A stretch of DNA of 64,000 nt, from the NCBI GenBank assembly GCA_002989075.1, contig PSQN01000006.1, forward strand, positions 248,001 through 312,000. Direction: 5' to 3'. Shown one piece after another: positions 1-64,000 of the stretch (position 1 is its first letter; each line of letters starts with the position of its first letter). The DNA is from Arthonia radiata (lineage: Eukaryota > Ascomycota > Arthoniomycetes > Arthoniales > Arthoniaceae). A program made the position numbers and the translations under genes. The notes under the pieces were generated by a model. The model made no database searches. It was not told the DNA's origin and was given only the letters and a program-made list of their open reading frames with translations.

Positions 1-287
1 CAGTACATTCTGACCCGGCGCAGAATGCATTGCAGGAAGCAAAGAAGCACTGAGAAAAAAAGATGGATCCAGCACAGTCGAAAAGGGGTATGACCTCGAG
101 GAAGGACCCCACGCCGTTCGCCGCCTCATCACCCGAGTCCAACGTCATTGTTGTTCTCCAATGGGTCCCCAATGCACGGCTGGCAGCATGAGGACCTTCC
201 CGCGGTCTTTGGGTCACTCAAGTCATTTCAAGACCCTACATTCACCCTCTAGCGAAGACGAATCAACGTTCAAAGACCTTCTCGACC
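1..287. other. Upstream region of the dehydrogenase gene
   Basis: No gene is supported here. The stretch ends in the 5' leader of the dehydrogenase that starts at 288. A short open frame at 161-364 is out of frame with that gene and runs into its first intron, so I do not call it. Confidence 0.5.
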
Positions 288-1752
288 ATGGCATCCCCTC
301 GAGTCTTCAAGATCGCCTCAATCCCTGGGGATGGCATAGGCACGGAGATCACAGAGGCTGGTAAGCACTTCACAATTTACAGCAAGATCTCCAACACAAC
401 GATCCCTCGCTGACAGCACAATCACAGCCATACAAGCCCTCGAAACGCTCTCCAAGACCTCCGACAACGCCTTCTCCTTCTCCTTCGACCATCTTGACTA
501 CAGCAGCGAGAACTATGCAAAGAGGGGGTACTACATGCCGGAGGATGGAATGGAGCGGCTCAAGAAGAGCGACGCAATCTTCTTCGGTGCCGTGGGCTGG
601 CCTTGTACGTCCTCGCGACAATCAACCTGAATCCCTCAGCCGGCAGAACCACTCAGCTAACAATCCAAGAAGCCGTACCAGACCACATCTCCCTCTGGTC
701 GCTCATCCTCCCCATCCGCAAGGAGCTGAACCAATACGTCAATTCACGACCCGTCCGCATACTCCCCGGCGTGACGGCGCCTCTCACATCCGTCGCCAAG
801 GACCCATGTAGGCCACACCCTCCTCCACACCCTGACATCCACTAACCCCTCCCACAGCCTCCCTCGACTGGCTCATCATCCGCGAAAACAGCGAAGGCGA
901 ATACGCCGGCCAAGGCGGGCTCACGCACCCCAACTCCCCCCTCGAACTCGGCACCGAGCTCGCGATCTTCACGCGCACCGCCCTCGAACGCATCTTCACC
1001 TTTGCCTTCGCCGCCGCCTACGCCCGGCCCCGCAGACACCTGACCATGGTCACGAAATCCAACGCCCAACGCCACGGCATGGTCCTCTGGGACCGCGTCT
1101 TCTACGAGGTCGCGAAAGACTGGGAGGGCAAGGTGACTCACGACAAGATGCTGGTGGACGCCATGACGGTGCGAATGGTGAACAACCCCTCCTCGCTGGA
1201 CACGATCGTCGCGACGAACCTGCACGCGGACATCCTGTCGGATCTGGCGGCGGCGCTGGGCGGCAGCATCGGCATCGCGCCGTCGAGTAACCTGGACCCG
1301 AGCCGGCGGTATCCGAGCATGTTCGAGCCGATTCACGGGAGCGCGCCGGATATTGCTGGGAAGGGTGTGGCGAACCCCGTAGGTGCGTTTTGGAGCGCCG
1401 CGGAGATGGTGGGGTGGCTTGCTGGTGCTGATGGGGAGGGGGAAGAGGTGCATGGGATGAGGAAGGCACAGGTATGTCCTTCAGCATCTGCATGTTGCCG
1501 TCTATAGCCTGTGAAGGTGCTTCTCGCGACCGACGCTGCCCTCGTGCACCAGAATCTAGACGAGACTGCTCGAGGCCAGGGCTGTTCGGAGCGGCTACGC
1601 TGACGATCATTTTGTAGGAAACGTTGATGAAGGCGATTGAGAATGTGACAGGGGGAGGCATACGCACACGAGATCTGGGTGGCGAGAGTGGCACAAAGGC
1701 GGTGACGGAGGCAGTGTGCAAGGAGATAGAGAACTTGACTTCGAGATCATAA
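288..1752 (+). CDS. Tartrate/D-malate dehydrogenase-like (isocitrate/isopropylmalate dehydrogenase family)
   Basis: Predicted NAD-dependent beta-decarboxylating dehydrogenase of the tartrate dehydrogenase/D-malate dehydrogenase branch, probably cytosolic. I read five exons: 288-360, 428-604, 673-807, 858-1471 and 1618-1752, all with GT-AG introns in consistent phase, giving about 377 aa, the usual length. The N-terminus has the IPGDGIGTE-type nucleotide-fold start. The middle has RENSEGEYAGQGG, then TKSNAQRHGMVLWDRVF, typical of the tartrate/malate branch and carrying the substrate-binding Lys, and a metal-binding segment with Asp residues (LHADILSDLAAALGG). The C-terminal half has EPIHGSAPDIAGKG. 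The ATG at 288 is the only start that gives the IPGDGIG motif at residue ~13. Substrate choice among tartrate, D-malate and isopropylmalate cannot be settled by eye; fungal leucine-pathway enzymes lack the SNAQRHG signature. Confidence 0.88.
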
Positions 1753-1966
1753 TCGAGTTCTTTATCGGGGCTGCTGGGTATCTACGTATTCAATCGAGCC
1801 TCCCTCCATCCAGCGCCTACGCTAATATATGCAATCGAGTGGGAGTAGTCGGGCCTCCACGTAGAGGTCTTAGAACAAAGGAAATTCCGCGAGGCCGGTG
1901 TGCTGGCGCGCAAGAAGGCCTTCCGAGGTCAGATCTTCTCTTCGTAGGGCGCTCCTTCCTTCTTGA

Positions 1967-2887
1967 CTAAATGCATGTCAGTACAACTTTCAACACGTAA
2001 TGCATGGGGAGAGGCTTCAAACCTAGGCGGGAGGCCACGCGCGGCAGACGGCACACGGCTCGAGTGACGCGCTTAATGCCAGCGCAGAACGTTCGGCTCG
2101 ACACTCCACGTTGCGTTAGTGGGCGACTGTAGGAGTGCGGTAGAAGCAGAGAACCTGCGCGGAACGGTGAGTACGCCGGGCGCATCGTGTATGGAGGTGG
2201 GACGGAATCGCACATCTGCGTGAGCGAGAGCATCCGATCAGCGCGGAAGGTCGGTGGCTCGCGCGGTGGGAACACCTTTGGGAGTAGCTCCTCGTAGGCA
2301 TTTAGGTCGGCCTGTGTGAACACCACAAAGATGATTCGGTGAAAGAATTGGCCATATCCCTCCTTCATGAAGTGGCGCACAGTTCTGAGCGCGATGAGGG
2401 CAGCCTCGTAGTGTGGGTATCCGTAGATCCCAGTTGAAATCGCGGGAAACGCGATGGTCTTGAACTGTTGGTTGGCTGCGATACGGAGGGTGTTGTGGTA
2501 GGCCATGTTCAGAACCGCGGCGGAGCTGTCTGGGTCTTTGTGGTTGTAGATGGGTCCGATGGCATGAATGACGTTGCGTGCCGGTAAGTCGTACCCTGCG
2601 GTCAACACGGCGTCACCCGGACGGCAGACACCGATCGTCTTGCACTCGCGCATGAGATCGTCTCCGGCAGCACGGTGGATCGCGCCATCTACGCCACCGC
2701 CGCCACGCATGCCTGTATTGGCGGCATTGACAATCGCGTCACAGTCGATTGTGGTGATATCTCCCTTGAAGAGACAGATTTGAAAATTGAAGTTGGGGTC
2801 GTGCGGAGCAAGAACGTCGACTTGCAAGGCGCCGGCGTTGTAGAGCTCGTACAAAGTTGCAATTTCGTTAGCCTTGACCGGAGCCAT
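1967..2887 (-). CDS. Macro-domain protein (ADP-ribose / O-acetyl-ADP-ribose hydrolase type)
   Basis: A single-exon frame of 306 aa from the ATG at 2887; the open frame extends about 30 nt further upstream but without ATG. Residues ~30-215 are a macro domain of the MacroD/YmdB kind: a NAANTGMRGGGGVDGAI loop binding the distal ribose, then GYDLPARNVIHAIGPIY, and AISTGIYGYP, which forms the diphosphate loop. Such proteins remove ADP-ribose from acidic side chains or hydrolyse O-acetyl-ADP-ribose from sirtuins. The last ~95 residues are Arg/Pro/Ser-rich with no recognised domain; they could be a disordered tail or partly mis-read 3' sequence if an intron was missed. It is transcribed convergently with the dehydrogenase to its left. 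Confidence 0.85.
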   Translation of the reverse strand: MAPVKANEIATLYELYNAGALQVDVLAPHDPNFNFQICLFKGDITTIDCDAIVNAANTGMRGGGGVDGAIHRAAGDDLMRECKTIGVCRPGDAVLTAGYDLPARNVIHAIGPIYNHKDPDSSAAVLNMAYHNTLRIAANQQFKTIAFPAISTGIYGYPHYEAALIALRTVRHFMKEGYGQFFHRIIFVVFTQADLNAYEELLPKVFPPREPPTFRADRMLSLTQMCDSVPPPYTMRPAYSPFRAGSLLLPHSYSRPLTQRGVSSRTFCAGIKRVTRAVCRLPRVASRLGLKPLPMHYVLKVVLTCI

Positions 2888-5444
2888 CCTGGAGTCCTTG
2901 AAGGAAACGGGTGACAAGATGGATCAGGGTTTATCGTTGAGATGCTTCGGTGTGATTACGTGAATTCTAGGATTGAAACGTCAGTCAAATCTCGCCTGCA
3001 AGGCAGGACCACAGTGAGCTGTGAAGTCTTAGATAGGGTGCGGGGCGGCAATACGTGAGCGGAAGCTGCCGAAGGATAGGTTTTGCTCTGTTGGTATGCC
3101 TTGGAGACTTACTTTGCGTTGCACGTGGGGCAGTGCGTGTTGGCCGTAGGTCGTTGATGTGAGGTCAGGGTTTCAAAGAAACGTGAAACCTTGGAGATCT
3201 GGCGTTGGTGGTCGAACTATGAGGCTGAAAGGGAGAATTGCGCTTACCTTTAGAGACTTGACTGACTTGGACAGTCCTTGGAGGATGATTGGTTTTCTTG
3301 AGACTTGACCTTGCAGAGTTTGCTGACACTTATTGAGCAGCGAGCTTGACTCGCGAACCTCGAAGTCGAGCCGTGAGCCCCACAGCTCGAATCCTGACGC
3401 CCTGAACGCCGTCAAAACTGGAGAATGGTGGCAAAAGACCGAAGATGAAGTATGGACAGAAATTGAATGGTGAAACGAAGGAGGGTGAAAGGAAGGTGTC
3501 GAGACGAAGAGGAGAGTAGTGTGAAGAGGAAGTAAAAGGAAAAGGGTGGGGCGGGGGTGCTCGACGCACAAATTCTGGCATAGACTGCCGTCAATTTTTC
3601 ACCACGCGTCCGCCAACCCTGAAATCACGATTCTCTCGTTGGTGACCCTTGTTCTCCTTTGTATCAGGTCAGGAGTCGTAGCGACGTCACCGTCTTGATA
3701 CTGGCTGTTCGTCTTCCTTGATCTGAGGACTGATGAGCGCCCACTGCTGGGGTAGCCCTCGAGCTCTTGATCTCGGTCAGTCACTCACCAGCATCGCTCA
3801 GCAGCGGTCCTCAGGTCCATCGTCGCCGCGCTCCTCGCCCTCCGCACGTGTCTTCTCAACTCAAACGTCACCACCGAGGCGCTCTGTCTCAGCTGAACCT
3901 TCGTCAACGAGCTGCCTTTCCACGCGCGCATCTGCTGAGCTGTCAGCACCGCACGGTCTTGTCCTCACCAATAGCGCTCCATGAGGCTGCGCTCAGTGCC
4001 CGCAACAACATGTCTTTCAATGCTTCCTACCATGATGGTGTCCATGAAAGAAAATGTCTTTACCAACCTACCTATCGAAACGTGATTTATTCTCGCCACC
4101 GCAAGACTGTAAGACAATGGGCAGGAGCTTACAATTTCAATTGTCTCGGTCAGCCCACACAGCAGCTCCGCGCAACAGTCTCATGATCTTTGAGCTCGCA
4201 AATGACATAGCTGATTCTGACTGTCCAAATGTCAGCGAAGAATACATCCTTCTTGATGCGAGGCTGCTCATTCAGTCCCAGGCTCTGGCGAACGCGCCAC
4301 TGGCGAGGGTCGCTACGAGATCGGTTACTGGGCTCATGGTCTTGGCCGTGTTCTTATCTTCTTTCACCTTTGGTGCAGTCATGTAAAACTTACCATTAAC
4401 GGCCTCGCGACCATTCATCAGCTTACAGCAGCTTAGTCTAGGACAGTCTGCTCTGCATCATTTGAGTCCCCGCTTGTTGGAGCATTGGCTTCACAGCGCC
4501 TGTAATTCCACCAGGTACTCGCCCATTCTCATGCGAATAGCGACGTCCATGCGGCATTTCAATGACATGCGCCGCGTATACAGCTTCCATTCTCACAGTC
4601 AAAGTTGAGACACTGGGGTACTCGCCACACTGAATGGCAAGCTCGGTAAGGATATGTCGGACAAAAGCGCTTGAAAGGGACGTCGACCATGTTAACGAAG
4701 CCCTGCACCACGCTACGCGGCTGCGTATCATAGCCTCGGCATCCCTCATTGTTCTTTCCGTCGCTAGCGTCCCATGATGTCCCCGTCTGGGCATGTCCAA
4801 GCTAATTCCATCCTCAGGTCTGTACCGCCCGTATCCGAATATTGCTGCCTACCCCTAGCCCCTGTCGAATTTCCTCGTGTTATTCAATCGCCCATCACAA
4901 TACGAATCAATACAATCGAAAGGATTCAAGGTACAGCTGTCTTTCCCGGTGGCGTGAGGCAGCTAGTTACCGTGCTGACCCTTTCGTATCCCATTACCCG
5001 AAAATTCCCACATTCGGTAAGCATCATCATTATACCAGGAGGCATGTGTCTCATCATTGCGTGTGCTTCCTTTGACGCTCTTCAATACATGGAAACGTCC
5101 GCCCATTCAACGGCAAGCAGCTCTTCCTGCCGATTGCAAGCGAGCGTTTCCCACCCATTTCAACCATTCTTGCATCTTAGGTAGCAAGTCACCCATCTTT
5201 TCAAATACTTCAGCTTCCCATACTTCTTCAACGTGACAATTGACTGTGAATACTCACGACGTACAATACCGTACGTTGAAGTGCACCACACTCGTGCTGG
5301 CGTTCATCAAAGGCTCGTCAGCATCAACAAGTGACGACAATCACAAGCGTCACTCCAAGCTCGTGCATCTCTCTAGCGGCGTTCGCTGCTGAAAGTCAAG
5401 ACTGAATTTTCGTCAAGAACGCTGTCGACTATATCAGAGAGATC
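2888..5444. other. 2.5-kb intergenic region between two divergent genes
   Basis: This separates the leftward macro-domain gene from the rightward regulator at 5445. Only short overlapping frames occur, with no domain. CT-rich stretches with scattered ATGs at about 3730-5440 look like promoter plus a long 5' leader with possible upstream ORFs for the regulator. That is inference. Confidence 0.4.
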
Positions 5445-6821
5445 ATGGACACTGGCGAAGGATATCGTGGGGAGTACAACGCCCAGTCTGACAGAGTCAG
5501 GTATGTATACTTGCACCCCTGAGCGCCGATTCTTCCCCCTGAGCATGTTATCAGCCCGACAGAAAGCTTTCGAGCTTCTGCGATGATGATAAGCCTAGAC
5601 AAGGGATTGGTAACTAATACGATCTCCAGCTCCTGGCTCCACGAAACTTCAAGCCATCAAGCACCTCATGTGATTTCTTCCGGGCAGATGGCTCCTTACA
5701 ACAGCACACAAGGTCAAGGTGCACAGTATGCAGTCGGAACCTGGTATCAGTCCCCCAATCATGCTGGTAATCAAGCCGGGTTCTACACCAACAATAGCGC
5801 TCCCATGGCTGCTATGAGCAAGAATGTTGCAGGCCAGTACAAGACAAACACCAAAGGCTTCAGGGGTCCACATCAAGCTCGTGACGCATATGCACCTCGA
5901 CAGCCTTCGCGTAGTCATCAACGACCAATCTCATCCAGGCCTTCCCCCCATGGCAAGACTCGCGTCGCTAAGCGTGGACGCCCGTCAAAGTCAAGCACCA
6001 GCCAGCGGCTGCGTGATGAGGAGAACCTACTCATCAGCAAGCTTCGCGTTCAGAGCTTGATGGACTGGCCGAACATCGTCGACTACATGAACAATTGGCG
6101 CAGTCTGCGAGGTCTCGAACCCAGTTTGACTGACGCCGCCGTCTATGGCCGCTTCAAGCGCAACGGCTCCGCACTCTTCGCCAAAGCAGGCCTTCCGACG
6201 TTCGAGCCGAGCACTTACATGCATCTCAAGAATGCCCGCGAGTGGGTCGGCGCTGGCCAGCACGGTGCTCCCGCACTATACCAACCTCAGCCGCCCAGCT
6301 ATGCTTCTCAATACGCCACGTACCCGAAGAAGCCGAAGTCAAGCGGCATGTTCGTGCCTCAGACAGCCTCGTCAACCCCTTCAACCACGGAGATGGACAC
6401 TTCTCGCTCCAGTTCAGCAGCTGTAGATGGTCAAGATGCTGACCATGACGCTGATGGCGATTCCGACCCTGAGTATCACACCGCACCACAACATCAGCCC
6501 ACCCACACATCCCAGCCAGCCGTGAACGATGGACCCGAGAAGTCCACATTCGACCCAAACCCGACTGGCTGTGATCCAAAGATCCTGCACCAGTGGTTCA
6601 CACATGCTGTGGGTGTCGTGGCGGAGAAAGGCTTGATCCAGAATCTCTGGGCCGACGTCGCTGCAATCCTCAAAGATCAGCATTTCCCCGTCGATCCTCG
6701 TTGGTGCCACGACTACTTCCACGGCTACTACCTTGTCGGTACCCCCTCCGATCCATCGGTCTTCCCTGCGCTGGCGCCTGCCGCTAAAGACACCAACGGT
6801 GATTCGGTCACCATGGCCTGA
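5445..6821 (+). CDS. AT-hook / Myb-like nuclear protein
   Basis: Two exons, 5445-5500 and 5630-6821, give about 415 aa beginning MDTGEGYRGEYNAQSDR; the donor GTATGT and acceptor CTCCAG join in phase. The alternative in-frame ATG at 5583 lies inside the intron. The N-terminal third is Gln/Ser/Tyr-rich. Near residue 125 there is an AT-hook-like KRGRPSKS, followed at once by a ~60-residue helical block (DEENLLISKLRVQ ... WPNIVDYMNNW ... VYGRFKRNG) with spaced Trp and aromatic residues, resembling a Myb/SANT-type domain of fungal proteins. A later segment is acidic, and the C-terminus (HQWFTHAVGVVAEKGLIQ...) looks folded. Probably a chromatin or DNA-binding protein; no specific orthologue recognised. 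Confidence 0.75.
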
Positions 6822-7798
6822 ACGCCGCCTCTCCACTAGTCTCAGCTCAGCAGAACTGTACAAGTATGGCTGGGCAGGAACCGCCAGTGCCACTAGACCC
6901 CTTGTTGACGATACGAACGATACGAACGACTGCTGAGTCGGACACTTTGAATATCCAGTGATCTGTTATGGGTTTGCCTACCATCGCGAGCGAGGCGTTA
7001 CGGTGGTGTACAGATACCCAGCTTTACGCCATTCAAGGTGTAGAGCACGTTCTCGTTACTCATCATCAGCAAATTCGCTTGTAGCACTCGCTTGCCAGCA
7101 TTGGAGGGAGGTTGACGTGCGGCTGGCAAGACATTGATGCATTCATGGCCACGATGGTGCGCACCATGTGCGAGGGTGCGCCTCCTACGCCTGCCGTTCA
7201 TTACTGATATACATCGCCGACGGGAGTATATAACGCAATCAGATGTTTTGGTCTGTACTTGAGCCTCATCTTCTTTTCGCTGTTGTCTTGCTGCCTAGTC
7301 TATAAATGACGTTTGAGACATATGTATTCTGATCTGAGCATGCTTGATGGCTGTATACATTGATTCAGGCAATCCAACGCCTATTGGCATCCGCAATGCA
7401 TGGGCACTCGTGGCATGTGAGAATACACGCCAGACATGGCACCGCCGAGTCGCGAATCCATATGTTAAGGCAGCACAGGCAGGCCTCTCGCTCATATGAT
7501 ACCCGTGTGTATTACCCAAGCTCTCGCCGTTGGGCATTTGCTTCAAGTGTGGCCTTCCACCGACGAGACGTGCGCAACTACGGATGAAGCCCAGACAGAC
7601 ATCATCCGGCCACGAAATTGTTACCGCCGCATGGAGACAGCAAACGAGCACGCAGACAGCATCAACTTACCACAGCCAGGGCTGCATCATTCACAACAGG
7701 CCGCAGGCAATCTCACACCACACCCAAGCTCACGCACGCACCTGCACGAAGACACCACAAGTCTCAGTCACAACGACGAAACCAAAGGGTATCATTCA
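6822..7798. other. Intergenic region between convergent genes
   Basis: Lies between the 3' ends of the AT-hook gene and the leftward transporter. Open frames here are short or overlap the transporter's antisense strand. The segment 7640-7900 is very C/A-rich on the plus strand. I see no gene. Confidence 0.4.
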
Positions 7799-9082
7799 CT
7801 ACCTCCGCCTCCGATCCAACTCAACAACACTATACCACACGCCCCCCGCCACACTCACCGCCATCCCCGCCCCATTCAACCACCCCACCTGCACCTTAAA
7901 CAACACGATCCCCAGCAAAATCGTCAAACACTGCTTCAAATTCCCCGCCACCGTCAGCGTCAACGCCCCGCTCAACTTGTTCGTCTGGAAACTGCTCACG
8001 TTCAGCACGAACGCCAATACCCCATTACCCACCAGCGCGCCCAGCATGCGCGGCGGTAAATGTCCCTCTGTCACGTAGCTCAGGAAGCGGCCGGACTCCC
8101 CGGTCGCGTAGGCGTACGTCAGCGCCTGCATCGCCGCGAGTGGGCTCATGCGTAATAGGATTTCCAGGGCGGGCAGGGCGAGGCTGCCGGTCATGAGGCG
8201 GTTGCTGACGACTGTTTTGAGGCTGGCGAGGACGACGCCGAGGAGCGTCAAAAGGAAGCCGGGGAGCGTGAAGTAGTAGTCCCCGTAGGTCGCTAGTGCG
8301 ACGCCCAGCACGATTGGCGCGACGGCCATGTACGTCCGGCGGTCATACACGCGGTTGAAGTACACGCGCTGGATGAGGATGGTGAAGACGGGGCAGGTGG
8401 AGCGCATGATCTGGTGGAAGGGGACGGAGACGGCGGCGAGGGAGACGTTGGAGATGGCGATGTTGACGGTGAAGAGTACCGAGAAGGCGAGGAGGGCGAT
8501 GTGCTCGGTGCGGCCGAGGGCGGTGAGACTGAAGTGCCCGGAGAGGAGGAGGGTGTAGCAGCCGGCGGAGACGCAGGTCGCGTGGATGGTGGTGAGGAGC
8601 CAGGGGAAGTGGAAGTCGGTGAGGAGCGCTTTGTTGTAGATTGTGAGGAGAAGGTTCAGGGAGAACCATGTGAGCAGATTCAGGTACTTCGTCCGCGTGG
8701 GGACGGCGTATTCGGCTGCTACACCCGGGGCGGGGACGTCCTTGCGTGAGGATTTACGGAGGTGCTGGGAGTTGCGGGAGACGTGGCCGTTCGTTGGCGC
8801 CTGCGATTCGAGGTCGTCGGGGAAGTGCGTCCGCGTGCGAGGTGGGTAGATGGAGGCGGCTTTCTCGTCGAGAGGGTCGCCGGGGAGGGAGTCGGAGGAG
8901 TGGTTGCGCACGTGATTTTGGGGATCGGTGGCGGAGGACATGGAGATGCTGTTGAGGCCGAGGCTTGAGGAGGCGCGTGGGAGTGATTTGCGACGGGTCC
9001 GGGTGGGGTTGAAGGGCGAGGGTGAGCGCGCGCGGAGGTGGTTGGACGCAGGTGGTGGTAGGAGTGGTTTACCGTTAAGCAT
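7799..9082 (-). CDS. Triose-phosphate-translocator-family (DMT) sugar-phosphate/nucleotide-sugar transporter
   Basis: A 427-aa single-exon protein from the ATG at 9082; the frame is open a little further upstream without ATG. Residues 1-~115 form a basic, Ser/Pro-rich cytosolic tail. The rest carries about ten hydrophobic segments typical of the TPT branch of the drug/metabolite transporter superfamily: LNLLTWFSLNLLLTIYNKAL opens TM1, then a YTLLLSGHFSLTALGR segment, VPFHQIMRSTCPVFTIL, a second repeat with ASLKTVVSNRLMTG, and NVSSFQTNKLSGALTLTVAG near the end. These are family hallmarks (conserved NK and KTVVSN positions). Likely located in the Golgi or ER membrane, exchanging phosphorylated sugars or nucleotide sugars; the substrate cannot be assigned. 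Confidence 0.85.
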   Translation of the reverse strand: MLNGKPLLPPPASNHLRARSPSPFNPTRTRRKSLPRASSSLGLNSISMSSATDPQNHVRNHSSDSLPGDPLDEKAASIYPPRTRTHFPDDLESQAPTNGHVSRNSQHLRKSSRKDVPAPGVAAEYAVPTRTKYLNLLTWFSLNLLLTIYNKALLTDFHFPWLLTTIHATCVSAGCYTLLLSGHFSLTALGRTEHIALLAFSVLFTVNIAISNVSLAAVSVPFHQIMRSTCPVFTILIQRVYFNRVYDRRTYMAVAPIVLGVALATYGDYYFTLPGFLLTLLGVVLASLKTVVSNRLMTGSLALPALEILLRMSPLAAMQALTYAYATGESGRFLSYVTEGHLPPRMLGALVGNGVLAFVLNVSSFQTNKLSGALTLTVAGNLKQCLTILLGIVLFKVQVGWLNGAGMAVSVAGGVWYSVVELDRRRR

Positions 9083-10837
9083 GGCGGCAGAGGCGAGAGG
9101 AGCAGAGGTTCGAGTTGATGCGTGAGAATTGTCGATGCATGCAATGTTGTTGTTGTCTCTACTATTCACGTGTGCTGTATCATGGTCTTCCGTATCACGT
9201 TATATGGACAATAGGACGTCGAGATGGCGGAGCGCAACGGCGTCGTACTTTTGGCCACAATGGAAGGTGCAGTCTTAGCTTTCTCTTCGATTTCGACCTC
9301 TGGTGGGTTGTCGAATGATCACAGCGTTTTCTATCCAATTCAAGAGCTGTTCGATGTTCTGTACAAGGTCGCGTGCTTAGGATTCGTGTTTCTTGAAAAC
9401 CAGATGATGGACAGGGGCGACCAACGCGAGATGATGGATGCCAAGAAAGCTTGTTTCTCGTGTTGACAGATGTAGTAGCTGCCTCGGCCTTAAGTTCATT
9501 CAGAAGATAAACGAAGCACGTATGATTGATGGTGGTAGCCAAAGATTGATTTAATTCTTTAACACAAGCTTCGTTCCATTACACTTATCTCAAGCTAGTT
9601 GAGACTCGTCTCACAAGTTCCTCAAGGTCTTTGTGCAGCGAGGCCAAATTCCCTTTCGTTCTCATCCCAAGGCTTTCATCACAGCGTGAATATTTCTGGC
9701 CCTCTCATCTCCTCGTAGCAGAGCCACGTCCAGCTCCATCACGATCGCCACGGTTTGGCACTTGGAGTGGGGTTGCGGAGCTATTGCGCGTGCCTGTATC
9801 CGTGGAGGAATTTGTGCGGCGACTGGAAGCTTGGTCATAGTTATTGCTGGTGAGATGCTCTTTGATCACGTATGAAAGTCGGCTTCTGTGGCTTTGGTCG
9901 AATAACCGTCAGGACTCTCGGATCTATGAGATACTGCGGTCGGACATTGGTTTGGAGTGTGTCGCGCCTGGCGATGAATGTGAAGAGAGATGTTCAGTTG
10001 ATATGTTTGCAAGGTAAGAGTGTTGATGTGGGAAGATTTCTGGAAAGTCAACGGAGCGATGGCTTTGAGGTATACTTATAAGCTGCGGGGTTATAGGAGA
10101 GCCATTTGACAGCGCATGAAAGCGTGCGATTCTACGCTGCTAGCCGCGATCGCTTGACAAAGCAGGCTACATGCTCCGCGACACGCCCAGAGGGTGTTGG
10201 TAAGGAGGCCAGCTCGGCTTTGCGCGCATCGTCGCGGATTCTACGTTGCTGGGACGGCGGAGCACAGCAGATATTACAAGGCCAGTAGTTTGCCGTGAAT
10301 CAACGCCTACTCCAGACAATGGGCGGTGACTTGCAGCCTTCTCGTGGGCGTACATCTCGTGGGCGGCGTTGCGAGTTAACGGCCGAGTGCATCGATGAAT
10401 GAATGGGAAGAGGGTGAGCAGTTGGGGCGGCAGGCGTGAAGGACCGCAAGACTCATCTTGCGCGTGAGAAGATGGGGTTTAGCGCGACGAGGCCGGCATG
10501 GGTCTTGTCAAGACTCGTGGCACTGCGAGTCGAACGGCAGACGCCAAGTAAGTCCGTAATCTTTTGCAACTCTCTTTCCTCTATGCCTCTCCGATCTTCG
10601 TAAGTCCCTGGAGCCCTTCGACTTCCTGCACGCCGATGTCAGTGTTCCGAGATCATCCGGACGAGTAATGGTTGAAGAAAAAGGCACGATGAGATCGCAC
10701 TCACCCACCCACTCCTTCCAAGTGTAAGCGCACGGACGGCCATGACATTGTCTTATTCTGCATTCATGTTGTATTCCATGTCCTTGGCCTGCTAGTTTTC
10801 AGACAATCTTTCCGAGCTGCTATCCAATTGAGCGACT
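9083..10837. other. 1.75-kb intergenic region
   Basis: Divergent promoter space between the leftward transporter and the rightward UDP-sugar dehydrogenase. Short frames only. Nothing with a domain, repeat or RNA fold was recognised. Confidence 0.4.
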
Positions 10838-12492
10838 ATGCCACCCCTGGATCAGTCGAACGGCGTACGGAAGATTAACAGTGTCTGCTGCATTGGGGCG
10901 GGCTATGTGGTAGGGTATGCTCTCAGCGTTGTGACGAGCTGCTTTACTGAACGAGCTTACAGGGAGGTCCGACTGGTGCAGTCATAGCCAATCGCATTCC
11001 TGATCTTCAGGTCACCGTAGCCGACATCAATCAGCAGCGCATCGATGCCTGGAACTCCCAGGCGCTGCCAATATTCGAGCCACAGCTCGCTGACATCGTT
11101 GCTCTAGCCCGCGATGGTGTCAGCGGCAAGAGACAGCCCAATTTGCTCTTCACCACCAATGTCGGCAAAGCCATCGAAGAGGCAAACCTCATCTTCATAA
11201 GTGTCAATACGCCAACAAAACGTCACGGCCTTGGAGCTGGCAGCGCATTCGACTTGGGCTCTGTAGAGTCTGCAACACGCATGATCGCCCAGTTCGCGAC
11301 GTCTCACAAGATCGTCGTCGAAAAGAGTACTGTGCCATGCCGGACGGCAGAGAGCATACGCGACGTACTAAGCGCAAACGCGAAGCCTGGAGTCCGGTTC
11401 GATGTGCTTTCAAATCCTGAGTTTCTCGCTGAAGGCACAGCGATCTCAGATTTAGTCGAGCCTGACCGTATTCTCATCGGCTCGCTGTCAGACGATGACG
11501 GTCTTCAAGCTGCGCAGTGCTTGGTCGACCTGTACGCGCAATGGGTGCCTCGAAACCGTATAATCACGATCAATCTCTGGTCGTCAGAGCTTGCGAAGAT
11601 CGCAGCCAACGCCATGCTGGCCCAGCGGATCAGCAGCATCAACTCGTTGAGCGCCATCTGCGAAGCGACTGGCGCTGATATTGACGAGGTGTCGTATGCA
11701 GTAGGTCGAGATCAACGCATCGGACCGAAGATGCTCAAGTCCTCAGTCGGCTTTGGCGGATCGTGCTTCAAGAAGGACACCCTCAGTCTGGTGTACCTAG
11801 CAGAGTCACTGAGATTACCAGAGGTGGCTGAATACTGGCGATCTGTCGTTGCAATCAACGAATGGCAGAAAGACCGCTTCACGAAGCGCATCATCTTCTG
11901 TCTCTACAACACTCTGGTAAACAAGAAAGTGGCTGTGTTTGGTTTTGCCTACAAAAAGAACACCGATGACATAAGAGGCAGCGCTGCAATCGAGATCGTA
12001 AACACACTTGTTGCCGAAAAAGCTAGCGTCGCTGTATACGATCCTCAAGTCAAAGAAGAGCAGATCTGGCAAGCTCTCAGCGTAGATGCGGATAGCAATG
12101 ACAATACCGAGAAATACGTCAGTGTCTGCAAAGACCCGTATGAAGCATGCGCTGGAGCTCATGCGGTTGTCATTGTCACCGAGTGGGATCAATTCAAAGT
12201 TGGCGATCCCACTGATTTGAACATGATGAACGGCGACGGTCGTGACAGGGCGTCCAATGGTGTAGCAAAGGAGCGAGAGCCTCTCGAAGATGATGGACAG
12301 GCTCCTGAAAGCATACCCACCGGTGCTCGGAACTCTCTTGGCGGGCAGGTCGACTGGACACGCATCGCACAGGCTATGAGCAAGCCAATGTTCGTTTTTG
12401 ACGGCCGCAACATCATTAATGCCTTCAGACTTGAGGCCTTGGGCTTCCGCGTCGAATGCATCGGCAATGCTCGGACTAGCGCCAGAAGTTGA
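10838..12492 (+). CDS. UDP-glucose/GDP-mannose dehydrogenase family protein
   Basis: NAD-dependent four-electron oxidation of UDP-glucose to UDP-glucuronate is the expected reaction. Exons 10838-10909 and 10963-12492 give ~533 aa; the first intron splits the Rossmann motif, restoring GAGYVGGPTGAVIA at residue ~20. Next come VNTPTKRHG, VEKSTVPCRTAESI, the substrate-binding SNPEFLAEGTAI and a central dimer helix (ELAKIAANAMLAQRISSINS). GFGGSCFKKD holds the catalytic Cys, and FGFAYKKNTDDIRGSAAIE opens the UDP-binding C-terminal domain. The C-terminal ~80 residues (acidic insert, then PMFVFDGRNI) match fungal members. All catalytic residues are present. Upstream is a 1.75-kb spacer; downstream lies an unrelated transporter on the same strand. 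Confidence 0.93.
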
Positions 12493-13063
12493 GCTTCATC
12501 CTTACCCGTTCCAAAATGGAAGTCTATGGCATTCGATCGCGTCTCTACTCGAGCATGCGTCGTGCGCTTCAGACTTCCCTCTATCAAGCCCACGCTATCA
12601 ACCTCAATGACAGCTTAAGCACCTGCCTATTATGGATGCGGAGTGGTTTCAACTCCACGCCTGGGGCTGGAATCTCGGCAAGTACGGCTTCCTTGAAGTT
12701 CACGCAACAAAATGCTCGAATCAGTCTGCAATAATGTCCTCGAAATCGCGCCGTAATCCGCGAAGAAATGGTTCAACGGGAATCGTCGTATCTGCCGAGC
12801 TGGTGGACCCTGCAAGGATCTACGTCCGCGGCCAATGAGGGCGCTGCATCCCGCTAACCATGCTATCTAGATACAGCCATATCATGCATATCTTTGGATC
12901 TGACGTATTGGACGTGGCGCGTCTCGGGGGAACACTGGAAGGTGCGTGGGTTGCTGCCATCAAGCTTGGCTGTTCGACAGCTTTAACGCTTGAGCGGCCT
13001 CCACCTTAAGCCCATGTTCAGCAGCAGCAGATTGTACAAGCAGTTCTTCAGTATTGACACAAC
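12493..13063. other. Intergenic spacer before the MFS gene
   Basis: 570 bp between two same-strand genes. No supported gene. Confidence 0.4.
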
Positions 13064-14720
13064 ATGAATGAGAAGCTACCAATCGATGTCAGCAAAGCAG
13101 ACCCATTCGCAGCTCTCGACTCGCGCAAGCTCTCCGTCAACGAACATGCAGTCGAGTTTGTACCGCTCCTGGAAGATGCGGACGAGGCTCTATCCTTCTT
13201 GGAGAACCACCCCAACAAGCGAGAGATTGCTGAAGAGGGCGCGGCTATCCTCGAAGACCCAGTACGACGGAAGAAGCTCGTCCGAAAGATCGACATGACG
13301 ATCGCGCCGTTACTTGCCGCGGTTTACTTCATGCAGTTCCTTGACAAGACGACACTCAACTACACGTCTGTGATGGGCATCCGCAAGGACGCGCATCTTG
13401 TTGGTCAGGAATACTCTGATCTCGGGATGTTGTTCTACATGTAAGCACTCTGCGAGCTGTGACTTCGACGCGTTACTGATGACTATCTCCAGCGGCTTTC
13501 TGGCTGCAGAGTTCCCAACTCAGTACCTTGGCCAACGTATCTCCAAGCTTGCAATGTACCTTGGCACCAACGTGTGCATCTGGGGCGTGATCCTGGCGCT
13601 CCACGCAGCATGTGGCAGCTACGCCAGCTTGTCGGTTGTCCGGGTACTCCTCGGTGTCTTCGAAAGCTGCGTCGCGCCCATCCTTGTCCTCATCATCGCG
13701 ATGTGGTACCGCAAAGAAGAGCAAGGCCGGCGCGTGTCTTGGTTCTACGTCTGCAACGGCATCACCCAGGTTTTCGGCGGGCTCGTAGCGTACGGAGTCA
13801 GCTTTGTCCACAACTCTCACTTGCAGACCTGGAAGATTTTCTACATAGCCATCGGCGCCCTGACGGTAATCGTTGGCTTACTGGTCATTGTCTTCCTGCC
13901 CGACTCGCCAGTCAAAGCCCGCCGCTTCACCGACGCCGAAAAGGTCGCGGTGCTCCTCCGCGTCAAAGACAACCAAAGCGGCACGCAGAACGCGCACCTC
14001 AAGAAGTCGCAAGTCCTCGAAGCCTTCAAAGACGTCCGTACCTGGCTCGTCAGCTTGACCGTCCTCCTGACATCGATCCCTAACGGCGGCATCTCGAACT
14101 TCTCCAACATTCTCCTCACGACCTTCGGCTACACCTCCCAAGAAGCGCTCGCGCTGAACACACCAGGTGGCGCTGTCGCCGCCGGCACGGTCCTGCTCGT
14201 CGGCTGGTTGAGTGACAAATGGCGAGACCGCAGCAGCGTCATGCTCATCGCGATCTTACCTACCATCCTCGGCGCAGCGCTCATGATTGGTCTAGACCCC
14301 GGCGGGATCCCGAAGAACAAGCCCGGCCTCCTCGCTGCGTCGTATCTCTCCCAAGCGTTCGGCGCGGCTTTCATGCTGCTCCTGGCGTGGAACGCGTCGA
14401 ACATCGCGGGTCACTCGAAGAAGGTCACTTGCAATGCTCTCACAATGGTGAGCTTCTGCGTGGGCAACATCATCGGCGCACAGACGTTCAGAGATGAGCA
14501 AGCACCGGGGTACATCGGAGGCAAGGCGAGCATCATTGCGACGCTGGTGGCTTGCATCCTCTCGGTGCTAGCGCTGCGCTGGTGGAATGATCAGCTGAAC
14601 AGGAAGAATAGAAAGAAATTGGAAGGAATGAGCGAAGAGGCGAAAGACGAGCTGAGGGAGAAGAGCGCGTTCAGTGACATGACGGATCGGAAGAATGTGT
14701 TCTTCATGTACACGCACTGA
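13064..14720 (+). CDS. MFS transporter, Dal5/allantoate-permease (anion:cation symporter) family
   Basis: Plasma-membrane symporter for an organic anion (allantoate, nicotinate, pantothenate or similar in characterised relatives). Exons 13064-13440 and 13493-14720 give 534 aa; the intron lies between FY and IGFLAAEFPTQYL in phase 2. Residues 1-~80 are a hydrophilic tail; TM1 begins at about DMTIAPLLAAVYFMQFLDKT. Twelve hydrophobic segments follow. Family marks are EFPTQYLGQRIS after TM2, SVVRVLLGVFESCVAP in TM4, MWYRKEEQGRR before TM5, a central basic loop, and GWLSDKWRDRSSVM between TM8 and TM9. The C-terminus ends in a charged tail (MSEEAKDELREKSAFSD). Substrate not assignable. Confidence 0.9.
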
Positions 14721-15176
14721 GCCTGCATTCGGAACCGCTCGTCCACGGCGAGCAATACATTCGCATTCGACTAGAGACTGGTGCAATACGCAAGCAAGCG
14801 CCGAGCCTTCTGCTGCCTCGCGCGTCCACGTGCCGTGTGCTCGCTTCCTCGTCTTAACGTCCATCCGACGGACTTCTGATTGTGCCCACACGCTTTTCAT
14901 CTAATCCATCTCCTAAGCTGCTCCCATTGTTCTCCTTCAACCAATGCACATGCAGCCTCTTTATCACACCAGCGCCATCCTTTCGAGGTACCCAATTCCA
15001 CCTCCTCACTCCTGCTCCCTAACTCTCACCCCAGCGCCCTCCTCCTCGTCCCACCGAGACGTTCCCCGACCACATCACCGCTCCATGTCTGCGCTCTCCG
15101 CAAAGCCTAGATTAGTACAGATGCCAATCCAAACACTCAACCCCACAACTCCTCGCCGTAAAAGTCGCAAGCCATC

Positions 15177-15560
15177 TTTGAGCACGGGCCCTCCCACGGG
15201 AGCTAGTTTAAAGTTCTTGGCAACTCTCGCATCCAGGAATCTGCTACAACTTTTCTTACAGCAACGCTATTAAAGTATCGACTTCGGATTCGAGCTTTTC
15301 AGCAAAATCTGGGTGGGAGCGGGTGCCAGGGAGGTAAGCACATATTGTTGCGACTCTTCGCTGCTGAAAGCGCATTGTCGGCTTTGAGCACGAGCCTTTA
15401 CGCGGGAGCTAGAGAGAAGCGCCTTGGCAAACTCGAAGTTCAAGAAACTCGATGTAGATTTAAATGCAGCAGCGCTATTAGAATTCTGATCACAGATTCG
15501 AGACTTTTGGCGAAATATGGGTCGGTGCGCAGGCCAATGCTATATGCATATATTATTACG
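15177..15560. repeat. Diverged tandem duplication, ~205-bp unit
   Basis: Two adjacent units start near 15,177 and 15,382. Shared landmarks in order are TTTGAGCACG, CGGGAGCTAG, TTGGCAA, CAGCA(A/G)CGCTATTA, GATTCGAG(A/C), AAATNTGGGT and a G-rich end. Intervals between landmarks are close to constant, so this is a local duplication that has since diverged. No coding potential seen. Confidence 0.6.
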
Positions 15561-15879
15561 GGCTGCGGTCGACGATATGTCATTTAGGTGAATGATGGAG
15601 AAGCACGCTAGTGTGGCTAGCGTGAGTAGATGGAATGGCAGGGTCTTTGTGAAGCATGCTTGAGGAAGAGAATTGCTGTCTCATGCGAAGACAGTCTTGC
15701 CATTGTATGGAATATCTAAGTGCATTTAGCACGTCACGCTCTCGGGCCACACGCCAATGTGTCATTCCACCTGAATAAGCCCCCCTATCAACGGACTTTG
15801 GGTCATTTCTTCAAGTGTCGAAACTCTTGATGGTGTAGTCTGTCATGTTGATAACGTGTTTGTGCGTCACCTCGGCGAT

Positions 15880-16450
15880 GGCGGCGGTGTGATCAACGTC
15901 CAATCCGGCCGCATTCTCGCGCCATGGATGCCTGCGACCGCGAAAGCGCGATAGAAGAGAGCAAATTCGCCTCTGTTTAAAAGGTGTGGTCGCCACATTC
16001 GTCCGCCCTGACTTCGCCGACAGACAGGATCTATGGAGGTCAGTGCATGATCAGTGTCAGAACAGCTGAGCATGGCGTACCGTTGCCAATGTAAACCAGA
16101 CATCTTTCTCCGGTGCTCGGGTTGCGATATTCCCGGAAAATCTTCGTTTGGGCGCTCAGTAAGCCCAACGCGTCGCTTCAACTCCAAGTATCGATGCGTA
16201 CCACATTGAACCTGCATAAGTTTCTCTGTGTAAGGGTTGGCCAGTTCAAAAATACTCTCATCAGATGGACGGCATATCTCTGCGGTACCATTGTCGTAAT
16301 GCTGGGTCTTGGTAGTGTCGGTTGTGTAGACATGCTGACGATTTGCTGCGTGTGCTTGCTAGTGGATAGTTTCGGTAATGGATGATTGTGGAATAAGAAG
16401 AGTTGTACCGAAAGAAGAAGACAGCAGAAGAGATCAAGAGCAGGCAGAAC
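15880..16450 (-). other. Possible small spliced gene, unresolved
   Basis: A CT-rich leader on the minus strand runs into an ATG at about 16,329. Protein-like fragments in different frames (such as FREYRNPSTGERCLVYIGN) are separated by plausible GT-AG pairs, and one ends ILSVGEVRADECGDHTF before a stop. I could not choose a single consistent exon set and recognise no family. Confidence 0.2.
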
Positions 16451-18735
16451 AAAATTGAGCACTGGAGTCACCAGGTTTGGCAGTCGCGACCACCGCATCT
16501 GTTCCTTCTCGTAGTGGACCAGTCTCTAACTCAGCACCACGTGCTGGCTGGCTGATGGTTCGCTCCATCAGCCCAAGCGCTATGTCCTTTTCTTGTACGC
16601 TTTCGAGGTTCCGTCAGTGAGCTACGGCGCTTTGCGGACACCTCACTGCATAAGTGTTGTTTGTGGACCCCAAGCACGTGATTGTTGATACTCGCTCAAT
16701 TATCTATCTCTAGCGCTCAGCAGTTGCCCTCGAGGATGCTATGACTGGCGCACTCGTCCAGTCCCTCAGCAGGCGCGTAAGCGGAAAGCAAAGGCTTGCT
16801 ACTACCGAGATTGTAAAGAACGGCAAGAGCGTGCTACCGGAATGCCATGCTGTTCTCCTACGCTTTCGTGGTCCTGATCACAATGTTGGACTTAACGGCG
16901 GCAGCAGTGGCAGACATCATGAGCAAGACGAACTCGTATCTGCTGGTTTCAGGGAAAAAGGTGTGGCCTTCTTGGCCTGCATTGCCTCGTTCTTGATCGC
17001 TTTACGTTGAGCCTCAGATTGGCCTTCACTCACGGATATGTTGTCGCCGATGCTTCTCAGCGGCAATGCTTGCGACCCGTTACAGCATCGGTGAAGATGG
17101 AATAGCTTTGATCGGATAGAAACCGACGAGAGACCAGTGCGGCGGATTCGGGCTCGGAAAGTGCGTGCATTCGACTCACCATCCTCTACGTAAGATTACA
17201 TCCATCATGTTGGGAGGTCGACGCATCAAACGAGGAGAAAGCTTCGACAGCTTTCAGCATATTCGTTGGGGTCGGCGTTTGATGACAGCCATTCCGGTCC
17301 GTCGCAGGTTCTGCGACGTATGTCAGAGCTAAAAGCCCCACGCTTGCGGAAATGCGGCCAAGCGGATACATGAAGATACTCCAGTCATCGTCCGGCGTCA
17401 TTACACACTTTCCAGACCGGTGATGAAGCTGTTTGCACTCCTGACAACCAGAGATGGCGACGAATCCCCTCGATGAGTTTGTGACGAGTCACTGAGAATG
17501 GTCCCATGCAGGGAGGAAACATGTACTCGGTACGGAGTAGGCAGCGGGAAGTCCAGGGGCAGATGAACGTCTGGGGATCCCAGCAATGATAGCCGCACAG
17601 CCGAGCCTGCCGTGCCACACTGTGCCAGTGCCAAGATATATGGCATTCTCTACACCTTTAACGGTATTGTGACTGATGCAACGTTGGGGTGATAGTTTGA
17701 CCAGGCGAGGAAATGGCATGTGAAGTGCGCATAAGCTTTCGATACGCTGCATGTCTGTCTGATAAATGGTTTCAACGACTGATACACATTCGTAGGTGCT
17801 TCTTCTGTTTGGAGCAAGCTTATTGACAAAGTCACCAAATATCGCGGAGGCACGGAGGATAATGCTGCAAAGGACAATTGCTGACGATGTTGCCAAGGAC
17901 GTATTAAGCCCGTGCACGCTATCAGCCCGGAAGTGCAAACGTTCCCCGAACTTCAATCATCCTCGGCAGCTTCCCCACTCCCTATTTCCCACTTCCTAGC
18001 TCTCTGTCCTGAAATCCATTCCCATCACCCTACAGCAGGTCAAGTGTAGCGAACAACATTCACCGTTTGTGGTGGCTAAAAGCCATGTCCATGGGTGTTC
18101 GCATCGAGTTGCGAACTGTCAGCGGCACGATGTCTCATCTCATCTCTTGTCTCTTGCCCGATCTGGCCACCCCGACCATCCGCGCAGCTGGTCTATGGAG
18201 CGCCATGCGTGTGCCCATCCCTATCACAGTAAGCTCCCCTGACGATTGCACCAGCGTGCAGGGGCCCTATGGCTCAATGCCTGCGCAACGATCTCGTCCC
18301 TAGCGCACCAATGGCGTGTACCTGCGCTAGATCGATACATCGCACTGCATTTGACTCAAGCCCGCGTGTGCCATTGGCGGCTACATCTGATAATTAATCG
18401 TCAAACTTTATGGACGCTGTTTGTTTCGGGTCTCTGCTCGCTTGCCCACGCGAGCCATGGATCTCAGCTCCAACACTAGTACCCAACCTCCGGTACTGGC
18501 TTTCAACCACATCTCGTTTGTAGTAAAGTTTGACGTTGCTCATGCGGCGTGAATCAAGATGGAGCAAACAACGATCCCCGGTCGAAGGGTGGAGATGGGC
18601 CATGCACGGTCGTCCCTCCGCAACTGGTGTAGTTCCTGAACGACCAGACTTTGACTGGTAATAATAAGACCGCCTCCCCACTCTTTCGTTGCCTCTCCAT
18701 GGCCAGTCGCCCCAGTGCGTTCAAGACATTCCACT

Positions 18736-19928
18736 ATGGCTGGCGAACCTCCTTCAAAGGGCAGCACCGTGATCGGGGTCAACATTGCCTTTGCGGTGGC
18801 AGCGTTTCTCTTCACCGTGGCTCGGTTCCTCACTCGCATCCTTATTGTTCGAGACTTTGGTCCTGAGGATTGGACGATTGGCATTGCGACAGTGAGACTG
18901 TTTGACGACCTCGTTTAAGTACAACGCTGACAAACGTTGCAAAGTTGTTCACGATCGCGATGACCACATGCATGGGAGAGCGTAAGTTTGCCATTACCTT
19001 TGAGCAATGAGAAGACCGCCTACTCACAACAGTACAGAGGTTCACTATGGGCTTGGCCGACACTTCGACACACTCACCCCGGACGAGGTTCAGAACATGC
19101 TCAAACCTTTCTGGGCTAGCATTTGGCTGTACTACATGACCTTGACGTTCACCAAGATCTCGATCTTGTTTCAATACTACCGAATCTTCATCTATGAGCG
19201 GACACGACTGGCGATCTGGGTCATGATGGGCGTCGTCATAGCTTACGGGATAGCAACGTTCTTCGATTCCGTGTTTCTTTGCACACCCGTCAGCGCTTTT
19301 TGGAACCCGAGCGAACGACGAGCGGAGCATGCTTGCATCGATGAGAATACTGTCTGGTACTCGAACGCCGTTGTCAACATTATATTAGACGTCGCTGTCG
19401 TGGTCCTGCCAATGCCTGCGGTGCGGGGCCTCAACATCTCGTTTGCTCGGAAGGTGGCCGTCATGGCTCTGTTTGCCTTGGGAGGCTTGTAAGTCATTAC
19501 TTGAGCCCACTATCTTTCTCTGAACCGACTTGCTAACGATCCACTACAGCGTTACCATCACCTCCGTCATCCGCCTCTACTCTCTGCATCAAGTCGCCGG
19601 CTCAACGGACGTCACATGGGACAACGTCGGCGCCGCCGTCTGGTCATGCATTGAAGCCAACACAGGCATCATGTGTGCCTGCCTGCCAGCCACACGGCCG
19701 TTGATCTCCTTCCTCAGAGGCCGTCGCTCCCCCTTGTCATCGTCCCATTACATGATTCCGGAAGATGCTCACGAGATGCCACTGAGCCCAAGCAACATCT
19801 ACACACCTCGATCACGCCACAGCGCCCGAGATAGCGCCCTCCCTCACAGATTCAACGAAACTCCGCAACTCAGCCCCTGCGATGGAAAATCCACGTTCCT
19901 TGTGAGCGCATCGCGGAGTAATCCATGA
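18736..19928 (+). CDS. Seven-TM rhodopsin-like SAT4-family integral membrane protein
   Basis: Four exons, 18736-18891, 18945-18981, 19038-19488 and 19550-19928, joined in phase, give about 340 aa. The first helix is TVIGVNIAFAVAAFLFTVAR, followed by the family's DDWTI-like segment (EDWTIGIAT). After intron 2 comes HYGLGRHFDTLT, matching the G-x-G-x-H motif after TM2. Then WLYYMTLTFTKISILFQYYR gives TM4, a FLCTPVSAFWNP loop contains the conserved Cys, and the last helices are AVVVLPMPAVRGL and FVTITSVIRLYSL. The C-terminal tail is Ser/Pro-rich and cytosolic. The family includes Pth11-like receptors and SAT4-type proteins; role is not known here. A different frame at 19,936-20,238 keeps the same Pro/Ser-rich flavour, so the annotated tail might be shortened by a frame change. 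Confidence 0.85.
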
Positions 19929-20407
19929 TTCAGGGGTGGCCAACGATGCGCTCCCTCCATTTCGTGCGCCTCACACTCCATCACATTACGCCTCACCACT
20001 ACAAACCCCTTCACGATTTACGACTCCCCTTCTCTACGACGTGCATGTGCGAGGCCGGTCGGTTTCTGGGCTATGCTGTGTTCGGGCTCCGGCGTTTGGC
20101 TTGAGCATGCGTGCACGTACCCGAGGCACCTCACCATTTCCGGGAACAGTGCGCAGGGATGCCATACCCTGCAATGATATACCCGACCTGCGCCTTCATT
20201 ATCGTGAGCGTTTGAGCTGTCACCTTCGGACTGGATAAAAGCGGAAAAAGCACGGAGGTATTTGTATCCTTATTGTACACGACTTATGTTTGGGAGGCTG
20301 TTTGATCACATTCGGATTTACTGTTGCCTGCGCATATGCTGCTGTCCTTGTGGTAAAGCGTGCTGAATGAGTGATAATACATCTTTTGACACACTGTTTG
20401 TTTCACG

Positions 20408-20478
20408 AGCGCTTTCACAGGTAAATGCAGTTACAGTCCGCCGCTTTCACAATACAACGCTTTCAGAGTGAAAGTTAC
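20408..20478. repeat. Clustered CGCTTTCA repeats with a palindrome
   Basis: CGCTTTCAC occurs at about 20,410, CGCTTTCAC again at about 20,442, and CGCTTTCAGAGTGAAAG at about 20,459. The last is a perfect 6-7-bp inverted repeat with a GAG loop. Function unknown. Confidence 0.45.
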
Positions 20479-21219
20479 GGCACGTGCTCACCCACGCGAA
20501 ACGGCCACGGTGAGTCTCGACACCATCAGCCACACGCCTATCTCGCCGGCCATCTAGGTCCGCGGATCACGTACCCCCCTCGCCGCGGCAAACCCAGATT
20601 CCGAGAACGCGCCTCACGCTACACTCCATATCCAGCGCGTATCATCTAGCCCCGGCCATCCGTCCCAAACCCCAGGTACGCCCAATCCACTTGGCAGATC
20701 ATATCAGATCATATCAAACCCGCATAATCCGTATCAGAGTTTCACCGCGCCTGCACTTGGCGCGAACTCTCCCGAAGCTTTCGTTCTCGCATTGCAGTGC
20801 GCATTTGACTTCAGCTAGGATCGGCAGGTTTCAGATGCTGCGTTACCGGGGTCTGGGATACTGGGAAACTTTTCAAGTGTACCGGGTGCGAGGACATGCG
20901 TGACCGGGTGCGCGGAAGATCTGGACAGACCAACTTCCGCGATGGGTACATAGCTGGATAAGGGCGCGGACGAGGAAGATGCTTCGTTGTGCTTGTGGGT
21001 CTGGACGCCGTTATCTCCAGAAGAGATGGTTGACAGCTGTGATACTATCTGGTGGACTGCTGCCCAGCTAAGTCTAATTTAAGCATATCTGAGACTCCAT
21101 ATCGGCACTTGGCACGCCAACACAGCCGAACACGATATTGATGCAATGCATGCGTGGCCACGCGCTTCTTCCTCCATGCCATGCATGCAGTAACGTTTGC
21201 ATTTTTAATCGCTAAGGCG

Positions 21220-21840
21220 CTTCCTGGGATGTGGTACTCCCGCTCGATCATAGTGATGCGCCTCCTGCATGCAGTACGATGTACGAAACGAGAACTTTCC
21301 CCACGAAGATGGACCAGTCGGCGCGGTGCGTTGATAGCACTGCCGGGACCCCTCTTGTGATTGCTATGAGTGCGAAACACATCGTTTGCGTCTCTCGCAG
21401 TCTGCTTATCGTGCCTTCCAGCCACCTTTGACCGTTCCAGCTACCCCTTCCCTGGCTTTTGGTACTCCCGCGCGATCACGTACGACATCTCCCTGCGCAC
21501 GATAAGCGAAACGAGATCATCTCTTGGGTCCTGGTCGAGACTGCTGGCTGGTCCGTTACAGCTGTTAATGGTGCCTAAGCTTATGGTTTGATAGTATCTG
21601 GCTAGTAGAGCCTGGACATGTCGGTAGCTAGTTGCTGCCCATGAGCCACTTCAGGATATGCGTTCAACGGTGGTGCTGGTCTATCGCAGACCTTTTGCCC
21701 GGTTTGTGGTACTGCCGCAGCAGTGTGGCCGTTGCTGTTGCTTGATCGTGTGAGATACGCAACGAGATCTTCTTTGTTGAGCGACGAGATCCGGGATGTG
21801 CATGTGGCTCCTTCCCAAACTCTGCTCCCGTACATTTGTG
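21220..21840. repeat. Three diverged copies of a ~240-bp repeat
   Basis: TGGTACTCCCGC, TGGTACTCCCGC and TGGTACTGCCGC occur at about 21,232, 21,461 and 21,709. Each is followed 40-50 bp later by a (A/G)CGAAACGAGA- or ACGCAACGAGATCTT-like block, and is preceded by a G/T-rich CTGGGATG-, CTGGCTTT- or CCGGTTTG-like block. Spacing is 229 and 248 bp. No coding signal. Confidence 0.5.
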
Positions 21841-22429
21841 GGATTCCTGTGCGTCTCCTTTCATCTGACAGCCTCAACGATTTTCTGCCTAACGCTTGAC
21901 AGTATCTCATGTCCTCATCAAGCTTCACAGCCCCTGATGTGCCTTGCGGTACGGAGTACAGAGTCTTAGACGCATGATGCGATCCCTGAGCCTATGTTCC
22001 ACGGACATTTCGCATTGGCTCTTGCTGCTCATATCTGCATCTTTATCGTCATGCGGCCGTCGTCAGCATTGCTAATGGCAATATAACATTAATGCACCAT
22101 AGATGGGAGTCAGCTCTTGGAGACTGTTCGCAGACTGTCTGTGACGGGCCTAATTGCCCCCCATTATCATGAGCTAAGAGCGGTGGTCTCGCCGCAGCAG
22201 ACTGATGTCGAGGTATAGCATCCCTGACAGACGTAGCTCATGATGGGTTGCTGCTGTTGAAGACTGGCTTGACGTGGATTCGCGCTGTCAGAAAGCCTTT
22301 GATCAAGCTTAGGTTCGAACACAGCTACCGTGCGACGCGCAATGAACACAGACGTGAAACTCCGAAAGGCAATCAAGAGTTGAAAGCAAAACCTTTCTTA
22401 TCATGAGTATTATAAGAAGATGCTAAACA

Positions 22430-23440
22430 GATTCTCGTTCATACTACCTAAGCAGTCGCTCGGTTTCACTCCTAAAGAGTTACTTACACCCAGCACCACG
22501 AGAAGGTGGACTGCATTGCTGGGCAAAAAAAAATGGGTTTATAGTTCTTTGGTGCTCAACAGAGGACTCCGTGCAAGAGAGTCTTGTTCGGCAGTCACTG
22601 TAACGTTTCAATTTGACCGCAATGCCGCATCCACTTTGTAGTGAATTTGGCTCCACTGACGTATCAATGGGGTTGGAGAGTTGGCCGAAGCCGTGGCCGA
22701 AGCCGTTCATCGACGTATCAATGGGTTTGGAGATTGGCCGAAGCCTCCACCGACGTATCAGTGGGTTTGGAAGTTGGCCGAGGCCGTCCATCGACGTATC
22801 AATGGGGTTGGAAGTTGGCCGAAGCCGCCACCGACGTATCAGTGGGTTTGGAATGGCCGAAGCCTCCACCGACGTATCAGTGGCTTTGAAAAGAGCCTGG
22901 TCGAGATGTGTCGAATTGTCGAAGGACTTGTAATGTTGGTCGTATTTTACTGTTTTATTGTCTCTTGCTGTCAAAGACATGTTGGTGTGTGGTCGTCGAT
23001 GCTATCGTGCCGTCGAGGATGTCTTGCGGTAATGGTGTCGGACGTTCGAAGATGGCGCGTTGTCGAAGGTGTGTTGCTGTTGAAGGCGTCGGCTTATCGA
23101 AGAGTTGAATCATCGGAGCTATCGGACGGTCGGAGGTGTCTTATTGTCAAAGGTGTAGAATCGTCGAAACTTCGGAATGTGCGAGAAGTCGTATCTTGGG
23201 AAGTCGCAACCTCGAAGTCATGGCGTCGATCTTATCTGGTCCTTCATGACTGGATGTCGTAGTGAGGTAAAAGGATTATGGTTTCGGCGAGGGTCGGTGA
23301 TTCTAATGGATGAGTGAGCAACTTGAAGCAACTTGTGAGGATGACGGTGGGAGCTATTAGAGTGCTTACGCTTGAGGTTGGTGCTTTTGTAAACGCCCGG
23401 GGGGCGACCATGTAGAAATTGATTGATGAACAAAGCTAAT
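22430..23440 (+). repeat. Dispersed element R1 (head, hairpin array, skewed tail)
   Basis: First of four copies of a repeat family, all in the same orientation. The head (22,430-22,640) shares ordered blocks with R2: GATTCTC, CAGTCG(C/T)CTCGGTTT, GAGC/GGGCAAAAA, GGGTTTNTNGTTCTTTGG, CTCAACAG(A/C)GGAC, CCGTGCA, CACTGTAACGTTTCA, TTTGACC. It then runs into the hairpin array at 22,651-22,886. The tail to about 23,440 is T/G-rich on the plus strand with recurrent TCGAAGGTGT-like words. R1 is the most diverged head. No transposase or reverse transcriptase is encoded; boundaries and target-site duplications could not be fixed. Confidence 0.7.
22651..22886 (+). repeat. R1 hairpin array, ~40-bp period, loop CGACGTATCA
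   Basis: Six units with GACGTATCA at 22,658, 22,712, 22,752, 22,793, 22,833 and 22,872. The core is a 4-bp stem around a 10-nt loop. Arms are CCAC/GTGG in units 3, 5 and 6 and CCAT/ATGG in unit 4. Unit 2 is TCAT/ATGG with one G-T pair, and unit 1 has one mismatch. Between hairpins lies a GGTTTGGAAGTTGGCCGAAG-like spacer. Confidence 0.85.
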
Positions 23441-24746
23441 ACTTATGACGGGACTGCTTTTAAGAAAGAAGTTGTAGCTCGCAACGAAGATGAGGAAGAA
23501 TGTTGTCTGTGGAACGGAGGCAGAAGCAAGGGAGGGGCAGGGATTTTGTAGGAGTGCCAAGAGTCGTATACTCATCACCCAATATGGCAATATCACGGAT
23601 AAACTCTATCGCACACTGCATCCGCCACAGAAGTTTCCGAACGAGAAATATCTGATAAATACATTCAGTCGCTGCATTCAGCAGGTTTGGCAAGCTTCAA
23701 TGGCTTGCCAGATTGCGGCCGACAACGTTGGCGCTAGCACGATTTTCGAAAGTTGGGGCAGGGTAGACGTATGGTCCGTGCTCAGGCTTGGCAGTGCTGC
23801 AGCCGACTGCGGTCTAGCTTATCACCCACTTCCTAGAAGGCTATCTTTGCACCACTTCACCACGACACATTGGCCTTTTGCGTGCTTCTCAAGGAGGATA
23901 CGTGCATAGATAAGATTACTCTCGACGAGAAAGATCTCAACCACAGCACTTTTCCAGCGACTTGATCGATGTATTTCGAGCTGTCTCTCAAAGGATCAGC
24001 TTATGGATTCGATGCCCACACAATTCTCTTGTTTCTGCTAGCTAAGGCCACCTCGTTAGGTATATTGAGCGACTAGGATGCATACTCCACCTGAGGTGCA
24101 TGGCTTAGGTATTGACCAAGTCTTCCAACGAACGAGCTGTCTGTTCCCTTCGAGTAGCATGAGCGAAGGATAGTGTCAATCTTCTGTTGCTTACAGCAGT
24201 TATGATTGTGCTCATAGTGCAGGATACCCTCTCTTACTGCAGACGAGATGTGGGTGTAGTTCCCTGTTATGTCCACATCAAGGCCTGTTGGAAAGAATAG
24301 CTTCATGAGTACAAGCGAGGTTAGAGCTATCGACGAGTCTGAGTACCATACAATTAAATACGTAGAGTATTGTATTTGCTCATTCTGTCGCTTTTGCTTG
24401 ATCCCGCTTATAAAATTCAAGACTCCAGCAATCCAACACGGGCGCAGGTTTGCCCTGCACTGTACCATGATCAATTTCCGACGCGCTCAATAAGGTGGGC
24501 ACTCCTTCAGTCTCCTTCTGTTTGATCACAGCTCGTCGAAGGATCTAGCCAATGATGGTCTAGCTCCATGTTCAATTCCTGCCTCTCTCCTTCAAGGGCC
24601 ACACTTGACGGACATTGACATCAGCGCGCCAAGCCTTCATTGCCTTGGTGGCTTCTGCCTACTTAAGCTCGAGTCTCTCGCGACAAACTCTTCCTCCTTT
24701 CTTGCAAATCTACAACAACTTCCGAGCGGTCTGTCATCACAACAAC
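23441..24746. other. Intergenic region upstream of family gene B
   Basis: Only short frames without domains. CT-rich sequence at 24,580-24,740 looks like the promoter and leader of the gene starting at 24,747. Confidence 0.4.
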
Positions 24747-26447
24747 ATGGAACCTAAGGAGGCCTGGGCCACCATTAGGCGCCAGGGAGCCCACAACGAG
24801 TACGTACCAACCTTGCCAACCCTTTTATCTTCCCGCGCACACCTGAAGCTGATGCCCGCATCCACAGAGCCTGGCAACTAGCCAATCTTCGGCAGATCAC
24901 CAATGAATCGGGCCGCGTCATGCGCTTAGAGTATTTTGGTTCCGGTCAGCGCCATTTCAACATAGCGTCGCCGTGACATTTGCTGACAGGGCTCTTAGAC
25001 GACGCCATTCACCAAGCGATCAAGGGAGGCTTTTTTGTTGAGCCTGAATTCTCATCTAGCGTTAGTTCACCGATCCCCGGATTATCTGAACATCGAACTA
25101 ACGAAACGATCACAGTCTACCGTGGGTGTTGCGCTCTGGTCGAGCAAGCACGGTGAGTCGAACTTTTCTGAACCCATCGGTGATACAGCACCAGACTTGG
25201 TTGGAAGTCTTGCACGTTGGCACAGCAGTAGACGCACGGTGTCTTCTATGCCATGAGAATTAGCGCCTAGCAGCTGGTGCGATGGCGCGGCTTTGAAGCG
25301 CTCGGTTTGCGAGCCAAACACAATGGACAAAACGCTCTGTAACACCGATCGTACTGACACTTTCTTGCTAGGAGCCTCTTTGATCGACAAAATGCTTGGC
25401 AAGCCGCAGTCAGAGTCCGCCAATGTGTCCCGCTCTCGCGCAGCATACGACTCGCCTACGTCAATTGAAACGCCTACCAGTGACAGCTCCTCCAAATCCG
25501 AACCGCGTCTCAAAGCCCGTTTACCTCTACACATCCCGCGCTCCGCGTCGCCAGAAGACCACACCAAGCGTGCTCAATGTGAGCAAAGTCAAGGTCACCA
25601 AGCCCAATCAAATAGCGAAGAAGGTATCCGTGCGCTTCGGTGGTGATTACGACGGTGATGGTTGGTAAGTGCAGAACCTTACGATCGATGAAACGCAAGA
25701 TTACACCAGGTTATTGAACAAGTCCGCTAACGCTGCAGATACAGGCTCAAACTGGAGCCCGATCCTCAGAGATTCGCGTCAACCCCACTGCCTTCCAACC
25801 TCGTCCATGAGGACAAACCTCCCCCACTGCTATTTGCTTGGGCGAACACACTCCGCTTCCGTGTCATCGAAGGCTCGCTGGTCTTGAAGCGTCTCAACAT
25901 CAACGCACTCGTGCGTGTCATCTGTCGGTTCTTGCTCGAACTCCGTCGTCGTTACGGGCGTGAAGCAGGGCATAAGTTTTTCTTTGGGGAATTCACCGTG
26001 TGCCTCGATCTCCTTCTGAAAGGGTCCTGCCGCCGAGGGTCGAAATGCGCTTGGCCTCATGATCTTAGCGCCATGTTCATGTTGGCTCTTGCCACGCTCA
26101 AGCACCCTGAGCGCGCGCGCTGCGAGCACGACGAGATCGACAACACCAATTTCTCACATTTCGGCAGTTACAGTACGCGAAACCACCTTTGCTTGCACTG
26201 GTCATTCGATAGATTTGTTAGTCAGAAGGTTCACACTGTCTGCAACAACAAGGAGCAGCATGGTGATGGCGCGGCGGTTACGAGAGCGTTGGCTGCCAAG
26301 CAGAAGCCGCCGACTTGGCTGCACGCGTTCGCACCTATCGACAACGATGTGCTCGCAATCTACAAGAGCCGTTCTCAAGGCATGCGGTCGGAGTATGCAT
26401 CGGATATGATGGATTTGGGTTTCAGTTCAGATGAGCTTCAGATCTGA
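24747..26447 (+). CDS. Zinc-finger family gene B (CCCH-type, canonical spacing)
   Basis: A member of a local family of unknown function. Five-prime exons 24747-24799, 24868-24944, 24990-25060 and one from 25116 splice in phase and encode MEPKEAWATIRRQ ... RVMRLEYFG ... DDAIHQAIKGG, similar in pattern to gene C. The last exon (25745-26447) follows a GTAAGT donor at 25665. It encodes a zinc finger C-x8-C-x5-C-x3-H (VCLDLLLKGSC, then KCAWPHDL), the standard CCCH spacing, then LKHPERARC, an LCLHWSFDRF block matching family members, and a C-terminal LHAFAPIDNDVLAIYKSRS ... DLGFSSDELQI. The middle is unresolved: two protein-like frames overlap at 25,370-25,660 with no intron I can place between them, so either an exon is missed or there is a frameshift near 25,570. 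Confidence 0.6.
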
Positions 26448-26817
26448 GACACTCAGATCAGCAGAGCCATTGCTCTGGTCCAGTACCACCTCCGTAGTCA
26501 TATATACCTGCTACGCCGCCTTATTGCTGTCTATACTGCCGTTTCAAAGACGGATTTATGCTTACGTACGTGCTCGACATTTTGGACATTGATCGTGTCA
26601 CCGCTGGACACTAGAACCCCTGAAGCGATCATTCAACCGACTGAAAGGTACTCTGGTCATTTCGTGCTGCTGAGGCTTTCAACTTTTTGAAACCATATTG
26701 ATCTCGTAAGGCGCACAAGGGCTCGATGTACAAGTCAACGCTCGCCGTATCGAGTCGCAGCCATGGCTTCAAGGGTAAGTACTTGGTGCATACGCTTTAA
26801 AACCATCCCAAGCTTCT
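26448..26817. other. Intergenic region between convergent genes
   Basis: 3' flanks of gene B and the F-box-like gene. A CAGAGC/GCTCTG inverted repeat with a 4-nt loop lies at about 26,463-26,478, just after gene B. Confidence 0.35.
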
Positions 26818-27342
26818 TCACGAAAGCTTACATGTCGCGCGCCGAAGAACGGCCGTCGCGACGATCTGAACATCACTAAGATTCACGATGCGCAATTTTG
26901 CTACGTGACGTTCCAGCATCAGAATTATTATAACCGGTCGGATCCTACTTCCATGGAAGCATGCCGTTTCCGGATTTACGCTGTCCGAGATGTACGTTGC
27001 GTTGAACGCTAGATGCTGGATGTTGACCATGATGCGAGAGGGTAAACGCCTTCTTTCCATTCCATTTTGACATGGCGAGGACGCCAGATCGGAGCACTGG
27101 CTAGACGATAACGTCAACGCCTTGAAAAAGACCGGCTGAGTTTCTCTGGTGATCTGACGACAAGTCCGCAGTAAAGCTAGTGACCCGTGACGTTTTGGTG
27201 CCCTTTCGGTCGTGACATTCAGCGATGAACCATCAAAGACCGTAGGTGAGACCAGAGAACAGATCATCATACGTACCTCTACAGGCAAGTCTAGTAGACG
27301 AGTTCCGACAGCAAACTGGCGGCGACCCACCATCGTTTCCAT
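26818..27342 (-). CDS. F-box-like domain protein, short
   Basis: 174 aa from the ATG at 27342, no intron needed. LLDLPVEVRMMICSLV near the N-terminus fits the fungal F-box pattern (L-L-x-L-P-x-E-x-R), and LALLRTCRQITRETQPVFFK follows at the spacing usual in this group (L-L-R-x-C-R-Q-I-x-x-E). Downstream sequence is short and lacks repeats. Such proteins usually link substrates to SCF ubiquitin ligases through Skp1. The protein is shorter than typical members (250-400 aa) and may be a truncated copy. Confidence 0.6.
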   Translation of the reverse strand: METMVGRRQFAVGTRLLDLPVEVRMMICSLVSPTVFDGSSLNVTTERAPKRHGSLALLRTCRQITRETQPVFFKALTLSSSQCSDLASSPCQNGMERRRLPSRIMVNIQHLAFNATYISDSVNPETACFHGSRIRPVIIILMLERHVAKLRIVNLSDVQIVATAVLRRATCKLS

Positions 27343-28588
27343 TGCTTTTCGTTCCGCGCAGGTATTGATGGAGATCTAATTGTGATGCGACAGAGGGTAG
27401 ATCTGCTCTGGGCTCTGGTTAGGGTGCTAGAATAGACCCGGCAGATTTTTGACAATCGTAGTGCAGGCGCTCAGACAGTGTTTCCGATCCTGTGATCTAG
27501 GCAACCCGCCATGAGGGCATGACAGGGGATGTCTGAAGTTTTGGACACTTACGAAACCACAGTCTATGAACTGATTAGCTGGCACTCGTTTTCCCTTGCG
27601 CCGACGCTTCTTTCGAACGTAAAGCGTTGTTCAGACATGCTCCCGCCCACAAAAGGGACAATCGACATCTTTATATTGTCCTGCAATCAAGAGGGGTCAA
27701 TCTGCCTTCTAGCATTACGTGCGGACCTATCGGCGACCGTTTGTTGCGTGTGCCACAGCCTTAATTTGCCCACGCTCGCAGCGCTAGCCTCGGATGAACA
27801 GGCAACAGCTCTGCCGCGGGACATTCCCCAAAGGCAGCGGCAAGCTGCGTTGGGGGAAACATAATGAAATTTCAACATATCAAAACAGCAGTAACCGAAG
27901 ACGGTGCGGGAACCGTGATGCTATCTTGCTTGAAAGTCCTTGGGTCGAATGGAAGCATGCGGGAGCGACTATACACGCACGATGTACGACACCAGAAACT
28001 CAAGATCAAAGGCAGTCACGTGCACGAATCCTAGTCTCGGCCCATGCACAAATACACACCCTACCTGCAATGTCTTCATCAAGCTTGTTCTAATTATAAT
28101 GCTTGCAGCCTATGTTCCACGCCCACGCAGGAAGTTCAAGCACTGCGTTGAGAAGCAAGCCAAATGCATCTCCATTAGCAAGCTTTCCTCGCATAGTTCT
28201 CTTGGTATGGGCTTTTCGGTCCGGACTCCGATCATTGAGACGAGCGCGGCCGGAGGCGGGCCCCTCCACGCCAACCATCAAAGTCCCATACCTTGACTGG
28301 TTCAGTGCAGCCCAGACTGCTTGCATTCTCCGCGGGCAAGTTCTGAAATCCTGATATTAACCAACAATGAGCAGGCCAAGCATCGAAGCACAATGCATGA
28401 AACAATTGTCGGAAGTATGAATGGACTAGTGTCCACTGTCGAGCTCGTGGCAAGTGGGTGCGCAGCCGATCTGGACGCTGGAGTGGAGCACACCAATGTG
28501 TTTGCGAGCTCTTCCACAATCATGAGAACAACAAGTAGAGCAGGTCTGCAGGCCATCATCGGCAGCAAAGCGAAACATGGTTCTCAAA
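27343..28588. other. Intergenic region before element R2
   Basis: Short overlapping frames only; no gene, RNA or repeat recognised apart from the start of R2. Confidence 0.35.
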
Positions 28589-29560
28589 ATACGTGATTCT
28601 CACTACCTACCTATCAAGCAGTCGTCTCGGTTTCGCATCATAAATGGGCTACACCACCAATGAGCTACTCACGCCCGGCGCCTCGTGAAGGCTCGACTGC
28701 ATCGCCGAGCAAAAACAATTGGGTTTGGTTCTTTGGCTCAACAGCGGACCCCGTGCAGGAAGGTCATGTCGAGTGTCACCGTAACGTTTCATTTGACCTC
28801 AGTGCCGCGTTCACATTTTACAGTGAAGTTGGCTCCACCGACGTATCAGTGGCTTTGGTAAACCTTCCACGTATCAAAGGAGTTGGTACGTATCAGAGGG
28901 GTTGATAATCCACCGACGTATCAGTGGGGTTGGTAAACTCTCGACGTATCAAGAGGGTTGGTAATCCACCGACGTATCAGTGGCGTTGGTAGACCTTCGA
29001 CGTATGGAAGGGGTTGGTAGGCCTCCGACGTATCAGAGGGGTTGGTAGACCTTGGATGTATTGGAAAGACTTGTAGAATTGCGGCGCGACGGTAGAGTTG
29101 CTGAAATTGTCGTATGCGGATAACAGTCGTTGGAATGGGTTGAATTGGCGAATATAGAAGCTTCAACGGAGGATTGGTGGTGATTGTTGATGATCGTAGG
29201 TAGTTGAGGCCTGTAGGAGCGGTTTGTGACTCGGAAGGGCGACTGATGAGTATTTCGTAAGCTCCAGCGCACGTTCGTTTGAAATATTGCTTACGAATGG
29301 TTTGAGGGTGCTGGAAATGAAATGCAAGAGTTGTGGTCGATGAAATTGTTGAAGATGAAGTTGGTTGAGGGAAGAGTCTTCGAGGTTGGTGCACAATGCC
29401 AAGACTTTGCTTGGCAAATCCCGAAAAGGAAGGACCCACTAAAGGATCAACGGGGGTTTCTGCAAACGAGCCTGCATTTTCACGCTCGCCGTGAGAACAT
29501 TGTTGCTTTGAACGAAGCAATCTGCTTACATATTGGCCACGTAGCATAGCTAGGCCGTCG
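28589..29560 (+). repeat. Dispersed element R2
   Basis: Second family copy. The head at 28,589-28,830 matches R1 over its full length and matches R3/R4 in the right half (GAGCAAAAAC, TTCTTTGGCTC, CCCGTGCAGGA, TCATGTCGAGTGTCAC, GTAACGTTTCA, TTTGACC). The array follows at 28,835-29,060, then a tail rich in TTG and GATG words to about 29,560. A minus-strand frame of about 230 codons spans array and tail, but it starts without ATG and is low in complexity; I do not call it a gene. Confidence 0.75.
28835..29060 (+). repeat. R2 hairpin array, 28-bp period, four different stems on one loop
   Basis: Hairpins with arms and left-arm starts: CCAC/GTGG at 28,835; CCTT/AAGG at 28,863; CCAC/GTGG at 28,910; CTCT/AGAG at 28,938; CCAC/GTGG at 28,966; CCTT/AAGG at 28,994; CCTC/GAGG at 29,022. 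The loop is CGACGTATCA, with small variants CCACGTATCA and CGACGTATGG. The last five start exactly 28 bp apart. One defective unit near 28,885 and one near 29,050 lack a clean stem. Confidence 0.9.
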
Positions 29561-29775
29561 CTCTTGTCGTGATCGCGATGCATCCTCGCTTGTGCGATGA
29601 GACAGAGCCTCAAGCATGCATGAATCCCTCATCTATCAGCCAGCGGAAAGCCTACAGCCTCCACGCTGTTACATCTGCTGTTTCTTGGCGACCTTTCTGT
29701 CGTTGGAAATTCAGGCGCTGTCTAAACGCGCTCATCGTGAAAGCAAAACACACTCACCCGTGTACTCTTTCAACT

Positions 29776-30364
29776 CTACGGCCGAGGCTCCTCCTCAGTG
29801 AATCCCAAGGCAAGCATGCCCTTCGTCCAGCGCTCCTTCATGGCAGGAGAACTGCTCTTGAACATGGTCAGAACACCCTCCTCAACAGGCATAAAAGCTT
29901 GCACGATCTTCGGGACTTGCTCCTAGTCTTGAAGCGCCTGTGTCACTGCTAACATATCGCCGTGCTTGGTGTGAGGACCATCGTGGCACTCGGAGTGTAC
30001 GTTGGCACCCAGAAACCCGTGAAAGGTCCAATTGGCACAAAAGCGCTTGCGAGCGTTGAAGTTGTCGAAGCATAAGAGACCTGTGTCGTCAATGACAGCG
30101 CGCTCGCATCGGTCACTTGAGTACGGCGACCGCGAGCTGGAAGAGAGTGCTGACCAGATCGTGAGGGTGGGGACAATCTTCGCCTAGGACACAGGCGTTA
30201 CCGAACAGGTGGTTAAGGCCCACCAGAAACTTGCCGAAGAAGAAATCATTCTCCCGACGATATGCGTAGCGATCGTGCAGAATCGTCAAAGCCTCACAGA
30301 GTAGGTCAGTGACAGCATTGAAGTCGAAACTCTTCAAGGTTGCGCATACCTTGAACTTGTACGC
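29776..30364 (-). pseudogene. Zinc-finger family gene D, decayed copy
   Basis: Leftward relic related to gene B. From 30,364 it reads FKVCATLKSFDFNAVTDLL, then RENDFFFGKFLVGLNHLFG, parallel to B's HKFFFGEFTVCLDLLLKG, then NACVLGEDCPHPHDL, where the first zinc Cys of the finger is Gly. After VAVLK the frame meets a stop; continuing one base out of register gives RCERAVIDD ... RFCANWTFHGFLG (matching B's LCLHWSFDRF block), then ALQD and another stop, then VPKIVQAFMPVEEGVLTMFK and ALGFTEEEPRP at the end. At least two in-frame stops and one frame change, with a missing zinc ligand, argue for a pseudogene. No upstream exon was found. Confidence 0.7.
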
Positions 30365-31957
30365 CTAGACGAAGACCAAAATTGGCGGTCGGACTTTGTT
30401 GAGATAGTTGAGTGGAATTGGAATGCGGGCTGACCTGCTAGGGTCTGGAGCCAATGAAACCCTGTAATTGAACATGTTACATGCATGGCGCTCTGGACGG
30501 ATTCACATGTTCAGGCTTTGCTGCTGACCTTTCTACTCAGCAATATCACTCGAATGCTGCAGGCTTCGAGCAGAAGCATTCACGCGACGCAGGGAGCTTG
30601 GCCGCAAAGAGGGCGGGAAAATACTACAGTGCCGAGCCGGTGTACACTCTCGATACCCAATATGTGCATGAGTCTAAAGGTCGAATAGGATGTACAAGAT
30701 CATGTCGGCCGGCACCACGTTAGAAAAGTCCAATACTTTTAAAGCTGCACATGGCGATCTTGCGGAATATGGGCGCACTTGCGTCCTATCCTTCCTGGCA
30801 ATTATTACATTCAGTGAATACGATCGTGGCAATACACAAGAATGTGCTGTATCAATGCAAACTCCTACTGCGGTGTTCGAGCTCGAGCAAGACTCATGTT
30901 TTGCGACGAAGAGCAGGCGATACATCACTGTGGCACCCGCTTAGCATCCATACGTGTTGACGCAGTAGATAACCGCACGGATTCAAAGTCTTTGTAACGG
31001 CACAAATCGTGAAGCTACTTTGGTAGAACCAGTCCCTGCAGAAGGTGTGTCGTTTCGTCGACTCCAAGGCTTGCTAATGGGCGCTGCCGGTACTTTCGCG
31101 GCTCCGTGCAATTTTCAGTGTCTCACACAGCCAATGTGCAAGCCAGCACCGAGCTTCTCGTGGGTGTCCGTCTCATCACAGCCGGACTGTAAGGAAAAAA
31201 AGTCTGAGCGAGAGACTGCATGCGAGAAAACGATCTGGCGCTAGCCCCCCAGCCTGCCACGCTCTTTCCGAAAACGAGCGGGGCGGAGCGGAGCGGAGTA
31301 TCTTCGAGCCGGAAATGAAACGAGATCTAGCGCAACTGATTCTCGAAGCACTCATCCCGCACAACACATCCCATCTCACAACGTAGTCTCCTTCAAGCGA
31401 CATATACGCACAATAGGCCATCAGTTGTGGCGATGCTTTGATGAAAGCTGAACGCATTGATATGATGGTGCGCCCAAAAACTGCCGAGAAGGACGGTCCG
31501 CAGCCACACCTCCGGTGCTTATCTCTCGCCAATCCCAGACCACTCAAGAGCTGCACAACATCGGCAAGCGCGCTCCGATCTATCATGGATCGTTCTGTAA
31601 GGCTTTGTACTCAAAGCCAAGCTGATGACGACCCAGGTCTCGAAGGCAAAGCTTGATGAAGCTGGTCTTACATTTCCTAGCGCAAGTAGGCGTCTGACGT
31701 TTTCGCATCGTCAAATGCAGCCCGGGTTGTTCCTCAGTTCTCTGCTCAGTTTTCGTTTCTTGCCGGGCTTTCATACTAAAAAAATGAGGATTCATCTCAG
31801 TCTCAACCCGATCTGACGCTAGAAAACACGTCTTAACCCAAGATCTGCCCGCTCAAGTAAACTGGTATTGGTATTTGTCCGAATACAGCGCTCGACGATC
31901 GCGGTACCTCGTCCTGTATTCATTTTGAGTCTGCCATGGTTTCCAGGCTACGCTGTT
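30365..31957. other. Intergenic region upstream of nitrate reductase
   Basis: No gene supported. GATA-factor-type sites occur on the reverse strand at about 31,520 (AGATAA) and 31,577 (TGATAG). I found no perfect NirA/NIT4-type site here. Confidence 0.4.
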
Positions 31958-34700
31958 ATGGACGTTGCTACTAACAGACCACCTCCAATCGGCGGTGATC
32001 TTCCCCCAACACCGCCGGAGTCCGATGGCAGCAAATCTTCCCGTTCGTCGTCGCCAGTATCATCTCAAGAATCACAACCAGCATCATCGCTTCCACAACC
32101 ACCTCCCCGCCCAGCTGTTCATGTTCTCGATGTGGACAAGAAAACACCGGACAGTCACGTTGCTCGTGATCCTCGCTTGATACGACTGACTAGCGTACAT
32201 CCGTTCAATGTCGAAGCACCTTTGTCCGATCTTTTCAACGAGGGGTTCCTCACCAGCCCCGAACTCTTCTATGTCCGCAACCATGGGGCTGTACCGATGG
32301 TCAACAATGCAGATATTCCAGACTGGGAATTCTCTGTGGAAGGGTAAGCGACCGTGAGTGCCAAGGGCGAGTAGTCGCGCTGACAGGGTCTAGGATGGTC
32401 GAGCAGCCTTTCAAAATGACCTTGAGGGAGTTCTTGTCAGAGTTTGAGCAGGTGACATACCCAGCCACGCTTGTCTGCGCTGGCAATCGAAGGAAAGAAC
32501 AGAACGTCGTCAGGAAAACAAAGGGCTTCTCATGGGGCGCCGCGGGAGTGTCGACGGCTTTATGGACCGGCGTACCCATGTCTGAAGTGATAAGGAGGGC
32601 CAAGCCAAATCGCAGAGCCAAGTACGTCTGCATGGAGGGAGCTGACAAACTGGTATGATTTCTCGCCTTTGGGATACGTGCAATCTTCGCTGACTATAGA
32701 AGCCTAACGGTTACTACGGTACGTCTGTAAAGATGAATTGGGTTATGGACTCAAACCGCGGCATGATGCTTGCTCATAGGATGAATGGCGAACCGCTCAC
32801 ACCAGATCACGGCAAGCCGTTTCGTGCTGTGATACCTGGGCAGATAGGCGGGCGGAGTGTCAAGTGGCTGAAGAAGCTCATTATCACCGACAAGCCGAGC
32901 GACAACTGGTATCATATCTACGACAATCGCGTCTTGCCAACCCAGGTGTCCCCAGAAGAGTCTGCTAACAACCCCGATTGGTGGAAGGACGAACGCTATG
33001 CCATCTTTGATCTAAGTTGCAATTCAGCGATCGCTTACCCAGCACACGAGGAGCAGCTGTGTTTGCAAGGAGCGCCTGAAAAGTATCGACTAAAGGGATA
33101 CGCATACAGTGGCGGTGGTCGGCGCATTACCAGGGTTGAGATCTCAATAGATCGGGGCAAAAATTGGCGACTTGCGACGATCGACTATCCAGAAGACCGA
33201 TACAGAGAGGCAGCAGAAGGCACAGAAGTATGCGGAGCGAAGCTGGAGATGGATTGGCGAGAAACATCGTTCTGCTGGTGTTTCTGGAACATTGACGTGA
33301 GCGTGGGGGAGCTGAAAGACGCATCGGATGTTGTTGTGCGCTGTATGGATGAAGCGATGCAGGTGCAGCCAAGGGAGATGTATTGGTCGGTTTTGGGGAT
33401 GATGAACAACCCATGGTTCCGGATCACGATCAGTCACGAGAATGACTACCTACGGTTCGAGCATCCCACGCAGCCCGCATTGATGCCCGGCGGATGGATG
33501 GAGCGAGTGAAGAAGGCTGGTGGCAACCTTTCAAATGGCTACTGGGGTGAGAAGCTGGGCGGCGAAGCGGAGTCTGCGCCCGCAGCTGAGCCAGCGCCTG
33601 AGGTGAAGCTTACAAAAGAGGGCGTTGATCGTCTAATCACTATTGATGAGCTGAGAAAGCACGACAACGCCGAGGAGCCATGGTTTGTACTCAACGGAGA
33701 AGTCTACGATGGCACGCCTTTCATGCAAGAGCATCCTGGCGGCGCTCAGAGCATCATCTCCTCAGCGGGCATGGACAGCACAGACGAGTTCATGGCCATT
33801 CACAGCGAGACAGCCAAAGGCATGATGCCAGGATACCACATCGGACACCTTGATGAAGCGTCGCAGAAGGCGCTGAGCGAAGGAGAAGTACAGGAGAACG
33901 TCTCATCAGAGCCGCGCGAGTTCTTCTTGAACGAGCGCTCATGGAACAAAGGCATCCTCGAATCGAAGCAGGCTGTGTCCTGGGATACGAGGATCTTTCG
34001 CTTTAAGCTGCAGCACGAAGAGCAGAAACTCGGACTGCCCACTGGAAAGCATCTCATGATGCGACTTCGAGATCCCGTTACTCGTGAAGCCATCATCCGC
34101 CCATATACTCCGCTCTCGGAAGAACGCCAGCTGGGTTATCTGGACGTCTTGGTGAAGGTCTACTTCGACAGCAAAGAACGCAAGGGCGGTAAGATGTCAC
34201 AAGCCATGGATGCCATACCCATCGGCCATTTCATCGACTTCAAGGGCCCAATCGGCAAATTCGAGTACTTCGGCAAAGGTCGCTGTGCGGTCAATGGCAA
34301 GGAGCGGCCGGTCAAAAACTTCTACATGATTTGCGGCGGCAGTGGGATCACACCCATCTTCCAGATCTTCCGCGCTATCATGCAGGACAAGGACGACTTA
34401 ACGAAATGCACTGTATTGAACGGCAATCGCTTGGTCGAAGACATCCTGTGTCGAAAGGAGCTGGACGATCACTCGCTGGGCAACGACCACAAGTGCAAGA
34501 TCCTGCACACCTTGACACAAGCGGCGGATGATTGGAAAGGTCTTCGTGGTAGGATTGGGGCGCCACTGATACAAGAGCACTGCAAAAAGGAGCACGAAGA
34601 ATCAATGGCGCTGATATGCGGTCCGGAGGCGCTGGAAAAGAGTGTTCACAAAGCGCTGAAGGAGCAGGGCTGGTCGGATGATGACTTGTTGTTTTTCTGA
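31958..34700 (+). CDS. niaD: Assimilatory nitrate reductase [NAD(P)H]
   Basis: Reduces nitrate to nitrite in the cytosol. Exons 31958-32343, 32394-32652 and 32700-34700 join in phase to about 881 aa. The start at MDVATNRPPP is the usual short leader; the frame is open upstream. Domains in order: molybdopterin domain (ELFYVRNHGAVP, ATLVCAGNRRKEQN with the Mo-ligand Cys, KPNGYYGTSV), Mo-co dimerisation domain (YSGGGRRITRVEIS), cytochrome b5 at about residues 525-600 with heme histidines in HPGG and HSETAK, FAD domain with RPYTPLS, and NAD(P) domain with CGGSGITP and ICGPEALEKSV, ending in LLFF. All cofactor motifs are present. The nitrite reductase gene follows on the same strand after about 600 bp. 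Confidence 0.96.
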
Positions 34701-35295
34701 TAATCAGCATGACCGCACGGCAGGCTGATACATATTGTGTGGAGTCCTGAGCGAGTAGTAGGCAAAGTAATCAATTACTACAACCCTCCCATCATCGCCA
34801 AAGGAACATTGGCAGGGGCGGCTGTCCTCCGCTCCGCCGTCCACAGCGGAGATACGAGTGGCTGAAGAACCATGCTGCTTAGTCAGCATGCGCAGAGATA
34901 AGACTCTTGCCGTCTTCCAATCATCCCTTCATTCCTATCTCATCTCGAACCCGACCGCAGACCATCTCCAGGAAGGTTCATTCTATCAGCCATGTTTTCT
35001 CCGTGGTTAACTCATCCGATCACTGCAGACGTGCGTAACCAGCTGCACGCCAATAGGCTCGACCCGGGTCGACATCTCCACCCAGTGCTTCTGGTCTCCG
35101 TTGAATCGCCAAGCCATTGCTGCAGCGCGCTTCTCCTCGATATCGTCGATCTTACTGAATTCACATTTGCCATGCGCCACTTTGAAGCTTCCTTTATTCC
35201 TACCTCTGCTGTGTCCTTGTAGCAATTGGTTTGCGCTGTTACTGTGCTTGTAGAGTGCCCCGCGTGTCCGCCTGAGGGCTTCTTAATCGCCCAGT
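34701..35295 (+). promoter_or_regulatory. Nitrite reductase promoter / nitrate-reductase 3' spacer
   Basis: Contains one perfect NirA/NIT4-type site and several GATA-factor (AreA/NIT2) sites: GATAAG at 34,897, and reverse-strand AGATAG near 34,937 and TGATAG near 34,984. The arrangement fits joint nitrate induction and nitrogen-metabolite regulation, known for fungal nitrate genes; binding here is inferred. Confidence 0.55.
34999..35006 (+). promoter_or_regulatory. Putative NirA/NIT4 binding site CTCCGTGG
   Basis: Exact match to the CTCCGHGG consensus of the nitrate-specific Zn2Cys6 activator, about 290 bp upstream of the nitrite reductase start and about 15 bp after a reverse GATA site. An 8-bp match can occur by chance, but the position is right. 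Confidence 0.55.
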
Positions 35296-38200
35296 ATGAG
35301 CAACAGCGAGTGGAACGATGCGGAGGCAAACGTCTTGCCAGAGAAGGTGGCGGAGATGGAGCGAAAAGATGAGATCCCTGATACTCCCAAGCGCAAAAGA
35401 ATAGTTGTTGTAGGCTTGGGCATGGTTGGCATTGCTTTCATGTACGTCAAGGCGGTCTCCATTAAAACAGAGAAGGACATCTGACTAGAATCACGTGACA
35501 GCGAGAAGATCATGAAGTTGGACGTCAAGCGAAGAGAATGGGACGTGGTCGTGATAGGCGAGGAGCCACATCTGGCATACAATCGTGTTGGCTTGACAAG
35601 CTTCTTCCAGCACCGCAAGGTCGAGAACTTGTATCTGAACCCTGAGGAATGGGTTCGTCGGGCCCTCCGCTTTACGCAACATCGCCTTGCACTAACGGGA
35701 CACACAGTACAAGAGCATGCCGGATGGCTCACTTAGCTACCATGTGAACGCGACCGTCACCGAGATCCACAAAGACGAAAAGCTAGTGTCATGCGCCGAC
35801 GGCAGTACTGTCCCGTACGACGCTCTTGTCCTGGCTACCGGCTCCGATGCACTTCTCCCACGGCATACGCCGGGCCACGATGCGAAGGGCGTCTTCGTCT
35901 ACCGCACGATCGACGATCTTCAGAAGCTCATTTCCTTCGCAGCGACAAAGAAAGGATCTACTGGCGCCTGTGTAGGTGGAGGGCTGTTAGGCCTTGAAGC
36001 TGCGAAAGCGATGATGGATCTCGAAGACTTCGGCAAGGTCAAGCTGATCGAGCGGAATCGGTGGGTACTATCAAGGCAGCTGGACAGCGATGCAGGCGGC
36101 ATGGTCGTGGAGCAGGTGAGCCAGCTGGGTCTGGACGTGATGCTAAGCAAGCGAGTTGGCAAGATCAATGTTGATGATGGCAACAATGTCACCGGCGTGC
36201 GGTTTGAGGATGGCGAGGAGATGGAATGCTCGTGTATCTGCTTCGCGGTGAGTTGAGAGCCGAAAACAAGCCAGAACCAGAAGCAAGCTGACGACATATA
36301 GATCGGCATACGCGCGCGCGACGAACTGGCGCGAAAGGCAGGCATCAAGTGCGCAGACCGCGGCGGCGGTATCACTATCAACAACAACCTACAGACGTCT
36401 GAGCCCGAAATCTATGCGATCGGCGAATGCGCCAGCTGGGAGAACTCGACCTTCGGTCTCATTGGGCCAGGCGTCGAGATGGCTGATGTTCTCGCATTCA
36501 ATCTCACACAAGCAAAAGCGCACTCGCCACGACAGTTTCAAAGACCCGATCTCAGCACCAAGCTTAAGCTACTAGGTGTAGAAGTGGCAAGCTTTGGCGA
36601 CTTCTTTGCGGACCGCGACGGACCCAAAGAAATGCCAGTCAAGCGTCATGGTGCAAAAGAGGTCCGTGAAGGTACGGCAGAGCCCAAAGACCGTGTGAAA
36701 GAGCTCACTGAAGGTCCAGCGCCACCTGCCGTGAAAGCTCTTACATACAAAGATCCCTTCCAGCAAGTGTACAAAAAGTACCTCTTCACACTAGATGGCA
36801 AGTACCTATTAGGCGGCATGATGATAGGCGACACCAAAGACTACATCAAGCTGGTCCCCATGGTCAAGAACAAGAAGCCCATCGACGTCTCACCCTCCGA
36901 GTTCATCATCGGAAAAAATTCCAGCGAAGACGACACCGGCGACCTCGGGGAAGACACCCAGATTTGCTCCTGCCACAACGTCCTCAAAGGCGACATCTCC
37001 AACGCCATCAAAGACGGCACCTGCAAATCCATCGGCGACGTCAAGTCCTGCACCAAAGCCGGCACCGGCTGCGGCGGCTGCATGCCCCTCGTGCAGACCA
37101 TCTACAACAAGACCATGGCGTCCATGGGCCAGGAGGTGAAGAACCACCTGTGCCCGCACTTCGACTACTCCCGCGCCGACCTCTTCAACATCGTCTACGT
37201 CAAGAAACTCGACTCCTTCCCCGCCATCATGAAGGAGTGTGGTAAAGACCCCGAGAGCACCGGCTGCGAAGCCTGCAAACCCGCCATCGGCTCCATCCTC
37301 GCCAGCCTCTTCAACAAACACATCATCTCCTCCTCCCGCCGCGGCCTCCAAGACACCAACGACCGCTTCCTCGCCAACATCCAGCGCAACGGCACCTTCT
37401 CCGTCATCCCCCGCGTCTCCGGCGGCGAGATCACCCCCGACAAACTCATCATCATCGGCACCGTGGCCAAAAAGTACAACCTCTACACCAAAATCACCGG
37501 CGGCCAGCGCATCGACATGTTCGGCGCGCGGAAGCAGGACCTCCTGGAAATCTGGCAGGAGCTCGTCGACGGCGGCATGGAGTCCGGGCACGCGTACGCC
37601 AAGTCCCTGCGCACGGTCAAGTCCTGCGTCGGGACCACGTGGTGCCGCTTCGGCATCGGCGACTCAGTGGGCATGGCCGTCCGCCTCGAAGAACGGTACA
37701 AGTCCCTGCGCTCCCCGCACAAGATCAAAGGCGGCGTGTCCGGCTGCGTGCGCGAGTGCGCCGAGGCGCAGAACAAGGACTTCGGGCTCATCGCCACGGA
37801 GAAGGGCTTCAACGTCTTCGTCGGCGGGAACGGCGGGGCCACACCGCGGCATTCTGAGTTGCTCGCCAAAGACGTGCCGCCCGACGATGTCATACCGATC
37901 CTAGACCGCTACCTCTCCTTCTACATCCGCACCGCGGACAAGCTCCAGCGCACCGCCCGCTGGATCGAGAACCTGCCCGGCGGGATCGGGTACCTGCGCG
38001 AAGTCATCCTGGAGGATAAACTGGGCATCTGCGCGGAGCTGGAGAAGCAGATGTCCGACCTCGTTGGCACGTTCTTCTGCGAGTGGACGGAGACGCTGAA
38101 GAATCCCGAGAAGCGGAAGTTTTTCACGCAGTTTGCGAATACCGATGACGCTGTGGAAACCGTCGAGCCCGTCATGGATAGAGGGCAGACACGCCCTGCG

Positions 38201-38842
38201 TACTGGCCTGCGGAGAGCGCGACAGAGGACTTCCGAGGTCATAAGTGGAGCAGCCTGAGCTGGCAGCCGCTGGTCGAGACGGCGAAGTTCTCCGACGACG
38301 CCACGGGGTCCAGCAACCCGGTAAAACGCGGGGACACGCAATTGGCCGTCTTCAAAATCAAGGGGAATTACTACACTTCCCAGCAGATGTGCCCGCATAA
38401 ACGCGCCTTCGCGCTTTCCGAGGGCTTGATCGGCGACGCCACGGACCCGAATAATGCGGACACAAGCAAGCTGTGGGTGTCCTGTCCCTTCCACAAGCGG
38501 AACTACACGCTCAACGGGGCGGACGCCGGGCGCTGCGGGAACGACGAGTCCGTGAACATCGCTACGTTCCCGACGGAGGCGCGGGAGGACGGGTGGGTGT
38601 ACGTGAAGTTGCCGCCGGTGGAGGAGCTGGATGCACTGTTAGGGACGGAGAGGTGGAAGGTGAAGGCGGAGGAGACGAGCGATCCGTTTGGAAAGATGGA
38701 CGAGAAGATCTTGAAGGGATTGAAGGGTAGGAAAGTGGGGATCGGAGAGGGGAGGAAGAGTCATCTGGAGGGTGGGAAGGGGGAGGTGGCGAAGGCGAAT
38801 GGGATTTTGGCTGGCGAGGAGAAGGGGGGGATTGATTGGTAG
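35296..38842 (+). CDS. niiA: Assimilatory nitrite reductase [NAD(P)H], siroheme type
   Basis: Six-electron reduction of nitrite to ammonium. Exons 35296-35441, 35502-35652, 35708-36247 and 36302-38842 join in phase to about 1,125 aa, the family's usual length. The N-terminal FAD/NAD(P) region has [22 protein letters not shown] and [15 protein letters not shown]-type [2Fe-2S] segment (CSCHNV ... [11 protein letters not shown]) follows, then a ferredoxin-like half domain. Siroheme/4Fe-4S cysteines lie in [15 protein letters not shown] and [18 protein letters not shown]. The C-terminal Rieske domain has CPHKRAF and CPFHKRNY ligand pairs. Everything needed for activity is present. It lies head to tail with nitrate reductase; no nitrate transporter is in this window. 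Confidence 0.96.
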
Positions 38843-39365
38843 GGTGTGGTAGGTGAGATGTGATATAGTATGGGTTTGGACTGGAATGTTGATATCTATG
38901 CTTTTGCAACGATCGTTGTACCTGTCCCGATCTCCCACAGCAGATCTTGGTCCGCAAATAGGTGTAGAAGGAGAGTGCACCCCAGTGCGGATATTTTCTA
39001 TGTTCGTCTTCCGGAGAGACGCAAGTGACCGGCGATGGTAAAATGAGAATGTGATAAAGCCGATCGAATACTTGATAGCACTGTAAATACGGCTATGCAC
39101 GGGATCGAATGGCGAGTAATGAACCAGCGTTCCCACTCGAGATCTACAAGATTAATGCTAGCTGCTCGCGGAATGCTCTTGCAGCCACAGCAGGATGCAG
39201 AGCTATCAAACGTGCACTGCGGCCGGTTCCCAGCGGCAACTCGCCGGCGTGCCAGCATCAATACCTCGAAAGAAGATGTCAATGAAGTCATGTTTGCTGC
39301 TTGGGCACAGCCCGCCCTATGCAGTCTGCTTTCTGACGCGTGTGACGGAGTGGCTGCCAACGGCG
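38843..39365. other. Spacer between convergent genes
   Basis: 3' ends of nitrite reductase and the SANT-like gene face each other across 520 bp. Nothing else recognised. Confidence 0.4.
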
Positions 39366-41320
39366 CTAGTCGTCCACCTCCTCAGTATGCTCACGGGTAA
39401 GAGCATCGAGGTTGGCTTCCATCTCGTCATCATCGAGCTCCATAGCATCCTCGCCGGCGGATTGGAGCTGCGGAGCCAAATCCTGCTCTTGTTCGTTCAT
39501 GCCGCCGCTGCTGTTTGTTTGTTAGCTTCCGCAGATTCTTGATAATACCTTAAGACTTACGCATACGCGGCAGCGTTGACCTTGAGGGTGACGATTTTGG
39601 AAAGACGGCCAGCAGCCTCTCTATCCTTAGCACCAGGGGCAATGCCCGTGATTTTGACGACGCGGGGTTGCGGGCTAGCCTCAGGGGTCGACTGCTTGCC
39701 AACGGAAGCATGCTCTTCGCTGTCATCCCCCGTGTCCTCAGCGCTCTCAGCGGCATCGTTATTGTCGGCCATATCCACGTCAACGACCTGCGACTCTTGC
39801 ACGGAGGCGACAGCTGTCTCACCGTTCGCTTTAGCGCCCTCGTCTTCAACCTCGTCTTCATTGTTCTCCTCGCTACTCTCATCACTGTGATCGGACGACA
39901 GTTCTTCATCTCCATTCTCGTCCGGCTCGACAGCTTCCTCATCTTCTTCGATGACGACAGCATTGCCCACATTCGTCCCCATATCCATGAGCAGCCCATA
40001 ACGCTCCCTCACGATGTTGTGTGGGTATCGGTTGTTCAAGTCGTGGCCCAACTCATGGGACCATCTCAGGGCAATGGTGTTCCACTTGACGCGCTCAAAG
40101 GTGTCCTCTACCAATTGCTTGACGGAAAAGATCTTGCGGTCCTCTTCTGCCGTGAACGGCGAGATACGCGCGAGAACACGTCCAAGCCGCTGCTTGATGT
40201 GCTTGTCGCTGATCGGCTTGATGCCTGTTACGCGCTGATACATCTTCGCGAGGTCCTTCCAGCTTCGACCTTCCTCTTTACGCTTGAGGAGCTTGTTGTC
40301 GGCGTGCGAGAGGAGTTTGCGGGTGCGGCCGATTGGTAAGTGAAGGACAGGGTTGACGTCGCCAGCGGATGCAAGTCCACTTATACCGGACTTGACGTCT
40401 TCGAGTTCGTTTGGATCCCCGGCGGCAGCCCGCTCGGTGGAGGCTCGCCCAAATGGAAGTATCGAGGGCTTCTTACGTGGCTTTTCCTCATCGGGTTCAT
40501 AGTTGCTCACCTCTGAATCGTCATTCTCACCTTCCTCGTTGTCAGAAGATCTGGCCACGTGGTTGGTGGCCTTGCGACGCTTATTGATCGAGCGAGTGGG
40601 GCGCTTGTTGCCGGTGCGAACAGTGACATCTTCTGAATTGCTGCGAGAGCGGTTGGAAGTGCGCTTGCTACCCGACACGATGCGGCAGTGGGCCGCGCCG
40701 AGGGAACGAGTGTACGATGGACTATTACTGGCCGTCCCAGCCGGTTCAGCGGATGACTCCGCCGCTCCACTAGTCGCAGGGACATCCGTGAGAGGAGAGG
40801 AGGACGGGAGCTGGCTGCGCAGAGACGATGGAGATGGCGGACCATTTGGCTGTTCTTATCAGCACTAGTAATCGTTGTTCAGCAGGCATCCACTTACGTT
40901 GCCAATGGCGACTCCAGCAGCCCCATGAACTAGCTCATCAAGGTCACCGTTCGCAGCATCATCAGCACTTAGGGTAGCAGCAGAGCCTGAGTTAGGAGCG
41001 CCAGCACCTTGCGCATTGGCTGTTGCTCCTTTGGTCGGTCTGGTAAGGGCGCCTCCAGCTTTCTTGTTGGCGGCTAGTTGTTGATTGCCGCTTCCAGGGA
41101 TCGCACGCTTTTTAGTGACGGTGCTGCGATTCTGGGTTGCATGATCAGTCTTTTTAAGACGAGTCTTCTCCTCAGCTTCGTCTTCGGAGTCTGAACCCTC
41201 TTCCTGCTTGGCTGATGGGTCATCCTCATCCATATCATCCATGAAGTAGGGGTTGGTGCTTCGACGCTTGCCAGCGTCTTTACCCCGGGAAGGCTTCTTC
41301 ATTATTGGCCGGGGAGGCAT
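39366..41320 (-). CDS. Acidic SANT/Myb-like nuclear protein
   Basis: Three exons on the minus strand: 41320-40898, 40849-39561 and about 39510-39366, giving roughly 618 aa. The first intron (48 nt, donor GTAAGT) is phase 0, joining GVAIGN to PNGPPSPSS. The second has donor GTAAGT, with two adjacent CAG acceptors, either of which keeps frame. N-terminal 140 residues are low complexity (acidic, then Lys/Ala). Middle basic stretches (KRPTRSINKRRK, EKPRKKP) look like nuclear signals. Residues around 290-400 are helical with conserved aromatics (LLKRKEEGRSWKDLAKMY, FTAEEDRKIF, ERVKWNTIALRWSHELGH), a pattern like two Myb/SANT repeats. The C-terminal half is strongly acidic and ends with a short helix (DEMEANLDALTREHTEEVDD). 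Probably a chromatin protein. Confidence 0.75.
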
Positions 41321-41624
41321 GGTAGTGGTAATGATGATGATAATTGGGAAATGCCTTCGTCGATGCGGCGCGTGCGAGTGTTGAAGGACGATTCGAGGGG
41401 AGAGACTACATCAGCTAGATCCAGGGTTGGAAGTACCAACCTCAACAGAATCTGAGAGCTTCACCCAGCAGCGTAAGTGATTACAGGCACGTGCACAAAA
41501 CGCGTCTGGGACGCGTCATTTCGCCTGCAACACCTGTGTTGGTCTGGTTTGCTTAAATTTGAACCTCTCTTGTGACAATCCACAACACCCAGAATACGTC
41601 ATGGTGGTCGATTGCCCATGGTCA
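41321..41624. other. Short intergenic region
   Basis: Promoter of the leftward SANT-like gene and 3' flank of the SNARE gene; nothing else seen. Confidence 0.35.
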
Positions 41625-42465
41625 TTATCGCAGATACCTTAGGACGAGATAGCAGAAGAGAAAGAAGACTACAACACCGCCCCAGAAGATCCACTTGTCT
41701 TGCTTTGCGCGCCGCTCGACCATTCGGATGGTGTCCCCACTTATGCCTAGAGTGTTGCCAATGCTGTAGAGCCTCTTCTGCGTTCCTTTGAGCATCTCAC
41801 GTTGCTGGCCCAGATCACCAAGAACATTTCGACCGTGTTCTAGAAACTCGTCGAGCTGAGCGTTTGCTTGCTGCGCGAAGGACTGTTCTCTGAAGGCATG
41901 GTTTTCCCGGGTATAGTCCTGAGACCCGGTACCAAGCGCGGAGGCGTTGGACGGTCTGAACTGCGAGTTCTGTGCTGCAAGCTGCGCAGTATTATCGTAT
42001 GGGTTCTCGGGAGTGACGGCATGGTGCGGTCGACGGCCGAGTAGCTCCGTGCGATTTTGTGCTTGTGTCTATCCCAGCCTTGTCAGCGGATACGCACGCC
42101 TCAATGTGCTTGATGATCACACGTACGGCTTCTTCTCTCGCCTGCTTCAGCCTCTCAAGTTGCGACCGGTAATCATCCAGATCACCTCGAAAGTTCTTGA
42201 CCCGCCCGAATGCCTTCTCTTGCTTCTCCGGTACGATCTCCTGCTTCGCGAGTCGGTTGTAATCGTCAATTGTCCGGGAGAAGGATGTCAAAGAAGCGTT
42301 CAGCTCTCCTTGTTTGGCGGCGGTACATGTGGATGGTGCATCACTGAGTGGCATGAGCTCCTTGCGGATCGAGTTGGATTGGCGCAAAGCGGAGTTGAAG
42401 AGGGATTGCTTTGCATAGAATTAGCAGGACGCCCACTGACGAAGTTGATAAAGCGTGGGTACCAT
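41625..42465 (-). CDS. bos1: Golgi/ER Qb-SNARE Bos1 (membrin-like)
   Basis: v-SNARE for ER-to-Golgi vesicle fusion. I read exon 1 as the ATG alone (42465-42463), exon 2 as 42408-42127 and exon 3 as 42068-41625, giving 242 aa, close to yeast Bos1 (244). The first intron starts directly after ATG with GTACCC and ends GCAAAG, so the protein begins M-QSLFNSALRQSNSIRKEL. Upstream in-frame stops rule out reading through. Exon 2 holds the N-terminal three-helix region (FSRTIDDYNRLAKQEIVPEK). Exon 3 carries the SNARE helix (QANAQLDEFLEHGRNVLGDL, RLYSIGNTLGISGDTIRMVE) and ends in a tail anchor (KWIFWGGVVVFFLFCYLVL) with a five-residue lumenal end. Confidence 0.9.
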
Positions 42466-43885
42466 GATTGCGATGTTGAGATGTCAATGGGGGACATTTG
42501 AATTGTATGTGTGGAGGTAGTGCATCGAGATTTTTGCGAACTTCCATGAGCAATTTACCTATGATCTCTCAACACGGAGGCCTAATGAAGAGGAAGGCCG
42601 CTGTACCTACCAATGCTTGGTGCGGTGTCACGTTTTTCTAGACAGGGTTCCTCTCACTTCACTCTACACCTAACTTCTCACTCCTCACTTCACTTCACTT
42701 CGCAATCTGCTGTGTTGGATGCAAACTAGCTCGGAAGTCATAAATCGAATCTACGATCAGACGAGCTATCACTGCGATGATCGACAGTGTAGACGCATGC
42801 CAGGAGGGACATGCATTAAGAAGCGGCCCGAAGACGGCAGAGACTTTACATCGAGAAGATCAACACAACGTGATATGAATAATGGTTTCCTGGTGAGCTA
42901 GCCGGCGATGCGGCCTGCTATGGTCATGAAAAGGAGCTTTGTGAATTGTTGCAAATCGAAGATCAAAGATGCTCGACAACCGTACATTAAGGGTGCTTGT
43001 CTGCTTTTAGTCAGTCTCAGCCTATTCCATGCCTATCGAAATTACAGAAGAAAGGCTTCCATGTAAAGCGACGCTCTCGAGCCTCTACAGTGTTCCGAAC
43101 AACGTTGAGCCAGCAAATTTTCAAGGCAGATTGCCCGCGTAGTGAAGAGTCTGTCGACTCAAAAGCACTGGCTCTCGCTTTTTCTGCTTCCGAAATATCT
43201 TCTTCTCGAACCGGAAGTGTAATGCATGTGATGAAAGCACATGTGATCACCAGGCTGGACGCAAGTGCTTGGCACTGGGCAAGTAGGGCAGCTGCTTCGG
43301 ATTCACCACTTCATCACAGACGTGCATCCATTTTGACCGACGTATATACCGGATTAGCTACCATAGTCTTTGAGCCTCAGAAGTGTATGCGTGAACCAGA
43401 GCCGGGTGGTAATAGCTTCTGCAGCGTCTGAGTTGGGCTCGGAAACTTGTCACGAAGGAGCAATCACGGCGGCGTCGTCAGAGATTACCCCTGTTTGTGG
43501 CCATTGGTGGTTGGTTACGCTGCTGTTCCGAAGAAGTACTCTGAATTGTTTCAATTTCCTCGGCTAACGTTGTAGAGCTGGGCCACGTGCGGAGGATGCC
43601 CTTGCCTCTCTCGGTTAGCCATCTCGAAGTGAGGCACCGCTCTGTTGCTACTTCACAGTCACCACCTTTTCAAAGACGCGCATTTTCTCAACAGTTTAGT
43701 CAGGAAACGCGCTAGCGCGCGCTCTAAATGGTTACACAATCCTGCTGGCTGCCCAGTTGTCTCTTGCAACCAAAACAAACTCTTTCGTCAGCTTCCCTTG
43801 CAACCTTGCCATCCTCAACAACTTCTCTGCTGTTACTCGGCCGATCAATCGAAGCGCCCTTTGAGCTTGCTCAAGCTCTATCAAG
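42466..43885. other. 1.4-kb intergenic region
   Basis: Divergent space between Bos1 and family gene A. 42,650-42,705 is a CACTT/CTTCA-rich low-complexity stretch. Two overlapping frames at about 43,000-43,430, one on each strand, have no recognisable domain and I do not call them. Confidence 0.4.
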
Positions 43886-45946
43886 ATGGCGCACGCCAAC
43901 CTTGGCATCTCCGTGAAGCAGGTTCTCAATCGCTGCATGGCGTTGCAAGAGACCAATCCCCACGAGTTTCGAGAACGCCTGGAGATTCCTGCCGACGCCG
44001 ACGACGAAGAAACCTTGGGTGAGGTCGTCAAGATCGTTTTCCGCGGTGAGGAAGTTTGCTCATTACATCTAACGCCTAATTAAATATCGCTAATTGAAAA
44101 TAAAACAGGAGACGATGCTCTTGTCCTGATGGATGAATATTTCAGAGTAAACCCCGGCGCCAGCGGTCTCAAGCAGGCTGCAAAGACTACGCAAGCTTCT
44201 CCTGAGCTCTCCAGTCCGGCTGCGCTTACCAATGCGGCGCTTGAAGTCGACACACATTTCAAGTAAGTCTACAGCCTCCGCACATCCTCCTCTGCTGTTT
44301 GCTGCCGGTATTACGGCCGTTGAGACAGAGGCGTTGTCTAGAGACCCCAATTCTGAAAGCAAGACGCACACGCGTGTGTGCTCTCTTAAAATGAATCGTA
44401 CTGATACGTCGCGCTCTAGCTCGGGTGCCGAACCTGCAGCTGCTGCCACAATGTCAAGCGATCCCGCGAGCACTGGAAGAGAAGCACTTCCACGGCCAAA
44501 TCTAGTCCCTGAATCTGCTGTTGACACGGATGTCAGGAGCGTCGTTAAAGACATTGCTGCGAACGATGGGGGGCTCACCCTCTTCAAACCCTTCAACGAT
44601 GGAGAGATTGCCCCCTTCGAGGCCTTGAATGGTGGAGGGCTTGTCTATTTCGAAGCCTCGAGCGTTCCAGGATTCAACCTTCTGGAAGACTTGGATGATG
44701 CAAACGCGGAGCAGACTACAGCCACTCTTTCTGATGCTATTGCCGAAGATACAGCCGCGTTGGGCTCGCGTGGTGCAATTACAGCCACGGAAGAAGCCCT
44801 GGCCAATTTCATCAATGCTGAAGCAGAGGTGAATGCCGGACAGCTTCCCACTCACGAGTCTATTGCCGCCGAGAACGTCTCCGCCGAGGAACCCTCCGCC
44901 GAGAAAGCCTCGATTGATGCTCCCGACGTCGCCCCAGATGTCGCAACCGATACCGCGTTGGTTTCTCAGCCTGCAGTGACCGGAGCCGCAACGACAGCCG
45001 ACACAGAGTCTCCCGCCAAATCGACGTCCGCGACCAAGATGAAGCTCCGCAAGCGTCCCCCACCAGCGGTGCCCGACGCCGCCAACAAAGCAAAGAAACG
45101 ACAAGCCAAGCCAATCAAAGACGATGCGGAGGAAGTAGTCGGATATTCCACCGATCAAGAGCAGATCGCATGGCTCGCTCAGCTCCTGCGTTCTTATGTC
45201 GGCGACAGGGCCACCGATTTAGATCTGAACAAGGTCGTCGACGCTATGATGGACGTATTTCCTCAGGCTCGCATGCCGATGCGTGGTTTCGGCGAGACGC
45301 CGCAGTTTATGCTCCAGTCTTATGTGCCCTGCCTCAACTTCATGGCCGGTCGCAAGTGCAAGAACGCACCAGGTAAGTTCTCAGCAAAACCCCCTGCTTG
45401 AGCTTGTGTTTTGCAGCAATCAAGTAGCTGGCGCAGCCGGCGTGGCCCAATAATGGCCGCTTTCGCTCAGACACCAGGAGACATGTATGCTGTGCAAAGA
45501 GGACTATGCTAACCCATATGACCTTTAGATTCCTATATGTGCGGTCGGCACCACTGGCTATGTGGCTTCCTTTGGATTCTTGGTCTGCAAATGGTCAAGC
45601 ATGCTGAGATCTCCCGTGGCGGCCACCTCCGCGCCTCGCAGCACGGTCTAGACGGCGTCAATTACAACCCAGGCGACCGCTTCTGCATCAACTGGGCAGT
45701 TCGGGGCTTGCTCGATGGGCCGTCGCCTGAGAAATGCGAGGACGACGACTTGCGCCATGCCACCGAAGGTGCGGCCCAAAATGTGCCAAAAAGCACAAAA
45801 AGATCCCGGAGTATCTTCACTCGGTCCTGGTGCTGGAGCGTTTCGTTCTCTCCCTGTACAAGGAGGAGAGCGCGTTTAGCCGCCAGATCCACCGCGACAC
45901 CATGTTGGCCTTTGGTTTCGCGGAGCATGAGCTTGAGGCGTTGTAG
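43886..45946 (+). CDS. Zinc-finger family gene A (variant C-x8-C-x8-C-x3-H), frameshifted near its end
   Basis: Exons 43886-44045, 44109-44262, 44342-45372 and 45529-45946 splice in phase. About 587 aa if the break is ignored. The N-terminus is helical (MAHANLGISVKQVLNRCMAL, FRERLEIPADADDE). A long Ala/Glu/Ser-rich middle follows, then a basic stretch (KMKLRKRPPP, KAKKRQAKP). The finger is C435-x8-C444-x8-C453-x3-H457 (YVPCLNFMAGRKC, then SYMCGRHH); the intron falls between second and third Cys, and gene C has exactly the same spacing. Then come LQMVKHAEISRG and RFCINWAVRGLLDG, shared with gene C. Past DDDLRHATEG the homologous frame (KCAKKHKKIPEYLHSVLVLE ... AFGFAEHELEAL) continues one base out of register, in or near 45,740-45,800. 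This is a real mutation or an assembly error near an A-run. Confidence 0.65.
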
Positions 45947-45949
45947 GTC

Positions 45950-47260
45950 AAGTGGAGAGCAGCTGTAGCATATGAAATTAAATCAGATTACGCTCGTGAA
46001 TGAACAGTACTCCGGCGCTTGCATAAAATCAGCCAATTTGGGACCTTCCTTGCCATGGTGTTCTGCTCTTCATTTCGGACACCCGCTTGAGGTCGCCATG
46101 GTATCCTGCTCTTTTGTCTTGGACACGTCCTTGAGGCGGCGATGAGCGAACGGACAGCTTCACTGACTTGTGAGATCTAATCAGAACTCGGCGGTAAATG
46201 GGCTGATACTCCGGCGCCTGCAGAGACTCAGCCATTATAAGACCTCTCTTGCCGGCGTGTTCTACTCTTCATTTCGGACCAGTGCTTAAGGCGGCGAAGA
46301 GCAGGTACACAGTCTCAGTAGCTTGTGAAATCCAATCAAAGCTCGTCGGTGAAGGGGCCAATAATCCGGCGTCTCCAGAAACACCCCGATTTGGAGACCG
46401 TTCCTACCACGGTGTTCTGCTCTTCATTCTGGACGCGTGCTAGAGGCTTGCCACGAGCAGGTACACAGCTCTAGTTGATTGGGGAGTTCGGCCAATATTT
46501 GACCGTGCAAGGGCCCATATTCCGGCGTCTACAGATACACCCCAGTCTTGAGACCTTTCCCACCAGGGTGATCTGCTCTTCCTTTCGATCATGTATTTGA
46601 GGCGGAGGAGAACAAGTACAGAGCCTTCGATATTGAGGAATACGTTTTAGCTTTCGTCACAAGAGAGCCCATACTCCGCCGTCTGTAGAAATAGCTTAAT
46701 CTCGAGACCGTCTTGCCAGATTGTTCTGCTCTTCATTTCGACCATGTGCTTGAGGCACAGGAGAGCAATTTGAGAGCCTGCCCAAGATAGGGATATGTCT
46801 CGAATATGGTCGCGAAGAAGCCAATACTCCGGCGTCCGTAGTGAAATAGCAAATCTGACACGCTTGTTGCCAGATGCGCTGCTCTTCATTCGAACATGAT
46901 CTTGAGGCGAAGGGAGAGTAGAGAGCCTTTCTCGTGTATGGAATATGACTGGAACATGCTCGCGAATCAGCCGATATCCCGGCGTCGATAGAGACACCAC
47001 GATATTGAGACCCTCGCATGCGGCTCTTCATTCTCGATACTGAACGCGTAGATATCCGCGCCTTGTAGAGGACTGTCATCAAGCTTTAAGAAACTCGAAA
47101 ACAAATGGAGAGAGCCCCTGTAGCATATGGAATATCATATAGAACTGGTCAAGAAGTAGCCAATACTCCAGCGTCAGCCGAAACAGGGCAGTTTCAGGAC
47201 CCATCTGACCAAGGCATGCAGCTGTTCATCTCGGACGCTGGGCATGTACGTCAGCGCGCT
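45950..47260 (+). repeat. Tandem array of ~154-bp degenerate monomers
   Basis: Begins at the stop codon of gene A. The anchor TACTCCGGCG or close variants recurs at 46,008, 46,207, 46,362, 46,518, 46,672, 46,825, 46,975 and 47,164 (intervals 199, 155, 156, 154, 153, 150 and 189). About 45-60 bp after each anchor comes GTGTTCTGCTCTTCATTTCG or a variant, then CTTGAGGCGG and a GAGCAGGTACAGAG-like block. The first and last monomers share a GGAGAG...TGTAGCATATG block that, in the first, lies just after the gene A stop codon, so the monomer includes gene 3' flank. No coding frame is conserved. Confidence 0.8.
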
Positions 47261-47336
47261 TTGCAGATACTCAACATAACACTGTGCGATTCTATCAAGA
47301 TTCTGCGGACTTATTGCTATTTCGTCTAAGTACATG

Positions 47337-48880
47337 GGAAGTCGTCTCAGCTTGGCCTGCTTGCTAGCAAACAATGACCGTAACACTCAACGCCACGAGT
47401 AGGCGCGACTTCATCGTTGAGCAAAAACGTTTGAATAAATTTCTCTTTGGCTCGACAGAGGATCCCGTGCAGGAAGATCTTGTCGAGTGTCTCTGTATCG
47501 TTTCAATTTGACCCCGGGTTCCCTGACGCTTCCTTGTGGAGGTAGGAAGAAGCTTGCAATGCAAGTAGTGACAGAGTTGAACTGCCCATGGAGTGTGAAG
47601 ACGAGAGATCACTTCACGTCTAGACACAGCCACCAACCGTGTAAGGACAGGCTGTTGCCCCTGCCCAGACGAGCCCACAAAGCGAAGAGACCGGCTGTTG
47701 CCCCGGCCTAGTCACCAATCCAAATTTGTAAGGACAGGCTGTTGCCCCTGCCCAGACGAGCCCACAAAGCGAAGAGACCGGCTGTTGCTCCGGCCTAGTC
47801 ACCATTCCAAGTTGCAAGGACAGGCTGTTTCCCCTGCCCAGGCGGCCCACAAAGCGAAGAGACCGGCTGTTGCCCCGGCCTAGTCGCGGTCGTGAAGAGA
47901 CAAGCTGTTGCTCTTGCCTAGTCACTTAACCCACAATATGAAGAGACCGGCTGTTGCTCCGGCCTAGACACAGAACGTTCGAAGAAGGTTTGACGACAAT
48001 GATGAAAGCCACTGACCAATGGTGCAGAGGCGGGTTGAGTTGCGTCAGACACTGACAGGCATGTTGAGCCGATTTAACGCGCTTTGGAGGATGACCTGAT
48101 GATCGGTCGGAGGTCGTTGAAAACAGGTCGAACGTGAAAGATGGCTGGCTGTTGCGACATTGACTGGTGGAGGTGCGGACGATTTGGCGTGTATGGTAGA
48201 TTTGAAGACTTGATTTGACGCGTCCGTTGATGGTTCGAAATAGCTTGGCGTTGGACTGAGATGACCTTCGATGATCGATGTAGGGCGAGGTGATGTTCGA
48301 TGAGCTCCTCTCGGTTGAGGGATGACGCGGTGATGACGGTGATAATGAGGTTGATGATGATCAAGGTTCACATCGAAGCTCGTAAATGACATTTGCTGAT
48401 GAGGTGCGGTCGAGGATGAGGAGCCGACTGTTATTACCGTGACTTGAGGATGATTTTGGTTTGGTCGATGAGAAGAGCTTGAGGACCTCGATTCTCGGTA
48501 CCTTTGACGGCAATGGTGAAGACGGTCTTCGCCATGATTTGAAGTTGAACGATGGCGGTGGTCGGAGGTTCGTGTTTGCGACTTATGCAGGTATATTGGT
48601 GAAGGAGGTCTGAGAGCGTTGACGAATCGAGAGGAAGAGATCGTTCCGGTAAGATATCCTGAGGAATGTTGATGGTGGTGCTTGATGCTCAAGAAGGTAG
48701 AGAGATTCTTAGCAGTCCCCTGATGCATCAAAAGCTCAAGGGAAAGTCGCAAGCGTGAGCTTCTTGTTGCTTGCTCAATGCCGTGGAAGAAACAGGATCA
48801 CGCGAGATCTAGAGTTGGGACTACGGAAGAGATAAAAATGTGAGAGGCTGGGTTTTAAAGGGTTGCCAACCCTAACAAAC
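47337..48880 (+). repeat. Dispersed element R3
   Basis: Third family copy. The head (47,337-47,520) is closest to R4: GAAGTCGTCT(C/T)AGCTTGGCC, GTAACACTCAACGCCACGAG, TAGGCGCGACTTC, GAGCAAAAAC, TCTTTGGCTCG, GGATCCCGTGCAGGA, TGTCGAGTGTC, CTGTATCGTTTCAATTTGAC. The hairpin array is at 47,641-47,970 and a GATG/TTGA-rich tail runs to about 48,880. A minus-strand frame of 235 codons covers the tail, His/Ser/Pro-rich, starting without ATG; I treat it as compositional. Confidence 0.78.
47641..47970 (+). repeat. R3 hairpin array, ~43-bp period, loop CTGTTGCC/T
   Basis: Eight hairpins with left arms at 47,648, 47,691, 47,735, 47,778, 47,821, 47,863, 47,901 and 47,948. Arms alternate CAGG/CCTG and CCGG/CCGG; the seventh is CAAG/CTTG. 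All eight pair over 4 bp around the 8-nt loop CTGTTGCC or CTGTTGCT (one CTGTTTCC). Spacers include CCCACAAAGCGAAGAGA and AGTCACCA blocks. Confidence 0.9.
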
Positions 48881-49928
48881 TGTGCACCACCTTGACTTTC
48901 GCTCGTCAACGCGACCTTTGTCGCAGGTGCTCAAGCTACATTTCCTGGATCATTGGGCGAGCTACACGAGAACTCTGTAAATAACCATCGGTCGCGAGGC
49001 AGCCGTCGTTGGTTCGCAGTGCCACGATGCGAAGCTTGGGCGTTCCAAAGATAGACTAGCGCGGTATGAACAGGGATGAAACGACCACATCTCTGTTCAA
49101 ACTCACAAACTCGATCTTTCATAAGCAAGCATCTAGCGTGACAGCCTGCCGGAAGACTTTCCGTCAACGTGTTTCATTGAAATCCATTCCGGCGCACAGG
49201 TTATTTAGATATAGATCTTAGGCGAAGATTTGTGACACGCGCTGACTTGCCGTTTGGCTAATGGCGGCCGACAAGTGGACAATGGTTGATGGAATCAATT
49301 AATTTGATGCTTGTAGACAGGATGAAAAGCGCGGCTCGGGAGCATTTGTACACGCTCAGGGCTGCCTCGCCTTGCATTCATCCCTCCTCCATACCCCCTC
49401 TCATCTTCTCCTCTGGCTACTGTACAGACTGGAGTTCATCCTGCACTGTCACTCAATCCGCGAGAGTTAGCAGAATTTATACGTTCAGTGAGGTCTCAAT
49501 GAGGACGGATCATCAAGCCATAGGCAAACGTTTGCCTAGCCCTTCAGGATGCACTACCTGTGATCATCACCAGGTTGTCCGGTGGGTAAGTCTTCCAGGC
49601 GCAGTGGTTTTTCCGTTGAGCTCTGCATCCTATTATCCAGATTGTATCTTTTTGAGGCGGTTTGTTTCCGGCCTTATGGTGGTACAAGAGGTGGGAGTTC
49701 CGGCCGATGATGGAGCCAGGAGCGTCCACACCTGATATTTTCCTTCTTTTACGCCAAGTTCCGCGCTACTATCAGCCCTACGCGACCATTTATTTTGTTG
49801 GCTTCCTTTCCCTCTTTGGAACTCATCCTTCTCCATCTCTTGTTGCTGATCTGCATCTCTCTTTTATCACTGTTGCACTTCTCTCATGACTGGACTTTAT
49901 TGCAACGCATAAACCATTACTAACAGCC
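48881..49928. other. Intergenic region upstream of family gene C
   Basis: No gene supported. CT-rich leader sequence at 49,740-49,890 precedes the ATG at 49,929. Confidence 0.4.
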
Positions 49929-51429
49929 ATGTCAGTCCACCATGTCAAGCTCTTTTCCGCACTTGTGGAGTCTGACCCAGTCTGGGCTCTAAACGATGTC
50001 AATTTCACTGTCGACAGAACCCTTCTGAAGGTTGAGTACTCCGTGGACCTGACCAGTAAGTTCTTGGGCCCATCTTGCTTGATGCTGACAGTTCGTTCCA
50101 AGAATTAACCACCGATTAGATGAGGTCTTTCGCGCAGCGTCCAGCAAAACACGCAAGGTTCTGATCGCGATTCTTCAGAACCTTCCGGGATCTACTCCAG
50201 ATGGCGTGAGACTCCGAGCGTCTTCCGCGCCGCCGCCATCCTCAATCGGACTCGTGTCTGAGTTTGCAGCTGAGGCTATAGCCACGACTGATTCTGCGAC
50301 TGAACACAAGCATGTCCTCGATGCCGAGCCAGTAGCTACAGACGAGAATGAAGCTGCGGCTAACTCGACCCCGATGCCAGCTTCCAGCTCTACGCTTCCT
50401 GAGATCGCACGTCAGGCTGGAGATGCAGCTAATCCGACCCTAGAGACACCCTCCAGCTCCAAGCTACCAGAAATCCAGTCTACGGGTGAAGGTGTATACA
50501 AGTCCGGCTCTAAGTCAAAGGCAAAGCGTCCCCGGAGCGCAGACGTCGAAGCTATCCCCGCCTCTGCCAACAAGGCCCGTAAACGACGTACCAAGCTGAC
50601 TAACAACGACCCCGTTTCTGTTACTGATGCAGTTCTCCAGAGCATCTCTACTCAGCCATCTGTTACTCAGCCATCAGCCGTCGCATCAGTCAAGTCCCCG
50701 TCGTTCGTCCCCTCCCCTGAACTCCAACTAGTCGGTGAAGATGAGTTACCTCCGCTTCTCATCGAGTGGGTACGCTGGTGCGTTGATGTCCGCAAGTGCA
50801 CCAATCTAGACCTCTGGGCGGTGAAGGTCTGCCGACGCACCTATCAACAGGCGAAGTGGAAGAAGAACGTACGTATACTGCACGGTCAAATATTTGACTA
50901 GCCGCTCTACTGACTAAAACCCCAGTGGACGAAGCGTGAGATGTTTGAGGTCTTCGGCCCGTGCATGTTCCGGTTCGCCGGTTTGGAGTGCCGTCCTGGC
51001 ATACTCTTCGAGCTCTGCCAACAAGAGCACTTGTTCGACGCTTATGAGTTCTGGATGGCGGTTCAGACCCTCAAGCATCCAGCTGAGTCTCGTGGTGCGA
51101 ATCTATGTCGCCGCACCAGCCAGCGCAAGCGCCTCCAGGGTGTGAGCTACCAACCCCGTCAGCGACTGTGCGTTGATTGGGCTGTGCGGGGTTTCATGGA
51201 CGGCGTTGCTCACCCGCCGTGCAGCAAGCAGAATTATTCTCACGCCGAAGAGCCCGAGATCTTGCAGTGTTCTCAGGAGCATCGCAAGCTGCCGGACTAC
51301 TTCCACTCCGTTGAGGTGTATGAGGACGGTATACTCAGCGTATATCGGCGCGGTAGTGTGGCGCTCCGTCAACAGGCTCACCAGGACATGCTGGTGCTGG
51401 GCTTCGACGAGGAAGAGGTCAAGATCTGA
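49929..51429 (+). CDS. Zinc-finger family gene C (variant C-x8-C-x8-C-x3-H), intact
   Basis: The best-preserved family member. Exons 49929-50055, 50120-50868 and 50926-51429 join in phase to 459 aa without breaks. The N-terminus (MSVHHVKLFSALVESDPVWA ... LLKVEYSVDL) resembles gene B's. Residues ~75-230 are Ala/Ser/Thr-rich with a basic patch (KAKRPRSADV, KARKRRTKL), a likely nuclear signal. WVRWCVDVRKCTNLDLWAVK precedes the zinc site C305-x8-C314-x8-C323-x3-H327 (FGPCMFRFAGLEC, then ELCQQEH). Then VQTLKHPAESRG, RLCVDWAVRGFMDG, LPDYFHSVEVYEDGILSVYR and the terminal VLGFDEEEVKI. Role unknown; nucleic-acid binding is an inference from the CCCH-like site. Confidence 0.82.
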
Positions 51430-52238
51430 GAAGAGGGTCTAGCATGAGCATGAACGAGGATAGTATCAACCCTAGAAGGTGTCAAAGATGGCACCTCTCT
51501 GAGCGGTTGTCGAATTTGTTGAGAACGACAGCTCAGCTCAAAAGCTACCGGCGCTGTCCGATCATAGACTTTGATGGGCGAACACAAGGTCAGGACTCAT
51601 TTACTGCTTAGCACAAGCAGATGCGCGAGTAGTAGCAACAAAGGCTTCATGATTTCTGCAAAGGCGGTTTGAGATAGCACAGTTGCTAGCAATTGTCAAT
51701 GTCACAAGTACACTCATCTTCTTCTAACGTCCTACTCGTGACGGTATGCTTTATGATCTTCACTGCGGATCTATCGCCTTTGCGTACCCCAAGAGAAGTG
51801 CTTGTAATCACATTGATTGTCTTGATAGATGGTCACGGTGCTCTATATTTGAAGGGGTCACCTATCTCAAAGCAAGCTCGCTATTGGAGCAACGGAAGTA
51901 TATATCCAATTCTCAAACTTCAAGGTATTGGGCGCCTTGTGCATTCTACAGAATGCTCAACGAAGACTTTCCAGACCACACAAGACTGCGTTTGCCCACA
52001 CTCCAGCAGTCCACTAGCATCTAGAAGCACTGCGCTCGGCTTTATGAGCCAGGGCCTCAAACTTGTAGAGAAACTACCTCGAAGAAGCTAATTGGGGTGT
52101 TGCAGAGATGCTCAAGCAAATCCAATTCAGGAACGGATATTCCAGTTGGTACATTCCTGCAACTTCCTGATCGTCTGAAACAGAAGCTCTGTTGTGCCAT
52201 TGAACACGCCGACTGTGGACGATGCAACAGTCTCCGTT
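51430..52238. other. Intergenic region
   Basis: Overlapping short frames at 51,693-52,091 without domain. Nothing supported. Confidence 0.35.
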
Positions 52239-52862
52239 CTAAGCGGATTCAGCGCATGCAGCTTGCTTCTGAGTACTGAGCGTAGATGCTCTGATCGTCT
52301 CTGAGAGGCGACTATGAGCTTTACGACAGAGACCTTTCTGAAAAGCTTGAAGATACAGCAAGCATGTGTTTCGTCGAAATTCTACTTCACTGCAACTACG
52401 CACTTGTGCCCCGTCTGTCATGATACGCATCCCACGGACAAAATGAACCAGAGAGTCCTCATTAGTCACTCCGACCGGTTCTCCTTCTTCGTTGTGGTAC
52501 ACAAACCCCATCTGCTCCATAAATTCTTCCAGGCCGAACTCGGCCATTGCCTTCGTCACGAGGGGGGCGTAGGTGATATCGTCTGGCGAGAGTTTGGTGG
52601 GAACACGTACGGGCTCCGCAACGAGCTCGCGAAGAGGCGCCTTGAAGTGGCTGTCGGGGGACTCAGCGTCGGTGACGCGAATTGTGCAGTAGGTGAGGTT
52701 TTCATGCTTGCGAGGTGAACCGGCGGCGGGTTTGGCATGTTCGCGAGACTTGCCGTTGCCGATAGAGTGAGGATTCTCCCCTTCGACTTCATCGTCAAAG
52801 AACAAACTCTGAACGCAAGGTTGACCATCTCGAGGATGCGACGCTAGCCTCGCCAGCGCCAA
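52239..52862 (-). CDS. Hypothetical protein, 5' end unresolved
   Basis: A 207-codon open frame with protein-like composition: DDEVEGENPHSIGNGKSREH, then LSPDDITYAPLVTKAMAEFG, LEEFMEQMGFVYHNEEGEPV and VHFVRGMRIMTDGAQV. The frame opens without ATG. An adjacent upstream frame on the same strand at about 52,820-52,950 begins MKQMTAAAIVNKAMIRIYLE and could be a 5' exon, but no clean intron was found. No family recognised. It could be a small accessory gene or a decayed fragment. Confidence 0.35.
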   Translation of the reverse strand: MALARLASHPRDGQPCVQSLFFDDEVEGENPHSIGNGKSREHAKPAAGSPRKHENLTYCTIRVTDAESPDSHFKAPLRELVAEPVRVPTKLSPDDITYAPLVTKAMAEFGLEEFMEQMGFVYHNEEGEPVGVTNEDSLVHFVRGMRIMTDGAQVRSCSEVEFRRNTCLLYLQAFQKGLCRKAHSRLSETIRASTLSTQKQAACAESA

Positions 52863-53286
52863 AGGATGTTGCCCTTTCCAAGTAGATGCGAATCATGGCT
52901 TTGTTGACGATGGCAGCTGCAGTCATCTGCTTCATCAGGGTCAAGAGTCGCGTTCTATACATGTTACTTCCTGGCGCTGCTTGTCTTTTTGTTTAGGAAA
53001 CAGTCTCTTATGAACATCCTGCTGGAAAGATCCGCTGCATGACCGTACCTGACATGGGTGTTTCGTATGCTACGCTGTAAGCTCGAGACAAAGCAATGGA
53101 AACTTGAAATGGGGATATGTGATCGAATGCATAAGTGCTATCTTTACGATGTTTTATCCCGTCTGGGCGTTCCCAATACCATATTGCTATGCAGATATTC
53201 AATGCAGGGGTCGATAGGATGCAAAGAAACATAGAAGACCAGAACTTTGTCCACACTTGCGCCCTTCGACCGTATTATGTACACAG

Positions 53287-54800
53287 AAGTCGTCTTAGCT
53301 TGGCCTTCACAAAAGTGAAAGGCGGTAACACTCAACGCCACGAGTAGGCGCGACTTCGTCGTCGAGCAAAAACATTAGCTTTTCTTTGGCTCGCAGCGGA
53401 TCCCGTGCAGGAGGATCATGTCGAGTGTCACTGTATCGTTTCAATTTGACCGCTACCCCTGGCACTCCTTGCGGAGGTAGAGAGGAATTTGAATGTAGCG
53501 ACAGATTCGAACTGTCTGCAACGTGTAACGAGCAGTAATGCTGGCTACGGCATTGCCTATGTCGTACTTGATCGGTGGACTCCAATTACAGTACTAAAGC
53601 GTAGAGACTGCTCGACTGGAGTCAAAACGCACCCACATCGCACTTGATCGGTGGACTCCAATCACAGCGCTTAGCACAGAGGCTGCTCGACTGGAGCCAA
53701 AGCGCAACCCACAATCGCACTAGACCGGTGGACTCCAGTCTCAGTACTGCCAACATAGTACTAGATCGGTGGACTCCAATCTCAGCACCAAACCCACATA
53801 GCACTAGATCGGTGGACTCCAATCAAAGCACTAAAGCACAGAGACTACACGACTGGAGTCAAAGCGCACCCACAAGCACAGAGACTGCACGACTGGAGTC
53901 AAAGCGCACCCGCAAGCACAGAGACTGCACGACTGGAGTCAAAGCGCACCCGCAAGCACAGAGACTGCACGACTGGAGTCAAAGCGCTTGCAAGTTGGTC
54001 CGGGGACCATACGGTAAGGTACTGGACGACAGGTTGATAAGACGCCGAGGCGTGAATGCAAGCCATTGATGAAGTCGATCGTGGCGGGTCGGTATTGATG
54101 GCGGCTTGTACGTTGGCTGATGTGAAGCCTTTGCGGACTTCTGAGGAAGCTTTGACGGCTTGGCTTGACATTGACGAACAGTTGAGATTGGCTTGGCGTT
54201 TAATGACGTTCTTGCTTGGCAGTCGTTGGTGAGACGCCGTTGCTGGTGAGTTGATTTCGCTTGACCTTGACCTTGACGAAGGCTGCAAGGGTAGCTTGAT
54301 ATAATTTTTTGAAAAGAGCCGACACTGATTCGAATGAATTGCTGGTGCAAAGTCGATGGCTGTGAGATTGCTCGTGCGGTGAGGTTGATGATGATCGTTG
54401 AAAAGCGGTCAGATAGATGGTTTGAAGGCGTTGATGACGTGGCTGGATCAGGTTGATGTTGTGTGTCAAGGAAGGAAGACTTTTTGTTGATCTGAATGTG
54501 ATAGAGACGTAAAACGGTTGAGGTTGATAGAGTCGTTTCGGTCGAGTGGATAGTTTCGCGTGACTTGAGATGATTTCGCATCGTGTGATTGATACTTTCT
54601 TCGGCGCAGCGGTTGAGGCGAAGGTGCAAGCGTTGTCGATATATAGGAGCTGACTCAGAACGATAGAGTCTGCTGCTCATTGAAGATGAAGAATGAAACG
54701 TAGAAGTTCGCGTTGAAGATAAATATGAACGGAGATGGAGACGCAGTGAGATACAAAGAAAAGAGAGGCGGGATGCTGACTAATCAAGAGCCGTTAACGC
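53287..54800 (+). repeat. Dispersed element R4
   Basis: Fourth family copy. The head (53,287-53,460) is nearly collinear with R3 and includes a CCTTCAC-AAAA-GTGAAAGG inverted repeat where R3 has TTGCTAGCAA. The two-type hairpin array lies at 53,569-53,985, then a TGA/GTT-rich tail to about 54,800. A minus-strand frame of 233 codons with an ATG covers the tail but is Ser/Gln/His-rich and shows no domain; it does not resemble R3's frame. Confidence 0.78.
53569..53985 (+). repeat. R4 hairpin array with two interleaved hairpin types, ~40-bp period
   Basis: Type 1 has the loop CGGTGGACTCCA: arms TGAT/ATTA at 53,569, TGAT/ATCA at 53,645, AGAC/GTCT at 53,722, AGAT/ATCT at 53,763 and AGAT/ATCA at 53,806 (outer pair lost). 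Type 2 has the loop GCTCGACTGG or G/ACACGACTGG: GACT/AGTC at 53,606, GGCT/AGCC at 53,681, and GACT/AGTC at 53,843, 53,883, 53,923 and 53,963. Types alternate at first, then run in blocks; the last three units are nearly identical, suggesting recent expansion. Confidence 0.9.
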
Positions 54801-55861
54801 TAGCCTACTTTCGGATTCTACGGGTGCCAGCAAGGCCACGTTGATCTCAGTGTCACACTGATGGCTCCCACCAGCGCCGACAGATTGCTTGCACTTGGGA
54901 TGAGATGGTCCACAGGATCATCCGGCTTATCGTTCGACTCGGCTCACAAGTCCGGTGGTGCGCCGCTCTCTCTCCCATATCTCTCCAGGATCAGACCGGT
55001 GACCCATGCATTCCTACAGCTCTACATTTGGCCAGGTTTGCTCTCGTAGAGGACAGGCGATCACAAGCAGGAGTCTCGAAGTAGATTATCCGGCGCTGCT
55101 CGCTTTGGAACGATCTCACCGCTCCCTTCTCAATAGGTATCTTCTTCCGAAAGATTATTCTGAGCATGTAAACTCCTTTTACAACGGCTCTCATATCAGA
55201 AAATTAAGGAGTGTTCTTGCACATCCATTCGAATCATCGCGTCAGCAATGTTCACCTTGCCGGCTTGTGAAGGGTAGACCCACAGGCACGCTGAAACGAA
55301 GGCGTCAGTCCGTCCTTGTGCTATTTGCAGGCAATCGTGAAGGCAAGATTTACAGAACGATCAAGACAAACATCTCGAGATTCAAGGGGTCACAAACGCA
55401 ATTGTCGTAGCATACGGGTACCTTTCTGATTCGTCATCTGGCCTTCCGACAGACTCTCCGCGGAGTTACAAATCCTCATGGGGCTTTTCCGTGGCGTTCA
55501 CCCATTTTTAGATCTAGTCCGTCGACATGACACAAGGCATCATAGCAAGGTCGCAGCACATATGTTTTCGCAATTGCCTTCCTCTCTTCCCCATGGAAGC
55601 CCACAGCCGGCGCAACCTTGCGGATTCGAAATCCAGTCTAGAACCAGAGGGATTGAGGCTCTCAGATCCCTCAAATACTGGCACATGGCTTATACAAGGG
55701 CCATCGGCAAGTCCAACCACGTTTCGCACTGTACTATGTCTGTCGCTTGTCGCATCTTATCTTTGCTGACTCTTTCAAACCATTCGCTCGCTCTATAGCA
55801 GCCTGCACCTCAGTACGACTCCAAGAACCATTCACCAACACCATTAGCTCTCTTCACAGCT
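54801..55861. other. Intergenic region before the secreted-protein gene
   Basis: Short frames without domains. No supported gene; C/A-rich leader at 55,790-55,860. Confidence 0.35.
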
Positions 55862-56449
55862 ATGCTCAAAGCCACCCTCTTCACCGCCCTCCTCGCGCAG
55901 GTCTTCGCAGTCCCCAACCCTCAAGCCGGTGGAACCCTCGACCCCATCACCATAAGGGCCTTCCCAGGCCGTTCTTGTGTCGGCGCCCCCACCCAAATCA
56001 CACTCAGCGATACCACCTGCGCCAACGCTGGCACCTTCGAGTCTTTCTACTTCACCGGCACGTCCGACACGTCGATTCTCAAAGTATTCTCGGGCACCGA
56101 CTGCACAGGCGAGCAAACGGGAGCGAGTACCGACTGCGAAAGCGACCCCTGGCAGCTTCTGAACTCCAGTAACGAGAACAAGTGCTGGGCGGCCGGGGAC
56201 TGGTGGCACACCCCGGGTTTTGGACCGAAAGCGTCGGCGGCTGCGGCGTTCTCGTTGAGTAGCGTGGCCACGGCGACAAAGAAGCCGGATACGTGTCCTC
56301 CGCCTACCGTGGTTCCGACGACAAGGAGTGGGGTGACGACAGTGACGGTTGCGGCCGCGACAGTGACGGTGGCTGCGACGACGGTGACGGCGCCTTGCGT
56401 GGGTGCGGGGAGTACGGTCACTGAGACGGTGACTGTGACAGGAGCATGA
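55862..56449 (+). CDS. Small secreted Cys-containing protein with Thr/Val-rich tail
   Basis: 195 aa, single exon. MLKATLFTALLAQVFAVPNP is a clear signal peptide with a probable cut near AVP. The mature N-terminal domain (~120 residues) has about six Cys (RSCVGAP, TTCANAG, TDCTGEQ, TDCESD, KCWAAGD) and a FYFTGTSDTSILKVFSGTDC strand pattern. The C-terminal ~60 residues are Thr/Val repeats (TTVTVAAATVTVAATTVTA), likely O-glycosylated and wall-associated; there is no hydrophobic GPI tail. No family recognised; effector-like proteins and wall proteins both look like this. Confidence 0.75.
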   Translation: MLKATLFTALLAQVFAVPNPQAGGTLDPITIRAFPGRSCVGAPTQITLSDTTCANAGTFESFYFTGTSDTSILKVFSGTDCTGEQTGASTDCESDPWQLLNSSNENKCWAAGDWWHTPGFGPKASAAAAFSLSSVATATKKPDTCPPPTVVPTTRSGVTTVTVAAATVTVAATTVTAPCVGAGSTVTETVTVTGA

Positions 56450-57076
56450 AACTTTGGCTGAGAGATACACGAAAAGGCAGATACTGACACGCCACGCTGC
56501 TGTCTGGTTGCTAGCTGGAAGATCACGAGGTGATAAAAGCTTCATCCAGTGAAGCTCTATAAAAGCGAAGACGAAGCATACCATGCTTGAAGTTCATGCG
56601 GCTCACAGGTCCCCAAGACTAAATATGTACTCCCTTCAACAACCCCTAAACACTGCATTAGCGAATGTACAGCGTTCGCGCAACCTGTTTCTTGTCATCT
56701 ACACAGTCCGATCAGATAGCATTGTCGAGAGCCCTCAAGGCTTGTGATCACATGTCGTTTCCCATCGAATAAAGCAACTCCAGCGGTTTGAAACCCATCG
56801 ATCCCCTTTCGCCTCAATTGCCTAAGGAGCAGTCTGCTCGACTTCGTTGAGGCTACTCTGCCGAAGCACCACACTTCTAACTTTCTTGCTAACCAGAAAA
56901 GTCGCATTCCCGTACGACAGACACACTGCGCCCAGCAGGTCGCTGTCGGTTCTTCCAGCGCTCGTGCCCCAGTCCTAGCCATGATCCACCATTCCAGACT
57001 GCACCATCCGTAACGCAGCGGCTTCACTTTGCGGGAGCCACTACCATCCGCCTGACCGAGTCTCAGCTCTACACCC
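56450..57076. other. Intergenic region, possibly part of the helicase relic
   Basis: No intact frame. Scattered words might belong to the upstream part of the SF1 helicase relic, but none is secure. Confidence 0.3.
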
Positions 57077-58195
57077 ATGGGCACGTTTGTGAGCGTATAC
57101 TACCCAACCATCTTCAAGGTTCCCTCGCCCAACCCCAGAGACAAGCTCCCCATCGCCTACGCTATTCGGCGTTTTCACCAAGACAACTACGCAAAGAACT
57201 CACTCGTCATCAGCATCGAGATCACAAGAGCTATTGCAACCCGCGCATCAGACACGCCATCTCAACTAAACAAGATTACGTTCGCGACCGTTACCGTGCA
57301 TCTCAAAACAGCTTGCCAGCCCACAGTCAGAGCCGATCAGCAGAGCCTTAGCGCAGCATCAGCAAATGGCAAGTCCGAGTGTTCTCAGCCACGCCAGCTT
57401 CCTAGCGATGCTACAAGAGTCACAGTCGTTAATCTAATGTAGTACATCTGCTCCACAAATTGTGAGCTCAATTGCGATATATACTTTCGGCCGGCAACCT
57501 ATCCTGAGATGCATGGTAAATCTATACTCCTGAAGGCCGTGCAGTCTGGTATACAGCCGAGCCACATTGGCTTCATATACCCTTACAAAACCCAGTACGC
57601 TCTACGTTTCCGCGGCATTCGTTACCTACGTTGTCGATATCTAGCGTACAAGTGGGACGATCTCTGGTATGGAAAGATGGATAGCTTGCAAGGAGACGAG
57701 CGCGACTATCTGATAGTCGACATGGTCGTGGACGAGAGCCTGGGCTTCATGAGCCTGGCAAACCGTCCGAATGCTGGTATCTCCCGTGGTGCAATCGGTG
57801 AGTGTGTAGTCATGTCTAAGGAGATGACCACCAGCAAGAATTGGGAGAAGGGCGGTCTGCGCAAGCCGTACAACTATCTCCGCAGCAAGGGTCTCATCCA
57901 CGACCTTGCCAGCAACGACGAGGATGTCGCGGCCGTTGCAGCCTTCCTGCCCTCTCGCATCGCGCACGAAGGTATACTCGAAGCCGCTGCTGCCACCGCT
58001 GCTCCGGACGAGGCTGCTCCAGAAGAGGCTGCTGCTGAGACAGGTGACGCAAACCCCGCGACCGAAGAACAGGGTGATCGGGTGCATTGGGGTGCATCAG
58101 CGTCAACGTCGTGGAATGACCCTTCTTTGTATGCTGCTCCTGGAGAAGGCGACGCTGCTCAGGGCGCGGGTGGAACAGGAATCGGCTGGGGATGA
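57077..58195 (+). pseudogene. Superfamily 1 (UPF1/NAM7-like) helicase C-terminal relic
   Basis: An open frame at 57,509-58,195 (228 codons) holds the second RecA domain: SGIQPSHIGFIYPYKTQ (before motif IV), MDSLQGDERDYLIVDMV (motif V) and MSLANRPNAGISRGAIGE (motif VI), then a Lys-rich end and an Ala/Glu-rich, Gly-ending tail. A separate frame at 57,077-57,442 ends TRVTVVNLM, which resembles the strand just before this domain, then hits a stop about 65 bp upstream of the second frame. Walker A and B motifs of the first domain are not found upstream. A full helicase would be several times longer, so this is a truncated copy; the 228-codon frame could still be expressed. Confidence 0.6.
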
Positions 58196-59151
58196 GTAAG
58201 ACTTGATGGTGAGATGATATGAAGCCTGCGGTGATGGCACAGAATGGACATAGCACCATCAAGCGGGTGCCATTTCCTATGTTCTATGTACAATAGCCTT
58301 CACTTCACTCCACTCTAGATACCGTTAGAAATGAATGAACAATCTCAGTGAGAATGCGCTTCAGTCTATTACACGTGAAACCTTGCATTGCACTGGATGA
58401 CTTCACAGCACCCCCACCCCACCCGCCGCACCAGTTTTCGAGTACTCACAAGCCGATCCGCCGGCGTTCACCAGCGCGACTGCATTTCAAGCTTCATATG
58501 TCTGGTGCCGATGCTCTTTAAGACAAGTTTAATCAGACGTGGGTATGCTGGCTCCTCGCCAAAAGGCGGCGTTACAGGGTTCGTCATTTGTTGACGATAT
58601 ATCTGCTTGGGGTGACTCCACAGCACCGCGGTTCAATCCTAATGGTGTTCTGAGAGCCAGTCACGAGGCTATCCGCCGGCGCTCGTCAATAGGGAGTGCG
58701 TGAAGAGCTTGGGATGTCTGGTGAGGATGCTGTTGGTTGATGTTTGAAATGAGGTATGAGAGTGCTCGGTGCGTGTGCTGAGGACGAGACCTCTGTCTTG
58801 TGCGATGGGTTCGCTGGCTGGGAAGGGTGTTTAGGAATTGGATGTGCGTAAGAACACGGCTCTTCAGGGCTCTCGAAGGGATATAATCCTATCGCGCCCG
58901 TCACTGATGAGAGATCTTCCTGAAACACCACCCTCCATGCGAGTGAGGTCTTGCTATTGTGGCTCTTGGACGAGGAGATACCGTACCATAATACCAACCC
59001 ACGCAAAGGGATAATAGGAATTGTCCATACGAATGATCATTTCAAATCTATGCATCGAACTCCACACATGCCGTCATCATCGTCCCAACCCCTACTCGCC
59101 CCGCGCTCTCGCACGCTTCCGCCCACGTGGCTCATCACTCATAGACTCGTC
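58196..59151. other. Intergenic region with a local duplication
   Basis: 3' flanks of the helicase relic and of Hsp110. A diverged two-copy repeat lies at about 58,397-58,750. Confidence 0.4.
58397..58750. repeat. Diverged tandem duplication, ~210-bp unit
   Basis: Collinear landmarks in two units: TGACTTCACAGCACC / TGACTCCACAGCACC, then ATCCGCCGGCG(T/C)TC, then ATGTCTGGTG and GATGCT, about 210-220 bp apart. Non-coding. Confidence 0.5.
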
Positions 59152-61496
59152 CTAAGAACCCTTGCCCTCCGCCAGCTCCTCCACGCCATCCGGCTGCAGC
59201 GCCTCCGCATCCTTCATTTCCTCGTCCTTCCCTCCACTCTCCGCCGCCTTCTTCGCCTCCTCCTCCTTCTTCCGCGCGTCAGCCTCCGCCCGCTTTTTCG
59301 CCAGGGCCTCCTCCTCTGCCGCTCGCACCGCCTGCTTCTCCTCCTCCACTTTATCGCGGAACCGCTGGATCACCGGGCCGGCGACAAAGCGGATCTCTTC
59401 GATCTTGTTCACGTACACCGCTTTCGTCGCGTCCTCACCCTCATCGTACAGCCAGTCTTCTGAGTCTGTACACTTGGCGCGGATCTTCTCCTTCTCCTCC
59501 TCGGAAGCGAAGGGCGCGTATTGCTCGTCGATCTTGCCGCGGAGCTCGTAGATGAACGACTCGAGCTCGTTCTTCTTATCCTCGGTATCCGCCACCAGCT
59601 TGTCTTCCATGAACATTGTGTTTTCCTTCTCACCAGCAGCAGCCTTGACCGTATCGTCCATCGACGCGGTACCAGCCGCAAGGGGCAAATCACCCTTGCG
59701 CACCTGCTTCTTGATCTTGCGCATCTTCGGTTTGGGCTCGGCGGAGCCGTTGGGCGCGGCATCGGTGTCCATGGCCTGTTCGGGCTCGATGTCAACACTG
59801 ACGTTGTTGCCGCCGGGTAAGCGAGGGTTACTTACATCGCCGTCTTTCTTGTCCTCTTTTTTCTCGTTTTCTTTCTCCTTCTTTTCGGGCTCTTTGGCGT
59901 CTTTGGCTTCTTTGGGCTCGGGCACGAGCTCTTCGATTTCCTGGTCTTCGACGTAGTAGCCTTGCTCGACGTTGAGGACGCCGTGGAGATTCAAGCGCGC
60001 CTTGAGCTTGCAGATCATGAAATCGCCCTTTGCGTCGGCTTTTACGCCTTTGACCGAGAAGCGGCCTATCCAAGGCTTCGTCCCGCCGGGCATCATTTCG
60101 GGCTTGGCGTATTTCGCCTCGAGGTCGAACGGCTGTTTTCGGTAGAAGGTGAGGATCTTGGTCGAGGGCATGACGTTGCCTTTGTTAAAGACAGTCAGGC
60201 TTGTGTCCTCGTCGGGAATGTCTGGAGACTTCTCCCAGGCGAACTCGATAGGGTAGTTGACCACATCATGGACAGTGAAGTCGCGAACCCGGAATACAGG
60301 CGAGAGAATGGCGCAGGAGAAGGCACAACCGCGGGCGATGGCTTCGTCGGCGTTCATGGTGAATGAAAGGGTCTTGTCGAAGAATTTCTGAATGATGCCT
60401 TTGAGGATAGGAACGCGAGTGCCAGCGCCGACCAGCTCGATGCCATCGATATCGGCAGGCGTGAGCTTAGCTTCAGCGCAAGCTTGTGCAAGAGGGACAG
60501 TGGCGCGCTCCAGTAGAGGACGCATCAGCTCTTCCAGCTGCTCGCGCTTGAGCATACCGCGGACGTCGACATCGTTCATCAAGGACTCGATGTTCATCGG
60601 CGCAGAGGCATTCGCGGACAGCACCTTCTTCAGCTTCTCACAAGCTGCTGCGACACGCGTCCGAGCCTTGAGATTCTCGTTGATGTCAATTTTGTAGTTC
60701 TCTTTGAACTCCTTCGCGAAGTGGTCCACCAGCGCTTTGTCGAAGTCGCGACCACCAAAGTGACGATCGCTAGCTGTAGACCGCACAGCCAGCTCGCCCT
60801 TGCGATAGTCGACAATCGAACATGAGTAGTTGCTGTGCCCAATGTCGACGAATGCCATGCGTCGAGGCCGCTCTTCACCACTTGGCAAGTCGAGCTTTGT
60901 GATGCCCCAGCCCAATGCAGTGGCGGTCGTGTCGTTCATCAAGCGCAGCACCTTCAACCCAGCAATCTCTGCGGCGTCGAGTATCGATCTCCGCTGTGCA
61001 TCCGTGAACCATGATGGACAGCTAATGACGATGTCTGATACCGGTACTTTGAGCTCAGCTGAGGCGGTGCTCTTGATCTTGCTGAGGAACATGGCGATTA
61101 TTTGCGTTGCGGAGAACTTCTCCTTCTTGCCCATGTACGTGACCTCGGCGCCGACCTGGCCATTAACATCGACGAGAGGTGCGGTGACATATTGTTGCTC
61201 GATTTGGACATCTGGGTCTTTGATGTCGCGGCCAGCAAGTCGGACAAGAGATGCGACGGTGTTTTTGAGGTTTGAGATTTCCTGAGTCTTTGCGGTCTCA
61301 CCAAGGTATCGTGATTTGGGTCCGAAGCCAACGAGAGACGGGGTCGCGCGGTTGGAGACCTCGTTGGTGATCACGTCAACACCTATCTGAAGTCAGTGCA
61401 CGCCTAAACAGAAGCTTGGTCGCAAAGCATACCTCGATTTCTTGCAACGGCAATGACGGTGTTTTGACAGCCGAAATCAATGCCAACGACCGACAT
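59152..61496 (-). CDS. sse1: Hsp110/Sse1-type Hsp70 nucleotide-exchange factor
   Basis: Cytosolic Hsp110: it exchanges nucleotide on Hsp70 and holds unfolded clients. Exons 61496-61433 and 61382-59152 with a 50-nt intron after codon 21 give 764 aa. The ATPase domain opens MSVVGIDFGCQNTVIAVARN, with the Cys/Gln changes (GCQNT in place of the GTTNS of ordinary Hsp70) that mark the Hsp110 branch. Later come VISCPSWFTDAQR, LMNDTTATALGWG, DRHFGGRDFD and VGAGTRVPILKGI. The beta-sandwich region is interrupted by a long acidic/Lys loop at residues ~510-590, as in Hsp110. The C-terminal helical part ends in a Lys/Glu coiled coil and acidic tail without the EEVD end of Hsp70. Slightly longer than yeast Sse1 (693 aa). 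Confidence 0.94.
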
Positions 61497-62061
61497 CTTC
61501 TGGCAGAGGAATGTGTGTAAGCTGTCAGGGAAGAATGGGCGGGTTGCGGGTTGTTGAGGGTTGGTAAAGTGGAACTGATGGGCTTGGATGCAGCAGTCAA
61601 TAAAAAATTCTGGAAGATGCGACCACTCTCCCGAATCTTCAGGCACCTTTTCCACCTCCACCTGTCCTCTTGCCAAGACTTAGGTTAGCTGCCTCTCAAG
61701 CACGCGTTTACCCGTCGGAATCATGGTTGCACACGTCTGGCTGTGGGTCCACTGCAGCAGGCATGCCTCATAGCCCGCGCATACCCTTTTATAGGCGTGA
61801 TTGAAGGCATCAGGGCATTGGATATCACCGTAGGTGTCCGACAGACGTTGAGCAAGATGGTGTGGCACGAACGTGTCAACAATCGTGGTTTGCTGTACAC
61901 AGCGGGCTCTAATTATACATGTCCCCAATCAATGCCATCCTGTTATTTCTTGCGCTACCCATCCAAAGTATCCAGCCGCATTTGCCTCCCTCATCAACCC
62001 AAACTCCTCTCAACGCTATGCTGATGCCATCAAATCGTGCAACTGACCGTCCTCAACCGGT
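61497..62061. other. Promoter region of Hsp110
   Basis: About 565 bp between the Hsp110 start and the 3' end of the pepsin-like gene. I did not identify a clear heat-shock element by eye. Confidence 0.35.
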
Positions 62062-63843
62062 TCAGTAGGTCCTGAATCCCACCTTCTTCTGCTTGATGTC
62101 AAACACCAACCCCAAGCCCCTGAAAATAGGCTCACCCAACACCCACACATCCCGCATCCCGTTCCCCGCAAGCATGCCAGACTCGAGTTGACCCAGGCCA
62201 CGCCCAGTGTCTTCCTTTCTCGAATGCCCCTTCTTCACCGGTGCCAGATCCCCGACACCCATCTTCGTCTCCACAATGGCTCCAACGCAGTAGCCACTTT
62301 CCTCAGTCACCTTGCCGAGGCTGAACTTGCCGTTCGGTCCGTTGGAGAGCTCGTAGCTCTTGTACCCGCGCATGGTCGGGAATCGCCAGCCGCTGAACTC
62401 GACGTGAATCTGAGGAGGGTTATTGCAGGGGAAGGCGTAGAAGCTCTGGTATGGAGGTGGTAGACGATGCGATCCCGAGATTGATGCGTAGAACATCTTC
62501 GCAGCCTGCGGTGGCGCGAGAATGAACGGCGTGCTGAGATCAATCACACACGGTTGGTTCTTCAACACCTTGACGCCGTCGGTCCACACGCCGCGCATGA
62601 GTGTCTGCCACCACCCATCTGCACCCTCAATCGGACTCCATTTCCAGCTGTCCTTCCACGATGGCTGAATCTTTTGCTCAATCGGCTTTTGACCCTTTCG
62701 TGATCGTTTCGATAAGTCCGGCTGTACGCGCTCTTCTGCACCTGGCTTCGGCCCGGCTTTTGGCTTCGCGGCCTCGTCATCGTCTTCGCCCCTCTTCCGT
62801 AAGCCTCCACCGCCAGGACCGTTCTGTCCAGCCTGCACGATCTCTTGCGGTGCACCATTGGCAAGATCTGCCGCATCCTGGTCAGGATCGTTGACCTCCT
62901 CAGCGGCCTTTGGCTGCGGCGCTTTGCCGAAGAAGCGCTCAATGTTCTCCTCGATCTTGGCCATAGACTCTGCTGCGGTTCCGCCAATGCTAAGCAACCC
63001 TTCTTCGCCGTTCAGTAATGTAATGGAAAAGACTTCGTGCTCAATCATGCCATTCTTCATGAGCTGCTCAAGCAGTGAGTCGACTTTCATCTGCTTCAAA
63101 CTCTTCGAGGGCGCAAGACCCAGCACACCACCGGATGCGCCTAGCGTTTCTCGTCCTTGCTTGGGTGGTTTGCAGTGAGGAAATTGAAAGGGTACCTGCT
63201 GTTTCAGTGGCGACAGGTACAGCTGGTCCTTGGGTAGTGTGCAGTAGGGGAACGGATGATCCATGCCAGTTTCTGTGTTGACATCATGTTAGCGATGTCG
63301 TTCACATAGCTCGAGTCAAAGCACGGTTACCATAGCTGTCTGAGAAGAATTCATCAAACTTTGTGCCATGCGGTGAGGATGTGCTGCGGATGACAAAGTC
63401 GCCGGTCAACATATCAAGATCGGTCTGAATAGGCTGCCTGACGCCACCGAGATGGAATGTCGCGACCCTGTACGACATGTATTAGCATGCGCAAAACCTT
63501 CAAGTCGCAAAGCTGGTGAATGTGCGCACCAATTCCCCAGTCGCCCAATCTCGCCAATGAGTTCAGATGCGCCTGCGCCGCCATCTCGCTCTTTGGGCGC
63601 TCGAACAACTCTATTTCCCTTGACTTCACGCTGCGTGAGATTGAAGCGTCCCTCGGCGAAATTGAGCTGTTCCTTCAGGAGGTCGAGGTCTGCTGTCCTG
63701 TTAGGCGCAAAAGGACCGCCTCTCCGATATAGCGGGAAATGTAGTGTCGGCGGACCACTGGCTGAGTTGTCGACAGCTGACGTAAAAAGGGCGAATAGGC
63801 CAAGGAGAAAGCACTCAAGCAGTGAGACTCGTGTTCGACGCAT
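62062..63843 (-). CDS. Secreted pepsin-fold (A1) protein lacking both catalytic DTG motifs
   Basis: Exons 63843-63530, 63467-63331 and 63272-62062 splice in phase to 553 aa. A signal peptide (RVSLLECFLLGLFALFTSAV) is followed by a pro-like basic segment. The first active-site strand reads LDMLTGDFVIRS where a protease has LDTGSGDFVI, and the second reads CVIDLSTPFILAP where VDTGTS is usual. Asp is kept in both, but the essential Thr-Gly is lost. The fold is otherwise supported by ASGGVLGLAP, LLNGEEGLLSIGG, SFYAFPCNNPPQIHVEFSG and the final VWVLGEPIFRGLGLVFDIKQ. Residues ~300-380 hold a long charged, Pro/Gly-rich insert. Likely a secreted or vacuolar non-proteolytic homologue. Confidence 0.8.
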
Positions 63844-64000
63844 GCCGGAAAGTGGAGCCTAGCCCAGCGCAAAAAGGGTCACCTGCAAGTCATGTGCGAG
63901 CGGCGCGATACTGTCACGCCGGTGTGTCGCTGTTCGTGAAGCGTGATGTGGGAAATGCAGGCTCGTGATCTTTGGGCTGGTTGGAAGAGAGCGCGCGAAT
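63844..64000. other. Window edge, promoter of the pepsin-fold gene
   Basis: 157 bp upstream of the last gene; nothing recognised. Confidence 0.3.

Follow-up and report, generated by a model that had tools for sequence, protein, structure and literature searches.

Four elements, all on one strand and within 31.5 kb of the window (the whole 64,000-nt stretch analyzed here, C13:248001-312000), each place an array of small hairpins beside a conserved domain of ~140 bp that appears to derive from U6 (Table 1). The covariation of the hairpin stems, the preference for the minus strand, the four-copy family and the relation to U6 were all observed by computation. In our best explanation, to which we give about an even chance, the elements are four paralogous minus-strand noncoding RNA genes whose hairpin arrays, built on a U6-derived 3' domain, would act as a multivalent platform or sponge. 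An initial annotation of this DNA had described array 2 alone; far from standing free, the array is one of four, each beside the conserved U6-related domain. Array 1, with the same core, two arrays with other loops and the domain common to all of them had been missed.

Comparison of the window with itself showed that a ~120-200-bp block beside array 2 recurs at 22.5, 47.4 and 53.4 kb, always next to a tandem array. In the one genome examined (33.5 Mb, 16 contigs), BLAST with the element 3 block as query returned exactly the four loci, and with the element 2 block three of the four; copies that have diverged further may lie elsewhere in the genome. A 24-place pattern allowing up to three mismatches found the four elements at zero mismatches and one unrelated place at three; a candidate with three mismatches (L040) had no model match and was rejected. 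A covariance model scan of 264 kb of this contig gave four matches of at least 144 bits and one antisense match of 14.5 bits (E 0.17), and no other array in those 264 kb has this kind of neighboring domain. Used as genome queries, arrays 2, 3 and 4 each matched only themselves, and one such search missed array 1, so that search is blind to relatives this diverged. Rfam 15 yielded zero matches at the gathering threshold in the window and zero at E<=5 for the four loci holding the elements; in open-licence texts we found no description of such an RNA.

Protein-coding explanations were rejected. Minus-strand ORFs of 166-233 aa lie beside or run through the arrays but are unconserved between elements beyond the repeats common to elements 1 and 2; open frames also exist in other phases, and none of the four ORF regions has a Pfam match. 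Single-base gaps among the four copies of the domain break every frame, which excludes the domain as an exon. The nitrate reductase encoded in the window shares 77% identity with its counterpart in Coniocarpon cinnabarinum, the nearest named match, and one other match reaches 78%, so the source is a filamentous ascomycete.

Table 1. Positions in the window of the hairpin arrays, the U6-related domains and neighboring features.
Feature	Positions	Strand	Details
Array 1	22653..22883	minus	6 hairpins, core as in array 2, stems CCAC and CCAT; also 6 mini-hairpins
Array 2	28835..29067	minus	7 complete hairpins, 1 arm-lost unit (28886-28905), 1 degenerate unit (29050-29067)
Array 3	47645..47965	minus	8 hairpins, 7-bp stem with constant G.U
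Array 4	53564..53987	minus	6 type-A and 5 type-B hairpins
U6-related domain, element 1	22480..22623	minus	149.6 bits
U6-related domain, element 2	28665..28803	minus	model R1 154 bits; 3' (downstream) of array
U6-related domain, element 3	47377..47518	minus	161.2 bits; the only one with intact GATACAGAGA
U6-related domain, element 4	53322..53456	minus	144.8 bits
Element 2 core that matches U6 at and near the ACAGAGA box (ACGGTGA in this element)	28775..28798	minus	predicted GUCA/UGAC fold-back
Stem P2, element 2	28737..28773	minus	CTCGACA..TGTTGAG plus inner GACC/GGTC; place of the U6 internal stem-loop
T5 run, element 2	28711..28715	minus	place of the U6 3' end
T runs, other elements	T9 at 22533, T5 at 47427, T5 at 53372	minus	place of the U6 3' end
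Stem P1, element 2	28674..28709	minus	beyond the T run
C-rich, G-poor stretch 5' of array 2	29067..29316	minus	13% G on minus; weakly folding
Similar stretches 5' of arrays 1, 3 and 4	22893-23142, 47972-48221, 53991-54240	minus	G 16-18%
Nitrate reductase and nitrite reductase ORFs	32700-38842	opposite	between elements 2 and 3
Diverged tandem array	46002-47135		directly past element 3 on its 3' side; 7 aligned units of 147-179 bp

The seven complete hairpins claimed for array 2 are present, starting at 28835, 28863, 28910, 28938, 28966, 28994 and 29022, and they carry the four stem kinds reported (CCAC three times, CCTT twice, CTCT and CCTC once each). Measured between core starts (28839, 28867, 28886, 28914, 28942, 28970, 28998 and 29026), the spacing is 28, 19 and then 28 five times, matching the five consecutive exact 28-bp steps of the initial annotation. 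Against its claim that the arms always stay complementary, two array 2 units absent from it are imperfect: one has lost an arm and shows a spacing of 19 where 28 is expected, and another is degenerate. On the minus strand, the unit consists of four variable pairs, the sequence UGA-UACG-UCG and a ~10-nt spacer (TNTACCAACC). What had been called an invariant 10-nt loop is indeed a constant head, but on this strand it is mostly paired (U.G, G-C, A-U) around a UACG tetraloop. Of the complete units of arrays 1 and 2, 11 have U.G as the outermost constant head pair, one has C-G and another U-A, so that both departures remain paired; two units have the next pair broken, C.C at 28994 and G.G at 28863. 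These two (28863-28880 and 28994-29011) are the sole complete units with a broken near-head pair; both are CCTT-stemmed, and they complement each other in trans at -21.4 kcal/mol, compared with -22.9 kcal/mol for a duplex of two CCAC units.

Arrays 1 and 2 have a common core, CGACGTATCA, and arrays 3 and 4 are built of other units. The mini-hairpins interleaved in array 1 are GGC-UUCG-GCC in five cases and GGC-CUCG-GCC in one. Array 3 hairpins carry an 8-nt loop, RGCAACAG (RGAAACAG in one), on stems CCGG/CCGG, CAGG/CCTG and CAAG/CTTG. Type-A hairpins of array 4 read GCGC..GACU CCAGUCGUGC AGUC..GUGC and type-B hairpins GURCU..GAUUGG AGUCCA CCGAUC..AGURC; the outer stem varies in both types too, with pairing kept. 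Unit counts show many copies of one motif on variable scaffolds in all arrays, with 13 complete units sharing a head in arrays 1 and 2, eight in array 3, and six and five in array 4. Two-unit higher-order periods of 81, 56 and 87 bp accompany the unit period in arrays 1-3, and recent amplification is visible in array 4. Adjacent hairpins of arrays 2 and 3 never have the same stem, an arrangement that would lower mispairing or may only reflect two-unit duplication. A role of the core as a guide to many sites was rejected: CGACGTATCA occurs 59 times genome-wide versus 50 times for the reversed pattern, and 10 of the 59 lie in arrays 1-2.

The proposal that the stems covary beyond independent drift was borne out by shuffle, helix-position and tree-count controls. 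In the alignment of arrays 1 and 2 (14 in-register units in nine distinct rows, the degenerate unit included and the arm-lost unit excluded), 94.4% of stem cells are paired, versus 75.8% (sd 5.2) in shuffles, and the covariation score is 0.722 versus 0.347, with 0/500 shuffles as high in either case; by the same comparison, the number of pairs altered in both arms (123/500) and that of additional pair types (42/500) were unremarkable. Array 3 is 100% paired versus 87.5% (1/500), and arrays 4A and 4B, at 31/500 and 52/500, are weak alone. A helix scan of the 13 complete units in arrays 1-2 found that 3 of 210 four-pair positions combine at least 90% pairing with at least two doubly changed pairs, and these three are one helix shifted along itself; the hairpin position was the sole standout in arrays 1-2 and in array 3. 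No four-pair helix of 4A passed this filter, and the one that passed in 4B overlaps the drawn stem but is out of register.

Because related units inflate shuffle counts, changes were also placed on minimum-distance trees. Over the four alignments (1+2, 3, 4A and 4B) there were 13 pairing-keeping doubles, nine single changes to or from a wobble and three breaks or repairs, whereas neutral random placement of equal numbers of arm changes gave means of 0.9 doubles and 21.1 breaks. At least the observed number of doubles arose in 0, 0, 5 and 89 of 5000 simulations, and at most the observed number of breaks in 16, 11, 67 and 32 (arrays 1+2, 3, 4A and 4B, respectively). Compensatory changes in the arrays exceed the neutral model, and the counter-case raised in the initial annotation, pairing broken as often as kept, is not what the arrays show (13 compensated doubles versus three breaks). 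In this tree-based count the arrays do not behave as an ordinary minisatellite drifting regardless of pairing. For short tandem repeats of the kind set aside as minisatellites, a single genome is enough to test for RNA function, since the units themselves provide the alignment.

Several lines of evidence assign the structure to the minus strand. Folded singly, 30 of the 32 complete units are more stable on minus. Relative to dinucleotide shuffles (40 per array and strand), arrays 1-4 have z-scores of -3.2, -4.5, -1.4 and -3.8 on minus and +0.3, -0.8, +2.6 and -1.5 on plus, the minus value of array 3 being not significant alone (7/40 shuffles as low). Stem cells on minus comprise 176 Watson-Crick, 26 G.U and 3 A.C, a count biased by the stems having been drawn on that strand; each minus-strand G.U would become A.C if read on plus. 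In agreement with the wobble count, RNAalifold on the domain gave a covariation term of -3.12 for minus versus -0.88 for plus. Tetraloops of the stable UNCG class (UACG, UUCG) occur on minus only. The plus-strand reading was rejected on stability, wobble pairs and covariation.

A 19-place block pattern matched three further loci at one mismatch, and these are the genome's U6 genes, identified by Rfam (RF00026) at 54.5-59.7 bits; a match at L044 was dropped as apparently coding sequence. Over its 24-nt core, element 3 has 95.8% identity to the three Rfam-called genes. Model R1, built without U6, scored these loci, themselves selected with the core pattern, at 20.5, 14.6 and 14.5 bits, the 20.5-bit match extending end to end. 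In a global alignment of element 3 on the minus strand, GGTCAAATTGAAACGATACAGAGA, CCTGCAC, CAAAGAGA and CAAACGTTTTT are collinear with spliced U6. Each element was also compared with each U6 gene over the part following the ACAGAGA box, T run included; of these 12 comparisons, eight had a best local score that at most 3/500 single-base shuffles matched, and in the other four 17-66/500 did so. These likenesses point to common ancestry of the domain with U6.

A working U6 was nonetheless rejected as an identity for the domain. The ACAGAGA box is kept in element 3 and altered in the other three (ACAGTGA in elements 1 and 4, ACGGTGA in element 2); the AGC triad/U4-pairing stretch that follows it (AGAUUAGCAUGG in the genome's U6) has been replaced by CACUCGACA.. 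(CUGCCGAACA.. in element 1), which folds into P2; P1 is an additional stem past the T run; and an Rfam match is absent. Judged from its sequence, the domain is U6-derived and not U6. All four elements preserve the seven outer pairs of P1, double changes among them, and the minus-strand consensus of the domain has 11 of 37 pairs doubly changed, four of these in a doubtful long-range helix. Taken whole, the domains show no unusual stability (z on minus of -1.0, +0.6, +0.4 and -2.1 for elements 1-4). The covarying P1 beyond the T run suggests that the RNA would continue past this run and so not be ended there by RNA polymerase III. Similarity of the flank 3' of the T run to the U6 flank was not significant, nor was downstream B-box homology to the U6 genes. 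A snRNA-type promoter motif had three two-mismatch matches in the four ~2-kb upstream stretches, at unrelated places, and none was recognised as a promoter.

The three U6 genes lie at L041:933, L042:912 and L043:306 (C2, C12 and C14) and have a common CACRGRCCACCT motif upstream. Each has an apparent intron of ~52-57 nt after CCCCTGCA, starting with GTATGT or GTGCGT (limits set by eye); the domain has no intron where these genes carry theirs. Introns in fungal U6 genes are known (PMC5832005).

If transcribed, the RNA would run, 5' to 3', from a G-poor, weakly folded stretch through the hairpin array, with one constant head per array (two types in array 4), to the U6-derived domain with P2 and P1. 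Heads shown many times on interchangeable stems could be bound repeatedly by a head-recognising protein (or RNA), and the U6-derived domain may be retained as a stability, localisation or assembly module. Partners would differ, as heads differ among the pair 1/2, element 3 and element 4. We favor the multivalent platform or sponge because loop-specific binding predicts just such an arrangement, in which the head stays constant, the stems can be exchanged and each molecule carries many copies. Weighing against it, the modeled whole-RNA ensemble does not favor all hairpins. Mean stem probabilities over whole elements are 0.32, 0.41, 0.58, 0.06 (4A) and 0.14 (4B) on minus, and 0.13, 0.14, 0.05, 0.07 (4A) and 0.20 (4B) on plus, low values that arise because units also pair with each other.

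Such pairing could itself be the working form of the same RNA, as a mesh of duplexes between repeat units like that proposed for the Xist A-repeat, for which competing inter-repeat models exist (PMC5742192). Because they are palindromic, units are able to form duplexes in trans (-22.9 between CCAC units, -21.4 between the two broken-head units), and the minimum-energy fold of element 2 contains several such pairings. The mesh has to be taken seriously as a rival, although we consider it rather unlikely: the one-copy stems CTCT (28938) and CAAG (47898) are perfectly self-complementary with no same-stem partner in their arrays, which argues that it is intra-unit pairing that is preserved, and the UNCG heads suit hairpins. 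Separate hairpins would then be the form that matters. Fungi have hairpin-derived small RNAs, and strand-specific hairpins in tandem could be precursors of such RNAs (RNAi or milRNA-like loci); at 4-7 bp, reaching 11 in array 4 where internal loops interrupt them, the stems are far below Dicer-type length, and neither conserved heads nor a U6-derived domain would be needed, making small-RNA precursors highly improbable. Local retrocopies chimeric with U6, or a SINE-like element, with repeats amplified passively, would explain why the domain is intron-free, as a copy of spliced U6 should be, and would fit the recent amplification in array 4. That origin seems improbable, given four undispersed copies in a single cluster and orientation, paralogue differences that preserve pairs, and U6 likeness at the 3' rather than the 5' end of the unit.

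The initial annotation had offered structured RNA or cruciforms under selection, or template switching, as its options, and structured RNA proves the better one. In template switching (quasipalindrome correction), one arm is copied from the other, so that pairing would arise as a by-product of replication and serve no function in an RNA. Consistent with this, the variable pairs of arrays 1-2 are nearly all Watson-Crick (51/56 cells), and arm differences are short multi-base changes. Such copying would, however, give perfect palindromes with no preferred strand, whereas G.U is kept in all eight array 3 units and all five 4B units, wobble intermediates occur on minus, and covariation extends to P1 and P2 of the four domains, which are not repeated. 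Selection on RNA is favored because strand-specific stability and the wobbles fit minus only; template switching may still account for arrays 1-2 taken alone but is disfavored overall, where we regard it as very unlikely. The arrays are intergenic, palindromic and repeated, as would be cruciforms or palindromic DNA sites bound by a dimeric transcription factor. In such sites, however, the arms stay constant, and here it is the arms that vary, around a fixed center; the strand asymmetry would also be left unexplained, and the chance of a DNA-level role is very small.

Other repeats lie on the same contig. The diverged tandem array beyond element 3 has 55% mean column identity, its consensus folds weakly on either strand, and Rfam gave no match to it at E<=1. 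At ~178-209 kb of C13 (L019-L022), the repeat list contains a cluster of A+T-rich short tandem repeats, in a contig otherwise of ~53% G+C, that resembles repeat-mutated fungal regions.

If transcribed, the elements would provide a fungal RNA with the textbook signature of loop recognition (head fixed, stem free), dozens per molecule in four paralogues with different heads; the hairpin head would be a ready pull-down bait for a partner, and the domain an example of a spliceosomal RNA recruited to another role. A broader reading, possible but doubtful, is that these are a new eukaryotic RNA class, in which U6-derived RNAs with locus-specific hairpin heads would serve as differently addressed multivalent adaptors for protein or RNA targets, all resting on one retired spliceosomal module, their stems diverging while the heads stay fixed.

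Platforms of tandem hairpins are already known as a kind, and we rate the present elements as a variant of it. The mammalian Xist A-repeat also consists of tandem units (~26 nt) forming tetraloop hairpins with linkers, the tetraloop being AUCG there and UACG here; it is described as a probable multimerisation platform for proteins, and individual hairpins versus inter-repeat duplexes are debated in both cases (PMC5742192). The present elements differ in having four loci, different heads, a U6-derived domain and stems that differ and covary within an array, and no relationship to Xist is expected. The CsrB/CsrC sponge RNAs of gammaproteobacteria likewise use many hairpins presenting one loop motif to titrate a protein, CsrB sequestering CsrA through 22 GGA motifs, many of them in hairpin loops (PMC7652899). 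They are bacterial, present GGA instead of these heads, and have neither a covarying tandem array nor a snRNA domain; their partner is CsrA, whereas here one is inferred. Among fungal noncoding RNAs, meiRNA of fission yeast is a proposed Mmi1 decoy with many short motif copies, but its DSR motif, UNAAAC, is described as a linear hexamer and not a hairpin head (PMC8293462). To U6 (RF00026) the domain is collinear, sharing the GGUCAAAUUGAAACGAUACAGAGA core, CCUGCAC at the internal loop, CAAAGAGA and oligo-U, and it departs from U6 in the replaced AGC triad region, the ACAGAGA box altered in three of four, the extra stem after oligo-U and the lack of an Rfam match and of an intron. The combination of a U6-derived domain with locus-specific heads would, if borne out, set these RNAs apart from the known platforms as a new class.
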